A stretch of 64,000 bases of DNA from NCBI GenBank assembly GCA_020846935.1, contig JADLCY010000002.1, positions 124,001 to 188,000 of the forward strand, in the 5' to 3' direction. The translations under genes were made by a program, and so were the position numbers. The notes under the pieces are model-generated. The model was given only the letters and a program-made list of their open reading frames with translations. It was not told where the DNA came from and ran no database searches. This DNA comes from Gemmatimonadaceae bacterium (GTDB taxonomy: Bacteria > Gemmatimonadota > Gemmatimonadetes > Gemmatimonadales > Gemmatimonadaceae). Position 1 is the first letter of the stretch. Every line of letters begins with the position of its first letter. This document shows, piece by piece, positions 1 to 64,000 of the stretch.

Positions 1-2
1 AG

Positions 3-1981
<1,979 letters not shown>

Positions 1982-2188
1982 AGACGCGGCTGCACGCGCT
2001 CGCGCCCGCTGCTTTTCGCAATCTCGTGAGCGGGCTCCGCACCATGTCCCAACGGACGGGAACTCACTCCCACCGACGCGGTGCGAAATCGGGAGGTCAG
2101 TGCCGGCCAGTCGCCACGATGAGAAGGTGCCGCGACGTCCGGGCGCCGTGGGAGGTACCACGACGCCTCACGCGCCGATGTGGCGGAC

Positions 2189-2545
2189 TCACCGAATGAC
2201 GATCAGCCTGCCCTGCATCGTGGGATGTAGTGAACAGCGATAGGAAAGCTCGGCGCCATCAGACACGACCACGCGGCCGCTCATTCCCTCGGCAAGGGTT
2301 CCTGTGTCCCAGCCGCTGGCCCCGCTGGCGGTTGCCGTATGCGGGAAGATGTCGCGATTGACCCAGACCACCGTGTCACCCACGGCCACGTTGAGTTCGG
2401 CGGGGTGGAACGCCAGGCCACTGATCTCCACCGTGTGAACTCGGGGCGCGGGCGTGTTGCCACAGGCAAGCAACGCGCCGGTTCCGAGAGCGAGTGTCAG
2501 CGCGACGACGAACCGCCGCGCTGAGCCACGCGTCGACCTGGTCAC
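2189..2545 (-). CDS. Cupredoxin-domain lipoprotein (plastocyanin/amicyanin-like)
   Basis: This is a 118-residue blue-copper protein. An N-terminal hydrophobic segment ends in the lipobox-like LLACGN, so it is probably a lipid-anchored periplasmic protein. The cupredoxin fold follows, with type-1 copper ligands visible as His in FPHTATA and Cys, His and Met in RCSLHPTM. The role would be electron transfer to or from a periplasmic partner. The start overlaps the stop of the DUF4142 gene by four bases (ATGA), so the two form one leftward operon. They face a predicted Fe-S regulator across a palindromic intergenic region, which suggests redox or metal control. Confidence 0.85.
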   Translation of the reverse strand: MTRSTRGSARRFVVALTLALGTGALLACGNTPAPRVHTVEISGLAFHPAELNVAVGDTVVWVNRDIFPHTATASGASGWDTGTLAEGMSGRVVVSDGAELSYRCSLHPTMQGRLIVIR

Positions 2546-3102
2546 CTGGACCCTGTCGTTCCGAGTTCGCTGCGGAGCTGCTTTGCGTGCGCGAGATGCG
2601 CTGCGATCGCGGGCCGAACGTCGCTCAGCAGCTTCTTGAGTTCCGCGTTGTCGGTGGTGGGAATGAGCACACCGTCCAGGGCGCCGAGTACGGCCTCGTG
2701 ATAGGCAACCTCGCGGTCCATGTACGCGCGATCAAAGGCGGCACCAGTTGTCTTCTCCAGCGCCGCACGGGCTGCGGTGGCGCCACTCACGAGCGACTTG
2801 CTCACCGCATTGTCGGTTGGTGTGACGCCGAGCTTGCTCGCGAGGGCAGCGGCCTGGGCGTTCACCGCCGAGTGATCCGTGATCATCGTCACGGCGAACC
2901 GCCGCACACCCTCGGCGCGCGCCCGCGTCTGGGCGAACTTCGCCAGTTCGATGTCGATGGAGTTGGCCGTCACCGCGACGTGGGCGACTTCGGGGTCCGT
3001 CAGGTTGGGCGGAGGTGCCTTGGTCGTGGCTTGCGCCGAGAGGGTGGGCGCGAACAGCAAGGCGGCGGCGGAAATGGCATAGGGCAGAGCACGGTGGCGC
3101 AT
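2542..3102 (-). CDS. DUF4142 secreted protein
   Basis: The 186-residue protein has a cleavable-looking signal (ending near LSAQA) and a helical DUF4142 domain: DPEVAHVAVTANSIDIELAKF, then a long helix with MITDHSAVN and a C-terminal KKLLSDVRPAIAAHLAHA segment. DUF4142 proteins are exported ferritin-like helical bundles of unknown biochemical role, often found with stress or metal genes. It is the first gene of a two-gene operon with the cupredoxin lipoprotein. The 110 bases upstream hold a perfect inverted repeat shared with the divergent regulator, the probable control point. Confidence 0.85.
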   Translation of the reverse strand: MRHRALPYAISAAALLFAPTLSAQATTKAPPPNLTDPEVAHVAVTANSIDIELAKFAQTRARAEGVRRFAVTMITDHSAVNAQAAALASKLGVTPTDNAVSKSLVSGATAARAALEKTTGAAFDRAYMDREVAYHEAVLGALDGVLIPTTDNAELKKLLSDVRPAIAAHLAHAKQLRSELGTTGSR

Positions 3103-3152
3103 CAGGTCCTCGGAGGTCGATTGGATGGGTCAAGATTGGCGTATAAACCAGC

Positions 3153-3185
3153 TTTGTCAAGTGTTTACTAGTATTACTTGACAAA
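3153..3185. promoter_or_regulatory. Perfect inverted repeat between divergent genes (probable operator)
   Basis: The arms TTTGTCAAG (3153-3161) and CTTGACAAA (3177-3185) are exact reverse complements separated by 15 bases, with a small TACTAGTA palindrome near the centre (3166-3173). Each arm contains TTGACA reading outward, the consensus -35 hexamer, once towards the DUF4142 gene and once towards the regulator. A loose GATTCT -10 lies 18 bases after the rightward TTGACA, and would give an almost leaderless regulator transcript. The most economical reading is an operator for the adjacent SufR-like protein that covers both promoters. Confidence 0.65.
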
Positions 3186-3212
3186 TAGCGCACCACCCGA
3201 TGATTCTCAGCT

Positions 3213-3896
3213 GTGCCCGACCTGACCCGACTCCTCTTCGGCGAGACCCAAGCACGCCTCCTGGCGCTGCTGCGGCGCGGACCGCGCTCGATCATGTCGC
3301 TGGCGCAGGCGCTTGGCATTACCGACAACGCCGTCAGGCTTCACGTCACCGAGCTGAGGCGGGATGCGCTCGTCGACGACGTCGGCGTGGATCGCGACAC
3401 GGGCGGAAAGCCAGCCCGCCTGTATGGGCTCACTGGGAAAGGCGAAGAACTCTATCCCAAGGCGTATGCACTGGTCCTGAACGAACTCGTGGCAGAACTG
3501 GTCCGTACCCAGGGCCACGAGGGTGCCATCGACCTGCTCAGGGGAGTCGGAACGCGGCTGGCGCCCGCGCGGGGTGGTTCCTCGAGCGAGACGTCGGACC
3601 TCGAGTCGCGGGTCAGCGCCGCGGCCGCTGCGCTGCGCGATCTCGGGGCCGACATCGACACGGTGCCCCTGAACGGCGGTGGGTGGCGGCTGCAGGGGTA
3701 CGCGTGTCCGCTGACCGCCGTCACTGGCGCGCATCGCGAAGTTTGCGAAGTCGTGCGGACGATCGTCGCGGCAATCGCTGGACAGCCCGTGGAGGAGTGC
3801 TGCGATCGCACCGGAGAGCGGTCTCGATGCGCGTTCGAGATCGTCCCGACCAACGACAACGGGCGCGGTGAGGATCCACCGCGCCCGCTGTCCTGA
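3213..3896 (+). CDS. SufR-like helix-turn-helix regulator with Fe-S cysteine motif
   Basis: This 227-residue protein, starting at GTG, has an N-terminal winged helix (MSLAQALGITDNAVRLHVTELRR, residues about 28-50; the wing carries DRDTGGKPARLYGLT). The C-terminal sensor domain carries Cys165 in GYACPL, Cys178 in HREVCEV, Cys196/197 and Cys206. This resembles the cysteine pattern of SufR, which binds a [4Fe-4S] cluster and represses Fe-S assembly genes. No suf genes are nearby. Its divergent neighbours are the DUF4142/cupredoxin pair, so its target is more likely that operon and itself. The Fe-S assignment rests on the cysteines alone. Confidence 0.75.
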   Translation: MPDLTRLLFGETQARLLALLRRGPRSIMSLAQALGITDNAVRLHVTELRRDALVDDVGVDRDTGGKPARLYGLTGKGEELYPKAYALVLNELVAELVRTQGHEGAIDLLRGVGTRLAPARGGSSSETSDLESRVSAAAAALRDLGADIDTVPLNGGGWRLQGYACPLTAVTGAHREVCEVVRTIVAAIAGQPVEECCDRTGERSRCAFEIVPTNDNGRGEDPPRPLS

Positions 3897-3909
3897 GCCT
3901 TGCAGGCGT

Positions 3910-5928
3910 TTAGGAGACCGTCGCGCTCTTCAGGTCGTTGATCGCCTTGAGCAGAAGCTGCATGCGCTTGGGATCGCACGAACCACGCGCATCGCCTTCG
4001 AGCTGGGTGGCCAGCGTCGAGAGCTGCTGCGACCGCTGGGCGCCCGGAGCGCGTTCGGCTGACGCGATCGCACCGCGCACGGCGCTGATGCGTGCCGCCG
4101 AGAGACACCGGTTGCGCTCGAGCTGATCGACGAACGACTTGGCAAGGGCAAACGAGGGAGGCCACTCGATGAGCGGCTGACCCTGTGCGTTGAGATGCGT
4201 CCAGCGCACGGTCTTCGCCGCGTCGATTTCGTTCTGCGAGATGTACTGCGTCGGCACGAGATCGGCGACGTCCAGACCACGGGCGATCTCGGAGCTCACG
4301 ATCGCGCCGTTGTACCAGTACACGCTCCAGGAGCCGCCCATCCGCATCGTGGTGGAGTCGACCGGGCCACGATCGAAGTACGCGACCTCGAACGGCTTGG
4401 CCGGGTCGGTCCAGTCGAACACTGACACGCCGCCCTGATACCACGCCTGAATCATCACGTCGCGTCCCGGGATCGGGATGAGCGAGCCGTTGTGCGCAAC
4501 GCAGTTTTCGTTGGCGGTCTGGATCGTCGGAATCTTGTAATAGCTCTGGAACTTGAGCTTGCGATTCTCGATGGTGAAGATCGCGTCCGCGCCCCACTCC
4601 GGCTTGTCGCCCGCGCGGCACTTGGGCGCGCCACCGCCGCCCCACTCATCCGAAAAGAGCAGCTTGGTGCCGTCGTTGTTGAACGTGGCCGAGTGCCAGT
4701 ACGCAAAGTTGGAATCGGCAACGGCGTCAAGACGAACCGGGTTCACCGGATTGCTGATGTCGAGCAGGATGCCGTGGCCCTCGCACGCGCCGCCAGCGAG
4801 ACCGAGCGACGGGTACACCGTGATGTCATGGCACTGCCGGAACGGCGAGATGTCGGAGACACCAGGCGTGGCCTGCTGTCCCATCTGGCCGGCAAAGACG
4901 CGGTCGATGATGCCCTGCAGTCCGGCTCGCAGCGCGGCGCTGTCGGCAGCCGTCGCCGCTGCCGCACCTGCTCCCCCGCGCGCCTTCACGATGCTGTCGA
5001 GCGCCGGGCGAACGAAGCCGGCACCAACCACCATCTCCATACGGGTCGCCGGGTTCACGGCGATGAAGCCGCCGGACGCGCGCGCCGCTGCGATCTGGCG
5101 CTGCTGAACAGCGATGTCTTCCTGCGAGGCGCCGTGCGTCGGGTTTGCCTTGAGTCCGGCAAAGATGTTCGCGCGGTTCACCACGGCCGACGCCGACGGG
5201 TTCGCCAGCGGCACCTTGATGATCTCGATGCGCATCAGCGACGAGTTCGCGTCCTGCTGGGGCGTCTGCGCGTAGCAGCCCGCCAACTCGTTCGGCGACC
5301 GCACCGGCGCCGAGCCGGACACATAGATGTAGATGTTCTCCTTGTCCTTCGGATCCTCGAGCACCGTGTGCGTGTGCGAGCCGCGGCACGTCTGCACGTT
5401 GGCGACGAGCTTCGGATTGCGGATGTCCGAGATGTCGAACACGCGGACGCCGCGGAACCGCTCCTTGCTCACCGAGTCGGGGCCGGCGGGATTCGGGCTC
5501 CCGGGCTTGCAATCGAGCCGGCCGTTGTACGCTTCGGCCGACATGAACATCAGGTTGCGATACACCGACACGTCGTTTTGCGATGCCGGACAGGAATACG
5601 CGGTGACCAGGACCGGGTTCGCCGGATCCTTGATGTTCCAGATCACGGGGCCGTTGTAGTTGCCCTGGATGGCGTAGTCGCCGACGAACGCGAGGTCGGA
5701 GTTGGTGATGCCGAGGAAGCCCGGCGGCGAGACCGCCTTGGCGACGACCTTCATGCCGGTGGTGGCCTCACCCGCGTCCATGAGGCCGGCCTTGAGGCCG
5801 ACCCGGGCGTCCATGCGGGGGTCGCGGGCCGGCTGGGGCGTCGGCGTGGGGGTCGCGCCACCGCAGCCCGCAGCCGCGACCAACGCGGCGGCGAACATCA
5901 GGCGGGGACTCGTGCGTGAAAAGCGCAT
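3910..5928 (-). CDS. LVIVD-repeat lipoprotein
   Basis: The 672-residue product starts with a lipoprotein signal (VAAAGCGG lipobox) and a short Pro/Thr linker. The rest is a beta-propeller-like series of LVIVD repeats: GPVIWNIKDPANPVLV, RGVRVFDISDIRNPKLV, HGILLDISNPVNPVRL and GGVSVFDWTDPAKPFEV. About 150 residues of lower similarity, including an Ala-rich helix, are inserted in the middle (about residues 270-350). A helical tail follows the propeller. Such proteins are cell-surface and of unknown role. The start is preceded by GAGGA at suitable spacing. A DUF305 lipoprotein lies 14 bases upstream in the same direction, so the two are probably co-transcribed. Confidence 0.85.
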   Translation of the reverse strand: MRFSRTSPRLMFAAALVAAAGCGGATPTPTPQPARDPRMDARVGLKAGLMDAGEATTGMKVVAKAVSPPGFLGITNSDLAFVGDYAIQGNYNGPVIWNIKDPANPVLVTAYSCPASQNDVSVYRNLMFMSAEAYNGRLDCKPGSPNPAGPDSVSKERFRGVRVFDISDIRNPKLVANVQTCRGSHTHTVLEDPKDKENIYIYVSGSAPVRSPNELAGCYAQTPQQDANSSLMRIEIIKVPLANPSASAVVNRANIFAGLKANPTHGASQEDIAVQQRQIAAARASGGFIAVNPATRMEMVVGAGFVRPALDSIVKARGGAGAAAATAADSAALRAGLQGIIDRVFAGQMGQQATPGVSDISPFRQCHDITVYPSLGLAGGACEGHGILLDISNPVNPVRLDAVADSNFAYWHSATFNNDGTKLLFSDEWGGGGAPKCRAGDKPEWGADAIFTIENRKLKFQSYYKIPTIQTANENCVAHNGSLIPIPGRDVMIQAWYQGGVSVFDWTDPAKPFEVAYFDRGPVDSTTMRMGGSWSVYWYNGAIVSSEIARGLDVADLVPTQYISQNEIDAAKTVRWTHLNAQGQPLIEWPPSFALAKSFVDQLERNRCLSAARISAVRGAIASAERAPGAQRSQQLSTLATQLEGDARGSCDPKRMQLLLKAINDLKSATVS

Positions 5929-5942
5929 TCCTGATTCCTCGG

Positions 5943-6587
5943 TTATGGGGTGTTTCCTTCGAGCAGCATCTGCAACATCCGCTTGATCTCGGTGGTCTGA
6001 TCCACCGAGACGTCCGCGGCGAACTTGAAGACCGTTTCATCGAGGGCCGCGCCGTTCGAGGCCAGCAGCGTGTCGACCATGGTCACCGCACCCCGATGGT
6101 GCTGGATCATGAACGTGAGAAAGAGCCGGTCGAACTCGGGGCCGCGTGCGGCGTCGAGTTGCCTGAGCTGCGCGTCCGTCAGCATTCCCGGCATCGGCAT
6201 CACGTGATCCATGCCGTTCATCTTCATCGGCATTCCGGCTGGATTCGGCGTCGGAACCTCGAGGTTCCGGTCACGCAACCATGTCTGCATCAGACGGATC
6301 TCGTCGGTCTGCGCGTTGATGATCCGTTCCGTGAGGCGGATGAGTGCGGGACTCGCGCCGCGCGACGGCGCCCATTCGGCGATCTGGATCGCCTGGGCAT
6401 GATGGTGGATCATACCCGACATGAAATCGATGTCGGCCTTGGTGTACGGATAGCGAAGGCTGTCGGCGCGGGCACGCTCCCGCGCGGCCTCGGGGCCCAT
6501 TCGAGTGAGCGACGCAGGAGCGCCGGAGGACGCGCACGCCGTGAGCAGCGCAGCGCCGGCCAGAAGGGCGAAGTGTCGGGGTATCAT
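5943..6587 (-). CDS. DUF305 lipoprotein
   Basis: I start this 214-residue protein at 6587 because the next 20 residues form a clean lipoprotein signal ending in LLTACASS; the longer open frame upstream is Arg/Pro-rich and looks non-coding. The DUF305 four-helix domain is clear from two His-rich repeats: DFMSGMIHHHAQAIQIAEWA and, about 100 residues later, FLTFMIQHHRGAVTMVDTLL. The domain is ferritin-like, and histidines plus a Met-rich loop (PMKMNGMDHVMPMPGM) suggest metal, possibly copper, binding. That role is inference. It sits immediately upstream of the LVIVD lipoprotein gene in one probable operon. Confidence 0.85.
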   Translation of the reverse strand: MIPRHFALLAGAALLTACASSGAPASLTRMGPEAARERARADSLRYPYTKADIDFMSGMIHHHAQAIQIAEWAPSRGASPALIRLTERIINAQTDEIRLMQTWLRDRNLEVPTPNPAGMPMKMNGMDHVMPMPGMLTDAQLRQLDAARGPEFDRLFLTFMIQHHRGAVTMVDTLLASNGAALDETVFKFAADVSVDQTTEIKRMLQMLLEGNTP

Positions 6588-6758
6588 GGGGACGGAGCGC
6601 AGGTTGGACACACCGGAATGGAGGTCCGTTGGCATCGTAATCTCTGCGCTGGCGCGGTGACTGGCCACTGGGCAGGGCCGAGGACAGCCGGTCCGTCCAT
6701 CAGGGGTTTGGGCGCGGGACGGAACGCGCGGCCCCAACGACACGTGGCGAGGAACGGG

Positions 6759-7235
6759 CTATCGGCTCCTCATGTGCTCGACGAGCTGATCCAGCACCTG
6801 ACCCCACCCGGCGTGGAACCCCATGTCTTCGTGGCGTTTGCGGGTCTCCGCGTCGCGATGGATCGCGGTGGCGGTGTAGCGCGTCCCTCCACCCTCATCC
6901 TTCAGTTGCACCATCGCCGTCATGAAGGGCTCGGCCGTCGGGCGAAAGCCGGGGCCGAGTGCGTCGGTGAACACGAGGCGCTCCTGTGGCACGACCTCGA
7001 GGTAGCAGCCCGTGTTCGGGTAGAGCGTCCCGTCGGGTGACCGCATGACGGTGTGGCAGCGTCCGCCGGGCCGCAGATCAATCTGGACGTCGGCGATGCT
7101 CCAGGGTCGCGGCGCAAACCACACCTTGAGGTGTTCGGGTCGCGTCCACGCCTCCCAGACGAGGGCGCGGGGTACATCGACCACCCGGTCGAGGACGAGG
7201 TCGAGTTCGGGATCGGGCGTGAAGAGCGTGGTCAT
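6759..7235 (-). CDS. SRPBCC/AHSA1-domain protein
   Basis: This 158-residue protein carries the activator-of-Hsp90-ATPase-like START fold: the opening VLDRVVDVPRALVWEAWTRP, then HLKVWFAP, a DLRPGGRC beta strand, and a closing amphipathic helix (DMGFHAGWGQVLDQLVEH). These bind hydrophobic ligands in a helix-grip cavity; no substrate is known. The start overlaps the stop of the ArsR-type regulator by four bases. ArsR-SRPBCC pairs are very common, and the regulator usually controls the pair. Confidence 0.87.
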   Translation of the reverse strand: MTTLFTPDPELDLVLDRVVDVPRALVWEAWTRPEHLKVWFAPRPWSIADVQIDLRPGGRCHTVMRSPDGTLYPNTGCYLEVVPQERLVFTDALGPGFRPTAEPFMTAMVQLKDEGGGTRYTATAIHRDAETRKRHEDMGFHAGWGQVLDQLVEHMRSR

Positions 7236-7570
7236 GGCTGGCGTTTGTGGAGTGCGGTGACGTAGGCGTCGAATTGGTCGAGTCGATCCTCCCAGAGCTG
7301 GCGCTGCCTGACGAGCCAGTGCTCCGCCTGACGAAGGCGGGCGGGGGCGAGCTGGTACGTGCGCACACGCCCCCGCTTGGATGAGGTGACGAGCCCGCTG
7401 TCCTCGAGCACGCGCAGGTGTGCGACGAACGACGGGAGGGCCATGTCGAACGGTTCTGCGAGTTCGCTGACCGAGGCGGGTGTTCGGCTCAGGCGCTCGA
7501 TCACGCGCCGGCGCGTGGGATCGGCGATGGCGCGGAAGACGTCGCTGACGGAATCAACGGTGGCAGGCAT
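7232..7570 (-). CDS. ArsR-family winged-helix regulator
   Basis: A compact 112-residue ArsR/SmtB-type repressor: VFRAIADPTRRRVIERL at the N-terminus, the recognition region VSELAEPFDMALPSFVAHLRVLEDSGLV, then the wing SSKRGRVRTYQL. No cysteine metal-binding motif is present, which fits the subgroup paired with SRPBCC proteins rather than a metal sensor. It is the first gene of a two-gene operon. A consensus-like promoter ends only five bases before its ATG, so the transcript may be leaderless. Confidence 0.88.
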   Translation of the reverse strand: MPATVDSVSDVFRAIADPTRRRVIERLSRTPASVSELAEPFDMALPSFVAHLRVLEDSGLVTSSKRGRVRTYQLAPARLRQAEHWLVRQRQLWEDRLDQFDAYVTALHKRQP

Positions 7571-7575
7571 GGCCG

Positions 7576-7604
7576 AGAATACACCTTCAACTTACTAAGG
7601 TCAA
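7576..7604 (-). promoter_or_regulatory. Sigma-70-type promoter of the ArsR-SRPBCC operon
   Basis: On the minus strand, TTGACC (7604-7599) is followed after exactly 17 bases by TATTCT (7581-7576), close to consensus. The -10 ends five bases before the ATG at 7570, so transcription would start at or next to the start codon. An imperfect dyad (ACTTA on one side, TAAGT on the other) overlaps the -35 and spacer and could be the binding site of the ArsR protein itself. Confidence 0.6.
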
Positions 7605-7858
7605 CAGCTAAGTATCTGCACGAGCCGCCCAGCGAGAGCACCCGGACGGCTCAGCTCCTCGTGGACACCCCTGCGTGGAGCCAGGCATGGCCAGCGCCCC
7701 GTGGTGCGTCGACCGTATCGACGCGCGTCAGGCGGCAGGGCGCGAGTGTCACCGTGGGCGAGCCGCACACCGACGGGCGTCAGTCTCGTCGAGCCACCTG
7801 TACCAGGTGCGGGTCGACATCGAGATTGCGAGACACCGCCGCGCTCTGGAGGCTTCAG

Positions 7859-8986
7859 GTGATTGATCGTCGAGGGTTCGTCAAACAATCCGCTGCGCTC
7901 CTGGGCGCTGGCATCGCCGGTTCACGACTGAGTGCACCCATCGCATACGGCTCGGTCGCGGCCGCGGCGCCGATTCGCGTGCTCATCCTCGGCGGCACAG
8001 GTTTCATCGGGCCACACCTGGTGCGCGCACTCGTCGACCGTGGGCACACGGTCAGCACCTTCACGCGCGGCCGGCGCGACGGCAACCTGCCCGCGGGGGT
8101 GGAGCGACTCGTTGGTGATCGCACGATCAACGATACCATTCCGCGCGGAGACCTGCGCGCGCTCGAAGGGCGCCGCTGGGATGCGGTGTTCGATGACTCG
8201 GCGACCGATCCACGCTGGGTCCGGCAGTCGACGCATGTGCTCCGGGAGTCCAGCCGCTACCTGTTTGTCTCGTCGACGGGTGTGTTCCTGCCGTACCTCA
8301 CGGCGAACAACAACGAGGAGGCGCCGGTCGTGCTCACCCCCGCCAACTCCCCCGACTACGGCGTGCGCAAGGCCCAGTCGGAGCGCGTGGTGATGGAGGC
8401 GTTCGGCGATCGCGGGTGCGTGGTGCGACCCGGGTACATCGTCGGCCCCGGGGACGTGACGGATCGCTTCTCCTACTGGCCCCAACGATTCGCTGCCGGC
8501 GGCGAGATCCTGGTGCCTGGCAAGCGCACCGATCCGTCGCAGTTCGTTGACGTGCGCGACCTCGTGGCCTTCATGGTTGGCCTGATCGAACAGCAGCGGG
8601 GCGGGACGTGGAACGTGACCGGGCCGGCACGCCGCATCGGCTTTGGCGACTTCATCGATACCGCACACCGGACGCTCAACCCATCAGCCAGCCTGACCTG
8701 GGTCGATGACTACGCCTTCCTTGAAGCCAACCGGATCACCTACGCCGTGCCCTGGCTGATTCCGGCCGGAGAGAACGCGTACCACATGCAGATCGACAAC
8801 CGCAAGGCGCTCGCGGCCGGGCTCACACTGCGTCCGATGGCCGACACGCTGCGCGATACGCTCGCCGACTGGCCCAACCGCCTCTCGCTGCTTCCACCCG
8901 GCGAGGCTCCCAACTTCCGCTGGATCACTCCGCAGAAGGAGCGCGAGATCCTGGCCAGGTGGACGCGCGATCGCCCCGGGAGGTAG
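7859..8986 (+). CDS. Twin-arginine-signal NAD-dependent epimerase/dehydratase-like protein
   Basis: The protein is 375 residues from a GTG at 7859, with GGAGG at 7848-7852 as a near-perfect ribosome site. Its first residues give a Tat-like signal (DRRGFVKQSAALLGAGIAG), followed by an extended SDR domain opening with the Rossmann motif LILGGTGFIG. The usual YxxxK appears as DYGVRKAQSE, with SSTGVF upstream as the Ser-containing strand. The C-terminal half binds the sugar-like substrate in this superfamily. A Tat-exported epimerase is unusual: a folded protein with bound NAD may be exported, or the pair of arginines may be a relic. Upstream open frame to 7418 is non-coding in appearance. Confidence 0.8.
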   Translation: MIDRRGFVKQSAALLGAGIAGSRLSAPIAYGSVAAAAPIRVLILGGTGFIGPHLVRALVDRGHTVSTFTRGRRDGNLPAGVERLVGDRTINDTIPRGDLRALEGRRWDAVFDDSATDPRWVRQSTHVLRESSRYLFVSSTGVFLPYLTANNNEEAPVVLTPANSPDYGVRKAQSERVVMEAFGDRGCVVRPGYIVGPGDVTDRFSYWPQRFAAGGEILVPGKRTDPSQFVDVRDLVAFMVGLIEQQRGGTWNVTGPARRIGFGDFIDTAHRTLNPSASLTWVDDYAFLEANRITYAVPWLIPAGENAYHMQIDNRKALAAGLTLRPMADTLRDTLADWPNRLSLLPPGEAPNFRWITPQKEREILARWTRDRPGR

Positions 8987-9158
8987 GGCGGTGCGGGGAG
9001 CGGGGCGTCCTCCGGACGGAGCGTGCCTGGCGCTCGATCGGGTACGGGAACGATCGGCTCCGATGATATGCGCAACGTGAGGGGCCGGCTTGCGGGCGCG
9101 GGCCTGGGGACCGAATGTATCGGCCGGCCTTCCCTACCTACCTCCTGCCGGCTCCCTC

Positions 9159-10055
9159 ATGAAGCAATTCCTCTTCGGCGCCGCGATGCTCCTCGGCGCG
9201 AACGCGATCAGTGCGCAGAACCCCGCCCCGCGCAGCATGGGCGGCGGCGACTGCGCGCAGAACCGATGGAACTGCGCCGACACGCCCAATCCGCTCAGGG
9301 CGCCCGCCACAGTATGGCTGGAGGAGATGACGTGGATGGACGTGCGCGACGCGATCGCGGCGGGCAAGAAGACGGTGATTGTTCCTACCGGGGGCATGGA
9401 GCCCAACGGTCCGTGGCTGGCAACCGGCAAGCACAACTACGTGCTCCACGCCAACTGCGACGCCATCGCACGGAAGCTCGGCAACGCGCTCTGCGCACCC
9501 ATCGTGAAGTTCGTTCCCGAGGGCCGCATTGATCCGCCGAGCGGGCACATGACCAGCCCGGGCACGATCAGCATGCGCGAGGAGACGTTCCGTGCGGTGC
9601 TCACGGACATCGTGGCCAGCCTCCGGCAGAGCGGCTTCACCACGATCATCCTCATTGGAGACAGCGGCGGCAACCAGGGCGGGCAGCGTGCGGTGGCCGA
9701 TTCGCTGACGACCATCTGGAAGGGAGCGCCGATCGTCGCGCACGTGCAGGAGTACTACGACTACGCCGGCGCCAAGAAGCACATGGAGTCGAAAGGCATC
9801 GTCGAGCGGTCTCCCGAGAACCTGCACGACGACCCGGTGATTGCGCTCAACATGTTCATCGACGACCCGAACTCGATCCGCTATGACGAACGGGTGAAGG
9901 CGGGCACAGCAACGATCAACGGCGTGTCACTCGCCGACCGCCGCAAGGCGACGGAGTGGGCGAAGGAGATCGTGGCGTTCCGCACGAGCGTCACGGTGGA
10001 CGCGATCCACAGGGCGATCGCCAACAAAGGCACGCTGCCGGCCCCGGCACGCTGA
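9159..10055 (+). CDS. Creatininase-family protein with altered metal site, secreted
   Basis: This 298-residue protein starts with a signal peptide (ending NAISAQ). The creatininase fold is recognisable: VIVPTGGMEPNGPWLATGK, the SGHMTSPGTISM loop and IILIGDSGGNQGG. In characterised members these positions read EQHG, LP-x-TD and a NGH segment that supply metal ligands. Here the first His is Asn (MEPNG), the Asp position is in KHN and the His before the Gly-Gly-Asn is lost (GDSGGN). It may bind metal differently or have lost the amidohydrolase activity. The short Cys pair near the N-terminus (GDCAQNRWNC) could form a disulfide in the periplasm. Function unknown. Confidence 0.75.
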   Translation: MKQFLFGAAMLLGANAISAQNPAPRSMGGGDCAQNRWNCADTPNPLRAPATVWLEEMTWMDVRDAIAAGKKTVIVPTGGMEPNGPWLATGKHNYVLHANCDAIARKLGNALCAPIVKFVPEGRIDPPSGHMTSPGTISMREETFRAVLTDIVASLRQSGFTTIILIGDSGGNQGGQRAVADSLTTIWKGAPIVAHVQEYYDYAGAKKHMESKGIVERSPENLHDDPVIALNMFIDDPNSIRYDERVKAGTATINGVSLADRRKATEWAKEIVAFRTSVTVDAIHRAIANKGTLPAPAR

Positions 10056-10071
10056 CAGAACCGATCGCGTT

Positions 10072-10096
10072 GCCCGGCCGAGCAACCGCGCCGGGC
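10072..10096. terminator. Hairpin between convergent genes
   Basis: GCCCGGC (10072-10078) and GCCGGGC (10090-10096) are exact reverse complements with an 11-base loop, placed in the 150-base gap between two convergent genes. There is no T-tract on either side, so it would be at best a weak or Rho-assisted bidirectional terminator. Confidence 0.35.
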
Positions 10097-10207
10097 ACCG
10101 CCGCACTTCTGCCGTGGTCCTGAGACTCGTCCCGGTGGCCGGAGCCTCGAGCGGTAGCACGCGGCGAGACAGTCCTTCACGGCAGCGCGGGTGGCGACAG
10201 ACTCCGC

Positions 10208-11527
10208 CTACCGGTTGTACTCCGAGAGCCAGTGGAACTGTCGCTCGGTCAGCTGGAAGTGCCGGCGCGTACGGACAAACTCGACAAACACGGAGTCGTC
10301 GCGGATCCGCGCCCACAACCGACCGGTCGCGCTATCGGGCGCGTCGTAGCGCGCCCGAAACATCCATGTGCTGTCGCCGGGGATCGTCGACGTCTTCCAC
10401 AGGGCGAGGGTGCGCGCGGCCGTGTCGGGCCGATACCGGAAGTAGCCGCGACGATAGCGCCGCCAGAAGACGGTGTCCTGCGTCCCGATGCTGCCCGCTC
10501 CGTTGCTGTCGATGATGAGGTCGCGCCAGCGCAGCGAATCGGCCGAGGTGGCGGGGATCGTATCGCCGTTCAGCACGAAGAGCCGCACGTCGTACACGCC
10601 CGCGGGGAACGGCACGGCCGGAACCACCGTCGCGAGCGCCTGCGCGCGCTGGTAGCTCGACCAGAACGGCATCACGAGGATGGAGACGATGAGTGCCGTC
10701 TTGAGGACTCGCCGCGCGATGTGAAAGCGCCGGTCGGTATACGGGGGCTCATACAACGCGGTTGGCGGTGCGGCCTGGTTGAGGGCCAGGAACCCGATGA
10801 GCCGGCGCGCATCGAGCGCAAGCAGGAAACAGCAGGCGAACAGCAGGTGCGACGCGAAGAGTTTCACCGGTACGTCATAGCTCATGTTGATCATGACGAC
10901 GTTGATGAACGCGCCGGCGGCGGCCATGAGGCCAAGCGTGACGGTACGACGCGGAAGCAGCAGGAGGCCCGCGACGGTCTCGGCGATCCCGGAGAAGACC
11001 TGATACTTCGTGGAGTAGCCGATGAACAGCCACGACAACCGCATGGGCAGGAAGTCGCCGAGCGGGGTGGCCAGCTGACTCAGTGTGGGGAACGGCATCT
11101 GCAGGGCAAAGACCTTGATGATGCCATAGCTGAGCGCAAACATCGCGATGTAGTAGCGAGTGACCGTGCGCAGCCAGTAGCTCGCCTTCGGGTAGGCCGC
11201 GCGCCGACGATCAACGACGCTCCAGACGAAGGCGCCGACGACCGCTGCCGCGAGATAGAGCCAGAGCTGCGCCCATGACCACGAGGTATCGCCGGAACCG
11301 TTAGGCAGTACGAGCGGCTCGCGCACGTGCCAGAGGCTCCGGTTGGAGATCTGGACGGCCTGGTTGACGCCGGCCTGGTACACCTCCGCGATGAACGAGA
11401 GTCCGGGCACACGCGCCAGCCAGTTCCACGGCGCGATCTGCAGCCCGAGGTAGATGAAGGCAAAGCGGAACGCGACGCGCTGCCAGAGTGGCCAGCGCGC
11501 GTCGGCCGGCGTGACGGGAGCGCTCAC
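10208..11527 (-). CDS. DoxX-like multi-pass membrane protein with C-terminal soluble domain
   Basis: This 439-residue protein has about seven hydrophobic segments in its first 300 residues. One (YQVFSGIAETVAGLLLLPRR, about 175-195) has the typical DoxX pattern, followed by TLGLMAAAGAFINVVMIN. The last 130 residues (from about RAQALATV) are polar, rich in beta-strand and Trp/Arg residues, and probably extracytoplasmic. DoxX-family proteins are linked to thiol or respiratory redox chemistry, but the fold is broad and no cofactor motif is visible. The gene stands alone between a creatininase relative and a BIG2-LVIVD protein. Confidence 0.75.
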   Translation of the reverse strand: MSAPVTPADARWPLWQRVAFRFAFIYLGLQIAPWNWLARVPGLSFIAEVYQAGVNQAVQISNRSLWHVREPLVLPNGSGDTSWSWAQLWLYLAAAVVGAFVWSVVDRRRAAYPKASYWLRTVTRYYIAMFALSYGIIKVFALQMPFPTLSQLATPLGDFLPMRLSWLFIGYSTKYQVFSGIAETVAGLLLLPRRTVTLGLMAAAGAFINVVMINMSYDVPVKLFASHLLFACCFLLALDARRLIGFLALNQAAPPTALYEPPYTDRRFHIARRVLKTALIVSILVMPFWSSYQRAQALATVVPAVPFPAGVYDVRLFVLNGDTIPATSADSLRWRDLIIDSNGAGSIGTQDTVFWRRYRRGYFRYRPDTAARTLALWKTSTIPGDSTWMFRARYDAPDSATGRLWARIRDDSVFVEFVRTRRHFQLTERQFHWLSEYNR

Positions 11528-11606
11528 CTCGATGCGGGCGATCCGGGCCCCACGATCGCGAGCGCTGCGGCGACCGTCATCGAGGCGTTCCCTGCGTCCT
11601 CGATGC

Positions 11607-13619
11607 TCACGGGACCACTTGCGGCCTGGGCTCCATCTTCACGATCCAGAGCCCCGAGTTCATGTCGTTGAGAAAGATCAGGTTGTTCTTGACCACCACG
11701 CCCCAGGTCATCGTGGCGTTGGGGATCTTGCCCTGTGGGCTCTGCGGCTGGAAATGCGAGATCTCGCGCCCCTGCTCCTGCAGGTCGCCGCGCAACTCGC
11801 CCGAGATGTCGAAGGCGTGGAAACCGGAGTTGTACGCGCCCATGTAGAGCGTGTCCCCCGCAACCCAGATGTTGTGCACGCCGCCGAACTCCGGCTCATA
11901 GTGCGCGACGCTCCTGGGGTGCTCGATGTCGGACACGTCGATCACCTGCAGGCGCCCGTAGGCGCGACCCACGCGTCCCCCGAGCGCCGCCTGGACTTCC
12001 TCGGGGTCAAAGACTTCGTCGGCGATGAACACGTAGTTCCGATGTCGCCAGGCGGTGTGCGTTCCGCGGATGTAGCCGGCGCCGGCCTCCGTCTCCACGC
12101 GCGTTCGATAGAGCGCGTCGAGGTCGTATTTGTACTGTGACACGAGGACGGGCTTCGACGGCGTGCCGCCCCTGATGCCGTTGCCGACATCCAGGATCAC
12201 GAGGCCGTCGTTCCACCAGCTGCCATAGAGCAGCCCATTCTGAACATCGACGTCGTGCAGCGTCCGGCCGGCAGTGCTGTTCGCCGGGCGTGGCGTGGCC
12301 CAGCGCGAGACCTCGCGCGGCTTCGACGGATCGTCGATGTTGATCACGTGCACCGCACCGGTGCCGTCATTCGTGATGTAGACATGGCGCCCGTACTTCG
12401 GGTCCGTGTAGATGAAAGCCGAGTGGACGCCGGCCGTGACGTCTTCGGTGAAGTCGGCCACCTTCTTCGGCCGCAGCGGGTCGGCGAGCGTCATGACGAC
12501 GATGCCGTTGCGCCGGTTGTCCGCGCCTTCTCTCGTGAACACCAGCACCTCGCCCTTCTCGTCGGTCATGATGTCGTTCACGATCCGGAAGTTCTCGACG
12601 ACGGAGTCGGCGATGGCCGGCTTGGCGGGATCGCTGAGGTCGATCGTGTAGAATCGATCGCCACCCGCGTGTGTGCCGAGGTACGCCACCTTGCCGTTGG
12701 GGTGTACCCACACCTCGGAGGTGACGAACGCCGAACGCAGCACCGAGCCCACGACGCTCGTCTTGCGGCGCACGTTGCGATCGGTGAGGCTCACCGGCGC
12801 GTCCGCGCTCAGGCGACCGAAGTTGGCAGTCACCAGATAGTTGCCCGGTGTGTAGCCCACAAAGGCGCCATCGTTCGTGATCTCGCCTCTGCCTGGCGAC
12901 ATCGTCCAGCTGGGCACCAGGCCGTCGATCACCCGGCCCGCGGCATCCTTTACCTCCACACGAAACCGCAACACGTCGCCCTGCCGCGCGCTTGCGGTGG
13001 CCGGCATCACGGTCACGGTACCGCCGACAACACCCACCACGGTCAGCTCGAGCGTGGACGTGGCTCGGCCCGCGACCGCGGTGAGCGTGGCCCGACCGGG
13101 CGCGACCGCCACCACCAGGCCGCGCTCGTCGACACGCACTACGTTAGGCGCCGACGACCGCCACGTGACGCGATCGCTCGCTGAGTCCCCGTCGACCGAA
13201 CGGGCGAGGGCGGAGAGCTGCAGGCGCTGACCGGCCAGCATGCGACCCGGTCGCGGCGAGAGCGCCACCGTCGCGGCCGGCCCGGAGACCATGTGGACTT
13301 CGACACGAGCGGTCACCGGCCGTGCGCCGGGAACCAGCGCCGACACCACCACCGGGATCTTGCCGACGGCACCCGATGTGACGAGGCCCGTGCTGTCGAC
13401 CGATCCCTCGAAGTTGCCGGCCGCGGCAAAGAAACGGAGGCGCGCGTTCGGCACGACCGCGCCACTCGCGTCGATGAGGCGTGCGGTGAGGCGCATCGTG
13501 TCTTTGGCCACCATCCGCGGCGTGGCAGGCGTGATCACGATGCGCGGCCCCTGCTGCGCGGCGGCCGCGGCGGGTGTGACGAGAACCGCGGCGAAAGCAA
13601 GACGTTTGATGCAGGTCAC
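11607..13619 (-). CDS. Secreted BIG2/LVIVD-repeat protein
   Basis: I use the GTG at 13619, which puts a signal peptide (RLAFAAVLVTPAAAAAQQ) at the N-terminus of a 670-residue protein; the open frame to 13781 adds only Arg/Pro-rich residues. Residues about 20-310 form three or four Ig-like BIG2-type modules, for example PNVVRVDERGLVVAVAPGRA. Residues about 320-660 are LVIVD propeller repeats: FYTIDLSDPAKPAIAD, VHVINIDDPSKPREVS, LQVIDVSDIEHPRSVA and FHAFDISGELRG. The propeller resembles that of the lipoprotein at 3910-5928, here on an Ig stalk. A surface-exposed adhesin or scaffold role is plausible but unproven. Confidence 0.8.
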   Translation of the reverse strand: MTCIKRLAFAAVLVTPAAAAAQQGPRIVITPATPRMVAKDTMRLTARLIDASGAVVPNARLRFFAAAGNFEGSVDSTGLVTSGAVGKIPVVVSALVPGARPVTARVEVHMVSGPAATVALSPRPGRMLAGQRLQLSALARSVDGDSASDRVTWRSSAPNVVRVDERGLVVAVAPGRATLTAVAGRATSTLELTVVGVVGGTVTVMPATASARQGDVLRFRVEVKDAAGRVIDGLVPSWTMSPGRGEITNDGAFVGYTPGNYLVTANFGRLSADAPVSLTDRNVRRKTSVVGSVLRSAFVTSEVWVHPNGKVAYLGTHAGGDRFYTIDLSDPAKPAIADSVVENFRIVNDIMTDEKGEVLVFTREGADNRRNGIVVMTLADPLRPKKVADFTEDVTAGVHSAFIYTDPKYGRHVYITNDGTGAVHVINIDDPSKPREVSRWATPRPANSTAGRTLHDVDVQNGLLYGSWWNDGLVILDVGNGIRGGTPSKPVLVSQYKYDLDALYRTRVETEAGAGYIRGTHTAWRHRNYVFIADEVFDPEEVQAALGGRVGRAYGRLQVIDVSDIEHPRSVAHYEPEFGGVHNIWVAGDTLYMGAYNSGFHAFDISGELRGDLQEQGREISHFQPQSPQGKIPNATMTWGVVVKNNLIFLNDMNSGLWIVKMEPRPQVVP

Positions 13620-13949
13620 GGAAGGCTGGGCGAGAGTCCCATGAAGGTCGCAGCGCCTTGAAGGGTGGTCAACGTGCCGGATCGACCTCGGCGACAATCT
13701 CCGGTGCCGGGCTCCGAGCCCTTGAGGATCGCTCGGCTGAGGAGCGGGCAGGCAGCGCTGAGAAACGGACCAGCAGCGCAATGGGAGCGGCCCGGCTGCA
13801 TTGAAGGGCGGGTCGGTCGCGCTGACGAGCGAGCCAGCAGCGTATCGGAGCTGGCGGCCGCGCGGAAGAGCGGCCCGTGAGCGCTGAGGCCTGGACCAGA
13901 CTGGGAGCGGGCGATCAAGGGACAGACGATGCTGCCCACACCGCTGTCG
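13620..13949. repeat. Intergenic stretch with degenerate ~64-bp repeats
   Basis: No convincing gene is visible here. CCAGCAGCG recurs at 13770 and 13834 followed by related text (AATGGGAGC and TATCGGAGC), and the segment near 13892 (GGACCAGACTGGGAGCGG) looks like a third, more decayed copy. The spacing suggests an old tandem array of about 64 bases. Promoter elements for the leftward BIG2-LVIVD gene should lie here but I cannot point to them. Confidence 0.35.
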
Positions 13950-15284
13950 TCAGAGACTCCCTCGTCGCTTGAGCAGGGTGTACTGGTCCACGACGGCCCT
14001 GGCGGCACTCGCTGGTGGCACATCGAGCACGAGCACACCGCGGGACCGCATGTCGGCGAGCGCGGATTCGCGCGCCTGGAGCAGCTCTTCGGCGGCGGCG
14101 CGCTCAAAGGCCGCCGCGACGGTCGCGACACGCGTCGTTGCCAGCCGGTCGATCTCGGGATGCCGCAGCGTCACGGCCAGCGGCAGGTGGCGCGGTCGCA
14201 GCGAGCCGACCTGCGCGACCAGCGCATCGCTCGCCGTGCGATCGATGACATCGGTGAACACGACCGTGAGCGCACGCTTGCGGTTGCGCGCGGCGAGCCA
14301 CGCGAACGCGGCGGGATAGTCCGGCTCCACGAGGCGGCCTTCCACGGCCGCGAGGGCCTCCAGCACCTGACGCATCGCGCGGCGGCCGCGCGCGGGTGCG
14401 ACGAACGCCTGGACCGTATCGGCAAACACCAGCAGGCCCACGTTGTCGTCGTGCTCCATGGCCGCATACGCGAGTTGGAGTGCGGCATCGATCACGGCTT
14501 CGAGTCGTGGTCGCCCCTCCGACTCCGCGGTCAGCATGCGGCCGGCGTCGATCGCGATCAGCACATATTGGCGGCGTTCATCCTCGAACTGCCGAGCCAT
14601 CGGCTTGCCGCGCCTCGCCGAGGCCTTCCAGTCGATGGCGCGCGTGTCGTCGCCGGGAACCCACTCGCGCAGACTCTCGAACACGCGTCCTTCGCCGAGC
14701 CTGCGCACGTTGCGCAGGCCGCTCTCACGCCGGCGCATCGCCTGCGTGGGAAGGGCTCGCAGCGCCACGTCCTGCAGACTGGGGAACACCGTCGCTTGCC
14801 AGGGGAGTGCACGCTGCGACTGATGCCAGGCCAGACCCCACGGTGAACGTACGCGCAGGTGGAGCGTGCCCTCGCGCGCGTGCCCGCGCCGCACGGGCCG
14901 CACGCTCAGGTCCTCGTGGACCACCGCGCCCGCCGCGATCAGGAGCCGCCGCTCGCCTCCCGCCACCGCGCCGCCGAGGGCCACGAATGCTGATGGCAGC
15001 GTCTCCCGCACGCGCAGCTCAACGCGATCGGCGCCACGGTTCGTCCAGCGGTATCGCACCGGCAACGCACGACCTGCCGAAAATGCCGGTGGTGCGTCGC
15101 GCTCCACCGCGACCTGCTCCGTGCGACGGCCCGCACCGCGCCACGCATCGACAGCGAGCGCTGCCAGCCAGGCGGCATCGAGACCAAGCAGGAGCAGCGC
15201 GGCTGGCTGCCACACGAAGGCCAGCGGCGCGACGAGCGCGAGGCCGGCCGCAACCGCGAACCAGGTGCGCGAAGGAACGATCAC
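13950..15284 (-). CDS. DUF58 protein of the MoxR operon
   Basis: The 444-residue protein begins with two hydrophobic segments and continues into the DUF58 domain, whose hallmark is GRVFESLREWVPGDDTRAIDWKASARRG (about residues 195-222). A von Willebrand A-like half follows: VLIAIDAGRM in place of the MIDAS DxSxS, and VVFTDV later. DUF58 proteins partner MoxR AAA ATPases in chaperone-like maturation of envelope or metal proteins. Start and stop overlap the neighbours by ATGA. It is the last gene of a five-gene operon. Confidence 0.87.
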   Translation of the reverse strand: MIVPSRTWFAVAAGLALVAPLAFVWQPAALLLLGLDAAWLAALAVDAWRGAGRRTEQVAVERDAPPAFSAGRALPVRYRWTNRGADRVELRVRETLPSAFVALGGAVAGGERRLLIAAGAVVHEDLSVRPVRRGHAREGTLHLRVRSPWGLAWHQSQRALPWQATVFPSLQDVALRALPTQAMRRRESGLRNVRRLGEGRVFESLREWVPGDDTRAIDWKASARRGKPMARQFEDERRQYVLIAIDAGRMLTAESEGRPRLEAVIDAALQLAYAAMEHDDNVGLLVFADTVQAFVAPARGRRAMRQVLEALAAVEGRLVEPDYPAAFAWLAARNRKRALTVVFTDVIDRTASDALVAQVGSLRPRHLPLAVTLRHPEIDRLATTRVATVAAAFERAAAEELLQARESALADMRSRGVLVLDVPPASAARAVVDQYTLLKRRGSL

Positions 15285-16246
15285 CCGCGTGGCGCCTCCA
15301 CCCGTTCCACCAGCGCCGCGATCGCTGCATCGGCCGTGACGCCTTCGAGTTCCAGCTCGGGCGCGACCTGGATGCGATGGCGAAGCACCGCCGGCGCCAG
15401 CGACTTGACGTCGTCAGGCACGACGTACGAGCGCCCATCGAGCACTGCCGCGGCCTGCGCCAGCCCGAGCAGCGCCACCGATGCCCGAGGGGAAGCGCCA
15501 AGCGTGATGGTCGGCGCCTCTCGGGTCATGCGGACCAGGGCCGTGATGTAGGCGACGAGGGTGGGCTCCACGCGCACGCGGCGGATCGCGGCGCGCACGG
15601 CTTCGAGGCCGGCAAGGTCAGTCACGGGGCTCACGCCGAAACTCGCCGAATCCGACGAGTCAAATCCGTCAAGCACGCGAGCGAGGAGCCCTTGCTCCGC
15701 CTCGGCAGAGGGATAGGGAAGGAGCACCTTCACCAGGAAACGGTCCAGCTCCGCCTCTGGCAACGGGTAGGTTCCCTCGAACTCGATGGGGTTCTGCGTG
15801 GCAAACACGGTAAAGCCGGGGCTCAGCTCATGCGTCTCACCGTCGACGGTGACGCTGCGCTCCTGCATGGCTTCCAGCATCGCGGCCTGCGTCTTGGCCG
15901 GTGCGCGGTTGATCTCGTCGCCAAGCACGAGGTCCGAGAAGAGCGGCCCCGGTCGAAAGCTGAACGAGCCGGCGCCCATGAGGAGACTCACGCCGGTGAT
16001 GTCGGACGGCATCAGGTCGGGCGTGAACTGGATGCGGCGGAAGCGGAGGCCCAACGACGCGGCCAGCGCGCGCACGAGCAGCGTCTTTGCCGTGCCGGGC
16101 GGCCCCTCGAGCAGCACGTGCCCCCGCGCGAAGAGCGCCAGCAGGGCCTCGCGGATCGCCGCGTCCTGGCCAAGGACCACGCGGCCGACCTGCTCCACCA
16201 CCTGTTGTGCGCGCTCGGCCACGGCGCGCACCTCGTCATCGGTCAT
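15281..16246 (-). CDS. MoxR-family AAA+ ATPase
   Basis: I start at 16246, where ATGA overlaps the stop of the DUF4350 gene; the 53 residues upstream in frame are low-complexity. The 321-residue protein has Walker A GPPGTAKT (about residues 48-55), Walker B LVLGDEINRA, the MoxR motif KTQAAMLEAMQE and sensor-1 FATQNPIEFEGTYPLPEAE. The C-terminal lid contains GASPRASVALL. MoxR ATPases act with DUF58/VWA proteins to assemble or activate protein complexes. The gene order MoxR-DUF58-DUF4350-DUF4129 is the widespread form of this system. Confidence 0.93.
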   Translation of the reverse strand: MTDDEVRAVAERAQQVVEQVGRVVLGQDAAIREALLALFARGHVLLEGPPGTAKTLLVRALAASLGLRFRRIQFTPDLMPSDITGVSLLMGAGSFSFRPGPLFSDLVLGDEINRAPAKTQAAMLEAMQERSVTVDGETHELSPGFTVFATQNPIEFEGTYPLPEAELDRFLVKVLLPYPSAEAEQGLLARVLDGFDSSDSASFGVSPVTDLAGLEAVRAAIRRVRVEPTLVAYITALVRMTREAPTITLGASPRASVALLGLAQAAAVLDGRSYVVPDDVKSLAPAVLRHRIQVAPELELEGVTADAAIAALVERVEAPRG

Positions 16247-17448
16247 CGGTGCAATGCGTCCCACACGTCCTCCACGGCGTTGGCCGCCCCGCGGACGGCG
16301 ATGTCGGGTTGTCCGGGTCTGGCGTAGTCCACCAGGCGTGCGGCGCGGCGTCGTGCCTCGGCGTCCGGCGCGCGCGCGACGAGGACTTCCACGAATGGAA
16401 GCCACGCCGCCCGCCCTGCTCCTGCACGCCGGCGGTCGCCTCCACCGGCGGCAAGCCGTCGTTGGAGTCCCCGGACCAGCGCGCCGATCGCCACGTCATG
16501 GCCATTCGATGCCGACAGTGCGGTGGCGAGCGCCCGCACGTGTTCGAGCGGCGAGCGCCGCTCGCGGGCGATGCGCCGCCGCACCGGCCCAAAGCGTACC
16601 GACCCGGCCACCCAGGCCAGAAAAGCGACGATTGACACCTGCCACATGGCCCAACCCCACGGACTGCGCCGCGTCCAGGCCATCGCCGAGCGCCACATCG
16701 AACCGCCGGGGCCCACGTGATGGAACTCGTCGAAGATGACGCGACGGCTGCGCGCGACGAGTGCCCCGATCACGACCTCTGGTGCCCCGGGCACGCCGAG
16801 TCCGCGCGTTCCGATCACGCCCGCATCGGAGAGCACGAGGATCGACCCTTCGGCATCCTCCACCTCGAGGCGAACGAGCACCGGAAGATTGCGCGTCGTC
16901 CGCAGCAGCACCTCCTGGCTCGTGATCGCGATGTCGGGACAGGTTGGTGCAGCAGTAAACGGATCGCGCTTCCGGCGACCGGTCGTGTCGACGGTGAGGG
17001 TCGTGATGACGCCGGGGCCCGGCCTGCCGTCCGCGCCCACGAGCCGCGCCGAGTCGAGGATGGCGGAATCGAAGGCAAACCCGAGACAGCGCACGAGCGG
17101 CAGCGTCGCGGGACCGGCCAGGAACAGGTTGGCACCCCTCCCCGGCATTCCGATCAACGTGCTGACATCGTGCGCGACCGACATCGGCGGATTGATGACA
17201 GCGACCGTCGACCCGTCGAGGGCCGTGTCAGGGATCAGCGACAGCCGATCGCGCCAGCGCGTCACGTCGCCGCCGGCGGCGACGATCACCTCGGCCAGGG
17301 CGCGCGTTCCGTTGGGTCCGTTCGACAGGCTCGACGAGCGCGTGTCGGAGGTGAGGCCGCGCGATCGGTCCCGGCCGGCGGCCAGCGCCACGAGCATCAC
17401 CGCCACGAACGCGGCGCCGGCGAGCGCGAGTTCAGTGCGAGGCCGCAT
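16243..17448 (-). CDS. DUF4350-domain membrane protein
   Basis: This 401-residue protein starts with one transmembrane helix (ALAGAAFVAVMLVALAAG). A DUF4350 domain follows: the N-terminal SSSLSNGPNGTRALAEVIVAAGGDVTRWRD and VAVINPPMSV are typical of the GIFT/glutamine-amidotransferase-like fold used by this family. RRVIFDEFHHVG marks the end of the domain. A second membrane helix (MWQVSIVAFLAWVAGSVRFG) leads to a helical cytoplasmic tail. The start overlaps the end of the DUF4129 gene by 17 bases and the stop overlaps moxR by four. Confidence 0.83.
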   Translation of the reverse strand: MRPRTELALAGAAFVAVMLVALAAGRDRSRGLTSDTRSSSLSNGPNGTRALAEVIVAAGGDVTRWRDRLSLIPDTALDGSTVAVINPPMSVAHDVSTLIGMPGRGANLFLAGPATLPLVRCLGFAFDSAILDSARLVGADGRPGPGVITTLTVDTTGRRKRDPFTAAPTCPDIAITSQEVLLRTTRNLPVLVRLEVEDAEGSILVLSDAGVIGTRGLGVPGAPEVVIGALVARSRRVIFDEFHHVGPGGSMWRSAMAWTRRSPWGWAMWQVSIVAFLAWVAGSVRFGPVRRRIARERRSPLEHVRALATALSASNGHDVAIGALVRGLQRRLAAGGGDRRRAGAGRAAWLPFVEVLVARAPDAEARRRAARLVDYARPGQPDIAVRGAANAVEDVWDALHR

Positions 17449-18061
17449 ATCGGTCCGCACTCGCCAGGTCTCGCCAGCGTGCCCACGCTTCGGGCGTGAT
17501 CGCGACGCGCGCATATACGTGCGCGTACAGCGTGGCCACCACGGCCCTCAGGTCGCGACGGGCCTCATCGCCGAGGTCTGCTTCACGCACGTATTCGCTC
17601 GGCGTCTTGCTGGGATGGAAACGTGCCACGCGCCGCGCATCGAGCTCGAGCACAAACCTCAGAAAGTCGGCCTGCATCGCCTCGGCCAGTCGCCCGCTCG
17701 CGGTCAGGCGCTCGACCTCGCGGGCATACCATGCAGCGTCGCGCACAATGGATGATTGCGCCAAGGGCTCGGCGGGCGCGGGTGCGGTTCCCGCGCGCAG
17801 CGTGCGTGCCGCGATCCACATCGCATGCAGCACGATCGCCGCGAGAATCAGCACCATCAGCCACACGAACGCTCGGTAGCCCAATGGATTCGACTCCCGC
17901 AGGCGATCCACCCAATCGAGCAGCGCCCACCACGCGCGCGCCACGGGCGCCCACGCATCACGCGGCGCCCGAGCCTGGTACTCGGGCGCCCGCAGCACCA
18001 CTTCAATCAATGCCCGCAGCGAGTCGGCGGCGACCTCGCGGCTCTGGACGAGTCCCGTCAC
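17432..18061 (-). CDS. DUF4129-domain membrane protein
   Basis: The open frame extends far upstream, but that part shadows the neighbouring gene. GTG at 18061 overlaps that gene's TGA (GTGA) and yields a 209-residue protein. One transmembrane helix (AFVWLMVLILAAIVLHAMWIA) precedes a cytoplasmic C-terminal DUF4129 domain: AWYAREVERLTASGRLAEAMQADFLRFV, with a small helical end. In homologous clusters this protein is the membrane partner of the MoxR/DUF58 pair. Its precise action is unknown. Confidence 0.8.
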   Translation of the reverse strand: MTGLVQSREVAADSLRALIEVVLRAPEYQARAPRDAWAPVARAWWALLDWVDRLRESNPLGYRAFVWLMVLILAAIVLHAMWIAARTLRAGTAPAPAEPLAQSSIVRDAAWYAREVERLTASGRLAEAMQADFLRFVLELDARRVARFHPSKTPSEYVREADLGDEARRDLRAVVATLYAHVYARVAITPEAWARWRDLASADRYAASH

Positions 18062-18819
18062 GTCGTGCCCAGCGACGCTGACAGCATCTCGAGGTCGTAC
18101 GCTTCCTTGCGCACCCGCAGGTCGTAGTAGAGTAGCGTGGCCAGCACGTAGAGAAACGGATAGGCAAGCACCTGCAGCACCGAGATCACCAGGAACGCCA
18201 TGACGCCCATCGTCCCCACGCTCGTGTTGCCCGCTGCCGCCACGGTGAAGGCGCCGAGCGCGATGCCGGGGAGCATGATGAGCAGGAAGGCGACGAGGTA
18301 CGCGAGGAAGATCTTCCCGCGGTGGCCCCTGGTCAGGTGGAACGATCGCCGCATGCCCGCCGTGCCGGATACCTGGTTCTCGAGCACAATGGCAGGCGCG
18401 GTGACCGCGAGACCACAGAGGACGATGATGCCTGGAACGATCAGGAGCAGGAATCCGATCACGTAGAGCAGGCCGGACGCAAACGCCGAGGCGATGAGGC
18501 GCCCGACGAAGGGCTGTGCCCGCTGAAAGGCATCGCTCGGCGTGATCGAGCCTCCGAGGTAGGCTTCGGCCACCATGAACGTGGACGTTGCGATACCGAG
18601 CTGGCCCAGCACGATCGACGCGAGCATCGCGACAAACCAGGCAAAGGGATGCTCGAGCATACCGCCGCCGGCCTCGACGTAGAGACTGAGCGCGAGCGGG
18701 ATCGCTTGCGTGGCAAGGGCCACGAACACCAGCGGAACGAGCTGTCGACGATAGAGACTGAAGGAGGCGTCGAGCAGGTCGCCAAGCGACATGGGCCGCA
18801 GCGTCATCGCGAGTTGCAT
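18058..18819 (-). CDS. Six-helix membrane protein (glycerophosphoryl diester phosphodiesterase membrane-domain-like)
   Basis: I choose ATG 18819 among three close Met codons. The 253-residue product has a short soluble start (PMSLGDLLDASFSLYRRQ) and about six transmembrane segments. The opening 'LRPMSLGDLLDASFSLYRR' and the central 'GMRRSFHLTRGHRGKIFLAYL' are shared by the family resembling the membrane domain of bacterial glycerophosphoryl diester phosphodiesterases, without the catalytic domain. It leads the MoxR-DUF58 operon and diverges from the RDD-SpoIIM gene, so the two probably share a promoter region and process. Confidence 0.75.
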   Translation of the reverse strand: MQLAMTLRPMSLGDLLDASFSLYRRQLVPLVFVALATQAIPLALSLYVEAGGGMLEHPFAWFVAMLASIVLGQLGIATSTFMVAEAYLGGSITPSDAFQRAQPFVGRLIASAFASGLLYVIGFLLLIVPGIIVLCGLAVTAPAIVLENQVSGTAGMRRSFHLTRGHRGKIFLAYLVAFLLIMLPGIALGAFTVAAAGNTSVGTMGVMAFLVISVLQVLAYPFLYVLATLLYYDLRVRKEAYDLEMLSASLGTT

Positions 18820-18913
18820 CCGTGCCCTCGTGGTGTTTGTGTGACAGGACTCCAATTCTCACCGGTCCCGCACACAACGGAAGGGTGAGGCGAACCAGCC
18901 ACCCCGGGCTCGC

Positions 18914-20692
18914 GTGGATTTTCGCCAGCACCTCGAAGTCGAGACGCCGGAGCACGTGCTCCTGGATTACGAGATCGCCGGTCTCGGGAGCCGGGCGCTC
19001 GCCGCGATCATCGACACCGTCATCCTTGTGGTGGCCATGGCCGCGCTCACGTTGCTGGGCTTCTGGCTGCAGGCGAGGCTTGGCTCGACGGTCGTGCTGG
19101 CGGTCGTTGCGCTCCTCGACTTCGCATTGCTCTGGGGATACTTCGCGCTGTTCGAGGGGCTGCGCGAGGGTCAGACTCCAGGAAAGAAGTGGCTCGGCAT
19201 TCGCGTCATTCAGGAAACCGGTCATGGCATCACCATGCGCGAAGCCGCGATCCGCAACTTGCTTCGGCTCGCGGATTTCCTGCCCCCGCCTTACCTGCTC
19301 GGGGCCCTCATCGTGGCCGTGCATCCACGCGGTCGACGACTCGGCGACCTCGCGGCGGGCACGGTCGTCGTGCGCGACAACCCGCTCACGGCCGGCGCGA
19401 CGCTCCCGATCGAGGCCTCGGACGCCACCACCCATGGCGCGCCGCTGCTCGCGGACGATGAGTACCAGGTGCTGCGCACGTTTGCGGCGCGCGCACCGGA
19501 CCTCGACCCCGACGTCCGGACGCGCATCACCTCCTCGCTGGCCGCGCGTTTTTCGGACCGCGTGCCCGGGCGCCATCGGGGCGACGAGCCGTTCCTCACG
19601 TCATTGCTCGCCGACGAAACGGCGCGCCGACGCGGACAGTTTGCGGTGCGCACACGTGCCCCTGGGGCAACTCGGCAGGTTGCGGTTCCGGCGATGGCGA
19701 CGGTGGAGCGCCTCGTCGCGACCAAGGATCGGCGGTGGCGCGAGTTCGAGGCCATGGCGGCGCGCGCCTCGCGCGGCGGACTGGACTCGCTCGGAAGCGA
19801 CGAGCTTCCGGAGTTCGCCGCGCGCTATCGCGAAGTCGCCGCTGACCTCGCACGCGTGCGCACGTACCAGGCGGACGCGATGGTGCGCGCACGCCTCGAG
19901 CGAGCCGTGGCCACAGGTCACAACCTGCTCTATCGCAGTGCGCGCGGTTCATGGCGTGACCTGCCTGGGTTCGCTGCTCGCAGCGCCCCGGCTGCCGTGA
20001 TCGAGGCCGCGCCGTGGGTCCTGGTGGCATTTCTCGCGTTCAGCGTGCCCGCGGTTGCCGGCTACGCCGCGTTGCGCGCCACGCCTTCGCTGGCCGAGGA
20101 GACACTGCCGGGCGCACTGCTCGATCGCGCGGCCGAGGGCGCCGTCGCGCAGCGCGAGGGCCGCGGGTACGCCGAGACGAGCGCGCGGCATCGCGCGCTG
20201 ATGGCGTCGACCATCATCACCAACAACGTGAAGGTGGCCTTCGCCTGTTTTGCCGGTGGCATCTTTCTCGGCGTGGGCTCGCTGCTCGCGCTTGCGTTCA
20301 ACGGCCTGTTGATCGGGGGCGCATCCGCGCACTACCACAATCTTGGCCTGCTGTCCTACCTCTGGACCTTTGTCGCCGGGCATGGCGTGCTTGAACTGTT
20401 TGCGATCTGGTGCGCGGGAGCCGCCGGGCTGATCGTTGGCGCCGCATTCGTGCGGCCGGGCGACTATTCACGGCGCGACGCGCTCGTCATTCGCGGGCGA
20501 TTGGCGGTCCGTCTCGTGGGCGCGTCGACGATCCTGCTGCTCGTTGCCGGAATGATCGAAGGCTTCCTGTCGGCTTCTGGCGCGCCGTTCGCGGTCAAGG
20601 TCGGCGTGAGTGCGGCGAGTGCGGTGTTGCTCGCCATCTGGCTCATTCTGGGCGGGAGAGATCGCAACAGATCGGCGTCGCCCGACTCCTGA
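18914..20692 (+). CDS. RDD-domain/SpoIIM-like fusion membrane protein
   Basis: From GTG 18914 the 592-residue protein has an RDD domain in residues 1-160: GLGSRALAAIIDTVILVVA, GQTPGKKWLGIRVI and GRRLGDLAAGTVVVRD. A helical linker follows, then a SpoIIM/DUF95-like domain in residues 360-590 (IITNNVKVAFACFAGGIFLGVGS; LWTFVAGHGVLELFAIWCAGAAGL). In Bacillus SpoIIM belongs to the septal peptidoglycan complex of engulfment; here it is a stand-alone relative without other sporulation genes. The two domains are usually separate neighbouring genes, so this is a fusion. It diverges from the MoxR/DUF58 operon. Confidence 0.85.
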   Translation: MDFRQHLEVETPEHVLLDYEIAGLGSRALAAIIDTVILVVAMAALTLLGFWLQARLGSTVVLAVVALLDFALLWGYFALFEGLREGQTPGKKWLGIRVIQETGHGITMREAAIRNLLRLADFLPPPYLLGALIVAVHPRGRRLGDLAAGTVVVRDNPLTAGATLPIEASDATTHGAPLLADDEYQVLRTFAARAPDLDPDVRTRITSSLAARFSDRVPGRHRGDEPFLTSLLADETARRRGQFAVRTRAPGATRQVAVPAMATVERLVATKDRRWREFEAMAARASRGGLDSLGSDELPEFAARYREVAADLARVRTYQADAMVRARLERAVATGHNLLYRSARGSWRDLPGFAARSAPAAVIEAAPWVLVAFLAFSVPAVAGYAALRATPSLAEETLPGALLDRAAEGAVAQREGRGYAETSARHRALMASTIITNNVKVAFACFAGGIFLGVGSLLALAFNGLLIGGASAHYHNLGLLSYLWTFVAGHGVLELFAIWCAGAAGLIVGAAFVRPGDYSRRDALVIRGRLAVRLVGASTILLLVAGMIEGFLSASGAPFAVKVGVSAASAVLLAIWLILGGRDRNRSASPDS

Positions 20693-20696
20693 CACG

Positions 20697-20736
20697 AACC
20701 CAGTACGGCCGCCCCACCGGGCCACCGTACCGGGTT
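20697..20736. terminator. Bidirectional hairpin terminator candidate
   Basis: AACCCAGTACGG (20697-20708) pairs with CCGTACCGGGTT (20725-20736) with a single mismatch and a 16-base loop. It begins four bases after the RDD-SpoIIM stop and precedes a convergent small gene. No T-tract follows. Confidence 0.5.
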
Positions 20737-20799
20737 CAGCATCACCACTCGCGTGTGCCGCCAGCAAGGCGCGGCTCACGACGAGGTGATGCGATGCCG

Positions 20800-20994
20800 T
20801 CAGGCGTTCTTGCGTCCGGGCGCCGCCGCGTCGTCGCGCCGAGCGTCAGGCTCCTTCTGGCCGGTCGCCGGACGCGGGCTGGCTCCCACCCTGGTCTTGT
20901 CGGTGGGTTCCGTCGTTTGGGCGCTGCGGGGCGCCTGGCCAGGATTGTTCACCAGCGGATCGCCCATCGGGCGCTTGTCATCGGGATTCGGCAT
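20800..20994 (-). CDS. Small hydrophilic protein, disordered
   Basis: ATG 20994 is preceded by TGGAG at six-base spacing, a good ribosome site, and encodes 64 residues. The protein is almost entirely charged, Pro and Gly residues (starting MPNPDDKRPMGDPLVNNPG), with no hydrophobic core, so it is probably disordered. It matches no domain I know. The start site is the main argument for a real gene. Confidence 0.5.
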   Translation of the reverse strand: MPNPDDKRPMGDPLVNNPGQAPRSAQTTEPTDKTRVGASPRPATGQKEPDARRDDAAAPGRKNA

Positions 20995-21167
20995 GGAATG
21001 CTCCAGGGTTGTTGGGAGATGTTGCATGCGTGTTGTGTCTCGGCATGCGTCGTGATCGCAAGGTGCGCCAGCGCGCACGCGAGGGGCATTCACCAATCGA
21101 GCGATCTTTCCCGTCACCGTTGGAGCACGCGCGGCTACCTCTCAGGGCCCTGCGACGAACTGGGGCG

Positions 21168-21455
21168 TCAACCGCTGGTTGCCGACTCGCGTGGGCGACG
21201 TCGCACGTCGATCGCGATGTGCAGCGTGATCTCGAGGTCGTCGCCATCGAGCACCACGTGGCGTACCGTGCCGTGCGGCACCCCAATGGTTTGGCGAGGG
21301 TGACGATCGCGCCAAAGCGGACGTCCGATGGCGGCGTGCTCCGGTCTCGGCGTCGGGACCTCGGGTGTGGATTCGACCAGGGGGTGCGCCGCGTCGTGTG
21401 TCGCGTAACCGCCGGCCGACGGCTGCTGCGGATCGTTGCGATATCGTGAGGGCAT
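21168..21455 (-). CDS. Small hypothetical protein
   Basis: This 95-residue reading frame has an excellent ribosome site, GGAGG seven bases before the ATG at 21455. The first half is polar and Pro-rich; the second half alternates hydrophobic and charged residues (GTVRHVVLDGDDLEITLHIAIDV), as expected for a small beta structure. No family recognised. It lies upstream of the small disordered protein and in the same direction, about 170 bases apart. Confidence 0.5.
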   Translation of the reverse strand: MPSRYRNDPQQPSAGGYATHDAAHPLVESTPEVPTPRPEHAAIGRPLWRDRHPRQTIGVPHGTVRHVVLDGDDLEITLHIAIDVRRRPRESATSG

Positions 21456-21602
21456 GACAAGGCCTCCGCGTCTTCGCGTTCATCGCTCGCTGCAACGGTA
21501 CACTCTGACGCGGCGAGCGTTCCTCGCACGGCCACATGCACGGAGCCCGGAGCGCCACATGGCCACCCCGGGCTCGCACTCACATGGACGAGCCCGTCGG
21601 GC

Positions 21603-24600
21603 TCACCGAATGCCGGCGCCGGTGATCGGCGCCACGTCACCCCACGGCATCGGTGGCAACTTGCGCTGGCGCGGCCACTCCTCGTCGAGTGTGCTTGCGT
21701 CGTAGAGCCGCCCGTTCAGCATGACTTTGCTGATCGAATTGGTGTTGCGAATGTCGGCAAGCGGATCGCGATCGAGCACGAGCAGGTCGGCCATCTTGCC
21801 GACTTCGAGCGAGCCGAGGTCGGTGTTCAGTCCAAGCGCTTCCGCTCCGCGAATCGTCGCGATCCGCAGGGTCTCGTGCGTGGAGAGACCACCGCTCTGC
21901 AGCATCCAGATCTCCCAGTGCATGCCGAGTCCCTGCAGCTGCCCGTGCGACCCGGCGCCGATCCGCCCACCGGCCTGCACCGCCTTTGCCACGTCCTGCG
22001 CGTGCTGCCAGAAGGAATACTCCTCCCTGAGGAACCAGCCGCCGGGGCCCGGGCTGCCGCCCGCTCCCGTACCGCGGCGCCGAATCTTGGCGGCAAAGTC
22101 CACCGGGTGGGTGAAGTACCTGAGCTTGCGGTCCTCGACGAGGTTCTCGTTGGTGTACCAGTAGTTCTCGCCGAACGGTCCGCCGTACGCGACGATGAGC
22201 GTCGGCGAGTTGGTCACCTGTGTGCCGCGATACCACTCGAACACGTCGTTGTACTTGGGCGTGATCGGGAGCGTGTGCTCGATGCCGGGGTAGCCGTCGA
22301 TACCGTGCGTGATGTCGAGCTTGTGGTCCAGGCCACCTTCGGTCGTGGGCATGATGCCAAGCTTGCGGGCGGCCATGATCACCCATTGCCGCTGCTGCCG
22401 GTTGCCCGTCATGTACATCTTGAGCGTGTGGGTTCGGTAATAGTCGGCGTACTTGCGCAGCACCTGCTCGGCGTGCGTCGAGTCGCGGATCATGTCCCCG
22501 AGGAATACGCCGGGCCCTGTCGTATAGATGCGCGGGCCGACCATGTCACCCGTCTCCACGCGATCGCCGTATGTCAGGAAGTCGGTCACTGACGTCTGCG
22601 GATCGCGCGTGGTGGTCGTGCCGTAGGCCAGCGTCGTGAGGTACTGCCAGGTCTGCGTGTTGTGGATCTGGGGCGTGAGCCACTGCGGGTGGTAGTGCGT
22701 GTCCACGAAACCGGGGATGATCGTCTTGCCGGTCACGTTCACCTCACGGGCCCCGGCCGGTATCTGCACGGTTCCGCGGGCGCCGATGGCAACGATGCGG
22801 TTGTCGCGTACCACGATGTCCGCGTTCTCGATGATCTCGTTGCCCTTCATGGTCACGGCGCGCGCGCCACGCAGCACGGCGACACCGCGCGGGACGTCGC
22901 GTGCCGCGGTCACGATGATGCGTTGTTCCGCCGGCTTGTACCCGGGCGTCTCCTTGCGCGCACTGTCGGCGCGCGCCGTCGAGTCGCGACGCGATGAGTC
23001 GGGGCGCTGTGCCGCCTTGGCGCGCGCATCCGCCTTGAGCGAGTCATCGACGACTCTGGCACGATCGAGGTCGTAGCTCCAGACGGCATTGCCGAGTGCC
23101 CAGTGGACGCGACGCCCGTCACTGCTCCATGTGGGGAACTCGCCGCCGATCTCGTTGAGCTTGCGCACCGGCACGGCAGCGTTTGCCGGCATCGCCACGG
23201 AGACCGTAGGCGGCGTGGCGCCGGCCTGCGGGACGGTGATTGTGTACATGTCCATGCCGACGAGCGCGAGGGCCTGGTCACCGCGCGGCGCCATCATGAC
23301 GAGTGCGGCGGGCGGTGGCTGCGGCGGCGCGGGCTCGGTGGGATCCTCGAGGTGCGTGGGCGCGCCGTCGCCGAATCCGGCGCGTGCGGCGCGACCGCCG
23401 AGCGTGATGCGCGACATGTTCTGCACCATTTGTCCATCGAGCGTGAGCTGCCCACCAGCGCCCGGCGGCAACGGCCCGGTCACCTTGAGGTGCGACCGGA
23501 GGTCGGTGCCGTCCCAGCGGAAGGAGACGAGTCCGTCCTGCCCACTGTAGGCAAAGATGCGCGTCGAATCCGTGGTGAAGTGCGCATTGCCGATGCCGCC
23601 CGACGGCATGATCCGCGTGGCGGGACCACCGGTGGCCGGGACCCAGACCAGGTCGGCCGCGGCCGGACCCCAGAACGCGGCGCCCGCCTCGATGACCTCG
23701 CGCGCCGCGGCCCGCGTCGCCACGATGCGCGAGCCGCTGGGCGACCATGCCAGGTCGGCGTAGAGTCCGCGCGCGGTGGTCAGCGTTCGCGTCGACCAGG
23801 TGCGACGCGCTGCATCCCAGTCCGCACGCACGACGTCGCCGCCGCGCTGATCATGCCACGTCGTCCACGCCAGCGAGCGACCATCGGGCGACCACGCCGG
23901 CCCAAACTCACCAACGTCGCCACCCGTCGAGACGCGGCGCGGGGTTCCGGCCGGCCAGTCCATCACGTACACGCGGTCGAGCGCCGAGAATGCGAGCTGC
24001 CGTCCATCGGGCGAGAGCGCGATGTCGCGCACCTGCTTCGCGGTGAGGTTCGCCGCCGTGTCCACCCGATACGTGAACTTCACCTCGGGGCCCAACGCCA
24101 GATCGACCTGCGCCGTGAACGGAATCTTCGCGGGCGCCGATCGGTCGATCGGCACGCGCCAGATTTCTCCGCCGTAGGTTACGACGATCGCACGCGAGTC
24201 GGGCGTGAACGAGTAACCGGGGTACGCGTCGAGTGGCGCGCGCGACTCGATGTCATCGCGCTGCACCGGGTACGCGAGCCACTCCTCGTCCTGCGTCTCC
24301 AGATTGCGGAGCCGAAGTCCGGTGCGGATCTCGTGACGCGCGGCATACACGAGCCACTTGCCGTCCGGTGAGAGCGCGGGGCGGAACGCGGAGGCCTGGC
24401 GCGTGGACATCTGTGCGGTCTTTCCGGTCTCGCGGTCATAGACGCCGAGCTGGAACTGCGCGCCAAGCGAGTTGTAGGTCCAGTCTCCGGAGCGGACCGC
24501 GTACCAGATATAGCGCGGGTCGCTGCCAAAGGCGGCGCCGAGGTACTTGAGCGGGCCGGTCGTGGTGCCTAACGGGACACCGTTGCCGCCGTCGACGTGG

Positions 24601-25082
24601 TACATCCAGAACTTGCCCGTCCCGAACTGGGAGCCCGAGCGGGAGGCCACGACATACTTGCCGTCCGGCGTCCATTCCGGCGAGACGTACTCGGCGTTGT
24701 TGCCCTTCGTGATCTGCGTCGTGTCCCGCCCGTCGAGCGACATGATCCAGACGTTGTCACCGCCGGATCGATCCGAGGTGAACACGACTCGCTTGCCGTC
24801 GGGGGAGAACCGCGGCTGCGCGTCGTAGGCGATGCCACTCGTCAGGCGCGTGGCTGTACCTCCGGTTATCGGCAGCGTGTAGAGGTCGCCCAGCAGGTCG
24901 AAGACGATGGTCTGCCCGTCGGGAGAGACGTCGAGGGAGATCCAGGTGCCCGTCGTGGTGGTAAAGCTGTGCGTGCGGGCGGCCTTGAGGGGCAGCGTGG
25001 TGGCCGCGGGGGCCGGCCCCTGTGCGTGGGCGGAGCCGGCGATGGCCAGCGCCGCGAGGAGCGCGGAAATGCGTCGCGTCAT
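21603..25082 (-). CDS. Secreted PD40 beta-propeller/amidohydrolase fusion
   Basis: ATG 25082 gives 1,159 residues with a signal peptide (LLAALAIAGSAHAQ). About the first 700 residues are TolB-like PD40 repeats: DVSPDGQTIVFDLLGDLYTL, RFSPDGKRVVFTSDRSG, WTPDGKYVVASR, LSPDGRQLAFSA and WSPSGSRIVA. The last 400 are an imidazolonepropionase-type amidohydrolase: VLRGARAVTM, GKTIIPGFVDTHYHPQW (the HxH metal site) and GSLEVGKMADLLVLDRDP. A Ser/Arg/Asp-rich linker joins them. The fusion is found in several soil phyla and is thought to act on peptides or cyclic amides outside the cytoplasm. The frame above 25082 is non-coding in appearance. Confidence 0.88.
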   Translation of the reverse strand: MTRRISALLAALAIAGSAHAQGPAPAATTLPLKAARTHSFTTTTGTWISLDVSPDGQTIVFDLLGDLYTLPITGGTATRLTSGIAYDAQPRFSPDGKRVVFTSDRSGGDNVWIMSLDGRDTTQITKGNNAEYVSPEWTPDGKYVVASRSGSQFGTGKFWMYHVDGGNGVPLGTTTGPLKYLGAAFGSDPRYIWYAVRSGDWTYNSLGAQFQLGVYDRETGKTAQMSTRQASAFRPALSPDGKWLVYAARHEIRTGLRLRNLETQDEEWLAYPVQRDDIESRAPLDAYPGYSFTPDSRAIVVTYGGEIWRVPIDRSAPAKIPFTAQVDLALGPEVKFTYRVDTAANLTAKQVRDIALSPDGRQLAFSALDRVYVMDWPAGTPRRVSTGGDVGEFGPAWSPDGRSLAWTTWHDQRGGDVVRADWDAARRTWSTRTLTTARGLYADLAWSPSGSRIVATRAAAREVIEAGAAFWGPAAADLVWVPATGGPATRIMPSGGIGNAHFTTDSTRIFAYSGQDGLVSFRWDGTDLRSHLKVTGPLPPGAGGQLTLDGQMVQNMSRITLGGRAARAGFGDGAPTHLEDPTEPAPPQPPPAALVMMAPRGDQALALVGMDMYTITVPQAGATPPTVSVAMPANAAVPVRKLNEIGGEFPTWSSDGRRVHWALGNAVWSYDLDRARVVDDSLKADARAKAAQRPDSSRRDSTARADSARKETPGYKPAEQRIIVTAARDVPRGVAVLRGARAVTMKGNEIIENADIVVRDNRIVAIGARGTVQIPAGAREVNVTGKTIIPGFVDTHYHPQWLTPQIHNTQTWQYLTTLAYGTTTTRDPQTSVTDFLTYGDRVETGDMVGPRIYTTGPGVFLGDMIRDSTHAEQVLRKYADYYRTHTLKMYMTGNRQQRQWVIMAARKLGIMPTTEGGLDHKLDITHGIDGYPGIEHTLPITPKYNDVFEWYRGTQVTNSPTLIVAYGGPFGENYWYTNENLVEDRKLRYFTHPVDFAAKIRRRGTGAGGSPGPGGWFLREEYSFWQHAQDVAKAVQAGGRIGAGSHGQLQGLGMHWEIWMLQSGGLSTHETLRIATIRGAEALGLNTDLGSLEVGKMADLLVLDRDPLADIRNTNSISKVMLNGRLYDASTLDEEWPRQRKLPPMPWGDVAPITGAGIR

Positions 25083-25304
25083 GTGGGAACCCTGAGGCTG
25101 GTGGCGTCGCTCGCGCGCGCGATGACCGTCGTGTTCGCAGGTCGCTGGCGACGCTGCAAGCATACGCGGCGCGTCGGGGTCGCGGCAGGGGCTCGCGTCA
25201 TGGGTGGTGCGCGCACTCTTCGGCTCGCCGCTGACGGCGTTCTTCCCCGCCCCGCGGACGACGCTGTATCCCCGCCGGCCATGGACGCATCTATCTTTCG
25301 TCGC

Positions 25305-25814
25305 ATGTCCCCCCCGACAGTCGTCGACACCGTGCGCCTCATGTTGGCGCACGCCGCGTGGGCCAACGCCCGCGCGCTCGCCGCGCTCCGCGAGACGCCA
25401 GGCAGCGACCCGACCGCGCTCGTGCAGATGGCCCATGTGCTCGCCGCTGAGCACACATGGCTCTCGCGGCTGCAGGGCACGGCACCGAGCGTCGCCGTGT
25501 GGCCGACCATCACGCTCGACGCCTGTGACGCCCTGGCGACGGCGAATGCCGCAGCGTTCGCCGCGCTGCTCGACGACGGCGAGCGCGCGCTGCAGCGCGA
25601 CGTTACCTACACGAATAGTGCCGGCCGCACGTTCACCAGCCGCGCGCTCGACATCCTCCTGCACGTCGCGCTGCACGGCAGCTACCATCGCGGGACCACG
25701 GCCTTCGTCACGCGATCGAGCGGTGGTACGCCCGTGGCCACGGACTTCATCGCCTGGATCCGCGACACCGGGCGCGTCGGACGTCCCGATGCGGAGCGAA
25801 CCCGTGCCGGCTGA
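25305..25814 (+). CDS. DinB-family four-helix protein
   Basis: The 169-residue product has the DinB/YfiT pattern: LMLAHAAWANARALAAL, the metal-binding His in HVLAAEHTWLSRLQG and the third-helix HVALHGSYHRGTTAF. These three His-bearing segments form the usual divalent-metal site. DinB-like proteins often act as thiol S-transferases (bacillithiol or mycothiol type), but the substrate cannot be told here. An ATG 24 bases earlier (25281) is an equally possible start; neither has a clear ribosome site. The gene runs into a small conserved gene and queG. Confidence 0.85.
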   Translation: MSPPTVVDTVRLMLAHAAWANARALAALRETPGSDPTALVQMAHVLAAEHTWLSRLQGTAPSVAVWPTITLDACDALATANAAAFAALLDDGERALQRDVTYTNSAGRTFTSRALDILLHVALHGSYHRGTTAFVTRSSGGTPVATDFIAWIRDTGRVGRPDAERTRAG

Positions 25815-26097
25815 CGTCGCGTCGCCGGCGACGGCGCAAGCCGCTGCATCGCGCAGTTGGGCAGGGCTCTCGATCACGTTGATCGCGCGCGCCATTGCCA
25901 GCCCGCGGCTCGCCCGCGATCTGTTGCTCGTCGCCTGGCGATTCCGCGACCGCCGCTGGCTGCGCCGTTTCCCGTTCCTGCCCGTCCCGTCGCGACCGTA
26001 CGTGCGCTGGCGGATGTACACGGCCTACGGCGATGCCAACGCGATTCCCCCGGTCGAGGACATCGTGCGCTACGCGCGCTGGGCCGGTCGAAGGTGA
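25789..26097 (+). CDS. Small conserved hypothetical protein upstream of queG
   Basis: The frame encodes 102 residues from ATG 25789, overlapping dinB by 26 bases; a GTG at 25804 is an alternative. The end is distinctive: VPSRPYVRWRMYTAYGDANAIPPVEDIVRYARWAGRR. I recall similar tails in small proteins of high-GC bacteria, without a function. The middle has an amphipathic helix with paired arginines (LARDLLLVAWRFRDRRWLRRF). The TGA overlaps the queG start (GTGA), so translation is probably coupled. No function assigned. Confidence 0.65.
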   Translation: MRSEPVPADVASPATAQAAASRSWAGLSITLIARAIASPRLARDLLLVAWRFRDRRWLRRFPFLPVPSRPYVRWRMYTAYGDANAIPPVEDIVRYARWAGRR

Positions 26098-27125
26098 GCG
26101 CCGCCGCGGCCGTGCGCATCAAGGCCGAGGCGTACGCGCTGGGGTTCGACCTCGTTGGCATTGCGCGGTTGGGGCCCATGGAGACTGCGCCAGCCTTTCG
26201 CGCATGGCTGGACCGGGGGTACCACGGAACCATGGCCTGGATCGCGCGAGGCGACGGGAAGCGCGACGACACCCGGCGCGTGTACGACGGCGCGATGAGT
26301 GCGATCGTCGTCGGCATGAACTACGGCGGCACACAGCCCGCCGGACCCATCGCCCGCTACGCGCGCGGACGCGACTACCACGACGTGATGGTGGATCGCC
26401 TCAACGCGCTCCTCTCGCAGATCAGGACCATCGCGCCGGACGTGCGCGGCAAGCCGTACGTCGATACCGGCCCGATCCTCGAACGCGATCTCGCCCGTCG
26501 GGCCGGCCTTGGCTGGTTCGGAAAGAACACGAACCTCATCAATCCGAAACTGGGCTCGTTCTTCTTCATCGGGTCGTTGTTCACGGACCTCGACCTGCCG
26601 CCTGACGAGCCCTTTGCGACCGACCACTGCGGGTCGTGCACGCGCTGCCTGGCTGCGTGCCCGACCGACGCCTTCGAGCGTCCGGGCGTGCTCGATGCCA
26701 CGAAGTGCATCTCGTTTCTCACCATCGAGCTGCGCGACGCCATACCGGTGCCCCTGCGTTCACGCATGCGCGGGCTCGTCTTTGGCTGTGACATCTGTCA
26801 GGAGGTGTGCCCCTGGAACGTGAAGTTCGCGCGCGACGTCACCGACGCCGAGCTGCAGCCGCGCCCGGACCTGACCACCGTGGACCCCGCCGAGCTGCTG
26901 ACGCTGAGCGACGAAACGTTCCGCGCGAAGTTCCGCCACACGCCGGTCACGCGAGCCAAGCGGCGTGGTCTGGCGCGCAATGCCGCGGTCGCTCTCGATC
27001 AGCGCGCAGATCCCGCAGCAGCGGCCGCGTTACAGCAGGCCAGCAGCGATCCGGAGCCGCTCGTTCGCGAACACGCGCAGTGGGTGCAGGGGCGCATGTC
27101 CGCAGCACTGCCCGACCGCTGGTAA
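26094..27125 (+). CDS. queG: Epoxyqueuosine reductase
   Basis: QueG reduces epoxyqueuosine to queuosine in the tRNA wobble position, using cobalamin and two [4Fe-4S] clusters. From GTG 26094 this is a 343-residue protein. The N-terminal cobalamin-binding part has GFDLVGIARLGP and AIVVGMNYG; the ferredoxin-like part shows CGSCTRCLAACPT and later CDICQEVCPWN. A HEAT-like tail (AKRRGLARNAAVALDQ) ends the protein, as in the long QueG type. The overlap with the upstream small gene indicates coupling. No other queuosine genes are in the window. Confidence 0.95.
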   Translation: MSAAAAVRIKAEAYALGFDLVGIARLGPMETAPAFRAWLDRGYHGTMAWIARGDGKRDDTRRVYDGAMSAIVVGMNYGGTQPAGPIARYARGRDYHDVMVDRLNALLSQIRTIAPDVRGKPYVDTGPILERDLARRAGLGWFGKNTNLINPKLGSFFFIGSLFTDLDLPPDEPFATDHCGSCTRCLAACPTDAFERPGVLDATKCISFLTIELRDAIPVPLRSRMRGLVFGCDICQEVCPWNVKFARDVTDAELQPRPDLTTVDPAELLTLSDETFRAKFRHTPVTRAKRRGLARNAAVALDQRADPAAAAALQQASSDPEPLVREHAQWVQGRMSAALPDRW

Positions 27126-27140
27126 CGCGCCCGGCGCGGC

Positions 27141-28019
27141 CTACAACCGCTCGACCAACGCGGCGATCTGCTCGGCGCCGCCGCTGGCGATCCAGGCCAG
27201 GCGCCCCTCGCGGTCAAACAGGTACACGCTGGATGGATGCACGATCTCGCCCGTGCGTTCATCCCGCTGCCGCCAGATGCCCCAGGCGTCCAACGTGGAC
27301 TCGACGGCCTCCACCGAGCCACCGAGCAGGTGCGCGGACTGCGGCAGCGCCCACTGCGCGGCGAGATGAGGCAGGCGCGCCGGCGTGTCACGCCAGGGAT
27401 CAAGCGTCACCACCATCAGTACGGGATCGGCATCGCGCACACGCTCCACTGCGCGCACCGCATCGCGTACCACCAGCGGGCATACGGTCTCGCAGTGTCC
27501 GTAGCCAAACGCTACCACCACCGGCCGCCCACGATACTGCGCGAGGCGTACGCGATCACCGCGCTGATCCACGAGGTCGAGCGTCGGCGCCGCACGCTGG
27601 AGTCGCTCGGGTACGGGCAGGAGGGCACTGCTGAGTTCCGCTGGCAGGATGGTGGGCCATGCGGCCGCCACGCGCGCGGATGCGGTGCCTGCGCCGGCGA
27701 CGACCACGAGGGAGGCCAGCACCAGGATCCCGCGACCCACAGGTGAGCGCCGGAGAATGCCGAGCCCCTCGCGCACGGCGCCGCCCCACACGACCAACAG
27801 GAAGCCGAACATGGCGATAGGCTCTCCGATCAGCACGAGCCAGCCCGCAACACCCGGCAACCCATCGGGGGCCGCACCAAAACAGACTTCACGCGTAAGC
27901 GTCACCCAGTCGGGCGCGGCGTCGCCGGCCGGCCAGAGCGCCAGCGTCCACCACGCCACGGTGACCATGATGATCATCGCGAGCGCGCTGAGCGCGAGCG
28001 CCGGCCGGCGCGGCATCAT
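27141..28019 (-). CDS. SCO1/SenC copper chaperone with N-terminal membrane region
   Basis: ATG 28019 overlaps the stop of the preceding small gene (ATGA). The 292-residue protein starts with about three transmembrane segments, an addition to the usual single anchor, and ends in a SCO1 thioredoxin-like domain. The copper ligands are the two Cys of GHCETVCP and the His of EIVHPSSVYLF. SCO1 loads copper into the CuA site of subunit II, and subunit II in this operon has a full CuA motif. That makes the target clear and marks the operon as a self-contained assembly unit. Confidence 0.9.
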   Translation of the reverse strand: MMPRRPALALSALAMIIMVTVAWWTLALWPAGDAAPDWVTLTREVCFGAAPDGLPGVAGWLVLIGEPIAMFGFLLVVWGGAVREGLGILRRSPVGRGILVLASLVVVAGAGTASARVAAAWPTILPAELSSALLPVPERLQRAAPTLDLVDQRGDRVRLAQYRGRPVVVAFGYGHCETVCPLVVRDAVRAVERVRDADPVLMVVTLDPWRDTPARLPHLAAQWALPQSAHLLGGSVEAVESTLDAWGIWRQRDERTGEIVHPSSVYLFDREGRLAWIASGGAEQIAALVERL

Positions 28020-28228
28020 CCGATCTTCCACACGAACGACAGCAGCTTCCAGTTGGTGAAGTAGTAGAGCACGAACGCCGCCAGGAACACGATCACCAGG
28101 ACGACGGTCCCGGGCGTGGCCCCGAACACGCCGCGCTCCGGAGCGTGGAGCGCAGCGTTTCGTTCGTCAACGTCCGGCGAATGCCGGGGTGGCGTCACCA
28201 GGCCGGATGGGATTCCGTACTGCGGCAT
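28016..28228 (-). CDS. Small single-pass membrane protein of the heme-copper operon
   Basis: A 70-residue protein from ATG 28228, overlapping the end of the subunit I gene by 62 bases and the SCO1 gene by four. It has a polar N-terminus and one C-terminal transmembrane helix (GTVVLVIVFLAAFVLYYFTN) followed by WKLLSFVWKIG. Position and build suggest a small structural subunit or assembly factor of the heme-copper enzyme. Weak GGAAGAG lies upstream of the chosen start. No family name is secure. Confidence 0.7.
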   Translation of the reverse strand: MPQYGIPSGLVTPPRHSPDVDERNAALHAPERGVFGATPGTVVLVIVFLAAFVLYYFTNWKLLSFVWKIG

Positions 28229-29792
28229 GAGCGGGCTCTTCCGAGGTGTAGGGTTTACCGAAGAAGACGGACCAGACAGTGATGAGGATGTAGCTGAACA
28301 CGCTGAACGCCGCGATGAGGCCACCCAGGGCGACGAAGCCGAGCATGATGTTCACGGCCGGGTGGTACGCGACGTCAAAGGGCGCCTGCGCAAAGGTCAC
28401 GTCCCAGTGGCGGCGCGGCGCGCCGAAGGTACCGGCGAAGGTCATCGACATGGTGAAGATCACCATGCCCGCGGCGAACAGGTACGGTTGCCACTGCGCC
28501 AGCCGCCAGAATGCCACCTGCTTGCGGAAGATCAGCGGAATCAGGTAGTACGTGACGCCCATGAAGGCCATGGCCGTGCCGGCAACCACGGTCGCGTGGA
28601 AGTGACCGGGGATGCGCAGGGTGTTGTGCGCGATGATGTTGATCTGCTCGGTCCCGAAGGTCACTCCGGTGATGCCGCCGACGAACCCGAAGATCACGAT
28701 CGAGAAAATGAGGGCACTGAAGCCCGGATCGCCCCACGGCGCCCGCTTGAGCCACCCGAACATGCCATCGTTGAACCCACGCAGCCGCTGACCAAGCTCG
28801 ATGCTCGCCGGCACCGTGAAGCCGTGCAGCAGACTCGCCAGCACCGCCATGTACATGAAGTAGCTCGTGTTCACCACCTTCCACGCCGGACTGAATCCCG
28901 GGTCCACCAGGAGGTGGTGCGCCGAGGCCATCGAGATGAAGAGGATGTAGAGCACGAACGCCGAGCGGCTGATCTTCTCGTTGAGCACCACGGCGCCCAC
29001 GGTGAGTCCACCGAGCAGGTACCAGATCGCCACCATCGCCGCCACGTTGATCTGCTGCGTGGAGTGCCCGAGCGCCCACCACAGCATCCGGTAGATCTCG
29101 GGATCGACCGACGGGATCACGCCGATCGACCACAGGAACGTGGGGATGTAGACCGCCGCGCCATGCAGCAGGGTGATGACCGCGATGATCGCCGCGGTCA
29201 TGGCCCCGTACACCACGAGTGGCACCGAGCCCTGGTACGTCTTCTCGCGCTTCGCGACCACCAGGGTCGCGAAGAAGATGCAGGTCTGCACCAGTGCGCC
29301 CACGGCAAACAGAATGATGCCGAGGTAGAACAGCGGGTGCGCCTTGAGCGGGACATACGACGTCATCAGCACGTCGGCGCGACCGCTCCACATCATCGCT
29401 TCGGTCAGCAGGGCCCCGACGAGCATGAGGGCGAAACCCGTCCACGCCACCCGGGGAGCCGCCACCCGGCTGTTCAGGAGCACGGCGCCCGCAAAATGGA
29501 GCACCGCCATCTCGAAGAAGATGATGAAGAAGATCAGCATGCTCACGCCGTGAACGGTGAGCACGCGGTAGAACCACGCCGCGGGCAGCAGGTGGACGGC
29601 GGGCCATCGCGTGAGCACGAGTCCCACGGCCGCGATCACGCCCACCAGCAGGGCCACGATCGCACAGACCGCATTGAACTTGATCAGCGCTTCTGCCTGA
29701 TCCTGGATGTGTCGGCCCGTCGTCCCGCAGACGCGGAAGCCCGGTCGCAGGGGGGGCGCAAACGCGGGCCGATCAGCGGCGGTCGAGGTCAT
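28167..29792 (-). CDS. Heme-copper oxidoreductase subunit I, B-family-like, active-site Tyr replaced by Gln
   Basis: This 541-residue subunit I aligns with ba3-type cytochrome oxidases. It has about twelve transmembrane segments, the low-spin heme ligand His81 (VHGVSM), CuB ligands His243 and His292-His293 (AHHLLVDPG), and heme ligands His397/His399 (PGHFHAT). In ba3 oxidase the segment after the first CuB His is HPIVY, whose Tyr cross-links to it and supplies an electron and proton to O2. Here it is HSTQQ, with Gln247 at the Tyr position. From memory, a Gln at this position marks the eNOR nitric oxide reductases, so an NO-reducing function is likely. All metal ligands are intact, so this is not a dead oxidase. 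Start overlaps subunit II by ATGA. Confidence 0.9.
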   Translation of the reverse strand: MTSTAADRPAFAPPLRPGFRVCGTTGRHIQDQAEALIKFNAVCAIVALLVGVIAAVGLVLTRWPAVHLLPAAWFYRVLTVHGVSMLIFFIIFFEMAVLHFAGAVLLNSRVAAPRVAWTGFALMLVGALLTEAMMWSGRADVLMTSYVPLKAHPLFYLGIILFAVGALVQTCIFFATLVVAKREKTYQGSVPLVVYGAMTAAIIAVITLLHGAAVYIPTFLWSIGVIPSVDPEIYRMLWWALGHSTQQINVAAMVAIWYLLGGLTVGAVVLNEKISRSAFVLYILFISMASAHHLLVDPGFSPAWKVVNTSYFMYMAVLASLLHGFTVPASIELGQRLRGFNDGMFGWLKRAPWGDPGFSALIFSIVIFGFVGGITGVTFGTEQINIIAHNTLRIPGHFHATVVAGTAMAFMGVTYYLIPLIFRKQVAFWRLAQWQPYLFAAGMVIFTMSMTFAGTFGAPRRHWDVTFAQAPFDVAYHPAVNIMLGFVALGGLIAAFSVFSYILITVWSVFFGKPYTSEEPAHAAVRNPIRPGDATPAFAGR

Positions 29793-30412
29793 GGGCGCAC
29801 CTCCTCGTGCGCGGTGCGGGCGTCCAGGATCCGCGCGTTGTCGGCCTGCGCGACTTCGCGACCCTGTTCATCGGTGACGATCACGCGGCCCACCATGGTG
29901 TGGTGGCCGATTCCACAGAACTCGTTGCAGACGATACGGAAGTCGCCGGCTTCGGTCGGCGTGACGCGGAGGCCGTAGTCGTAACCCGGCACGACCTGGA
30001 AGTTGATGTTCACGGGGTAGAGGTTGAATCCGTGATTCACATCCAGCGCCGACAGGTGGAGCGTGTACTCCACGCCCTTGCGGAGCTTGAGAATCGGTGT
30101 CCACTGGAAACTCAACGCCGTCAGGTAGATGTCGCTCCCTGGCGGCGGCTCCACGATCGGCATGCCGCGATCGGTTCCCACCTTGTAGGCGGCCGTGAAC
30201 TCCATCGTGCGCTTGTAGAACGCCTGCGGGTCGACCTTGCGCCGGATGCCCGAGGGGTTCTGCCCGCCCTTCATGTGCCAGAGCGGCATCATGGCGAACA
30301 GCACCATGGACCACCCGAAGGCGATGCCGACCCACATCCTTTCCGTCTTGTGCGCGGGTTTCCACCACGTGCCGCGAGGGGACTCGAGCCCCGTGTGCGT
30401 ATCGGTTGTCAT
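29789..30412 (-). CDS. Heme-copper oxidoreductase subunit II with CuA site
   Basis: This 207-residue protein has one N-terminal transmembrane helix (MWVGIAFGWSMVLFAMMPLW) and a periplasmic cupredoxin domain. The binuclear CuA ligands are present: His127 (DVNHGFN), Cys162, Cys166, His170 and Met173 in CNEFCGIGHHTM. Electrons therefore enter from a c-type cytochrome or cupredoxin. No attached heme c motif is present. It lies between a 59-residue membrane peptide and subunit I in the Rrf2-led operon. Confidence 0.93.
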   Translation of the reverse strand: MTTDTHTGLESPRGTWWKPAHKTERMWVGIAFGWSMVLFAMMPLWHMKGGQNPSGIRRKVDPQAFYKRTMEFTAAYKVGTDRGMPIVEPPPGSDIYLTALSFQWTPILKLRKGVEYTLHLSALDVNHGFNLYPVNINFQVVPGYDYGLRVTPTEAGDFRIVCNEFCGIGHHTMVGRVIVTDEQGREVAQADNARILDARTAHEEVRP

Positions 30413-30418
30413 GGCGGC

Positions 30419-30598
30419 TCAGGGGAGGGTGGCGGTCGGCATGGTGCTGATCTCCCACAACGCCCATCCGGTGTAGACCACGACCATGATGATGATCCCA
30501 ACGATCAGCAGCAGGAACATGTTGTCGTAGAGTCGCTGACCGACCGGGGGAAGTGCGTCGCCATCGCCTGCGGGACCTGCGTCATCGCTGCGGGTCAT
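30419..30598 (-). CDS. 59-residue single-pass membrane peptide, probable small enzyme subunit
   Basis: Translation of the minus strand from ATG 30598 gives a 59-residue peptide ending six bases before the subunit II start. It has a polar, Asp/Gly-rich N-terminus (MTRSDDAGPAGDGDALPPVG), then a single helix (NMFLLLIVGIIIMVVVYTGW) and a short tail. This build is like the small subunit IIa of ba3 oxidases, a single helix that packs against subunit I. The tight position before subunit II makes it a probable structural subunit. Overlooked easily because it is short. Confidence 0.75.
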   Translation of the reverse strand: MTRSDDAGPAGDGDALPPVGQRLYDNMFLLLIVGIIIMVVVYTGWALWEISTMPTATLP

Positions 30599-30664
30599 GG
30601 ATGACCTCGGGAAGGTCCGGCCGCGCCCCGTCGTGGCGCCACCGGGTGGCCTGGCAGGGCGCCT

Positions 30665-31117
30665 TCACCTCTTGCGAGGCGATGGCCGACGGGAAGCCCG
30701 AAGGGGGACGTGTTCGATCTCAGCGCCGCGCAGGAGGTCGGCGATGGTGGTGGTGGCGAAGAAGGCGTGGATCTGCTCGGAGATGATCTTCCAGCTCGCG
30801 TGTGCGGGGCACGGCTCCTGGTCTCCGCAGCGGTCGCCGCCAAGCAGGCAGTGACGTTCGCCGGCGGTACCGAACGGATCGACGACGACGTCCAGCGTGA
30901 GCACCTCGGCCGGCACGCCGAGCTGGAATCCCCCACCGGGCCCGAAGGTGGAAGTCACCACGCCGATGCGCGCCAGCTGGTGGAGCGTCTTGGAGAGGTA
31001 GTTCCGCGGCACATCCAGCGCCCGGGCGATGTCCCCCACGGGCACCGGCCGCTCGGCGCCGTTGTCGGCGATGTGCAGCACGGCGCGAAGCGCGTAGGTG
31101 GCGGTCTGCGAGAGCAT
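30665..31117 (-). CDS. Rrf2-family regulator with Fe-S cysteines (NsrR/IscR-like)
   Basis: The 150-residue protein has the Rrf2 winged helix: MLSQTATYALRAVLHIA, then PVGDIARALDVPRNYLSKTLHQLARIGVV. Three cysteines (Cys90, Cys97, Cys103 in HCLLGGDRCGDQEPC) occupy the cluster-binding loop used by IscR and NsrR, though the first spacing is one residue longer than usual. NsrR uses its [4Fe-4S] cluster to sense nitric oxide. The gene leads the heme-copper operon and sits beside a palindrome that covers both promoters. Together with the Gln-type active site, NO sensing is a reasonable inference; redox or iron sensing is the alternative. Ribosome site AAGGA precedes the ATG. Confidence 0.83.
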   Translation of the reverse strand: MLSQTATYALRAVLHIADNGAERPVPVGDIARALDVPRNYLSKTLHQLARIGVVTSTFGPGGGFQLGVPAEVLTLDVVVDPFGTAGERHCLLGGDRCGDQEPCPAHASWKIISEQIHAFFATTTIADLLRGAEIEHVPLRASRRPSPRKR

Positions 31118-31129
31118 GGATGGGATTCC

Positions 31130-31159
31130 TTGATTCTATCATGATGATATGATAGAATC
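31130..31159. promoter_or_regulatory. Symmetrical divergent promoter overlaid by 11-bp inverted repeat
   Basis: GATTCTATCAT (31132-31142) and ATGATAGAATC (31149-31159) are exact reverse complements with a 6-base spacer. Rightward, TTGATT (31130-31135), 17 bases, then TAGAAT (31153-31158) forms a near-consensus promoter. Leftward, by symmetry, another TAGAAT (31138-31133) serves as -10 with a weak GCGATT -35, and AAGGA follows before the Rrf2 start. A dimer bound here would block both. The ATG at 31149 lies in this site, so the rightward gene probably starts at 31206. Confidence 0.75.
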
Positions 31160-31205
31160 GCCGGAACGCAAGAGTCCGTCGACCCATAACCTTCCGCTCC
31201 TCGTC

Positions 31206-32777
31206 ATGGCGCTCCGCCCGGTCGCGATCGCCCCCGGCGTCACTGCGCGGCTCCTCGCCCGACTCGACGCGATGGCGAACCGCGTCTACGGATCGCGGTT
31301 CAATCCGCTCTACCGCAGCGGCACCATCACCGTGGCGATGCTCGCGGTGCTGCTCGTGACCGGCGTCTACCTGCTGCTCTTCTATCGGATCGGATCCCCG
31401 TACGCGTCGGTCGCGCGCATCACGGACCAGGCGTGGGCCGGCCGGTGGATCCGGGGCGTGCATCGGCTCTCATCGGATGCGGCGCTCATCACCGCCATCG
31501 TCCACGCGATCCGCATGTTCGCACAGCGGCGCACGTGGGGCCGGCGCGTCGTGCCGTGGGTCTCCGGCGTCGGGCTCGTGGCACTCATCCTCGTCTGCGG
31601 CTGGACGGGCTATGTAATGGTGTGGGATACGTTCGGCCAGATCATCGCCGTCGAAGGCGCGCGCATCCTGGATCTCGTGCCGCTGTTCTCCGAGCCGGTG
31701 GGCCGAGCGTTCGTCGGCCACCAGCCCGTCCCGGGCGCGTTCTTCTTTCTCAACCTGTTCCTGCACATTGCCCTGCCGATCGGCATGGGGATCGGCCTCA
31801 TGCTGCACGTCTCGCGCGTGGCGCGGCCGCTGCTGTTTCCACCGCGACCCGTGATCGCCTGGTCAGTTGCCGCGCTCATCGTGGTGGCGGTCGTTCGACC
31901 GGTGATGCTCGCGCCCGAGGCCGATGCACTGCGACTTCCGGCGTCGGTCCCCATCGACGTCTTCTACGCGTTCTGGATTCCGGTGGCGCGCAACATCCCG
32001 GCGGCAGCGACCGTCGCCGGTTTTGCCGGGTTGCTGCTGCTGGCGTCGATCGTTCCGCGCCTTACCCGACCATCAAGAAACGACGAGCCTCCTGCGTCGG
32101 TCGTGGACGAGCGGGTGTGCACGGGGTGTGAGCAGTGTGTGCAGGACTGCCCGTACGAGGCGATTGCGATGATCGCGCGCAGCGATGACCGACCGACGCT
32201 CGTGGCGCGCGTGGATCCCTCGCGCTGCGTCAGTTGCGGCATCTGCGCCGGCTCATGCGCACCGATGGGCGTGGGCCCTGCCGGACGCACCGGGCGCGAT
32301 CAGCTCGCCGCCGCGCGAGCGTTCGCGCAGCAGCACGCGGTGATGCCCTCGGACGTCGTCGTCATTGCCTGCTCTCGCGGGGCGGGGGACGCCGCACGCG
32401 ATGCGCAGCTGGGCGCGCCGGTGTTCGCCGTCGACTGCGCGGGAAGCCTTCACACCTCCGTCGTCGAGCAGTTCCTGCAGGCCGGAGCGGGCGGCGTGCT
32501 GGTCCTCGCGTGCCCGCCCGAGGATTGCTGGAACCGTGAGGGCGCGGTGTGGCTGGAACAGCGCGTGTATCACGACCGCGAGGCCGAGCTGCAGGCGCGT
32601 GTGGACCGACGGCGCGTGGCCGTGGCCAACCTCACGCTCGCGGATCGCGCCGGGGCGCGCGCGGCGCTCGAGCGCCTCCGGGACGAGGTCCGGCGTCTGG
32701 ACCGCGCCGCACCGGACGACATCGACCTGCTGCGCCTGTGTGATGCCGAGGCGGGCGTCGGCGGAGACGCGGCATGA
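31206..32777 (+). CDS. Cytochrome b/ferredoxin/MvhD-like fusion membrane protein
   Basis: From ATG 31206 the 523-residue protein has three parts. Residues 1-285 are a cytochrome b with two helix pairs carrying bis-His heme sites, His86/His100 and His186/His200, each 14 apart as in cytochrome b6/bc1. Residues 300-355 are a two-cluster ferredoxin: Cys304/307/310/314 and Cys340/343/346/350. The remainder resembles the hydrogenase/heterodisulfide reductase partner MvhD (VVIACS, VDCAGSLH, VLACPPEDCW). It probably takes electrons from quinol through two hemes b and passes them to Fe-S partners, or the reverse. It heads a three-gene operon with ATGA overlaps, divergent from the heme-copper operon and under the same palindrome. 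Confidence 0.85.
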   Translation: MALRPVAIAPGVTARLLARLDAMANRVYGSRFNPLYRSGTITVAMLAVLLVTGVYLLLFYRIGSPYASVARITDQAWAGRWIRGVHRLSSDAALITAIVHAIRMFAQRRTWGRRVVPWVSGVGLVALILVCGWTGYVMVWDTFGQIIAVEGARILDLVPLFSEPVGRAFVGHQPVPGAFFFLNLFLHIALPIGMGIGLMLHVSRVARPLLFPPRPVIAWSVAALIVVAVVRPVMLAPEADALRLPASVPIDVFYAFWIPVARNIPAAATVAGFAGLLLLASIVPRLTRPSRNDEPPASVVDERVCTGCEQCVQDCPYEAIAMIARSDDRPTLVARVDPSRCVSCGICAGSCAPMGVGPAGRTGRDQLAAARAFAQQHAVMPSDVVVIACSRGAGDAARDAQLGAPVFAVDCAGSLHTSVVEQFLQAGAGGVLVLACPPEDCWNREGAVWLEQRVYHDREAELQARVDRRRVAVANLTLADRAGARAALERLRDEVRRLDRAAPDDIDLLRLCDAEAGVGGDAA

Positions 32778-33337
32778 CGGTCGCGCGAATGGTTGTGCGC
32801 GCGGCGGCGCTTCTCGCGGCCGTCGGCGTCGTAGGGCAGCTCTCGGCCGTGCCGCTCCCCTCGACGAGGGAAAGCCAAAGCCTGCTGCGGCTTTCCTGGC
32901 GCGCGCGCGGTGAACGCCTGGAACGCTGCCGACCCGCCACCGCAACCGAACTGGCGAGCACACCAGCGCACATGCGGCAGGCCACCATCTGCGAAGGCGT
33001 GCGCGTGCCGCCGTACGAACTGCGGGTCGCCGTGGACGCGCAGGAACTCCGCAGCGGACTGGTCGCGGGGTCGGACGTGGCCGGTGATCGACCGATGTAC
33101 GTCTTTCACGAGTTCGACCTCGCTCCCGGACGACATCACGTGCGTGTCGAACTCAAGCGGCGCGACGAGACCGCGCCCGCTGACACCAGCGACGCCCGAT
33201 CGGCCGCGGTGCCGCGGCAGCTTCTGCTCGACACGACGATCGTGGCGATCGCGCGCGAAGTCGTGCTGGTAACCTACAACGAAGAAGCGCGACGGCTCGA
33301 CCTGGTGACGCCGTCCAACCCGGAGGGTTCCCGATGA
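32774..33337 (+). CDS. Membrane-anchored protein of unknown function
   Basis: A 187-residue protein with one N-terminal hydrophobic helix (MVVRAAALLAAVGVVGQLSA) followed by a mostly beta-strand periplasmic domain. It has two Cys residues (ERCRPAT and TICEGV), no CxxCH heme motif, and a His pair in APGRHHVRVEL. Its ATG and TGA overlap the cytochrome b fusion and the Fe-S protein by four bases each, so it is produced with them at close ratio. I recognise no family. The location suggests a periplasmic subunit or assembly factor of that complex. Confidence 0.75.
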   Translation: MTVARMVVRAAALLAAVGVVGQLSAVPLPSTRESQSLLRLSWRARGERLERCRPATATELASTPAHMRQATICEGVRVPPYELRVAVDAQELRSGLVAGSDVAGDRPMYVFHEFDLAPGRHHVRVELKRRDETAPADTSDARSAAVPRQLLLDTTIVAIAREVVLVTYNEEARRLDLVTPSNPEGSR

Positions 33338-34353
33338 ACGAGTACACCGGCGGCGCCGCCGCCTACCCCGCTCGTGGCGACGCGCCGGCGTCCGTCATAC
33401 TTGCCCCGGCCGGATCGCCGCTCGTATCCACCCTGTGGCGAGTCGCGCAACTCGGCGGCGTTGCACTCACCCTCGTCCTGCTCGGCGGTCTGCTGACGTA
33501 CCCGACGCAGACGCTGCACGTGCTCTGGGACATGGTGGTGCCGGTGCTCCCGGCCGTGTTCCTCGTAAATCCGATGATTTGGCGCAATGTCTGTCCGCTC
33601 GCCACGCTCAACGCGTTGCCGGGGCAGCGGCTGGGATCGCGCCTGCCCGGACCTGGCGCCTCGCGCGCGGCGTGGACGCTCGGCATCGTGCTGCTGTTCG
33701 TGATGGTACCGGCCCGGCGATTCCTGTTCAACACACACGGCGACCTCCTGGCGCTGACGATCGCCGCGGTCGCGGTACTGGCTCTGGTCGGGGGCATCGT
33801 CTTCTCGCGGCGCAGCGGATTCTGCAACGCCGTCTGTCCGGTACTCCCGGTCGAGAAGCTCTATGGTCAGTTCCCGCTGGCGAAGGTGGACACCGATCGC
33901 TGCCGCACGTGTACGCTGTGCGTTCCGGTGGGCTGCATCGACCTGGCAGGTACCAAGACCGTCGCGCAGACGGTGGGGCCGGCGCGCCGGCAGCGCGGCT
34001 GGCTCGCGACGGCGTTCGGGATCTTCGCCGCGGCGTTTCCGGGATTCATCGTCGCGTACTTCACGCTCGAGAACGGACCGATCGACACGGCGTGGAGCGT
34101 GTACGCACACGTCGCGCTCTATTCGGTCATCAGCTATGCGCTGGTTGCGGGCCTTGCGCTGGTTGGCAAGCTCAGCGCCACCACGCTGTTGCCGATCCTC
34201 GGCGGCGCGTCCTTCATGCTGTACTACTGGTACAGCGCACCAACGCTCGGCGCGGCCTATGGCGCTCCCGACGCGGGTGCGGTGTTCATTCGGCTTGGCG
34301 CGGCCGTGCTGACGTCGATCTGGCTCATGCGCGCGCTCAGGCGCAGCGCCTGA
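33334..34353 (+). CDS. NosR/NapH-like polytopic Fe-S membrane protein
   Basis: This 339-residue protein has about eight transmembrane segments. Between them lie the NapH/NosR-type motifs: WRNVCPLATLN, GFCNAVCPVLPVEKLYG and one ferredoxin motif, CRTCTLCVPVGC. In NapH and NosR related domains pass electrons across the membrane to periplasmic reductases of nitrogen oxides. Here it is the last gene of the operon with the cytochrome b fusion. The gene ends inside a hairpin repeat. Which electron acceptor it serves is not shown by the sequence, but the adjacent NO-reductase-like enzyme is the obvious candidate. Confidence 0.82.
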   Translation: MNEYTGGAAAYPARGDAPASVILAPAGSPLVSTLWRVAQLGGVALTLVLLGGLLTYPTQTLHVLWDMVVPVLPAVFLVNPMIWRNVCPLATLNALPGQRLGSRLPGPGASRAAWTLGIVLLFVMVPARRFLFNTHGDLLALTIAAVAVLALVGGIVFSRRSGFCNAVCPVLPVEKLYGQFPLAKVDTDRCRTCTLCVPVGCIDLAGTKTVAQTVGPARRQRGWLATAFGIFAAAFPGFIVAYFTLENGPIDTAWSVYAHVALYSVISYALVAGLALVGKLSATTLLPILGGASFMLYYWYSAPTLGAAYGAPDAGAVFIRLGAAVLTSIWLMRALRRSA

Positions 34354-34418
34354 GTCACGCAGGGCGCGCGCTCGGGTCAGCGTTGATTCGCCACATGCTC
34401 AGGCGCACCGCCTGAGTC
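34335..34418. repeat. Two near-identical hairpin repeats
   Basis: A 22-base unit occurs at 34335-34356 and 34397-34418 with one difference; each holds an 8-bp stem (CTCAGGCG/CGCCTGAG) with a 3-base loop. The first covers the last codons and TGA of the Fe-S protein gene. The convergent CopD-like gene ends just beyond. They may be paired terminators without T-tracts or a REP-like element. Confidence 0.55.
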
Positions 34419-34446
34419 GCCCCGGTCGCGCGCGCCCGGTTGGCGG

Positions 34447-34947
34447 TCATCCGCCGCGCGCGAGTCGCACGGCGGCGATCACCAGGGCGAGGCCGAATAC
34501 CGCGTTGATGCGCCCCAACAGCGCGGCGCGCCGCCGTGCGCGGAGCGCGTCCGCCGAGCCCGGCTCGGAGCGGCCAGCGGCGGGACCGATCGCGAAATCG
34601 TGAACGGCGCTGATGCCGAGCATGACCACGACACAGAGCAGTTTTCCTCCGAGCGCGTGCCCCATCGGCGTTGCCCAGAACGCGGGATCACCGAGCACAC
34701 CGTCCCAGCGCAGGAGTCCGCGATAGTGCAGGTTGAAGACGCCGCTGACCACGAGCACCGCGATCGCTCCCCATCCCACGCTGCGGAAGCGAAGGCCGAG
34801 GTCGTGAAAGAGGCGCTGGCGCAACGCGGGCGGCTCGATGCGTCGCAGGACCGGCGCGCCGACGACGCCAAGGAAGAAGGCGCCGCCGAGCCAGAGTAGC
34901 GCAGCGAGTACGTGGATGGTGAGCGAGACCCAGTAGCCTGTCGGCAT
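34447..34947 (-). CDS. CopD-like small membrane protein
   Basis: ATG 34947 begins at the first membrane helix and gives 166 residues with four transmembrane segments. His residues sit at helix ends: SLTIHVLAALLWLGGAFF, GVFNLHYRGLLRW, MGHALGGKLL and SAVHDFAIGP. The first motif and the His distribution match CopD-type copper-resistance proteins, though this is shorter than full CopD. Bound metal or heme is unproven. It is the only leftward gene between the Fe-S operon and glgB. Confidence 0.7.
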   Translation of the reverse strand: MPTGYWVSLTIHVLAALLWLGGAFFLGVVGAPVLRRIEPPALRQRLFHDLGLRFRSVGWGAIAVLVVSGVFNLHYRGLLRWDGVLGDPAFWATPMGHALGGKLLCVVVMLGISAVHDFAIGPAAGRSEPGSADALRARRRAALLGRINAVFGLALVIAAVRLARGG

Positions 34948-35162
34948 GCGAGCGACGAAGCGTCGGTGTGGTGCGCGCCTCAGACCGTTGCGTGCGCAGG
35001 GCGCGTGACTGCGGGAGCGCGTGCTGCGCTGCGCATCAAAGGTAGATGCGGTGCCGAGGCCGCTCAACGCAAGGCACAGCGTCCGGCACCCTGAGGGCAG
35101 GTTGCGGCGTTCCGACGCCCACGCGGTTTGCAACGCGGCCGGACGTGTGGCATCGTTGGATC

Positions 35163-37259
35163 GTGACGCCAACTCCCGCGCAACCCGCGCCCTCCGTGGC
35201 TGGCAAAGCCCGTCACGACGTGACGCTGCTCGACGATACCGTCGTCCACCTGTTCAATGAGGGGACGCTGGACCACGCGCACCGCGTCCTCGGCGCACAC
35301 CTGCACGCGGCGGGCGGGATGACGGGGACGTACTTCGCGGTGTGGGCGCCGGATGCGCGAACGGTGTCGGTGGTCGCCGACTTCAACGAGTGGGATCGTA
35401 CGCGGCACCCGATGAAGCGACATGGCGCGTCGGGCATCTGGGAAGTCTTCATCCCGGGTGTCGGCGCGGGCGCGCACTACAAGTACCACGTCGTGGGACG
35501 CACGGGCGGCTACCGCGTGGACAAGGCGGACCCCTACGGCGTGTGGTCGGAGGTGCCGCCGAAGACGGCGTCCATCGTGTGGGATCTGGCCTACGAGTGG
35601 GGCGACGCGACATGGATGGCGGCGCGCCGCACGCAGCGTGTGCTCGAGCGGCCGATGTCGATCTACGAAGTGCACCTCGGTTCGTGGATGCGCGTGACCG
35701 AGGAACGCAATCGCTCGATGACCTACCGCGAAATTGCCGGACCACTCGCCGACTACGTGGAACGCATGGGGTTCACGCACGTGGAGCTCATGCCGGTGAT
35801 GGAGCATCCGTACTACGGTTCGTGGGGCTATCAGGTCACCGGGTACTTCGCGGCAACGAGCCGGTACGGCACGCCGCAGGATCTGATGTACCTGGTGGAC
35901 ACGCTGCACCAGCGCGGCATCGGCGTGATTTTTGACTGGGTGCCGTCGCACTTCCCCACCGACGCACACGGCCTTTCGTACTTCGACGGGACTCACCTCT
36001 ACGAGCACGCCGACCCGCGAAAGGGGTATCACCCGGACTGGGGCAGTTACGTCTTCAACTACGGCCGCTACGAGGTGCAGAACTTCCTGCGCAGCAATGC
36101 GCAGTTCTGGCTGGAGACGTATCACGCCGACGGCCTGCGCGTGGACGCGGTGGCGTCGATGCTCCATCTCGACTTTTCGCGGAAGGAAGGCGAGTGGATC
36201 CCCAACAAGTACGGCGGCAACGAAAACCTCGAAGCGGTCGACTTTCTCCGTCGGCTCAACGAAGGGGTGTACCGCGATCATCCGGACGCCGTCACCATCG
36301 CCGAGGACTCCACCGCGTGGCCGCTCGTGTCGCGGCCGGTCTATGTTGGTGGCCTTGGCTTTGGCATGAAGTGGGACATGGGGTGGATGCACGATTCGCT
36401 CGCCTACTTTGCGCTCGACCCGATTCATCGCCGGTTCCATCACCAGAAGGTGACGTTCCGGATGATGTACGCCTTTGCCGAGAACTACGTGCTCTCGCTT
36501 TCGCACGACGAGGTCGTGCACATGAAGGGGTCGCTGCTTCACAAGATGGCCGGCGACGAGTGGCAGCAGCGGGCAAACCTGCGATGCCTGCTGGGCTGGA
36601 TGTACGGGCAGCCGGGAAAGAAGCTGCTGTTCATGGGCTGCGAGTTCGGGCAGCGCGCGGAGTGGAACCACGAGCGGAGTCTGGACTGGCACCTGCTCCA
36701 GTACGCTGACCACCAGGGCTTGCAACGCTGGGTCACGGCGCTCAACACGTTGTATCGCGACGTGCCCGCCATGCACGAACGTGACACGCACGCCGACGGG
36801 TTCTCGTGGGTGGACTGCAGCGACGCGGACCAGGGCGTGGTGAGCTTCCTGCGCTACGGTGTCGACCGGAGTCAGCCGGTGCTGGCGGTGTACAACTTCA
36901 CGCCGGTGCCGCGGCGCAATTACCGGATCGGCGTGCCGGCGAGCGATGCGTGGGACGAAGTTCTCAACAGCGACGATCGGTCATACGGCGGCTCTGGCAT
37001 GGGCAACGGCGGTCGCGCAGCGACGAGCGACGATGGGCGTCACGGCCATCCCTGCTCGATCGTCCTGACGCTGCCGCCGCTCGCGGTGCTGTTCCTGCGC
37101 CCGGTGCCGGGCCTGCGCGTTGCGACGCCGCCGTCCAAGGGGAGCGCAGGGTCAGCCGAGCCCGTGCCTGACGAGAGTGTGGCTGACGAGAACGTGCCTG
37201 GCGAGAGCGCGCCTGACGAGGGCGTTCCTGACGAGACGGCGCCGACCGACGCTTCGTGA
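35163..37259 (+). CDS. glgB: 1,4-alpha-glucan branching enzyme
   Basis: GlgB makes the alpha-1,6 branches of glycogen. From GTG 35163 this is 698 residues: N-terminal CBM48 ([23 protein letters not shown]), GH13 barrel with [18 protein letters not shown], nucleophile Asp in [11 protein letters not shown], acid/base Glu in [10 protein letters not shown] and transition-state Asp in [14 protein letters not shown]. The C-terminal beta domain ends in [15 protein letters not shown] 60-residue acidic tail is added, built partly from a tandem repeat. The protein lacks the extra N-terminal domain of long GlgB types. The upstream Met codons belong to a low-complexity frame. No other glycogen genes are nearby. 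Confidence 0.93.
37164..37238 (+). repeat. Five 15-bp tandem repeats in the glgB 3' end
   Basis: The unit GTGCCTGACGAGAGT is repeated five times with a few changes, in frame, and encodes degenerate VPDES-type pentapeptides. It lies outside the conserved enzyme fold and gives the protein an acidic, Pro-rich tail. Copy number would be expected to vary between strains. Confidence 0.85.
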
Positions 37260-37296
37260 CACGGACGCACGCCGGGCGTCGCCGCTGGTGCCGTGA

Positions 37297-37782
37297 CTAC
37301 CGATGTACCAGGCCGTACCCCTGTGGCGGTCGGTCAAGGGGGCCCACGAGGTAGACGCGCGCTCCAACTATTCGCAGCGTCTCTGGAAGATGCGGCGTGG
37401 CGACGCGTCCACCATCCCGAAGATCGATGACCCAGGTACCGGCGTCGCGCCGGACCAGCCCATCGTGCGCCGACACCCCTCCGACCGCGCGCACGATGAA
37501 CGACGCCACCTCGAACGTGGCGGGTGCGGGCAGGGCCGGCCCTGCGGCCGCGCGGCGCGTGCCGGCGACGACGATCTCGATACCGCCGAGCGACGCGAGC
37601 ACGTCGCGCCCCGCCCCAACGAGCTGGAGCCGCTCAGCGTCCTGCACGAGCGTCACCGTGGCGGGCTCACTGCCGACCACCTCGATCGTGCCGCGCGCCG
37701 TGTCGGCGAGGGCCGGACCTGACGCGCGGCTGCGGGAGCACGCGCCCGCCAGCAGGACCGCAAGCAACGCGACCGTCTTCAT
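37297..37782 (-). CDS. Lipoprotein of unknown function
   Basis: A 161-residue product with a clear lipoprotein signal (VALLAVLLAGACSRS). The rest has beta-strand character (GTIEVVGSEPATVTLVQDAERLQLV, ASFIVRAVGGVSAHDG), with no domain I recognise. ATGA couples its start to the stop of the BIG2 metalloprotease gene. The pairing suggests a surface partner or inhibitor of that protease, without direct evidence. Confidence 0.72.
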   Translation of the reverse strand: MKTVALLAVLLAGACSRSRASGPALADTARGTIEVVGSEPATVTLVQDAERLQLVGAGRDVLASLGGIEIVVAGTRRAAAGPALPAPATFEVASFIVRAVGGVSAHDGLVRRDAGTWVIDLRDGGRVATPHLPETLRIVGARVYLVGPLDRPPQGYGLVHR

Positions 37783-40271
37783 GGGAGCCGGAGGACCGCG
37801 ATGCGCAGGTCCGGCTGGGCATCGATGCTTCCGATGCCGTGGAGCCCGAGCAGTTGCAGCGCTCCCGTGCCGGACAGCTCGAAATACGCGTGTGACCCAC
37901 CGCGAATGCCGCGCTGTTGCAGCGTGAACGCGCCCATCGCTACCGGTGTCGGGCGTATCGGATACTGCGTGTTCCATCGCGCCGTCCATGCAGGAGACGC
38001 GTTCAGCCCGGCGTAGATGTCGCGGAGGTTCCAGGACGGAAACCGCACGTCGGGGTCTGGCGATGCCATGCCCGGGTAGTCGTCGGCAGCGAGCGCGAGG
38101 CCCCATCCGCCGATCAGGCGGTCCATCGATACGCCGGCAACGGCCGCGAGGTTCGTGGTGCCGTTCGTCCTCGCGTTGGTCAGTGCGCCGAGAAATGCCT
38201 CGTCGGAGCTGCCATACCGATCGATGGTGTAGCGCACGAGTGACCAGGTGGTCTGGTAGAAGACGCTGCCTGCCTGACCGGTTGCGGTGCCATACGGTGA
38301 CCAGTTCCACGGCTCCACGAGTTTGTCGCGAATCTCGTTGAAGTGGCGTCGCATCCCGTACCCGGGACGACGGAGCGTGTCACTTGCGTTGCACGTCGCG
38401 TCGGTCAGGTGAAAGTCGCAGTAGACGCCGTTCGTCGTGGCGGTGCCGAATCCCACGTTGGCCTTCCAGGACACGCGATGCATCGACTGGCGCACCCACA
38501 GTTCCTCGGCGTGGCGTGCGGTGCCCTCCTCCAGCCACGATTGCTCAAAGCTCGGCGCGCCGTTCGCCACGCGGGCGGCCATCGACGCGATGTGCTTGAC
38601 CTCGTGCACGACGGTTCGTGACATGAACGCGAACCAGCCGTCCGGGACGGCGGTGCTTCCGGGGTTGCTCCCGCTCGCCGTCGGGACGAATCCATAGAAG
38701 TACTCACCGACGTTGCTGCCACGCGATTGCGTCCTCGGGAACTGATCGCACGCCGTGACGTAGGCCGCGGCGTTCGTCGGGTTCAGGCGTTGGCTGAACA
38801 CCATGTGCAACACCCCGTCAGCATCGGTCTCCGCGTCGCGGCGCAATGGATCACCAAACGCGCGCTTCACGACGTCGTACTGTTCCTGATCGAAGATCCT
38901 CCCGAGCCGCTGATAGGCCCTGGCGAGTGCGGAGTCCGCGGTAGAGAGGAGGCCATTCGCTGAGTCCTCCCAGACCACGCTCCTGGTGCCCACGTAGATC
39001 GCACGGGCCCGGATCACCTCGGTCGTGTCGTTGCAGCCGCGCGAGAAGGTGTAGTATACGCTGCGCATGTCGCCGAGCGTGGGCGCCTGACGAGTCACCC
39101 TCGCAAGCGCGCGGGCGGTCGTATTGTGACGGCCCCGCAGCGAGGCATACACGGCGCGATTGCGCTCGAGCACGGCCAGATGGCCATCGTCAGGCGACGG
39201 CTCGGTCCGCGCTGGCCCGATCGAGCGAGGCGCCACGATCATCGCTGGTGGGGCTTCCGCGATACCGGCCGCGTTGCCGTCCAGCGTCGCGTCCACGCTG
39301 ACGTTGGCCGAGGTGCCGGCGCTGAAGAGCGCCACCAGGTACCGTGCGTTGCCTGCCACCGGGGCGAGCGCGTTGCACGCGGCCTCGTCGCGGGAGGTGG
39401 CGACGAAGGACTGGCCAACCGCCAACGTCCGGAGCGGGGTCGTCACCACGCGTGTCACGACCGCATCGCGTCCGGATCCGTCCGACACTCTGACGTCCTG
39501 CGGGCCGCCGGCCACGCACGGCACGACGACGCGCAGGTCATTCCCCTGTGCCGAAATCACCGGAGTGTTCACTCCGCCGACCGCGACGCGAAGTTCGTTC
39601 ACCAGCACCGCGCCGCGCACCGTGATGGTGATGCGTGACCCCGGCACGAGCGGTGTTGGGCTCACGCTGTCGATCGTGAGTCTGGCGTTGGGGTCGAGCA
39701 CCAGGACGGTGGCGGTCCCCACGCGCGTCTCGCTCTGCGCGGTGATCGTCGCCGTCCCGGGGCTCAGGGCCGTCACCACGCCCTGCGCGCTCACGGACGC
39801 GACATCGGGTACGTTCGACGTCCACGTGACGGCGCGATCGGTGAGCTGGAATCCGTTCTGATCGCGAAGGTCGGCCGTCAGCGGCAGCGTGCCTCCGATC
39901 CGCAGGGAGCTTGTCGACGGTGTGACATTCACCGACCACACCGGAACCGGTCGCACCGTCACCAGCGCGGTGCCGGTCTTGCCCTCACGCGTGGCGCGGA
40001 TGGGCGCCGCGCCCGGCGCCACGCCGATCACGAGGCCGCGCGCGTCGACCGTGGCGAGGTCGGGTCGAGCGGACTCCCAGGTGACCGGACGATCCAACAA
40101 TGGATTGCCGGCGCCATCCTGCACCGTCGCGATCAGCAGCACGCTTTCGCCGGTGATGACCGTGGCGGTTGCCGGCGTCACCGTTACCGATGCGGCCACG
40201 ACAGCCTTCTGCGACTCCCCGCACGCAGCGGCCCCGACGAGCAGCAGCAACCGTCCAACCCTTGACCGCAT
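37779..40271 (-). CDS. BIG2-domain lipoprotein with zinc metalloprotease domain
   Basis: ATG 40271 yields 830 residues. A lipobox follows the signal (LLVGAAACGES). Residues about 25-195 form two BIG2 Ig-like modules, for example PDVASVSAQGVVTALSPGTATI, then an IPT/TIG-like module (PLVPGSRITITVRGAVLVN). Residues about 330-800 carry a zinc-protease motif, SRTVVHEVKHIASMAA, with WLEEGTARHAEEL about 35 residues later offering the third ligand. This resembles hyicolysin-type M30 peptidases. It is probably an outer-surface protease. The downstream lipoprotein overlaps by four bases. Confidence 0.8.
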   Translation of the reverse strand: MRSRVGRLLLLVGAAACGESQKAVVAASVTVTPATATVITGESVLLIATVQDGAGNPLLDRPVTWESARPDLATVDARGLVIGVAPGAAPIRATREGKTGTALVTVRPVPVWSVNVTPSTSSLRIGGTLPLTADLRDQNGFQLTDRAVTWTSNVPDVASVSAQGVVTALSPGTATITAQSETRVGTATVLVLDPNARLTIDSVSPTPLVPGSRITITVRGAVLVNELRVAVGGVNTPVISAQGNDLRVVVPCVAGGPQDVRVSDGSGRDAVVTRVVTTPLRTLAVGQSFVATSRDEAACNALAPVAGNARYLVALFSAGTSANVSVDATLDGNAAGIAEAPPAMIVAPRSIGPARTEPSPDDGHLAVLERNRAVYASLRGRHNTTARALARVTRQAPTLGDMRSVYYTFSRGCNDTTEVIRARAIYVGTRSVVWEDSANGLLSTADSALARAYQRLGRIFDQEQYDVVKRAFGDPLRRDAETDADGVLHMVFSQRLNPTNAAAYVTACDQFPRTQSRGSNVGEYFYGFVPTASGSNPGSTAVPDGWFAFMSRTVVHEVKHIASMAARVANGAPSFEQSWLEEGTARHAEELWVRQSMHRVSWKANVGFGTATTNGVYCDFHLTDATCNASDTLRRPGYGMRRHFNEIRDKLVEPWNWSPYGTATGQAGSVFYQTTWSLVRYTIDRYGSSDEAFLGALTNARTNGTTNLAAVAGVSMDRLIGGWGLALAADDYPGMASPDPDVRFPSWNLRDIYAGLNASPAWTARWNTQYPIRPTPVAMGAFTLQQRGIRGGSHAYFELSGTGALQLLGLHGIGSIDAQPDLRIAVLRLP

Positions 40272-40308
40272 GCGCCGTCCCCTCACAGTCGTGAATGGTG
40301 CCCGCTGC

Positions 40309-41790
40309 TCACAAGCGGTCGAGCCCGCGAAGCAGGCGGGCAAAGAAGTCGACCGAGGTCGCAAAATCCGAGACTCCCACGCGCTCGTTCACCCCATGTA
40401 CCCGCGCCCGGTCGCCATCGCCCAACGGAATCGGCAGGAACCGGTAGACTCGATCGCTGTGCGGCCCCCAGAACTTGGCGTCGGTGCCACCCATGACGAG
40501 ATACGGAATCACGGGAGGCGCTTCACCGGACGTCATGGACTGAATCGTATGCTGTAGCAGGGTCCACGCCGGGGAGTCCGTACCAGACACCGGAGATGGA
40601 TCCACGCCCACGCTGTCGAGCAGGGCCACGGTGACCAGGGTGTCGTTCACCACCGCGATCACGCGCTCGCGCACCGACTGCACGGTCTCCCCGGGGCGGA
40701 TGCGGAAGTTGACCACGGCCTCGGCTTCGGGCGGGAGCACGTTGTCCTTGACGCCCGCGTTGAGCATGGTGGGCGCCGTGGTAGTGCGCGTGAGCGCCGC
40801 ACTCAGTGGGTTGCTCTGCAGTCCCTTGAGGACCAACGGGCGCGTGAGCCAGAGGTTGGCCAGCGCCAGGCGCTGACCGAACGGCAGCCAGGGCGCCATC
40901 GCACGCACCATGCCTTCGGACGGTCCGTCGAGCGACGAGGGGAACGGCGTTGCTTCGAGCGCGGCCACGGCGCGACTCAACGCGCCCACCGCGGTCCGCT
41001 CCGTCGGCATCGACGAGTGACCGCCTTCTGCCTTGGCCGTGAGCCTGAGGCTCACGTAGCCCTTTTCCGCGATGCCGACGACGGCCGCACGCTGCGCGAT
41101 CCCGGGCAGGATGCCGGTCCCCATGAATCCGCCTTCGTCCAGCACGATCGCCGGCTTCACGCCGCGCGAAACGAGCTGCTCGACGATCTTGCGTGCGCCA
41201 TATCGACCGCCGACTTCCTCATCGTGACCGAACGTGAGGTACACCGTGCGCGGCGGACGGTATCCGGTGGCGAGCAACGCCTCGACGGCCTCCATCACTG
41301 CAAACACCGTGGACTTGTCGTCGAGCGCACCGCGACCCCACACGAACCCATCGGAGATGTCACCGGAGAACGGCGCATGGGTCCATTCCGAACGGTTCAC
41401 CTCGGGCACCGGCACGACGTCGAGGTGCCCCATGATCACTGCCGGGGCCAACGTGGTATCCGCACCACTCCACGTGTACACGAGGCTCAGGCCCGCCACC
41501 GTTTCGCGTCGCAGTGTCGCGTGAATGCGCGGATACGTGGTCGCCAGGTATCCGTGCAGTCCGAGAAAGGCCGCGGTGTCGATCGGTCCGCCGGAACTGA
41601 GCGAGACCGTAGCGAACTTCAGCGCGCCGGCGAGGTGCGCCGCTGCGGCGGCGGTGTCGATGGGCGCCGGTGGCAGCGCGGGGACGCCCGATTCGGCGAC
41701 CGCCGGTGGCACAACGCCCATCGTGCGCACGATCATCACCCCCGCGACGGCCGCGAGGACGAGGGCAATGGCGGCAAACACGCGCTTCAT
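40309..41790 (-). CDS. M20-family metallopeptidase (PM20D1/carboxypeptidase-S-like)
   Basis: ATG 41790, preceded by GGAGAAGG, gives 493 residues. A signal-anchor helix (VFAAIALVLAAVAGVMIVRT) leads to the M20 di-zinc domain: VIMGHLDVVPV (His/Asp), GRGALDDKST (bridging Asp) and TFGHDEEVGG (catalytic Glu). The lid dimerisation domain has GGHSSMPTERTAVG. The C-terminal VMGGTDAKFWG is typical of the carboxypeptidase-S/PM20D1 group, which splits or joins N-acyl amino acids. The large open frame above 41790 is the shadow of the divergent region. Confidence 0.9.
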   Translation of the reverse strand: MKRVFAAIALVLAAVAGVMIVRTMGVVPPAVAESGVPALPPAPIDTAAAAAHLAGALKFATVSLSSGGPIDTAAFLGLHGYLATTYPRIHATLRRETVAGLSLVYTWSGADTTLAPAVIMGHLDVVPVPEVNRSEWTHAPFSGDISDGFVWGRGALDDKSTVFAVMEAVEALLATGYRPPRTVYLTFGHDEEVGGRYGARKIVEQLVSRGVKPAIVLDEGGFMGTGILPGIAQRAAVVGIAEKGYVSLRLTAKAEGGHSSMPTERTAVGALSRAVAALEATPFPSSLDGPSEGMVRAMAPWLPFGQRLALANLWLTRPLVLKGLQSNPLSAALTRTTTAPTMLNAGVKDNVLPPEAEAVVNFRIRPGETVQSVRERVIAVVNDTLVTVALLDSVGVDPSPVSGTDSPAWTLLQHTIQSMTSGEAPPVIPYLVMGGTDAKFWGPHSDRVYRFLPIPLGDGDRARVHGVNERVGVSDFATSVDFFARLLRGLDRL

Positions 41791-41902
41791 CGGGGCCTTC
41801 TCCGGCGGTTCGGGTGAAGAAATGTGCCCCGCCTCGAGCCGTGACACCAGCAACGCATCCGATTGCGCGCGTGCGGCGCGGCCGGGCATCATGTCTTCCT
41901 GA

Positions 41903-42997
<1,095 letters not shown>

Positions 42998-43022
42998 TGC
43001 GTAGGGAGCGATAGGGACCTCG

Positions 43023-43310
43023 GTATCCCGGACGCGCGCCCCGGGATCGCGCGAAACCAGAGCGGCTCCCGTCCCGTGGCCTGGCCTCAGCGCTGCGGAA
43101 CGGGACAGGCGACGTATCTCGAAGGACGGCGTGCCCGCGTCCAGCGCGACACCAGAGTGGCTCCCGTCCCGTGGCCTGGCCTCAGCGCTGCGGAACGGGA
43201 CAGGCGACGTATCTCGAAGGACGGCGCGCCCGGATCGCGCGTGAAACACGAGCGGCCCTTCGTCCCGCGCCCTGGCCTTAGCGCCGCGGAACAGGGGACA
43301 GCCTGAGGAT
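43023..43310. repeat. 95-bp tandem repeat derived from the 3' end of the PQQ dehydrogenase gene
   Basis: The period is exactly 95: copies begin at 43056 and 43151, and a third partial copy from 43246 continues into the 3' coding end of the sugar dehydrogenase gene. A partial copy precedes the first (about 43023-43055). Copies 1 and 2 are almost identical over 75 bases. On the minus strand the repeats encode remnants of the same C-terminus (LSPVPRR-like). The gene end thus appears to have been duplicated outward. Confidence 0.8.
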
Positions 43311-44441
43311 CGGCGTGGGAGCGCCCTGCTCGTTTTCGATCGCGACGTAGATGTTGCCGTCGGGGCCCTGCCGCACGTCGCGCACGCGACCGGTGCGGCG
43401 GAGGATGACCTCCGACGACTCCACCCGCTGGCCGTCGAGCGCCAGGCGAACCAGTTGTTGCCCCACGAGCCCGCCCGCAAACAGGTTGCCGCGCCACGCC
43501 GGGAATGCACTGCCCGTGTAGAGCATCAGCCCCGACGTTCCGATCGACGGCACCCACACGTTCACCGGCTGCTCCATGCCCTCGCGCATCGTTGCCGCAT
43601 GAATCGCCGATCCCGTGCGGTAGTTCACGCCGTAGCCGATCACCGGCCAGCCGTAGTTGGACCCCGGGCGGATCAGGTTCAGTTCGTCGCCGCCCTGTGG
43701 ACCGTGTTCGGTGGCCCACACGTTGCCGCTCGCGGTGTCGACCACGAGGCCCTGTGGGTTGCGATGCCCGTAGCTCCAGATCTCGCCCTTCGCCCCGGGC
43801 CGCGCCACGAACGGGTTGTCGGCCGGTACGCGTCCGTCATCATGCACACGATTGATCGTGCCGTGATGATTGGCGAGATCCTGCGCGGGGTGCTTCTCGA
43901 GATCCCCGGTGGGTGGCACCTGACGATCACCCATCGTGATGTACAGGTAACCGCTCTTGTCGAATGCGAGGCGCGATCCGTAGTGGCCCGTCGCGCCACG
44001 AGAATCCGCAACGAAGATCTCGCGGACGTCGCTCAGCGCATCGTTCTCGAACTTCCCTCGCACCACAACGGTGGTGGTCGCGGCGGGTTCACTCGCGGGC
44101 CTGGAAAAGGCCAGATACACCAGGCGATTCGCGGCGAACTGCGGGTGAAGAACCACGTCAAGCAGGCCACCCTGTCGTGACGGCGCCACCGCGGGGACGC
44201 CCGCCACCGGCTGGTCGAGCAGCTTACCCTTGCGCACGATCCGGAGTCGCCCGGGTCGCTCAGTAACCAGCATGTCGCCGCCGGGGAGAAACGCGATCGA
44301 CCACGGATTGACGAGGCCACCCACCACCGTGTCCACGCGGAAGTCATGTTGCGATGACCGTACGACCTGCTGCGAGGTCGCGATCGCCGGCGCGGCGCCA
44401 TGACCGATCGCGAGCAGCCCCAGAATGATCCGATGAGTCAT
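43278..44441 (-). CDS. PQQ-dependent sugar dehydrogenase (soluble aldose/sorbosone type)
   Basis: This 387-residue exported protein (signal ending near PAIATS) is a six-bladed propeller of the YliI/sGDH type. Signatures are GLVNPWSIAFLPGGDMLVTERPGRLRI, QGGLLDVVLHPQF, YGSRLAFDKSGYLYITMGDR, YGHRNPQGLVVD, EHGPQGGDELN and GSNYGWPVI. The catalytic His and PQQ-contact Arg belong to the YGHRNPQG/EHGP regions in characterised relatives. GGAGG lies five bases before the ATG. The TAA stop sits in the last copy of the 95-bp repeat. It oxidises aldoses in the periplasm; the electron acceptor is unknown. Confidence 0.9.
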   Translation of the reverse strand: MTHRIILGLLAIGHGAAPAIATSQQVVRSSQHDFRVDTVVGGLVNPWSIAFLPGGDMLVTERPGRLRIVRKGKLLDQPVAGVPAVAPSRQGGLLDVVLHPQFAANRLVYLAFSRPASEPAATTTVVVRGKFENDALSDVREIFVADSRGATGHYGSRLAFDKSGYLYITMGDRQVPPTGDLEKHPAQDLANHHGTINRVHDDGRVPADNPFVARPGAKGEIWSYGHRNPQGLVVDTASGNVWATEHGPQGGDELNLIRPGSNYGWPVIGYGVNYRTGSAIHAATMREGMEQPVNVWVPSIGTSGLMLYTGSAFPAWRGNLFAGGLVGQQLVRLALDGQRVESSEVILRRTGRVRDVRQGPDGNIYVAIENEQGAPTPILRLSPVPRR

Positions 44442-44679
44442 CGTTGCCTCCGAGTTTGATGAAGCCGTATGTGCGGCCTTGATCCTACTTCCGGCACCGG
44501 GTCGTGTGCAGCCCCCCGGGGCGCGCCTCGGAATCCGCGGGACGAGCGGCGATGCCGCGGGACGCGATCACGTGGCGGGGCGCCCTCGCGTGGCACACAT
44601 TGCACACCTCATCGGGCCCACACCGATGCGCCCGAGACAACACCTTCGGCCGCCGCCCAAGCTCCCGATCACGGCCCAC

Positions 44680-46236
44680 ATGCCCTTCGTCCGCTGCGCC
44701 ATTGGCGCGCTCTTCGCCGTCACGCTGCCACTCGGGGCGCAGGAGCTCGGCCACATCACGTTCCCCACCTCCGGAAAACCGGCGGCGCAGCCGGAGTTCG
44801 TTCGGGGCGTCCTGCTCCTCCACAGCTTTCAGTACGACCAGGCCGCCGAGGCCTTTCGACGCGCGCAGTCGAGCGATCCCGGGTTTGCCATGGCCTACTG
44901 GGGAGAGGCACTGACCTACACGCACCAGGTCTGGAACGAGCAGGACCGGCCTGCGGCGCGCACCGCACTGGAACGCCTCGCGCCAACCCGGCAGGCGCGA
45001 CTGGAACGCGCGACCACGCCACGCGAGCGCGCCTACCTGGCCGCGGTCGAACTGCTGTACGGCGACGGGAGCAAGGCCGTGCGCGACACGCTGTACGCCG
45101 CCGCCATGGAGCAACTCGCACGCGACTACCCCAGCGACGACGAAGCGCAGATCCTCCACGCAACCGCGCTCTTTGGACTCACGCAGGGGTCGCGCGACGT
45201 GCCCACATACATGCGCGCCGGTGCGATCGCGCAGGAAGTCTTTGGCCGCAACGCGCAGCACCCCGGCGCGGCCCACATGATCATCCACGCGTTCGACGAC
45301 CCGGTGCACGCACCACTCGGACTGCGCGCCGCACGCGAGTACTCGCGGATCGCCCCCGCCGCGGCGCACGCACAGCACATGACGACGCACATCTTTCTCG
45401 CGTTGGGCATGTGGCCCGAAGTCGTCGCGCAGAATCGCGTGGCCTCGGGCCCGGACTCGGCGCGCTGGCGGGCCGGGCACAGCACGCACTGGCTCCTGTA
45501 CGGCTACCTGCAGCAGGGCCGCTTCGAGGCCGCGCGCGCCCTGCTGGCCTCGCTCACGGCACACGCTGGAGGCGACGCGCGCTTCCGTGGCATGCTGGCC
45601 AACTTCCGCGCGCGTTACGTGCTCGAGACCGGGCGGTGGACCAGCCCCGAAGCCTTCGCTCTCGACGCTGACAGCGGCGTCGCCGGCGAGGATGGCTACG
45701 AGTACGCGACGTTCGCGTCCGGCTACGCGGCCGCTGAGCGCGGCGATCGGCGACGCGCCGAGGCGCGACTCGCGCGCCTGGCGCGGGTGAACGGCGCCGC
45801 AACTGCGAGCCTCAGGCCGGGAGCGCGAGGCGTGGACGTCGTGCCGGTGATCATGGAACTCACGCTCCGCGCGGCGCTCGTCAGGCAGGACGCCGGGGTC
45901 GACAGCGCACTGGTGCTCTTGCGCCACGCGGCCGCGCTCGAGGACGGAATGCCCGCGGAGTTTGGGCCGCCCGCGGTGCCGGTTCCCGTGCATGAGAGCC
46001 TCGGGTCCATCCTGGCCGCCGCGGGCCGCACCGCCGAGGCTGCCGCCGAGTTTGCGCGTGCGCTCACGCTTCAGCCGGGGCGGTCGGCGGCGCTGCTCGG
46101 GAGCGCACGAACCGAAGGCGGACGGGGTCGGCCCGAAGACGCGCGGCGCGCGTGGAGCAGGCTGGCCGACAACTGGCGCGAGGCCGATGCCGATGTGCCC
46201 GGCCTGGCCGATGCCCGCGCGCGCGCAGACAAGTAG
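44680..46236 (+). CDS. Secreted TPR-repeat protein
   Basis: ATG 44680 opens a signal peptide (CAIGALFAVTLPLGAQ); the frame above is Arg/Pro-rich. The 518-residue product is helical throughout with TPR-like pairs: FQYDQAAEAFRRAQSSDPGFAMAYWGEAL, later HPGAAHMIIHAFDDPVHA and a closing TAEAAAEFARALTLQPGRSAALLGSA. The His-rich block HAQHMTTHIFLALGMWPEVV is characteristic of a widespread exported TPR family of unknown role. No enzymatic motif is visible. Confidence 0.82.
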   Translation: MPFVRCAIGALFAVTLPLGAQELGHITFPTSGKPAAQPEFVRGVLLLHSFQYDQAAEAFRRAQSSDPGFAMAYWGEALTYTHQVWNEQDRPAARTALERLAPTRQARLERATTPRERAYLAAVELLYGDGSKAVRDTLYAAAMEQLARDYPSDDEAQILHATALFGLTQGSRDVPTYMRAGAIAQEVFGRNAQHPGAAHMIIHAFDDPVHAPLGLRAAREYSRIAPAAAHAQHMTTHIFLALGMWPEVVAQNRVASGPDSARWRAGHSTHWLLYGYLQQGRFEAARALLASLTAHAGGDARFRGMLANFRARYVLETGRWTSPEAFALDADSGVAGEDGYEYATFASGYAAAERGDRRRAEARLARLARVNGAATASLRPGARGVDVVPVIMELTLRAALVRQDAGVDSALVLLRHAAALEDGMPAEFGPPAVPVPVHESLGSILAAAGRTAEAAAEFARALTLQPGRSAALLGSARTEGGRGRPEDARRAWSRLADNWREADADVPGLADARARADK

Positions 46237-46446
46237 TCAGTCGCGAACCGACCTGGGCAGCCGACTCACACGCTGATTCCGGGCAGCGCGTCGATGGGCA
46301 TGCTGTCGTCACGGTACGCGAGAAACTCCCGGTAGCCGGGATCACGCTCGCCGAACCGTCGGGGAAACTCGGGCGAGGTGGCCGCGCCACAGGCTTGAGT
46401 GCACAGCGGCTGATCCGCAGCTTGGCGATCCCTGCGTCGCCTCACC

Positions 46447-47010
46447 ATGACTGCTCGCAAGACACCCAAACGCCCCTCTGCGACTCGGCGCCCTTCGTCG
46501 CAACGACCCGAGCCCGAGGTCTGGGTCGACTTCACGTTCGACCGGGGCCTGATGCACGTGGTGGTCGAGAACGGCGGCGAGAGCGCCGCGTACGGCGTCA
46601 GTGTTCGATTTTCTCCATCGTTTCGCGGCCTCGGGGGCGCGCACGACGTGTCATCCCTCGCGCTCTTTCGATGCATCGAGTTCCTCGCCCCGCATCGACG
46701 CATCGAGACGTTCCTCGATGCGAGCCGCGACTACTTCGCGCGCGACGAACCGCGGCGCATCACCGCCGACATCACGTATCGCGATCGCGAAGGCCGCACC
46801 CACGCGCGATGCGTGCAGCACGACCTGGGCATCTACGAGGACCTGAGCTGGCTGCTGAACGCCGATCGCGGGAGCAGCGGCTCGATCCGCGACGAACCTC
46901 GACCCGCGGGGCCGAGTGCGACCCCTGGGCCTGACGGGGCCCGGTTCCGGATCGCAGAACAGCCTCGAAGGCAACCGACCCGAACGGGCCGCACCGGGCG
47001 CACTGACTGA
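46447..47010 (+). CDS. Conserved hypothetical protein paired with tail-tube gene
   Basis: The 187-residue product has a basic N-terminal tail, a beta-rich core (VWVDFTFDRGLMHVVVENGG, AYGVSVRFSPSFRGLGG, ADITYRDREGRTHARC) and a long polar C-terminus. The core looks like an Ig/beta-sandwich that might bind another protein. The ending DLGIYEDLSWLL is distinctive but I know no family name. It lies 29 bases before the phage tail-like gene in the same direction, so a joint role is plausible. Confidence 0.65.
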   Translation: MTARKTPKRPSATRRPSSQRPEPEVWVDFTFDRGLMHVVVENGGESAAYGVSVRFSPSFRGLGGAHDVSSLALFRCIEFLAPHRRIETFLDASRDYFARDEPRRITADITYRDREGRTHARCVQHDLGIYEDLSWLLNADRGSSGSIRDEPRPAGPSATPGPDGARFRIAEQPRRQPTRTGRTGRTD

Positions 47011-47039
47011 CCAATCGCCAACCAAACGGAGGAAGCACC

Positions 47040-47492
47040 ATGGCCGTGTTCAGGGACAGACCCTATACGAATTTCAACTTCCTGGTCGACCTCGGCACGG
47101 GCGCCACCGACGGACCCGAGGGCGGGTTCGAGGAAGTGCAGCTCCCCGAGGTCTGGCTCGACGTGATCGAGTACCGCAACGGAAACGAACGCGAGAACTC
47201 GGTGCGCAAGCTCACGGGTCTCGACCACGTGGGGAACCTCGTGCTCAGGCGAGGAGTCATCGGCTCACTCAGCCTGTACCAGTGGTACAACCAGATCCGG
47301 AACGGCGATCAGACGGCGCTGCGCACGGTGACCGTTCAGCTGCAGAACGAGGATCACACCGCTGTCGTGCAAACGTGGCGGCTGCTCCGCGCGCGCCTCG
47401 TGCGGCTGCGTTGGGGCCCGCTGAACGGCCGCGGCAACGATGTGGCCGTGGAATATGCCGAGATCGCCGGCGAACGGCTCGAACTCGAATAA
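47040..47492 (+). CDS. Phage tail-tube-like protein (T4 gp19 family)
   Basis: The 150-residue protein matches the gp19/tail-tube family used in contractile phage tails and injection systems: DRPYTNFNFLVDLG, the GGFEEVQLPEVWLDVIEYRNGNE segment and ENSVRKLTGLDHVGNLVLRRG, then LYQWYNQIRNGDQ. It has a strong ribosome site (GGAGGA, six bases before ATG). No sheath, baseplate, spike or ATPase genes are within the window, so the tube protein is isolated. A hairpin follows the stop. Confidence 0.87.
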   Translation: MAVFRDRPYTNFNFLVDLGTGATDGPEGGFEEVQLPEVWLDVIEYRNGNERENSVRKLTGLDHVGNLVLRRGVIGSLSLYQWYNQIRNGDQTALRTVTVQLQNEDHTAVVQTWRLLRARLVRLRWGPLNGRGNDVAVEYAEIAGERLELE

Positions 47493-47500
47493 CGCACCAA

Positions 47501-47549
47501 TGGGGAATGGGCCGCGGGCCATGCCATCAGCCCGAATGCCCATTCCCCA
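47501..47549. terminator. Long-stem hairpin between convergent genes
   Basis: TGGGGAATGGG (47501-47511) and CCCATTCCCCA (47539-47549) are exact reverse complements with a 27-base loop, itself partly foldable. It starts nine bases after the tail-tube stop and precedes the convergent peroxidase gene. Probable bidirectional terminator without T-tract. Confidence 0.55.
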
Positions 47550-47587
47550 ACCCTCAGGTCCTTCCCAACCCCAATGCGTTTGACCCG

Positions 47588-48874
47588 CTAGTTCCTGTCG
47601 TTCAGCGTGCGGATGTAGGCGACCACGGCGCGCTCTTCGCGAGGAGTGAGGCCGAGGTTGCCGAGTTCGTCGACGTTCACGTTTTCGTCGACTTCAGGCG
47701 CGGGCCAGCAGGTGACACCAAAGCGCGGGTCGCGATGGTCAACCCCCACGGGACAGCGAGGCAGGACGTCGCGCGTGTTGTAGAAGTGCACGACCTGTTC
47801 GAGCGTCTTGAATGCGCCGTTGTGCATGAACGCTTTGGCCGCGAGCGGGTGCGGACGCTTGTCGGTGTTGCGCAGCGAGGGAACCTTCTGCGCGCCGCGG
47901 AGATCCCGACGACCCAGGATGGCGCCCAGGCCCTCGTCCACGAAGCCACGGCTGATGAGCGCCGGGTTCTCGAGGTTGGCCGGCACACCGATGTTGTCGT
48001 AGGTGAAGTCGGTGAACAGCGCCCGCTTTCCGGCGTTGGGGTGGCAGGCCGCGCACTGCGCCTTGCCCTCGTAGAGACGCAGGCCGTCGAGTTCGAGCCC
48101 GGTCAGCTGCGCCTTGCCCCGGAGCCACAGGTCGTAGCGCGAGTTGAACGGACTCACACGCTCGGACGCCTGGAACGTTCCCAGCGCCCGTCCGACATTG
48201 TCAAATTCGGCCATGACGATCTGACGCTGCCTGGGTCCCAACGGAACCGTGGAGCCCTCCGTCTGGCAAAGCGTCGGTGTCGCCGCCGGCCACTCGATGC
48301 GCCGGAGCGCCGGACCAAAGGTCGCATAGTACAACGGCGCGTAATTCGCCCTGCTGATGCGCCACATCACGCACGCCGCATCGGGAAGCGCCTGCTCGTT
48401 CAGATCGAGGAACGGCTTGAGCGCCTGTTCCATGATCGGGCTTCCGAGCCGCGCGCCCGTGGCGCGCCCGTCCCAGAAGTTGCCACCGACAAAGACGTCA
48501 TCCTCGGCGTTGTACCCAAACACCGGGCTGAACGCGGCGTACGACGCGCTCGGTGGCCGCCGATTCCCGAACCTCGTGGGGACGGACCCGGGCAGCACCG
48601 CTCCGTGGGCGTTCTCGTTGAGGTTGGGGCTCGAGAACCCGAACGCGGCATCGTGACAGGTCTCGCACGACTGATTCCGTCGCAACGAGAGGTCGGTATC
48701 GACAAAGATCTTCGACCCGACGAGGGCCATGGCCGGAGCAGCCGCCCCGCGGAACTCCAGGTTGGGTTCTTCTGCGGGAATGGTGAGTGAACTCCCGGTC
48801 GGGGCGGCGTCGCTGCACGCCAGCACGGCAGCCGCGCCCAGCAGCGCGAGCGACCGAAGGGAAAACGTGGACAT
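47588..48874 (-). CDS. Di-heme cytochrome c peroxidase/MauG-family lipoprotein
   Basis: ATG 48874, with AGGAG seven bases upstream, gives 428 residues. The signal ends in a lipobox (AAAVLACSD). Two heme-binding motifs are present, CETCH in the first domain and CAACH in the second, with the family segments GNRRPPSASYAAFSPVF, NFWDGRATG and GAQKVPSLRNTDKRPHPLAAKAFMHNG. Such enzymes reduce hydrogen peroxide or modify proteins in the periplasm. The substrate branch (CcpA or MauG) cannot be fixed from this alone. The operon is monocistronic. Confidence 0.9.
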   Translation of the reverse strand: MSTFSLRSLALLGAAAVLACSDAAPTGSSLTIPAEEPNLEFRGAAAPAMALVGSKIFVDTDLSLRRNQSCETCHDAAFGFSSPNLNENAHGAVLPGSVPTRFGNRRPPSASYAAFSPVFGYNAEDDVFVGGNFWDGRATGARLGSPIMEQALKPFLDLNEQALPDAACVMWRISRANYAPLYYATFGPALRRIEWPAATPTLCQTEGSTVPLGPRQRQIVMAEFDNVGRALGTFQASERVSPFNSRYDLWLRGKAQLTGLELDGLRLYEGKAQCAACHPNAGKRALFTDFTYDNIGVPANLENPALISRGFVDEGLGAILGRRDLRGAQKVPSLRNTDKRPHPLAAKAFMHNGAFKTLEQVVHFYNTRDVLPRCPVGVDHRDPRFGVTCWPAPEVDENVNVDELGNLGLTPREERAVVAYIRTLNDRN

Positions 48875-49176
48875 CGCAGGCTCCTGGCAGTGGCGCCGAG
48901 GGGGTTTCGGCGGGACCGACACCCTTCTCCGGTCCAGGAGGCTGCGATGGCAATGGGCGTGCCAATTAAATCTATCATGAAGCCGTGTCGTACGGCACAT
49001 GAACTACGTGTGGTCCAAGTCAGCACATCGCATCGGGTTGCGAGCCGGACTCGGGGATTCACCGACGGCGCCGGACTCACGCTGTGTCGCGCCATTCCAT
49101 AGAAAAATGCTGCGCCATCAACACAGCATACTGATGAGTTCCTCAGCCGCGATCAGTCAAATCATCCGATCGCGCG
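48875..49176. other. Intergenic region
   Basis: No gene or RNA recognised in these 302 bases. A 6-bp stem with GGACCG and CGGTCC lies near 48919-48941. The AT-rich patch near 48963-48980 (AATTAAATCTATCATGAAG) is the likely promoter area for the peroxidase gene, though I see no clear -35/-10 pair. Confidence 0.4.
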
Positions 49177-49815
49177 TCAGCCCTGAGGCTTGCCGCCGGG
49201 AGTATTGGGACCGTAAGTCGCTATCGGGGCGCGCCCACTTCGATACGCCGTCACGGTTTCCTCGAAGTCATGCAGCAACAGGACTGATTCCGGTCCGCCC
49301 CATGTGCGCATGAGATCGAGCATCATTGGGGCCTCACCGTCCCACGGGTACGCGTAGACCACGTCGAAGTCGTCCAGCGCGCGACCGAGTTGCTGGTACC
49401 CGGAGGCGCCGGAACCAACGGTCCCCATGCGCCGATCGCCGTCGGGTGCGGTGAAGCGGTAGCCGGACGGGATGAAGCTGCCGGTCGCAAAGCACGCGCG
49501 CGATCCATACTTCGCCGCGAGCTCGCGCGCCGTGTCCACCAGGCCAGCATCCAGCTCAATGCCCGACGCGTCGTATCCAAGCAGGTCCGCGGCGATCGTG
49601 ATCACGCCCATGGCCGAGCCCCATTCGAGGAACGACCTCCCGGGAGCGCGGTGCGCCTCGAGGGCGCGCACCACGACGTCGTAGTTTGCCGCGACGAACG
49701 GGTGGAACTCCGCACCTCGCACCGTGACATCGAAGCGCTCCCACATCGCCCATCCCTCCGCGCAGAGTTCGGCGAGGCGCGCGCGCCGCTCGGCGTCAAG
49801 GTCGGGAAGCTTCAT
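49177..49815 (-). CDS. SAM-dependent methyltransferase-like protein
   Basis: The 212-residue protein shows a class I methyltransferase core: motif I FLEWGSAMGVITIAADLLG (E-x-G-x3-G), acidic strand GIELDAGLVDTARELAAKYG and motif IV DFDVVYAYPWDGE. The first 45 residues are helical and may cap the site. The substrate is unknown. A GTG at 49833 (six residues earlier) is an alternative start. The gene lies between a peroxidase and a hydrolase with no evident operon. Confidence 0.72.
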   Translation of the reverse strand: MKLPDLDAERRARLAELCAEGWAMWERFDVTVRGAEFHPFVAANYDVVVRALEAHRAPGRSFLEWGSAMGVITIAADLLGYDASGIELDAGLVDTARELAAKYGSRACFATGSFIPSGYRFTAPDGDRRMGTVGSGASGYQQLGRALDDFDVVYAYPWDGEAPMMLDLMRTWGGPESVLLLHDFEETVTAYRSGRAPIATYGPNTPGGKPQG

Positions 49816-49888
49816 GGTCGCGGACACATCCACTCGTACCCCGGATGTGCCCGCACGTCACCGGGAGACGGGGCCCGCGGTTCGGGCA

Positions 49889-50857
49889 TCATCGAATCGG
49901 CGTGGTCGCGCTGTCGGTGATTGCCGGCGTGTGGGCGCGGAGGAAGGTGATGAGCAACGGGTTGACGACGTCGGTTCGCTCCATGTGCGGCAGGTGGCCT
50001 GCGCGATCGATCGCATGGAACTCCACCTGGGGAATCGCCGCGCGCACGCCGTTGGCGAGCGCGATCGGCACCGTCTGATCTTCGTGGCCCCAGATGAGCA
50101 GCGTTGGTGTCTTCACGCGCCCGACGCCCGCAAAGATCGAGTCGCGCGACACGCCCGCCGTTGCCCTCAGCGTTCGGAGCAACGCTCGGCCAAAGCCTTT
50201 GTACTGGAGCTGCTGGCGATAGCGATCAGGCCAGTCTGGCCACCCGGCCGGTTCCACGAAATCCGAACGCTGACCGTCGGCCATGGTCGGAACCGCCAGG
50301 CCCTGCCACAGCACAGGGCCAACAGCGGGGAGCCGAAAGTACCAGGGGACGTCGCCTCCCTGCCCTGCCGCCGGGTCGACGAGCGTGAGTGACCGTACAC
50401 GTTCCGGGTGCCGCGCCGTGAACGCCGCGGTCACCGGGCCACCGAAGGAAAGCCCCATGAGGTGCACGGGCTCGGTCCAGCCCAGCGAATCCAGGACCTG
50501 CGAGAGCTGTCGGTCGTAGAGGTCGGGATCGTAGGCGATGTCGGGCCGATCGGACCATCCGCGGCCATAGTAGTCGTAGCGGGCTACGCGGAATCCGGCA
50601 CCGGCGAGCGCTGTCGCCGTGGAGTCCCAGATGTACGAAGGCACGGAGAAGCCGTGCGCCAGGAGGACGCGCGCTCCCGAGTCGGGCCCGTCGAGCCGGT
50701 AGTGCGTGGACCCGTCACCTAACGAGAAGAACGCCCCTGGCGCTGCGGCGCGCGCGGCTGCGTCCATATCCTGCCGCTCCGGATTGCGGGAGCGCACGAG
50801 CGCCAGGGCGGAAAGGGACAGGAAAAGCGCGAGGAACAAAGCGCGGGCCGGAGTCAT
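49889..50857 (-). CDS. Alpha/beta hydrolase, membrane-anchored or secreted
   Basis: ATG 50857 starts a hydrophobic segment (ALFLALFLSLSALALVRS). The 322-residue product has the alpha/beta hydrolase triad: Ser in GLSFGGPV, Asp in LLIWGHEDQTV and His in RAGHLPHME; the oxyanion strand is VLLAHGFSVPSYIWD. FARYDYYGRGWSDRP-type sequence is typical of epoxide/haloalkane/ester hydrolases of this superfamily. The substrate is unknown. The frame upstream of 50857 overlaps the divergent sigma-factor region and is not coding. Confidence 0.85.
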   Translation of the reverse strand: MTPARALFLALFLSLSALALVRSRNPERQDMDAAARAAAPGAFFSLGDGSTHYRLDGPDSGARVLLAHGFSVPSYIWDSTATALAGAGFRVARYDYYGRGWSDRPDIAYDPDLYDRQLSQVLDSLGWTEPVHLMGLSFGGPVTAAFTARHPERVRSLTLVDPAAGQGGDVPWYFRLPAVGPVLWQGLAVPTMADGQRSDFVEPAGWPDWPDRYRQQLQYKGFGRALLRTLRATAGVSRDSIFAGVGRVKTPTLLIWGHEDQTVPIALANGVRAAIPQVEFHAIDRAGHLPHMERTDVVNPLLITFLRAHTPAITDSATTPIR

Positions 50858-51026
50858 GGAGGTGTTCGACGGAAAAGGACGCGCTGGAGAGCCGATCCGG
50901 GGCGACCAAGGGTACGGCCACACCGCCAACGGGACAACCGCGCAGGACCATTGCGGCGCTGACTCATGCGGGGTAATTCACGTCAGCCGCCACCCTGCCC
51001 GGCGGACATCGAGGAGCGCACGCGAA

Positions 51027-51611
51027 GTGACAGCCGAAGGGGCCGGCGCCGAGTCGCCGCCGGGAGGTCGCCCACCCGAGGACGAGGACACCGACGCGGC
51101 GCGACAGCGCCTCGATGCGATGTTCAACCTCGCCTACCACGAACTCCATCGGCTCGCCGGGATCCTCCAGCATTCGCCGAACGCGACCCTGGGCCCCACG
51201 GCACTCGTCAACGAGGCGTGGCTCAAGCTCTCCGCCTACCCCGACTTCCAGTGGGAGTCTCCGCTGCATTTTCGGCGCATCGCGGCGCGCGCCATGCGAC
51301 AGGTGCTCGTGGAGGCCGCCCGCAACCGCGGTGCGGACAAGCGCGGGGGTCCGGATCGCGAACTGGTGACCCTCGAGCCCGACATGGCGGCGACGGCGAT
51401 GACAGCCGATGCGATCCTTTCACTTAATGAAGCATTGGAGACACTCGCCACGGTGAGCCCAAGGCAGGTCCGCCTCATCGAACTCCGCTACTTCGCGGGA
51501 CTCGAGGTCGCGGAAGCTGCCGAGGTGCTCGGCGTGTCCGAGGCGACGGCACAGCGTGAGTGGCGAGCAGGCAAGGCCTGGTTGGCCCATCGTCTATCCG
51601 ACCACGACTGA
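51027..51611 (+). CDS. ECF-type RNA polymerase sigma factor (TIGR02999-like)
   Basis: From GTG 51027, with GAGGAG upstream, the 194-residue protein has sigma region 2 (AYHELHRLAGILQHSPNATLGPTALVNEAWLKLS, HFRRIAARAMRQVLVEAARNRGADKRGG) and region 4 (LETLATVSPRQVRLIELRYFAGLEVAEAAEVLGVSEATAQREWRAGKAWL). This is the group common in Acidobacteria, Planctomycetes and Gemmatimonadetes without a classic anti-sigma factor. Its partner is the Ser/Thr kinase 51 bases downstream, a recurring pair in which the kinase is thought to control the sigma factor. The N-terminal extension is acidic. Confidence 0.9.
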   Translation: MTAEGAGAESPPGGRPPEDEDTDAARQRLDAMFNLAYHELHRLAGILQHSPNATLGPTALVNEAWLKLSAYPDFQWESPLHFRRIAARAMRQVLVEAARNRGADKRGGPDRELVTLEPDMAATAMTADAILSLNEALETLATVSPRQVRLIELRYFAGLEVAEAAEVLGVSEATAQREWRAGKAWLAHRLSDHD

Positions 51612-51662
51612 TCGATCGACCGGGCGACCGTCGTCGCCCCGGTTCACCGGGAGACAAGCACT

Positions 51663-54281
51663 GTGGCGCTCACAGCGCGTGATTGGACGAACATTCAGGA
51701 GGCCTTCCACCAGCTCGCCGACCTGTCGCTGACCGAGCAGGCCGCGACGCTCGACGCGCTGGCGCGCGAGTCGCCGGAGGTCGCCGACGTCGTGCGCGGC
51801 ATGCTCGCGGCGGACGGTTCGGGCGCCACGCTCCTCGATCGCGGGGTCGCCATCGCCGCCACCGACCTCCTGCGATCGACCGATCAGCTGCCTCCACGCC
51901 GTTTTGGGCCGTATCGCATCGAGCGCCTGCTGGGCGAGGGTGGCATGGGCGTGGTGTACCTGGGGCACCGCGACGACCTCGACGCCCATGCCGCAATCAA
52001 GATCCTCGCCAACGCGTGGCTCTCCCCGGCCCGTCGCGAGCGATTCCGGTCGGAGACGCAGGCCCTGGCGCTGCTGCAGCATCCGTCGATCGCGCGGCTC
52101 CTGGATGCCGACCACCTCGGTGACGGCACGCCGTGGTTTGCCATGGAGTATGTGGAGGGTGTTCCGATCACGACGTGGGTGCAGGCCCGTGCCCTCGATG
52201 CCGACACGATTCTGCGCCTGTTCCTCGAGGTCTGCGATGCGGTGCAGCACGCCCATGAGCGCGCGGTGATCCATCGTGACATCAAGCCGTCGAACGTGCT
52301 GGTGACCCACGACGGCCGCGTGAAACTCCTCGACTTCGGCATCGCCAAGCGGTTCCGCGACGTGCCAGCCTCCGACACGCGATCGCGCACCGCCTATCGC
52401 ATGCTCACGCCGCAATACGCCGCGCCGGAGCAATTCACCGGTGGGGCCGTCGGCGTGAGCGTGGACGTGTACGCCATGGGCATGCTGCTCTTCGAGCTGA
52501 TCGCCGGTTCTCGCCCGTACGACATCGACGAAGCCACCCCCGACCCCGTCGCGGCGATCCGGGCCGCATGGCCACGAGCGGTGCGAACGTCGCTCACACG
52601 CCCGATGGACCTGCCTTCGTCGTCGTGGACGGACCTCGACGCGTTGCTCTCGACGGCGCTCGCTCCCGATGCCGCCGATCGCTATCGCAGCGTCGAGGCG
52701 TTTCGTGCCGACATCGTGCGGTACCTCGAGCACCAACCGCTGACCGCGCGAACGGCAACGCTCGGCTACCGGGCGCGCAAGTTTCTTCGCCGGCGTTGGC
52801 GCGGCACCCTCGCCTCCGCGGCCGCGGTCGGAGCGGCGGCAACGGGTCTCCTCTTCCACACCAGAGCCCTCGAAGCCGCGCGCGACGTGGCAATCGCCGA
52901 GGCGTCGCGTACCACGCGGCAGCAGCAGTTCCTCGTCAACCTGTTCCAGGGTGGGCCGCAGGGCGTCGTGGCTGGCGACAGCCTGCGCCTGGCCACCGTG
53001 GTCCAGAACGGTATCCGCGAGGCGCGTGGTCTCGCTCACGACCCGCGGACCCAGGTGGAGCTGCTCGGGACGCTCGGCATCATCAGCGAACAGATCGGGC
53101 ATTTCGCCGAGGCCGACTCGCTCTTTCTGCAAGCCATCGCCGGCTCCGAACGCCTGCGCGGCCCAAACGATCCGGAGACTATTCGATCGCGCATTCGTCG
53201 GGCCGCGGTGCTCACGCGGCTCAACAAGACCGACAGCGCCGAGGCCATGCTCACGAGCCTTGCCGCGCTGGCCGAGCGCTACGCCCCGGCCGATCATCCG
53301 GCGATCGCCGAGGTGAACGAACAGCTGGGCAAGCTGCTGGGCGAGGCCGGAAAGGTCACCGAGGCCGTGCCGTATCTCGAGCGCGCCGTGGCGCAGCGAA
53401 AGCGCGCCGACACCGCGTCGCGTGAATACGCTGATGCGCTGCGGGAACTGGGCAACGCCGCCGCGTACGGTGGCCAGCGCGTGCGCGCCGATTCGCTCTG
53501 GCGCGTGGCGCTGCCGATCATCGAGCGCCTGTACGGCTCGGCGCACCCCAACACCGGGTTCCTGCTGACCAACCTCGGGACCATCGCGTCGATGAGTGGC
53601 AACCTCGAGGTGGCGGAACGCGACCTGCGGCGCGGCGCGGAGATCAGCGCCGGATGGTTCGGGCCGCACAACTGGCTCACCGCCGGCGCGCGCATGCCGC
53701 TCGGCCAGACCCTGATCCGCCGGGGGAAATTCGCCGAAGCGGCGACCGTCCTTCGCGAAGTGATCGACGACGAGAGCCGCGACGCACAGCTGGGCCCGGA
53801 TCATCCGTCGGTGAGCCTGGCACGGAACGCGTTGGGCCACGCGCTGCTCGGGCTGAACGATCGCGCGGGCGCACGCGCGGCATTTGGCGAGGCGGCGGTG
53901 CGCCTGCGCGCGACGCTTGGCCCGACGCACATGAACACGCTGCTCAACGAAGCCAGCCTGGCCCGCGTGCTGATGGACGAAGGGCGTCCCGACACCGCCA
54001 TCACGATCCTGCGCGGCGTGATCGCACGCGCGGTCCCGCAGTATGGCGTGGCCCACCCGGAGATCGCGGGGTTCCGGCTGCGACTGGGTCGCGCCCTCTT
54101 GCTGGCGCACAAACCGCGCGAAGCGATCGAGGTCACGGAGGCGGGCCTGCGGGTCGTCGATTCGGCGATGGTGGGGCGGACCGAAGACACGCGCGTCGCG
54201 ATCGGCGTGTTGGCGGACGCGTGGGCCGTGCTTGGCGACACCGCGCGTGCGGCTCGCATTCGGTCCGGCGTCCGCCGGTAA
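51663..54281 (+). CDS. Ser/Thr protein kinase with TPR repeats
   Basis: The 872-residue protein starts at GTG. Residues 1-75 are a helical leader. The kinase domain (about 80-355) has the Gly loop GEGGMGVVYLG, Lys in AAIKILAN, catalytic HRDIKPSNVLV and DFGIAK, with APE in the activation segment. A single transmembrane helix (LASAAAVGAAATGLLFH) leads to an extracytoplasmic domain of TPR-like repeats, for example FAEADSLFLQAIAGSERL and AGARAAFGEAAVRLRATLG. All catalytic residues are intact. It probably reads an external or envelope signal and acts on the upstream sigma factor. Confidence 0.92.
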   Translation: MALTARDWTNIQEAFHQLADLSLTEQAATLDALARESPEVADVVRGMLAADGSGATLLDRGVAIAATDLLRSTDQLPPRRFGPYRIERLLGEGGMGVVYLGHRDDLDAHAAIKILANAWLSPARRERFRSETQALALLQHPSIARLLDADHLGDGTPWFAMEYVEGVPITTWVQARALDADTILRLFLEVCDAVQHAHERAVIHRDIKPSNVLVTHDGRVKLLDFGIAKRFRDVPASDTRSRTAYRMLTPQYAAPEQFTGGAVGVSVDVYAMGMLLFELIAGSRPYDIDEATPDPVAAIRAAWPRAVRTSLTRPMDLPSSSWTDLDALLSTALAPDAADRYRSVEAFRADIVRYLEHQPLTARTATLGYRARKFLRRRWRGTLASAAAVGAAATGLLFHTRALEAARDVAIAEASRTTRQQQFLVNLFQGGPQGVVAGDSLRLATVVQNGIREARGLAHDPRTQVELLGTLGIISEQIGHFAEADSLFLQAIAGSERLRGPNDPETIRSRIRRAAVLTRLNKTDSAEAMLTSLAALAERYAPADHPAIAEVNEQLGKLLGEAGKVTEAVPYLERAVAQRKRADTASREYADALRELGNAAAYGGQRVRADSLWRVALPIIERLYGSAHPNTGFLLTNLGTIASMSGNLEVAERDLRRGAEISAGWFGPHNWLTAGARMPLGQTLIRRGKFAEAATVLREVIDDESRDAQLGPDHPSVSLARNALGHALLGLNDRAGARAAFGEAAVRLRATLGPTHMNTLLNEASLARVLMDEGRPDTAITILRGVIARAVPQYGVAHPEIAGFRLRLGRALLLAHKPREAIEVTEAGLRVVDSAMVGRTEDTRVAIGVLADAWAVLGDTARAARIRSGVRR

Positions 54282-54589
54282 GACGTCGGCGGGGGTCGCG
54301 TGGTCGGGGTCGTCCAGAGCGCTGAGTCGTGCGGGTGTCCGTAGGCCGAACGGTGCCAACCAGGCCCTGACCAGCGCGGGCCGACCGGAAGTCGTCGATA
54401 GCATCGCCCGACGTGGCGCCTCTCATGCGGCCACGACGGTCTCGGCCCGCTCTGCACCGCGACGACCGTGAGTCGCGTGGGCCACCGCCCACGCCAGGTG
54501 TACCTCGATCAGCAGCGGGTGGCGATGCCGCGCGTCGATTTCTGCTGAGAGACGTCGGCCACGCCGCGGTCCATGCAGGTCTGGAGCGC
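54282..54589. other. Intergenic region downstream of the kinase
   Basis: I see no coding sequence, RNA or repeat in these 308 bases. The only frames are Arg/Ser/Pro-rich in several directions, as expected for GC-rich non-coding DNA. It marks the boundary between the kinase gene and the accessory island. Confidence 0.45.
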
Positions 54590-55010
54590 TCATCCCGTCA
54601 CCTGCGCGATCTGCAACGCCGTGTCAGGCGTCATGCTGCGCCTGGCATTGATGACCTCGTTCACTCGTGGAAACGAGAAGCCGAGCTGTTGGGCGAACGC
54701 CGACTGCGAGACCCCATCGGCCTGAGAACTCCCCAAGGCATCGCACCCGGATACGTCGGCGGGCGATGCGTTGGTAGTCGGCGCTGCACTAACGTCGTGC
54801 CGCGCGGTTTGGTGGTAGTCCGTGACTTGGACCTCGCCGGCATAGCCATCCTGCCATTGGAAGCAGATGCGGTACTGCCCATTGACGCGGAAACAGTACT
54901 GCCCACGCTGGGCGCCCAGGGGGCTTCCCGACGATCCCCCGGCGGAATTGGCTGTTCGGCGAGGGCACTGTGCGGGTCCGCAGGGCCGCGGCGAGAACCA
55001 GTCGTTGCAC
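54590..55010 (-). pseudogene. Decayed HigB-HigA toxin-antitoxin remnant
   Basis: On the minus strand IPPGDRREAP (a HigB N-terminal signature) lies one frame away from the next part. After a frameshift the frame reads RGQYCFRVNGQYRICFQWQ, then AGEVQVTDYH, matching the HigB core. The same frame continues without a stop through a degenerate linker into the HigA helix-turn-helix, GVSQSAFAQQLGFSFPRVNE, and VINARRSMTPDTALQIAQVTG, then TGA at 54590-54592. HigB and HigA are normally separate genes. The start codon, HigB N-terminus and HigA first helix are lost. It lies just beyond an attC-like site, consistent with a decayed cassette. Confidence 0.68.
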
Positions 55011-55020
55011 GTCAGAAGCT

Positions 55021-55053
55021 AAACGCAACGCCCAACCGCGTGGGCCCGGGCTT
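55021..55053 (-). terminator. Degenerate terminator-like hairpin next to attC-like site 1
   Basis: In minus-strand order GCCCGGGCCCACGCGGTTGGGC forms a stem of GCCC/GGGC with inner CC/GG pairs, followed by GTTGCGTTT. It corresponds to the stronger terminator at 57321-57352 and sits at the same distance from its attC-like site. Confidence 0.45.
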
Positions 55054-55071
55054 CCGTCTCCATCCTCTCTT

Positions 55072-55135
55072 GCCTAACCAGGCATGCAGCTGCCGGCGCA
55101 GACTGCCGCGCCGCAGCTGATGCTAAGGGTTAGGC
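55072..55135 (-). repeat. attC-like folded recombination site 1
   Basis: The 64-bp site is bounded by GCCTAAC (55072-55078) and GTTAGGC (55129-55135), exact inverted copies that fit the integron R-box consensus RYYYAAC/GTTRRRY. Inside is an imperfect stem with CAGCTGC pairing GCAGCTG and GCAT pairing ATGC. One arm has two extra unpaired bases, and there is a mismatched stretch directly inside the R boxes. The immunity gene's TAG lies within the site. Shares length and architecture with the site at 57374-57437. Confidence 0.72.
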
Positions 55136-55764
55136 CGACCTGCCAGAATGTGCGACACGTGCCGGTCAAAAAGGGGTAGCTGCGGATCATTCCTGCTCTT
55201 GAGGTACTCCCTGCATTGATCTGCCACCGCACGCGCCTCAGCCTCCTCCGACGTGAGGGCAGCTAGAGCCACTGCCGTTAGGCACCGATTGGCGGGGAGC
55301 GGCGACACAAGGCGGCTCTCGCGGTCGTTCGCGGCTAGCACACGACGCACGTACTCCAGGTCCGAATACCGCTCGAACCACGCATACCCAAACTTCTCAA
55401 GTTCGGCGAACATCTCCCTAGCCGCTTCGGAAGCATCCAATTCCGAGCGCATACTCCACCGACGCGGCCGCCCATCGATCAGATTTCCAAGTTCGGCACC
55501 AATGGTCACGCCCTTCCGATCTCCATGGCCACTTTTTTCCAGCAGTTCCTGCGCTGCTCCGAGGCGCAGACCCAAATCAAGTGTTGCGTCAACGTCATCC
55601 TCGTGGCGGATAAAGGCCACGTGCACGACCCACGTGAAGTCCGCTTCGATCTTCACGAACGTCTGCTCGCCAAAGCGAGCTCGGAAACCTCGAGTTCCCA
55701 AGTGCTCGGCCAGGTCTCGCAGCAAGGACTTCTGCAGGTGCTTCAGGTTAGGGGGCTTGTTCAC
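55123..55764 (-). CDS. Probable immunity protein for the orphan Rhs toxin tip
   Basis: The GTG start at 55764 overlaps the TGA of the Rhs toxin tip (GTGA), the usual arrangement of toxin-immunity pairs. The 213-residue protein begins with a helix and beta strands (LLRDLAEHLGTRGFRARFGEQTFVKIEADFTWVVHVAF), reminiscent of the DUF4304 group, and ends in a helical half rich in Ala/Glu. No signal peptide, so cytoplasmic, as an immunity protein should be. The stop is inside the attC-like site. Base composition is visibly less GC-rich than flanking genes. Confidence 0.7.
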   Translation of the reverse strand: MNKPPNLKHLQKSLLRDLAEHLGTRGFRARFGEQTFVKIEADFTWVVHVAFIRHEDDVDATLDLGLRLGAAQELLEKSGHGDRKGVTIGAELGNLIDGRPRRWSMRSELDASEAAREMFAELEKFGYAWFERYSDLEYVRRVLAANDRESRLVSPLPANRCLTAVALAALTSEEAEARAVADQCREYLKSRNDPQLPLFDRHVSHILAGRPNP

Positions 55765-56341
55765 GGACGTCGTTCTTCGGTAAGGAGAGATGGTAACCGC
55801 TTGCCTTTAAGGGCCGCTGGCGCGTTCTTACCGACGAGTTCTGCTCCCTCGCTTGCCATTCGTTCATCCTTCAGCAGCTGCGAGGCGTTGCGAACCGCAC
55901 CGCCTGACTTTGCTTCAATTGCCACGAGTGTCTCATCGGCCCGTTGAACAAGGAAGTCGATCACTCGTCGGCCCGCCGAAGTTCGTGCCGAGACCTGGCG
56001 CCCGAGAATCGTGGCTCCTTCTGCAATCAGACCAGCTTCCACCGCAGCTTCGCCCGCCCTGCCGGCTTGACGGAGCGCCGCTCCTGTCAGCTTCCCGCCA
56101 ACAGTCAGTCCGGTAGCAACCTCCGCACCAACGATCGTCGCCGTGGGAAGGTTCGCAAGGACCCAAACGCAAACTGGGGTGAGCGGCCCACACAGCCCAA
56201 ACAGATCGGAGAAGTTGATCGGATCGCCGCTGGCGTACCCATACAGGTTCAGCCCGCCGGCGAGGCCGAGGGGATCTTCTTGCGTGAAGCGTCCCGTGAT
56301 GTTGTCGTATGCGCGAACCCTCAGCCACGCAGCAGCGCCTC
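55761..56341 (-). pseudogene. Orphan Rhs C-terminal toxin tip (no start, REase-like toxin)
   Basis: The frame reads the Rhs core VRAYDNITGRFTQEDPLGLA and GGLNLYGYASGDPINFSDLFGL, then a linker and a toxin domain with RRVIDFLVQRADETLVAIEAK, a PD-(D/E)xK nuclease pattern (Asp then ExK). There is no Rhs body and no usable start before 56042, so the tip is silent until recombined onto an Rhs gene. The Rhs frame begins in the last codons of the mazF gene, which marks a recombination junction. The immunity gene follows at once. Called pseudogene in the sense of an orphan module, not a decayed sequence. Confidence 0.78.
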
Positions 56342-56686
56342 AATACGCGCGAGTACTTTCGCCATGATATCGGCTGGAACGCGAGCGATGCGCTGAGCGC
56401 GCCGCATGCGCCAGTCGAGCGACTTGACCTGATCAGCGAGGACGGCGCCGCGCAGTCGACCGGAGGTCGGGAGCACGACTTCGAACGGATACCCCTTCAC
56501 GTTCGAGGTGATCGGACACACCAGCGCCAACCCGACGCGCGCGTTGTACGACGCAGGGGACAAGACGAGCGCCGGTCGACGACCGGCCTGTTCGTGCCCG
56601 GCCTGTGGATCGAACTCAAGCCACACCGCGTCGCCTCGGTCAGGCACGAACGCGCCGCGTTGTCGCGGTGTCGTGGCCCTCACCAC
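56321..56686 (-). CDS. PemK/MazF-family toxin endoribonuclease
   Basis: This 121-residue protein from GTG 56686 has the MazF fold pattern: RGDAVWLEFDPQAGHEQAGRRPALVLSPASYN, LALVCPITSNVKGYPFEVVLP, GAVLADQVKSLDWR. It is a sequence-specific mRNA endonuclease restrained by its antitoxin. It overlaps the mazE-like gene by seven bases. Its last codons run into the orphan Rhs core, so this gene borders the recombination joint and could have stabilised the module as an addiction cassette. Confidence 0.88.
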   Translation of the reverse strand: MVRATTPRQRGAFVPDRGDAVWLEFDPQAGHEQAGRRPALVLSPASYNARVGLALVCPITSNVKGYPFEVVLPTSGRLRGAVLADQVKSLDWRMRRAQRIARVPADIMAKVLARIEALLRG

Positions 56687-56919
56687 ACTTCATGCCCCCG
56701 CGGCCGGCCCGTCGACACCTCGCCGTGCAGGTTCTCAGGCGTCACGCCCGCGAGCAATGCCCCCAGTGATGCCGAAGGATCGACCCGCCGGATGAGGAGT
56801 TGCTGGCCGTCGAGGGCAAGCTCGACTTCCGATCCGTCGCTCACCGCCATGACGCGGACTGCCGCGACGGGCAACCGCACGGCCAGGCTGTTGCCCCACT
56901 TCCGAATTGCGACGCGCAT
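56680..56919 (-). CDS. MazE-like (AbrB/SpoVT-type) antitoxin
   Basis: A 79-residue protein with the swapped-hairpin DNA-binding motif of MazE: MRVAIRKWGNSLAVRLPVAA and EVELALDGQQLLIRR. The C-terminal tail would wrap the toxin. The gene precedes the mazF gene with a short overlap, the normal antitoxin-first order, and probably represses the pair's own promoter. Confidence 0.85.
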   Translation of the reverse strand: MRVAIRKWGNSLAVRLPVAAVRVMAVSDGSEVELALDGQQLLIRRVDPSASLGALLAGVTPENLHGEVSTGRPRGHEVW

Positions 56920-57081
56920 GAGGACGCTCCAGGGTGTCTACAATGACTCTACGGTGGCGGCTGCAGGTCCGCAAGTCCGACGCGCCCGAGCGTGCGTACG
57001 CGCCGCTCTCCTGGTCGCCCGTGCCGCGCCCGCCGGGTCTCCGCCGAGTGAGGGTTGCGCGGTCGTTGCCCATCAATGCCC

Positions 57082-57235
57082 CTCGCCCCCGAGTGGGCCA
57101 GGCTCGAGCCGCGCGTGCAGCAGTTCCAGGGAGCTGCCCCCGGCCGACCGGCGCACCGTCCTCAAGCTCGTCGACGCCCTCGTCGATGCCCGCCGCCGCA
57201 CCACCCCGCCCAAGCGCGCGCGCAAAGCCAGCTGA
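57082..57235 (+). pseudogene. Decayed C-terminal piece of a helix-turn-helix-type regulator
   Basis: On the plus strand LAPEWARLEPRVQQFQ and, after a one-base shift, ELPPADRRTVLKLVDALVDARRR read like the C-terminal tail of XRE-type regulators, ending at TGA 57235. The frameshift falls in the CCAGGGAGCTGCC stretch near 57130. No DNA-binding domain is left upstream. Only this short match supports the call; the surrounding 56920-57370 holds nothing else I recognise. Confidence 0.4.
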
Positions 57236-57320
57236 GCACCCTGAGAAAGCAAAACGGCGCGGGCCCCGCTGGCGCGGGGGCAGGCTGGCCGCGCGAAGAG
57301 CCAGCCGTTGCTCTGGCAGC

Positions 57321-57352
57321 TAAAACAAAAGCCCGACCACGTGGGCGGGGCT
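57321..57352 (-). terminator. Intrinsic terminator next to attC-like site 2
   Basis: In minus-strand order AGCCCCGCCCACGTGGTCGGGCT forms a stem with a 4-base loop and is followed directly by TTTTGTTTT. This is a classical Rho-independent terminator for the Rhs toxin/immunity transcript, just beyond the attC-like site. The equivalent position at site 1 has a decayed version, so the unit 'site plus terminator' is shared. Confidence 0.75.
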
Positions 57353-57373
57353 CCGTCTCATTCCTCTCTTCTT

Positions 57374-57437
57374 GCCTAACCGGCGTGCACCTGCCGGCGC
57401 GGTGCAACTGCGCCGCAGGTGACGCTACGGGTTAGGC
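57374..57437 (-). repeat. attC-like folded recombination site 2
   Basis: Also 64 bp, bounded by GCCTAAC (57374-57380) and GTTAGGC (57431-57437). The stem has CACCTGC pairing GCAGGTG and GCGT pairing ACGC. Relative to site 1 both strands have changed together at these positions (compensatory changes), and the two unpaired bases lie at the same places. The TAA of the immunity gene at 57432-57434 is inside the terminal box. Confidence 0.75.
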
Positions 57438-58136
57438 TTGGCCCCGCTGAGGCCCTCCACCAGTCTCTCGCTTTTCAATTGCCCTTAGGGCGCGTTCGAC
57501 TTCGCTTCTCGCCCACCCTGTTGTTGCTGGCATCTTGCTTCGGAGAAATGTGATTTCCTCCATTCCACCGCACTCCGCTAGAGCCATCGACACGTGCCCA
57601 GGAAACTCGTCATACGCATCCCGCAATACTCGGCGTGCGGTTGCCGGCGGTAGGGCTCGCCCAATTGCCAAGGCTAGCATCTGCCGGGCATCGCCATACG
57701 ATCGATTCTTGAAAGCTTGCTCGAGCCAAGCCCCCAGTTTCAGAGGTCGCAGCTCGGCGAGTGTGTTGCTGATCGCCCACCGAAGACTCGCGGAAGGCGT
57801 CGCCTCAAACAGCTCGATGAGAGGCGCGGCGTCGAAGGACTCGCCGGCTGTACCCAAACTCCTCACGATCGACTCGTGCATGCGGGTCAAGTCTTCACGC
57901 TTTAGGAGTCCAACCAGTACCCCGGCCAGTTGTCCAGAGATCGGAGCGTTGGCCTCGACAACCTCCGCGAGGGAGGCACCGCGAACGCCAAGACGGGCAA
58001 GCTCCTGAAGAAGCAGTTGTTCCTGATCGAGTGTGGCTCGGCCAGACGCATCCCGATCCGCGATCTTCCGCTGGTACTCAGCGTCTCGTGACAGATCGCG
58101 CATCAAGTCTGCTGCACTGATTCGTCCCTTCTTCAT
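57432..58136 (-). CDS. HEAT-like probable immunity protein
   Basis: A 234-residue helical protein, without signal, starting in an ATGA overlap with the Rhs toxin gene. Repeating helix pairs (SLRWAISNTLAELRPLKLGAWLEQAF; ALPPATARRVLRDAYDEF; MALAECGGMEEITFLRSKM) resemble HEAT-type repeats, a common immunity architecture. The direct 3' position to the toxin is the main evidence. The gene ends within attC-like site 2. It should neutralise the REase-type toxin of the Rhs protein. Confidence 0.75.
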   Translation of the reverse strand: MKKGRISAADLMRDLSRDAEYQRKIADRDASGRATLDQEQLLLQELARLGVRGASLAEVVEANAPISGQLAGVLVGLLKREDLTRMHESIVRSLGTAGESFDAAPLIELFEATPSASLRWAISNTLAELRPLKLGAWLEQAFKNRSYGDARQMLALAIGRALPPATARRVLRDAYDEFPGHVSMALAECGGMEEITFLRSKMPATTGWARSEVERALRAIEKRETGGGPQRGQA

Positions 58137-59788
58137 GGTAGAAAGCGCACCTGAATGCCGTTGTTCTTGATGAAGTCGGCCAATGGTCTCGTGAACTCCG
58201 TCGATTGCCTGACAACCAGCTCAAAGCTGCGGCCGGTGCTGTTGGCGAAGGCCGCAAGGTCCCTGATCTGATTCGTGAGACTCAAGCGTGCAACGTTCTT
58301 GACCTCAGTCAAGGTGGTGGAGTTCAGGGCATCTGGTATGCGATAGGCCGCCGTACCAGTCGCTGATGCAATCCTCACCGTGTTCTTGATGATTCCCGCG
58401 GCAGCCTCACCTGCTCGACCCAATGCAGCGCTTTGTGCAATACCTGTCGCCCCTGCTCCCGCTCCCCCTCCCGCCATCGCAGCCGCACCGGCTCCGACAG
58501 CAGCCGTACCCACAGCGAAGCCACCCAGCATTGACTTCATCGCCGGCGCCCACGCTGCGAGCTGTTGAAATGGGTCGCAGTACGGCGGGCAGGCCATCAG
58601 CCCGAACGGATCGCTGACATTCACCGGGTCGCCATTCGCAAACCCGTAGAGATTCAGCCCTCCCGCCAAGCCGATGGGATCTTCTTGCGTGAATCTGCCA
58701 GTGGCAGGGTCATACACCCGGTTTCGCCGAAAAAAGGTACCCGCGGCATCCTGCTTGTCCTCCAGAAGAGTCCCGTTGAAACTGGACGCCCCGTAGCCCG
58801 ATCGGGCATTGTACGCCGTCCGGGCGCCCGGCCAGTCCCAGTAGAGACAGCGCTGACTCAGCGGGACCGTACGGCAATGCGTACCGCCACTGGACTTCTG
58901 AAGATATGCTTGGCCGTTGTCGAACGCTCCGCCGGCTGCCTGTCCCAGGACGTTCCAGAACGGAATCATGCCGTAGGTTGGCCAAACACCTCCTCCCTCG
59001 GCGTCGCGGTACTTGTAACGGGTTACACTTAGTGGTTTATCTAGCCCATTGCCGTACGCGTATATCACGCGGCCGTAAAACGGATTCGGATCGTACAAGC
59101 CACTGTACTTTGGCAAGATGGGGACGGTAGCCGTATCGTTCTCGAAATGCGCTGAGTGCGCTGGATCTCCGGGCATCTGGATCTCAGCAAGTTCTTGCTC
59201 GCCGTCCCACACCGTGCGCCGCGTGAAACTCACGAAGTACTCAATTGCCGGATTCGTGTGCGCCGGTACGTTCCGTTGCGCCCGTACCCACACACGACGA
59301 CCGAGGGCATCATACCTGTAGTCTTCGATGACCGAACGCCGCGATCCGGAGAAGTCGTCTTGCCGCAATAGGGAGGCAACAAGTCTTCCTGACGCGTCGT
59401 AGTATGACAAGCGGTCTTCGTGGATCGCATCAAGGCTCCCGGCGGTCTTGCTCGTTACCTCAACATTTCCTGCGGAATCATAGAGAATGCGCTGAGGCCC
59501 GCCTGTCGAACTGTTGTTCAGTGTGTCACGACCAACGTGTGCCCGATAAAGTTCCGTTCGATAGTTGTACGTGATCCTCGGGCCCTGCAGGGACGTGCCT
59601 ATCCACACGCGCGTGGTGTCACCACTGACTCGCGCTTGCAGGTTCCCGAGCCCATCTACGACGACCGTGTCCTGAGACTTGTAGTGCAACGAATCGCCGG
59701 CCCTCTCGGCAATTCCCTTCTGCCGCTGACGTGTGCCGATGAGATACCCTAATGCTGAGTAGCGGGTGCGACGGGATCGGCGGGACAT
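58133..59788 (-). CDS. Truncated Rhs protein with Tox-REase-7-like C-terminal toxin
   Basis: The 551-residue protein from ATG 59788 has a good ribosome site (AGGAG, five bases before) but lacks the long N-terminal half of Rhs proteins. Residues 1-310 are YD repeats (for example YRYDALGRRVWVRAQRN, TRRTVWDGEQELAEIQ). The core follows: RNRVYDPATGRFTQEDPIGLA and GGLNLYGFANGDPVNVSDPFGL. An Ala/Gly-rich hydrophobic segment leads to the toxin, with STTLTEVKNVARLS carrying an ExK nuclease motif and FIKNNGIQVRFLP. No delivery gene is visible. It may be expressed as a short toxin or serve as a tip reservoir. Confidence 0.82.
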   Translation of the reverse strand: MSRRSRRTRYSALGYLIGTRQRQKGIAERAGDSLHYKSQDTVVVDGLGNLQARVSGDTTRVWIGTSLQGPRITYNYRTELYRAHVGRDTLNNSSTGGPQRILYDSAGNVEVTSKTAGSLDAIHEDRLSYYDASGRLVASLLRQDDFSGSRRSVIEDYRYDALGRRVWVRAQRNVPAHTNPAIEYFVSFTRRTVWDGEQELAEIQMPGDPAHSAHFENDTATVPILPKYSGLYDPNPFYGRVIYAYGNGLDKPLSVTRYKYRDAEGGGVWPTYGMIPFWNVLGQAAGGAFDNGQAYLQKSSGGTHCRTVPLSQRCLYWDWPGARTAYNARSGYGASSFNGTLLEDKQDAAGTFFRRNRVYDPATGRFTQEDPIGLAGGLNLYGFANGDPVNVSDPFGLMACPPYCDPFQQLAAWAPAMKSMLGGFAVGTAAVGAGAAAMAGGGAGAGATGIAQSAALGRAGEAAAGIIKNTVRIASATGTAAYRIPDALNSTTLTEVKNVARLSLTNQIRDLAAFANSTGRSFELVVRQSTEFTRPLADFIKNNGIQVRFLP

Positions 59789-59852
59789 GGGGCTCCTGGG
59801 GTCGAGGGCTAGTGATGCCCGGGAAGCCCGTCTGTCTAGTTATCACCCCTGC

Positions 59853-60481
59853 TCAGAAAACCGGCGCCACTTCTGTGTCGGCGGGGGCACGCACCTCGTA
59901 CAACACTGAGGCGCCATCCCAGACCGTGCGGGTCACCTCGCTGCGACAGCCGGAACTCCGATCGTGCGTGACGCACACGTTGTTCAGCGTGTCGCGAATC
60001 ATCTCGCGCCACACGCGCCGCCCAAGGGCGTCGTAGCGATACGTCTCCCGTCGGTTGTACCGCGTGACCGGCCCGGGCGCCGGGTTCGTATCCAGCGTGA
60101 AGCTCGCCTGCACGAGTCGCCGCTCGCTGTCGTAGGTGTTGATCGTGCGCCGCGCTTCACGATAGAACGGCCCCAGGGGCACCGTCTGGAATTGTCTGGC
60201 CCTGAGATCCTCGCGTAGGGCACCGTCGCCGTCCCGGAAGTAGTAGGTCGTATCAGCGATCGGATTGCTCAACCCGCCGGCCGGCACCTGTACGCCTCGC
60301 ACCAGGCGATCGCTGTTGGGATCATATGTGAACGTCGTCGGCCGGCCGGCCCCTGCCAGCCAGCCCTGACTCGTGCGTCGGAGCCCGAGGGCATCGAGCG
60401 CGTAGTCTTCAAGCCCGTTGCCGTACTGGCGAACGCGAGATGCCCGAGTGACGAATAGCCAAGCGTGTCGCCTTCGAGCAC
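59853..60481 (-). pseudogene. Broken Rhs-repeat fragment
   Basis: GDTLGYSSLGHLAFA is in one frame and RQYGNGLEDYALDALGLRR in the next, so a one-base shift lies near 60432. The rest holds YD repeats (YRYDALGRRVWREMIRDTLNN, TRTVWDGASVLYEVRAP) aligned with the start of the downstream Rhs ORF but ending at TGA 59853. The other end is cut off 20 bases from the N-acetyltransferase stop. It is a second, incomplete Rhs copy and probably not translated. Confidence 0.75.
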
Positions 60482-60501
60482 GTTCTTCGGTGCGACGGGT
60501 C

Positions 60502-61398
60502 TCAGGCCGACGACGGACGAGCGGGCGCGTCGTCAGGCAGTGACTGGCGCGAGGCGAGCCAGGCCAGGTGTCGCGCGCGCACGCCGTCCCAGAGCGCCTC
60601 CACGCCGGGCACGACGACACCAAACTCCTCCTCGACTGCGCGCGCCCATGCGTCGCCGTTTTCGATCGTTCGTTCGTCCACGCCGGACGCGCGAACGTGC
60701 CGAAGGACAGCGCCACGCAACGTGACGAGTCCGGCGGAAACGAAACGCTGCAGGACCAGGTGCTGCACGAACACCGAGTCCGCGCTCGTCGAGAGGTCGA
60801 GGCACTTCGCCGCGAAATGACCGAGGGTCCGCGGCGCCAGCGTGAAATCGAACGCGTCGGCCCCTCCGTGCTCGTGGTTGAACACGGTCCACCGTTCACC
60901 GTCGAGCGCCACACGATACACGAGGAAGTCCTGCCGGTAGGTTCCCGGCGCCAGCGGCAGCGGCTCCAGGAACGCGTCGCCGAACCCCACATCCGCGATC
61001 CATGGCTGCCCGAGGTTCACGCGCAGAACGAGGTGGTTGGCCTCGGCCGCGTCACCCCGGTGTTCACGACCCACCGCGCCGGACAGGAGATGGACGTCGA
61101 AGCCCAGGGTTCGAAGTACCGCCCCAAACACGCCGTTCATCTCGTAGCACCAGCCTCCACGTGTGCCGCAGAGCTTCCCGACGTTCACGCGTGGATCAAC
61201 CGTGAGCGATCGGCCGAGGTGAATGTCGAGGTTTTCGTAGGGAATCGTGAGCAGGTGGGCGCGATGGAGGGCGCGCAGCGTCTCCAGCGTCGGCGCGCGC
61301 GAGCCCGCGTACCCGATGCGTGCGAGGTAGCGCTCGAGCTGGTCGGGCTCGAGCGCTGGCGGCCCTGGCGTGTCGAGCGCCCGTGCGCCCGTCGTCAC
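60502..61398 (-). CDS. Arylamine N-acetyltransferase
   Basis: This 298-residue NAT uses acetyl-CoA to acetylate arylamines or hydrazines. The Cys-His-Asp triad is visible: Cys in [10 protein letters not shown], His in EANHLVLRV and Asp in IADVGFGD. The family N-terminus is present as [10 protein letters not shown] and [18 protein letters not shown]. The start overlaps the downstream-read LLM oxidoreductase stop by four bases (61395-61398), giving an operon of two genes. The island of Rhs fragments begins immediately after its stop. Confidence 0.92.
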
Positions 61399-62444
61399 GC
61401 GCCGGTGGCGACGACGCCCAGCTCGCGGCGGACGACGGGCGCCACCTGCGTTCCGAACAGTTCGATCGCGCGCATCATCGAGGCGTGCGGCATCGACCCA
61501 ACGCTGAACTGCAGGAGAAAGCGGTCCATGCGGAACAGCTCATGGTAGTACAGGATCTTGTCGATCACTTCCTGCGGGCTCCCCACCAGAATCGCGCCGT
61601 GCGGTGAGCGCTCGGCCTCGAAGCGTTGTCTCGACGGCGGTGGCCAGCCCCGCTCACGCCCGATGCGGCCCATCGTGTCGAGATACGGTGGCCAAGCCGC
61701 ATCGGCCGCGGCCTGCGACGTGTCGGCGATGAACCCGTGCGCGTTGATCGAGACCTTGAGGGTCGCCGGTTCGTGCCCGGACTCCCGCCCGGTTTCGCGG
61801 TACAGGTCGACGAGGTCGGTGAACCGCGCCGGCGCGCCGCCAATGATGGCCACCGCCAGCGGCAGCCCAAGCGTTCCGGCGCGAACCACCGACTCCGGCG
61901 TACCTCCAACCGCGATCCACACCGGGAGCGGATCCTGCACCGGCCGCGGGTAGACGCCCCGGCGCTCGATGGCAGCACGATGCCGGCCACGCCACGTGAC
62001 ATACGGCGCTTTCCGCAGCTCGAGCAGCAGCGCAAGCTTTTCGGCAAAGAGCGCATCATAGTCGCCGAGGTCGTACCCAAAGAGCGGAAACGACTCGGTG
62101 AACGATCCGCGGCCCGCCATGATCTCGGCGCGGCCGTGCGACAGCAGGTCGACCGTGGCAAACTCCTGGAAGACGCGCACCGGGTCGTCGGAACTGAGCA
62201 CCGTCACCGCACTCGTCAGGCGCAGACGCCTGGTGCGCGCCGCGACCGCCGCAAGGAGCACGGCCGGCGTGGAGGCGATGAAGTCCGGCCGGTGGTGTTC
62301 GCCGATGCCGAAGACGTCGAGCCCGACCTGGTCGGCGAGCTCGGCTTCTTCCATGAGATCCTGCATGCGCTGCTCGTCGCTGAGCTGCACGCCGGTGACC
62401 GGATCGGGACTGTTGACGGCGAACGTATAGATGCCGAGTTCCAT
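61395..62444 (-). CDS. LLM-class flavin-dependent oxidoreductase
   Basis: From ATG 62444 the 349-residue protein has the luciferase-like barrel: [71 protein letters not shown] and [13 protein letters not shown]. The flavin may be FMN or F420. It lacks markers to decide which. A likely monooxygenase for small organics. Reads into the N-acetyltransferase gene with ATGA overlap and diverges from the next hydrolase. Confidence 0.9.
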
Positions 62445-62637
62445 GAACGCTGGGCTGTTGGAGCGGGTGTGTCGCGAAGTGAGGCGTGCCAGCCGAAAAC
62501 CCGATGGGCCGTCGTGCAGGGCGCGGCTCGCACAACAAAGCCGCGCCAGCCTCCTGCGGTTCCTCGCCGCGCGTCGGCTTTCGCGCTCGCGGTGCGCGGC
62601 GCATGTTCTTCGCTGTTTCCCTCGACGATCGCCTTCC

Positions 62638-63546
62638 GTGTCTGCTCGTGAACGTTTCGCCGCCTGGCGGCGCTCCCTTCCCCGCGCGCCCAGGCTCTCG
62701 AACCATCGCATCACGGCGCGTGGACTCGAGTTCGCGGTCTTCATGACGCCGGCGGTGAACGGCGCAACACCGCTCGCCTGCGTGAACGGAGGGCTCATCT
62801 ATGGCCACCGGTTGCTCTGGCCGGCCCTTTCGCCACTCGCTGAACGGCGCCAACTGATCTTCTGGGACCAGCGAGGACGCGGCGAATCGCAGGCACCGCC
62901 GGGACCACGGGCTGCACGCATCGAACACGACGCCGGTGACGTCGCTGCCCTCCGCGAAGCCATCGGGCTTCGGCAGTGGGACCTGCTCGGCCACTCCTGG
63001 GGCGGCGGCATCGCTATGCTTGGCGCCGAACGCGACCGCACCGGCGTCCGGCGACTCGTCCTGGTCGATTCGGTCGGACCGACCTCGTCATGGCTGCCCC
63101 ACCTGCACGATGCCGCGCTGCAACGCCTCAGTCCTTCTGACCGGGTGCTGTTGCAGCGCCTCAACCCGGCAGACCTGACGGAGCCGTCGCCCGGCGTGCA
63201 TTCCGCGTATTCCCGTGCGATATACCCCGCCTGGTTCGGTGACGCAGATCTCGCTCAACTCTTTGCGCCACCGCGCAGTGAGAGCGCCACCGGGTCAGCG
63301 GTTGCCGCCCGGCTGCGTCGCGAGGGATACGACTGGCGGGCATTGGTACGTGGCCTGCAAGTGGCTAGTCTCGTCCTCCATGGGGAGAGAGATCTGCTCC
63401 CCCCATCGGTCGCACGTGAGCTGGTGGCGCTGATCCCGGGCTCTCGGCTCGAACTGATCCCCGGTGCGGGCCACATGCCGTTCTGGGAGTCGCCTGAACG
63501 CTTCTTTTCCGCTGTCTCGCAGTTCCTCGACTTACCTGCCGCCTGA
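62638..63546 (+). CDS. Alpha/beta hydrolase (proline iminopeptidase-like)
   Basis: I place the start at GTG 62638, giving 302 residues; the open frame above lacks family character. The fold is clear: oxyanion strand [29 protein letters not shown], nucleophile Ser in [12 protein letters not shown], Asp in [10 protein letters not shown] and His in GAGHMPFWE. The NGGL in place of HGGP separates it from classic proline iminopeptidases, so the substrate class is open. It is divergent from the LLM gene and followed within 13 bases by the next coding sequence. Confidence 0.85.
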
Positions 63547-63558
63547 TACCCGTTCGTC

Positions 63559-64000
63559 ATGAAGCGCCTCGATCTCGCCGTGGCTACCGCGCTCGCCGGC
63601 CTTGCCGCATTCGTGGGTGCGCAGGCGTTCGTCACGCGACAGGCGCACGCCGAGCGGTCGCACAACGGCGAGCCGGTGGTGAGCGAGGGATCGAACGCGG
63701 TGGCATCGGCGCCAACGCGGCGCGCCGTGCGGCGATCGGCAGACGACGACCCCAATGCCGAAGACGTGCGTCGTCGCATCGAACTCGCATCGCCGAACAC
63801 CTACATCGGCGAGGTGCTCGCGTCACACGACTCCGCGCTCGCGCGCTGGCCCGAACGTCGCACCGATCCGCTGCGCGTCTGGATCCAGCCGGTGGCCCGC
63901 ATCCGCAACTGGTCACCTACCTCGCTGCAGCTCGTGCGTGATGCGTTCCTCGAGTGGGGCGAGACCGGCGTGCCGATCAACTTTACCTTCGTGCTCGATT
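63559..64000 (+). CDS. Secreted matrixin-like metalloprotease (3' partial)
   Basis: The reading frame opens at ATG 63559 and runs off the window end. The first residues form a signal peptide (DLAVATALAGLAAFVGAQAF). An Arg/Ala/Asp-rich linker follows, then the fold start LRVWIQPVARIRNWSPTSLQLVRDAFLEWGETGVPINFTFVL. This beta-strand plus helix ending in EW resembles the N-terminal part of secreted matrixin/astacin-like zinc proteases. The HExxH zinc motif should lie beyond the edge. Named by similarity of this part only. Confidence 0.6.
   Translation, partial: MKRLDLAVATALAGLAAFVGAQAFVTRQAHAERSHNGEPVVSEGSNAVASAPTRRAVRRSADDDPNAEDVRRRIELASPNTYIGEVLASHDSALARWPERRTDPLRVWIQPVARIRNWSPTSLQLVRDAFLEWGETGVPINFTFVLD

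Follow-up and report, generated by a model that had tools for sequence, protein, structure and literature searches.

The end of a truncated Rhs gene in the 64-kb stretch of Gemmatimonadaceae DNA analysed here (the window) raises the question of whether Rhs toxin tips and their immunity genes can be gained as integron cassettes. A preliminary description of the sequence had proposed that two 64-bp sites bounded by GCCTAAC/GTTAGGC, at the 3' ends of two Rhs toxin/immunity modules, are attC-like integron sites. The locus comprises the following features, in which W1 and W2 are the two sites, R1 is a covariance model for attC described below, and G002 is another genome of the same genus.

About 54.6-55.0 kb, minus strand: HigBA remnant, read from translations.
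54985..55071, minus strand: shared block next to W1, terminator-like, 75-82% DNA identity with the W2 block and three G002 sites.
55072..55135, plus strand: attC W1, with R'' at 55072-55078, R' at 55129-55135 and the expected crossover at 55129/55130; based on R1 score, fold and the R''/R' pair.
55123..55764, minus strand: putative immunity gene of module 2, 213 aa, weak DUF4304 match under the cut-off; ends inside W1.
55130..57431, plus strand: putative cassette A, delimited by the crossover points of W1 and W2; all intact genes on the minus strand.
55761..56318, minus strand: orphan Rhs tip, in which the core fragment GRFTQEDPLGLAGGLNLYGYASGDPINFSDLFGL continues in frame into a putative nuclease toxin; based on a TIGR03696 match and translation.
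56321..56686, minus strand: mazF-like toxin gene, PF02452, 96.4 bits.
56680..56919, minus strand: mazE-like antitoxin gene, PF04014, 36.6 bits.
About 57.1-57.24 kb, plus strand: tail of an XRE-type regulator, a remnant read from translations.
57287..57373, minus strand: shared block next to W2, terminator-like, fold -20.2 kcal/mol, z -0.8.
57374..57437, plus strand: attC W2, with R'' at 57374-57380, R' at 57431-57437 and the expected crossover at 57431/57432; based on R1 score and fold.
57432..58136, minus strand: putative immunity gene of module 1, 234 aa, HEAT-like; stop codon in the R' box of W2.
58133..59788, minus strand: C-terminal part of Rhs with a Tox-REase-7 tip, PF15649 70.7 bits, TIGR03696 58.3 bits.
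59853..60500, minus strand: out-of-frame Rhs repeat remnant, weak PF05593 match; the Rhs gene is truncated.

Orphan Rhs modules are laid out as an Rhs core end, a variable tip and an adjoining immunity gene, and this layout is found here, the toxin and immunity roles being predicted from sequence; for the putative nuclease toxin of the orphan tip, the match was a weak YraN-like one (NCBIfam, 18.6 bits, under the cut-off). Both immunity genes end inside a site, as the preliminary description had stated: the stop codon of module 2 lies at 55123-55125, inside W1 and just past its R' box, while that of module 1 (57432-57434) is a TAA on the complement of R' and takes up the first three bases past the expected crossover. 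The MazEF pair that it had named is borne out by the PF02452 and PF04014 matches, and its HigBA and regulator genes are present as remnants. GC content is about 0.60 in the tip and immunity stretches and about 0.69 around them, and cassette A is a mosaic in this respect. No second attC was found on the other border of module 1, and the truncation of the Rhs gene means that the copy in the window may be a relic. The regulator tail (window 57130-57210) has counterparts of approximately 76-80% DNA identity at L162:10408-10478 and L205:1182-1261, in Rhs loci of different genera.

Whether W1 and W2 are attC sites can be judged from their boxes, folds and scores. They are the sole perfectly complementary RYYYAAC/GTTRRRY pairs at 50-150 nt spacing in the 64-kb window, at exactly the positions first proposed. 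Folded as single strands, W1 reaches -43.1 kcal/mol (z -5.4) and W2 -47.6 kcal/mol (z -6.3), and none of 200 shuffles of either was equally good. Each forms one long imperfect hairpin, in which one arm carries two isolated unpaired bases and the R boxes adjoin an asymmetric spacer that is likewise unpaired, in the order R'', spacer, 4 bp, unpaired G, 6 bp, unpaired C and stem. The 6-bp distance between the unpaired bases is identical in native attC of Gemmatimonadaceae. Alignment with copies from relatives revealed compensatory changes at 5 stem pairs across five homologous sites and at none when the partner was slid by 1-3 columns. The kept stems and extrahelical bases of the original proposal hold.

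The model R1 was built from 18 attC in integron arrays of seven genomes of the same family, with W1 and W2 left out. It scored W1 at 43.1 bits on the plus strand and 12.2 on the minus strand (E 1.7e-8), and W2 at 38.2 and 17.6 bits, respectively (E 3.7e-7), in a search of 486 kb for which the E-values are only rough, as the search tool itself states. Nothing else in the window exceeded about 12 bits, which leaves both sites a margin of more than 20 bits over background. These scores may be slightly low because the structure string of R1 is partly off by one column, with one pair dropped and one misplaced. As outside controls, R1 recovered the attC beside an annotated Diaphorobacter integron integrase (31.2 bits) and rows of attC in other phyla; it missed a cassette site of a class 1 plasmid, which indicates limited sensitivity outside Gemmatimonadaceae. 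A degenerate pattern scan of contigs across genomes gave mostly chance matches, among which R1 picked the attC of other phyla. Short attC of approximately 60 nt, near the Gemmatimonadota type, occur at L245, L251, L254 and L294 on contigs of Nitrospinota, Planctomycetota, Bipolaricaulota and Acetothermia.

The palindromes could instead be ordinary terminators or REP-type repeats that resemble attC by chance. They do lie at gene ends, adjoining a terminator-like block, and near Rhs tips elsewhere a nearly perfect 60-nt hairpin stands between two convergent Rhs immunity genes (L203:9325-9384 in genome G167). We discounted the latter as an attC; it is possibly a degenerate one turned two-way terminator. 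However, the scores of W1 and W2 are far over background, one strand is preferred, and the unpaired bases sit at attC positions. The terminator-like hairpin lies next to the attC as an element of its own, Rfam at its gathering threshold gave no match in the window, and a DNA search of the genome with the W2 stretch, for which W1 is too diverged, returned only W2 itself. Background scores or a repeat spread over the genome, which the preliminary description had named as grounds against its proposal, were thus looked for and did not appear. The terminator or REP reading is practically excluded, largely by the covariance scores, and has a very small probability in our estimate. W1 and W2 are genuine attC sites of the kind found in Gemmatimonadaceae integrons.

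An attC needs to be considered together with the integrases of its genome. The window belongs to a genome of 4.5 Mb in 15 contigs (G000), which encodes two full-length, apparently intact integron integrases (437.6 and 345.5 bits, cut-off 265) and also contains broken copies. All integrase matches over the cut-off are on other contigs and none is on that of the window, in line with the earlier suggestion of an attC cluster lacking a local integrase. Contig C1 carries cassettes with attC directly behind a truncated intI, and a genome-wide R1 search in which 150 of 8198 candidates were scored found further attC clusters on other contigs; owing to this sampling the counts are lower bounds, and W1 and W2 themselves are absent from them. 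With attC starts 2.3 kb apart and no intI nearby, W1 and W2 correspond to a CALIN, i.e., an attC cluster away from its integrase, and the two apparently intact intI genes and other attC clusters tie them to real integrons. In two other Gemmatimonadaceae integrons (L010:15388-17285 and L016:9650-12121), the array follows the 3' end of intI and runs in its direction, i.e., in an inverted layout, with an attI-like GAAGTTAGG box just past intI.

The proposal that the attC mark the 3' ends of the modules was only partly upheld: the sites are attC and they do accompany Rhs modules, but they are not the 3' ends of canonical cassettes. The attC of native arrays, read in the direction of their genes, carry the unpaired bases on the 5' arm. 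W1 and W2 do so when read along the plus strand, which settles the earlier question of the strand that carries these bases, and the minus strand encodes the Rhs and immunity genes. Together with the strand preference of R1, this indicates that the modules are reversed relative to attC. Thus, gene 3' ends do not point towards their own attC as in a canonical cassette; instead, 55130-57431 and two loci in G002 (L119 and L120) each form a unit between the crossover points of consecutive attC on the same strand, i.e., a reversed cassette. W1 and W2 point away from the Rhs and immunity genes next to them, so that each module belongs with the DNA beyond the R' box of its attC. This orientation and the terminator-like block common to both sites had gone unremarked in the preliminary description. 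A rough codon-bias rule assigned 73 native-array cassettes as forward, 13 as reverse and 26 as unclear; with 13 of 86 classifiable cassettes reversed, the Rhs modules are not ordinary cassettes. It is notable that these modules are reversed every time, although their loci are not independent of one another. One may speculate that, where an array is transcribed from an outside promoter, reversal would also keep its tips silent.

To see whether the arrangement recurs, we searched for Rhs core ends with the TIGR03696 profile and scanned many of the loci found with R1. The association of attC with Rhs tip/immunity modules, first proposed from the window alone, recurs in other genomes. In G002, all three Rhs tips (L118, L119 and L120) have an immunity gene directly followed by a reversed attC, as do two loci, L162 and L163, of a genome from another genus (G184), in every case within 32 nt of the gene end. 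Over seven loci, the immunity stops lie between -6 and +32 nt from the R' box. At L163, the arrangement stands behind an open Rhs frame of 1566 aa. L211 is a probable further case with another attC type, and L210 is another, more weakly supported than L211. Cassette A has two counterparts in G002. L119 has the same layout of tip, immunity gene and toxin-antitoxin (TA) pair between two attC, with hicAB in the place of mazEF, and L120 is a minimal form, in which a 1.16-kb unit consists of no more than core fragment, tip and immunity gene; the attC on its two sides belong to a row of four that also contains other cassettes. The attC of L120 resemble the one beside intI at the end of contig C2 of G002, and the ends of contigs C2 and C10 have a cassette start of approximately 55 bp in common, with one mismatch, which suggests that the array is probably part of that integron. 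A search by flanking genes for an empty insertion site found the relatives' copies diverged, on other contigs or absent.

Most of the Rhs tips examined in Gemmatimonadaceae are without attC. Genome G027 has 11 orphan Rhs tips in tandem (L199:2337-15884), each opening with an identical 115-nt core fragment and none bordered by attC, and the orphan tip arrays of G025, G173 and others mostly lack attC borders as well, so attC are not needed for such arrays.

The DNA around the sites bears on how they came to lie there. W1, W2 and three G002 sites have about 90 bp ahead of attC and the attC itself in common, and divergence begins directly past the GTTAGGC crossover box. Between the window and G002, the mazEF genes adjoining the block have 81/73% identity; in this comparison, no similarity was seen among the tips and immunity genes past the attC. 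The block next to W1 has a terminator-like hairpin at 55045-55030 with a fold z of about 0, and a G002 copy forms a good one in the minus-strand sense (z -3.1), the window copies being weaker. Pieces of 29 bp, about 90% identical to the block, lie near Rhs cores at L132, near 7614 and 10974, in a genome of another family (G044) at a locus without attC, hinting by sequence likeness that part of the block may be an older Rhs-associated element.

These relationships give rise to the main rival reading, that one attC cassette, along with its block and TA pair, was at one time inserted downstream of an Rhs immunity gene, after which block and attC were copied along as a 3' border while tip modules moved by homologous recombination through the Rhs core and this common border, the integrase now being idle. 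The homology of the block in G000, G002 and G184 suggests common descent and would account for the constant orientation there. Core recombination suffices for the orphan tip arrays without attC, and the site at L161, which we rejected, has lost its R' box. On the other hand, L120, L211 and L210 have other attC types without the block, L120 stands in a row of attC with other cassettes, and divergence starts at the crossover box instead of being scattered through the block. We therefore regard such copying as a serious explanation, though an unlikely one.

TA pairs adjoin the block in the window, L118 and L119, so that Rhs genes might also be a mere landing place, with unrelated mazEF or hicAB cassettes inserted off-target into secondary sites near the immunity genes; off-target insertion has been named as a source of CALINs (PMC8618304). 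We consider this highly improbable, as L120 lacks a TA pair and it is the tip/immunity unit that its attC enclose, and seven landings no more than 32 nt from an immunity stop would need a special target.

We hypothesize instead, with reasonable though not full confidence, that the Rhs tip/immunity modules are present or former integron cassettes that were recombined through attC behind an Rhs gene and whose tips are switched via the shared core. Cassette A would be such a unit with its genes against the attC, comprising the orphan tip, its immunity gene, mazEF, the block and, at the end, W2. This last site directly follows the immunity gene of the resident, by now truncated, Rhs gene. The bordering of modules by attC is seen directly at these loci. 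From there, an integrase encoded elsewhere could join the folded attC of a circular cassette to an attC behind the Rhs locus or in an array, and because the immunity gene abuts the crossover box, a new module would be placed downstream of the Rhs gene and read in its direction. The retained core fragment of each module could then let homologous recombination swap the tip, the model discussed for orphan modules (PMC3150448). We infer the integrase movement of the window modules, their order of insertion and the switching of tips from the arrangement of the locus. More tentatively, the integron may act as a loading device, in which the integrase captures cassettes at an attC maintained downstream of the Rhs gene, in the direction of that gene, and these are put to use by recombination in the core; this stronger version is possible but doubtful.

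Clusters of attC without an integrase, TA cassettes and orphan Rhs modules are each already known. The locus resembles CALINs and sedentary chromosomal integrons in its family-type attC, TA cargo, lack of a local integrase and integrases elsewhere in the genome, but differs from them in that the cargo is an Rhs tip with its immunity gene, the genes are reversed, and the attC lie directly behind an Rhs locus. It shares with the orphan rhs-CT/rhsI and cdiA-CT/cdiI arrays of Poole et al. 2011 (PMC3150448) the core fragment, variable tip and immunity gene behind a full or truncated Rhs gene, whereas here the modules are bordered by attC; that paper's text makes no mention of integrons and attC and describes the exchange mechanisms as unknown. 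The type VI secretion system (T6SS) effector-immunity arrays that have been likened to integrons (PMC5361080) show a similar stepwise gain of modules, but that paper reports no evidence for an integrase at them, whereas here real attC are present. As in the TA cassettes of chromosomal integrons, mazEF or hicAB lies inside an attC-bounded unit; the difference is that a polymorphic toxin tip and the matching immunity gene are joined to the TA pair. We found no report of Rhs modules as integron cassettes, nor of the three elements together, in the open-access literature searched.

The attC borders would make module exchange directly testable by standard integron assays, in a phylum, Gemmatimonadota, whose integrons have been little studied. 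They would give tip-immunity modules a site-specific route between strains and species, and thus may represent a new route for spreading polymorphic toxins, as the preliminary description had envisaged. The cargo of integrons would be widened from resistance and toxin-antitoxin genes to contact-dependent weapons, and the capture machinery of integrons probably helps bacteria to acquire new weapons of this kind.
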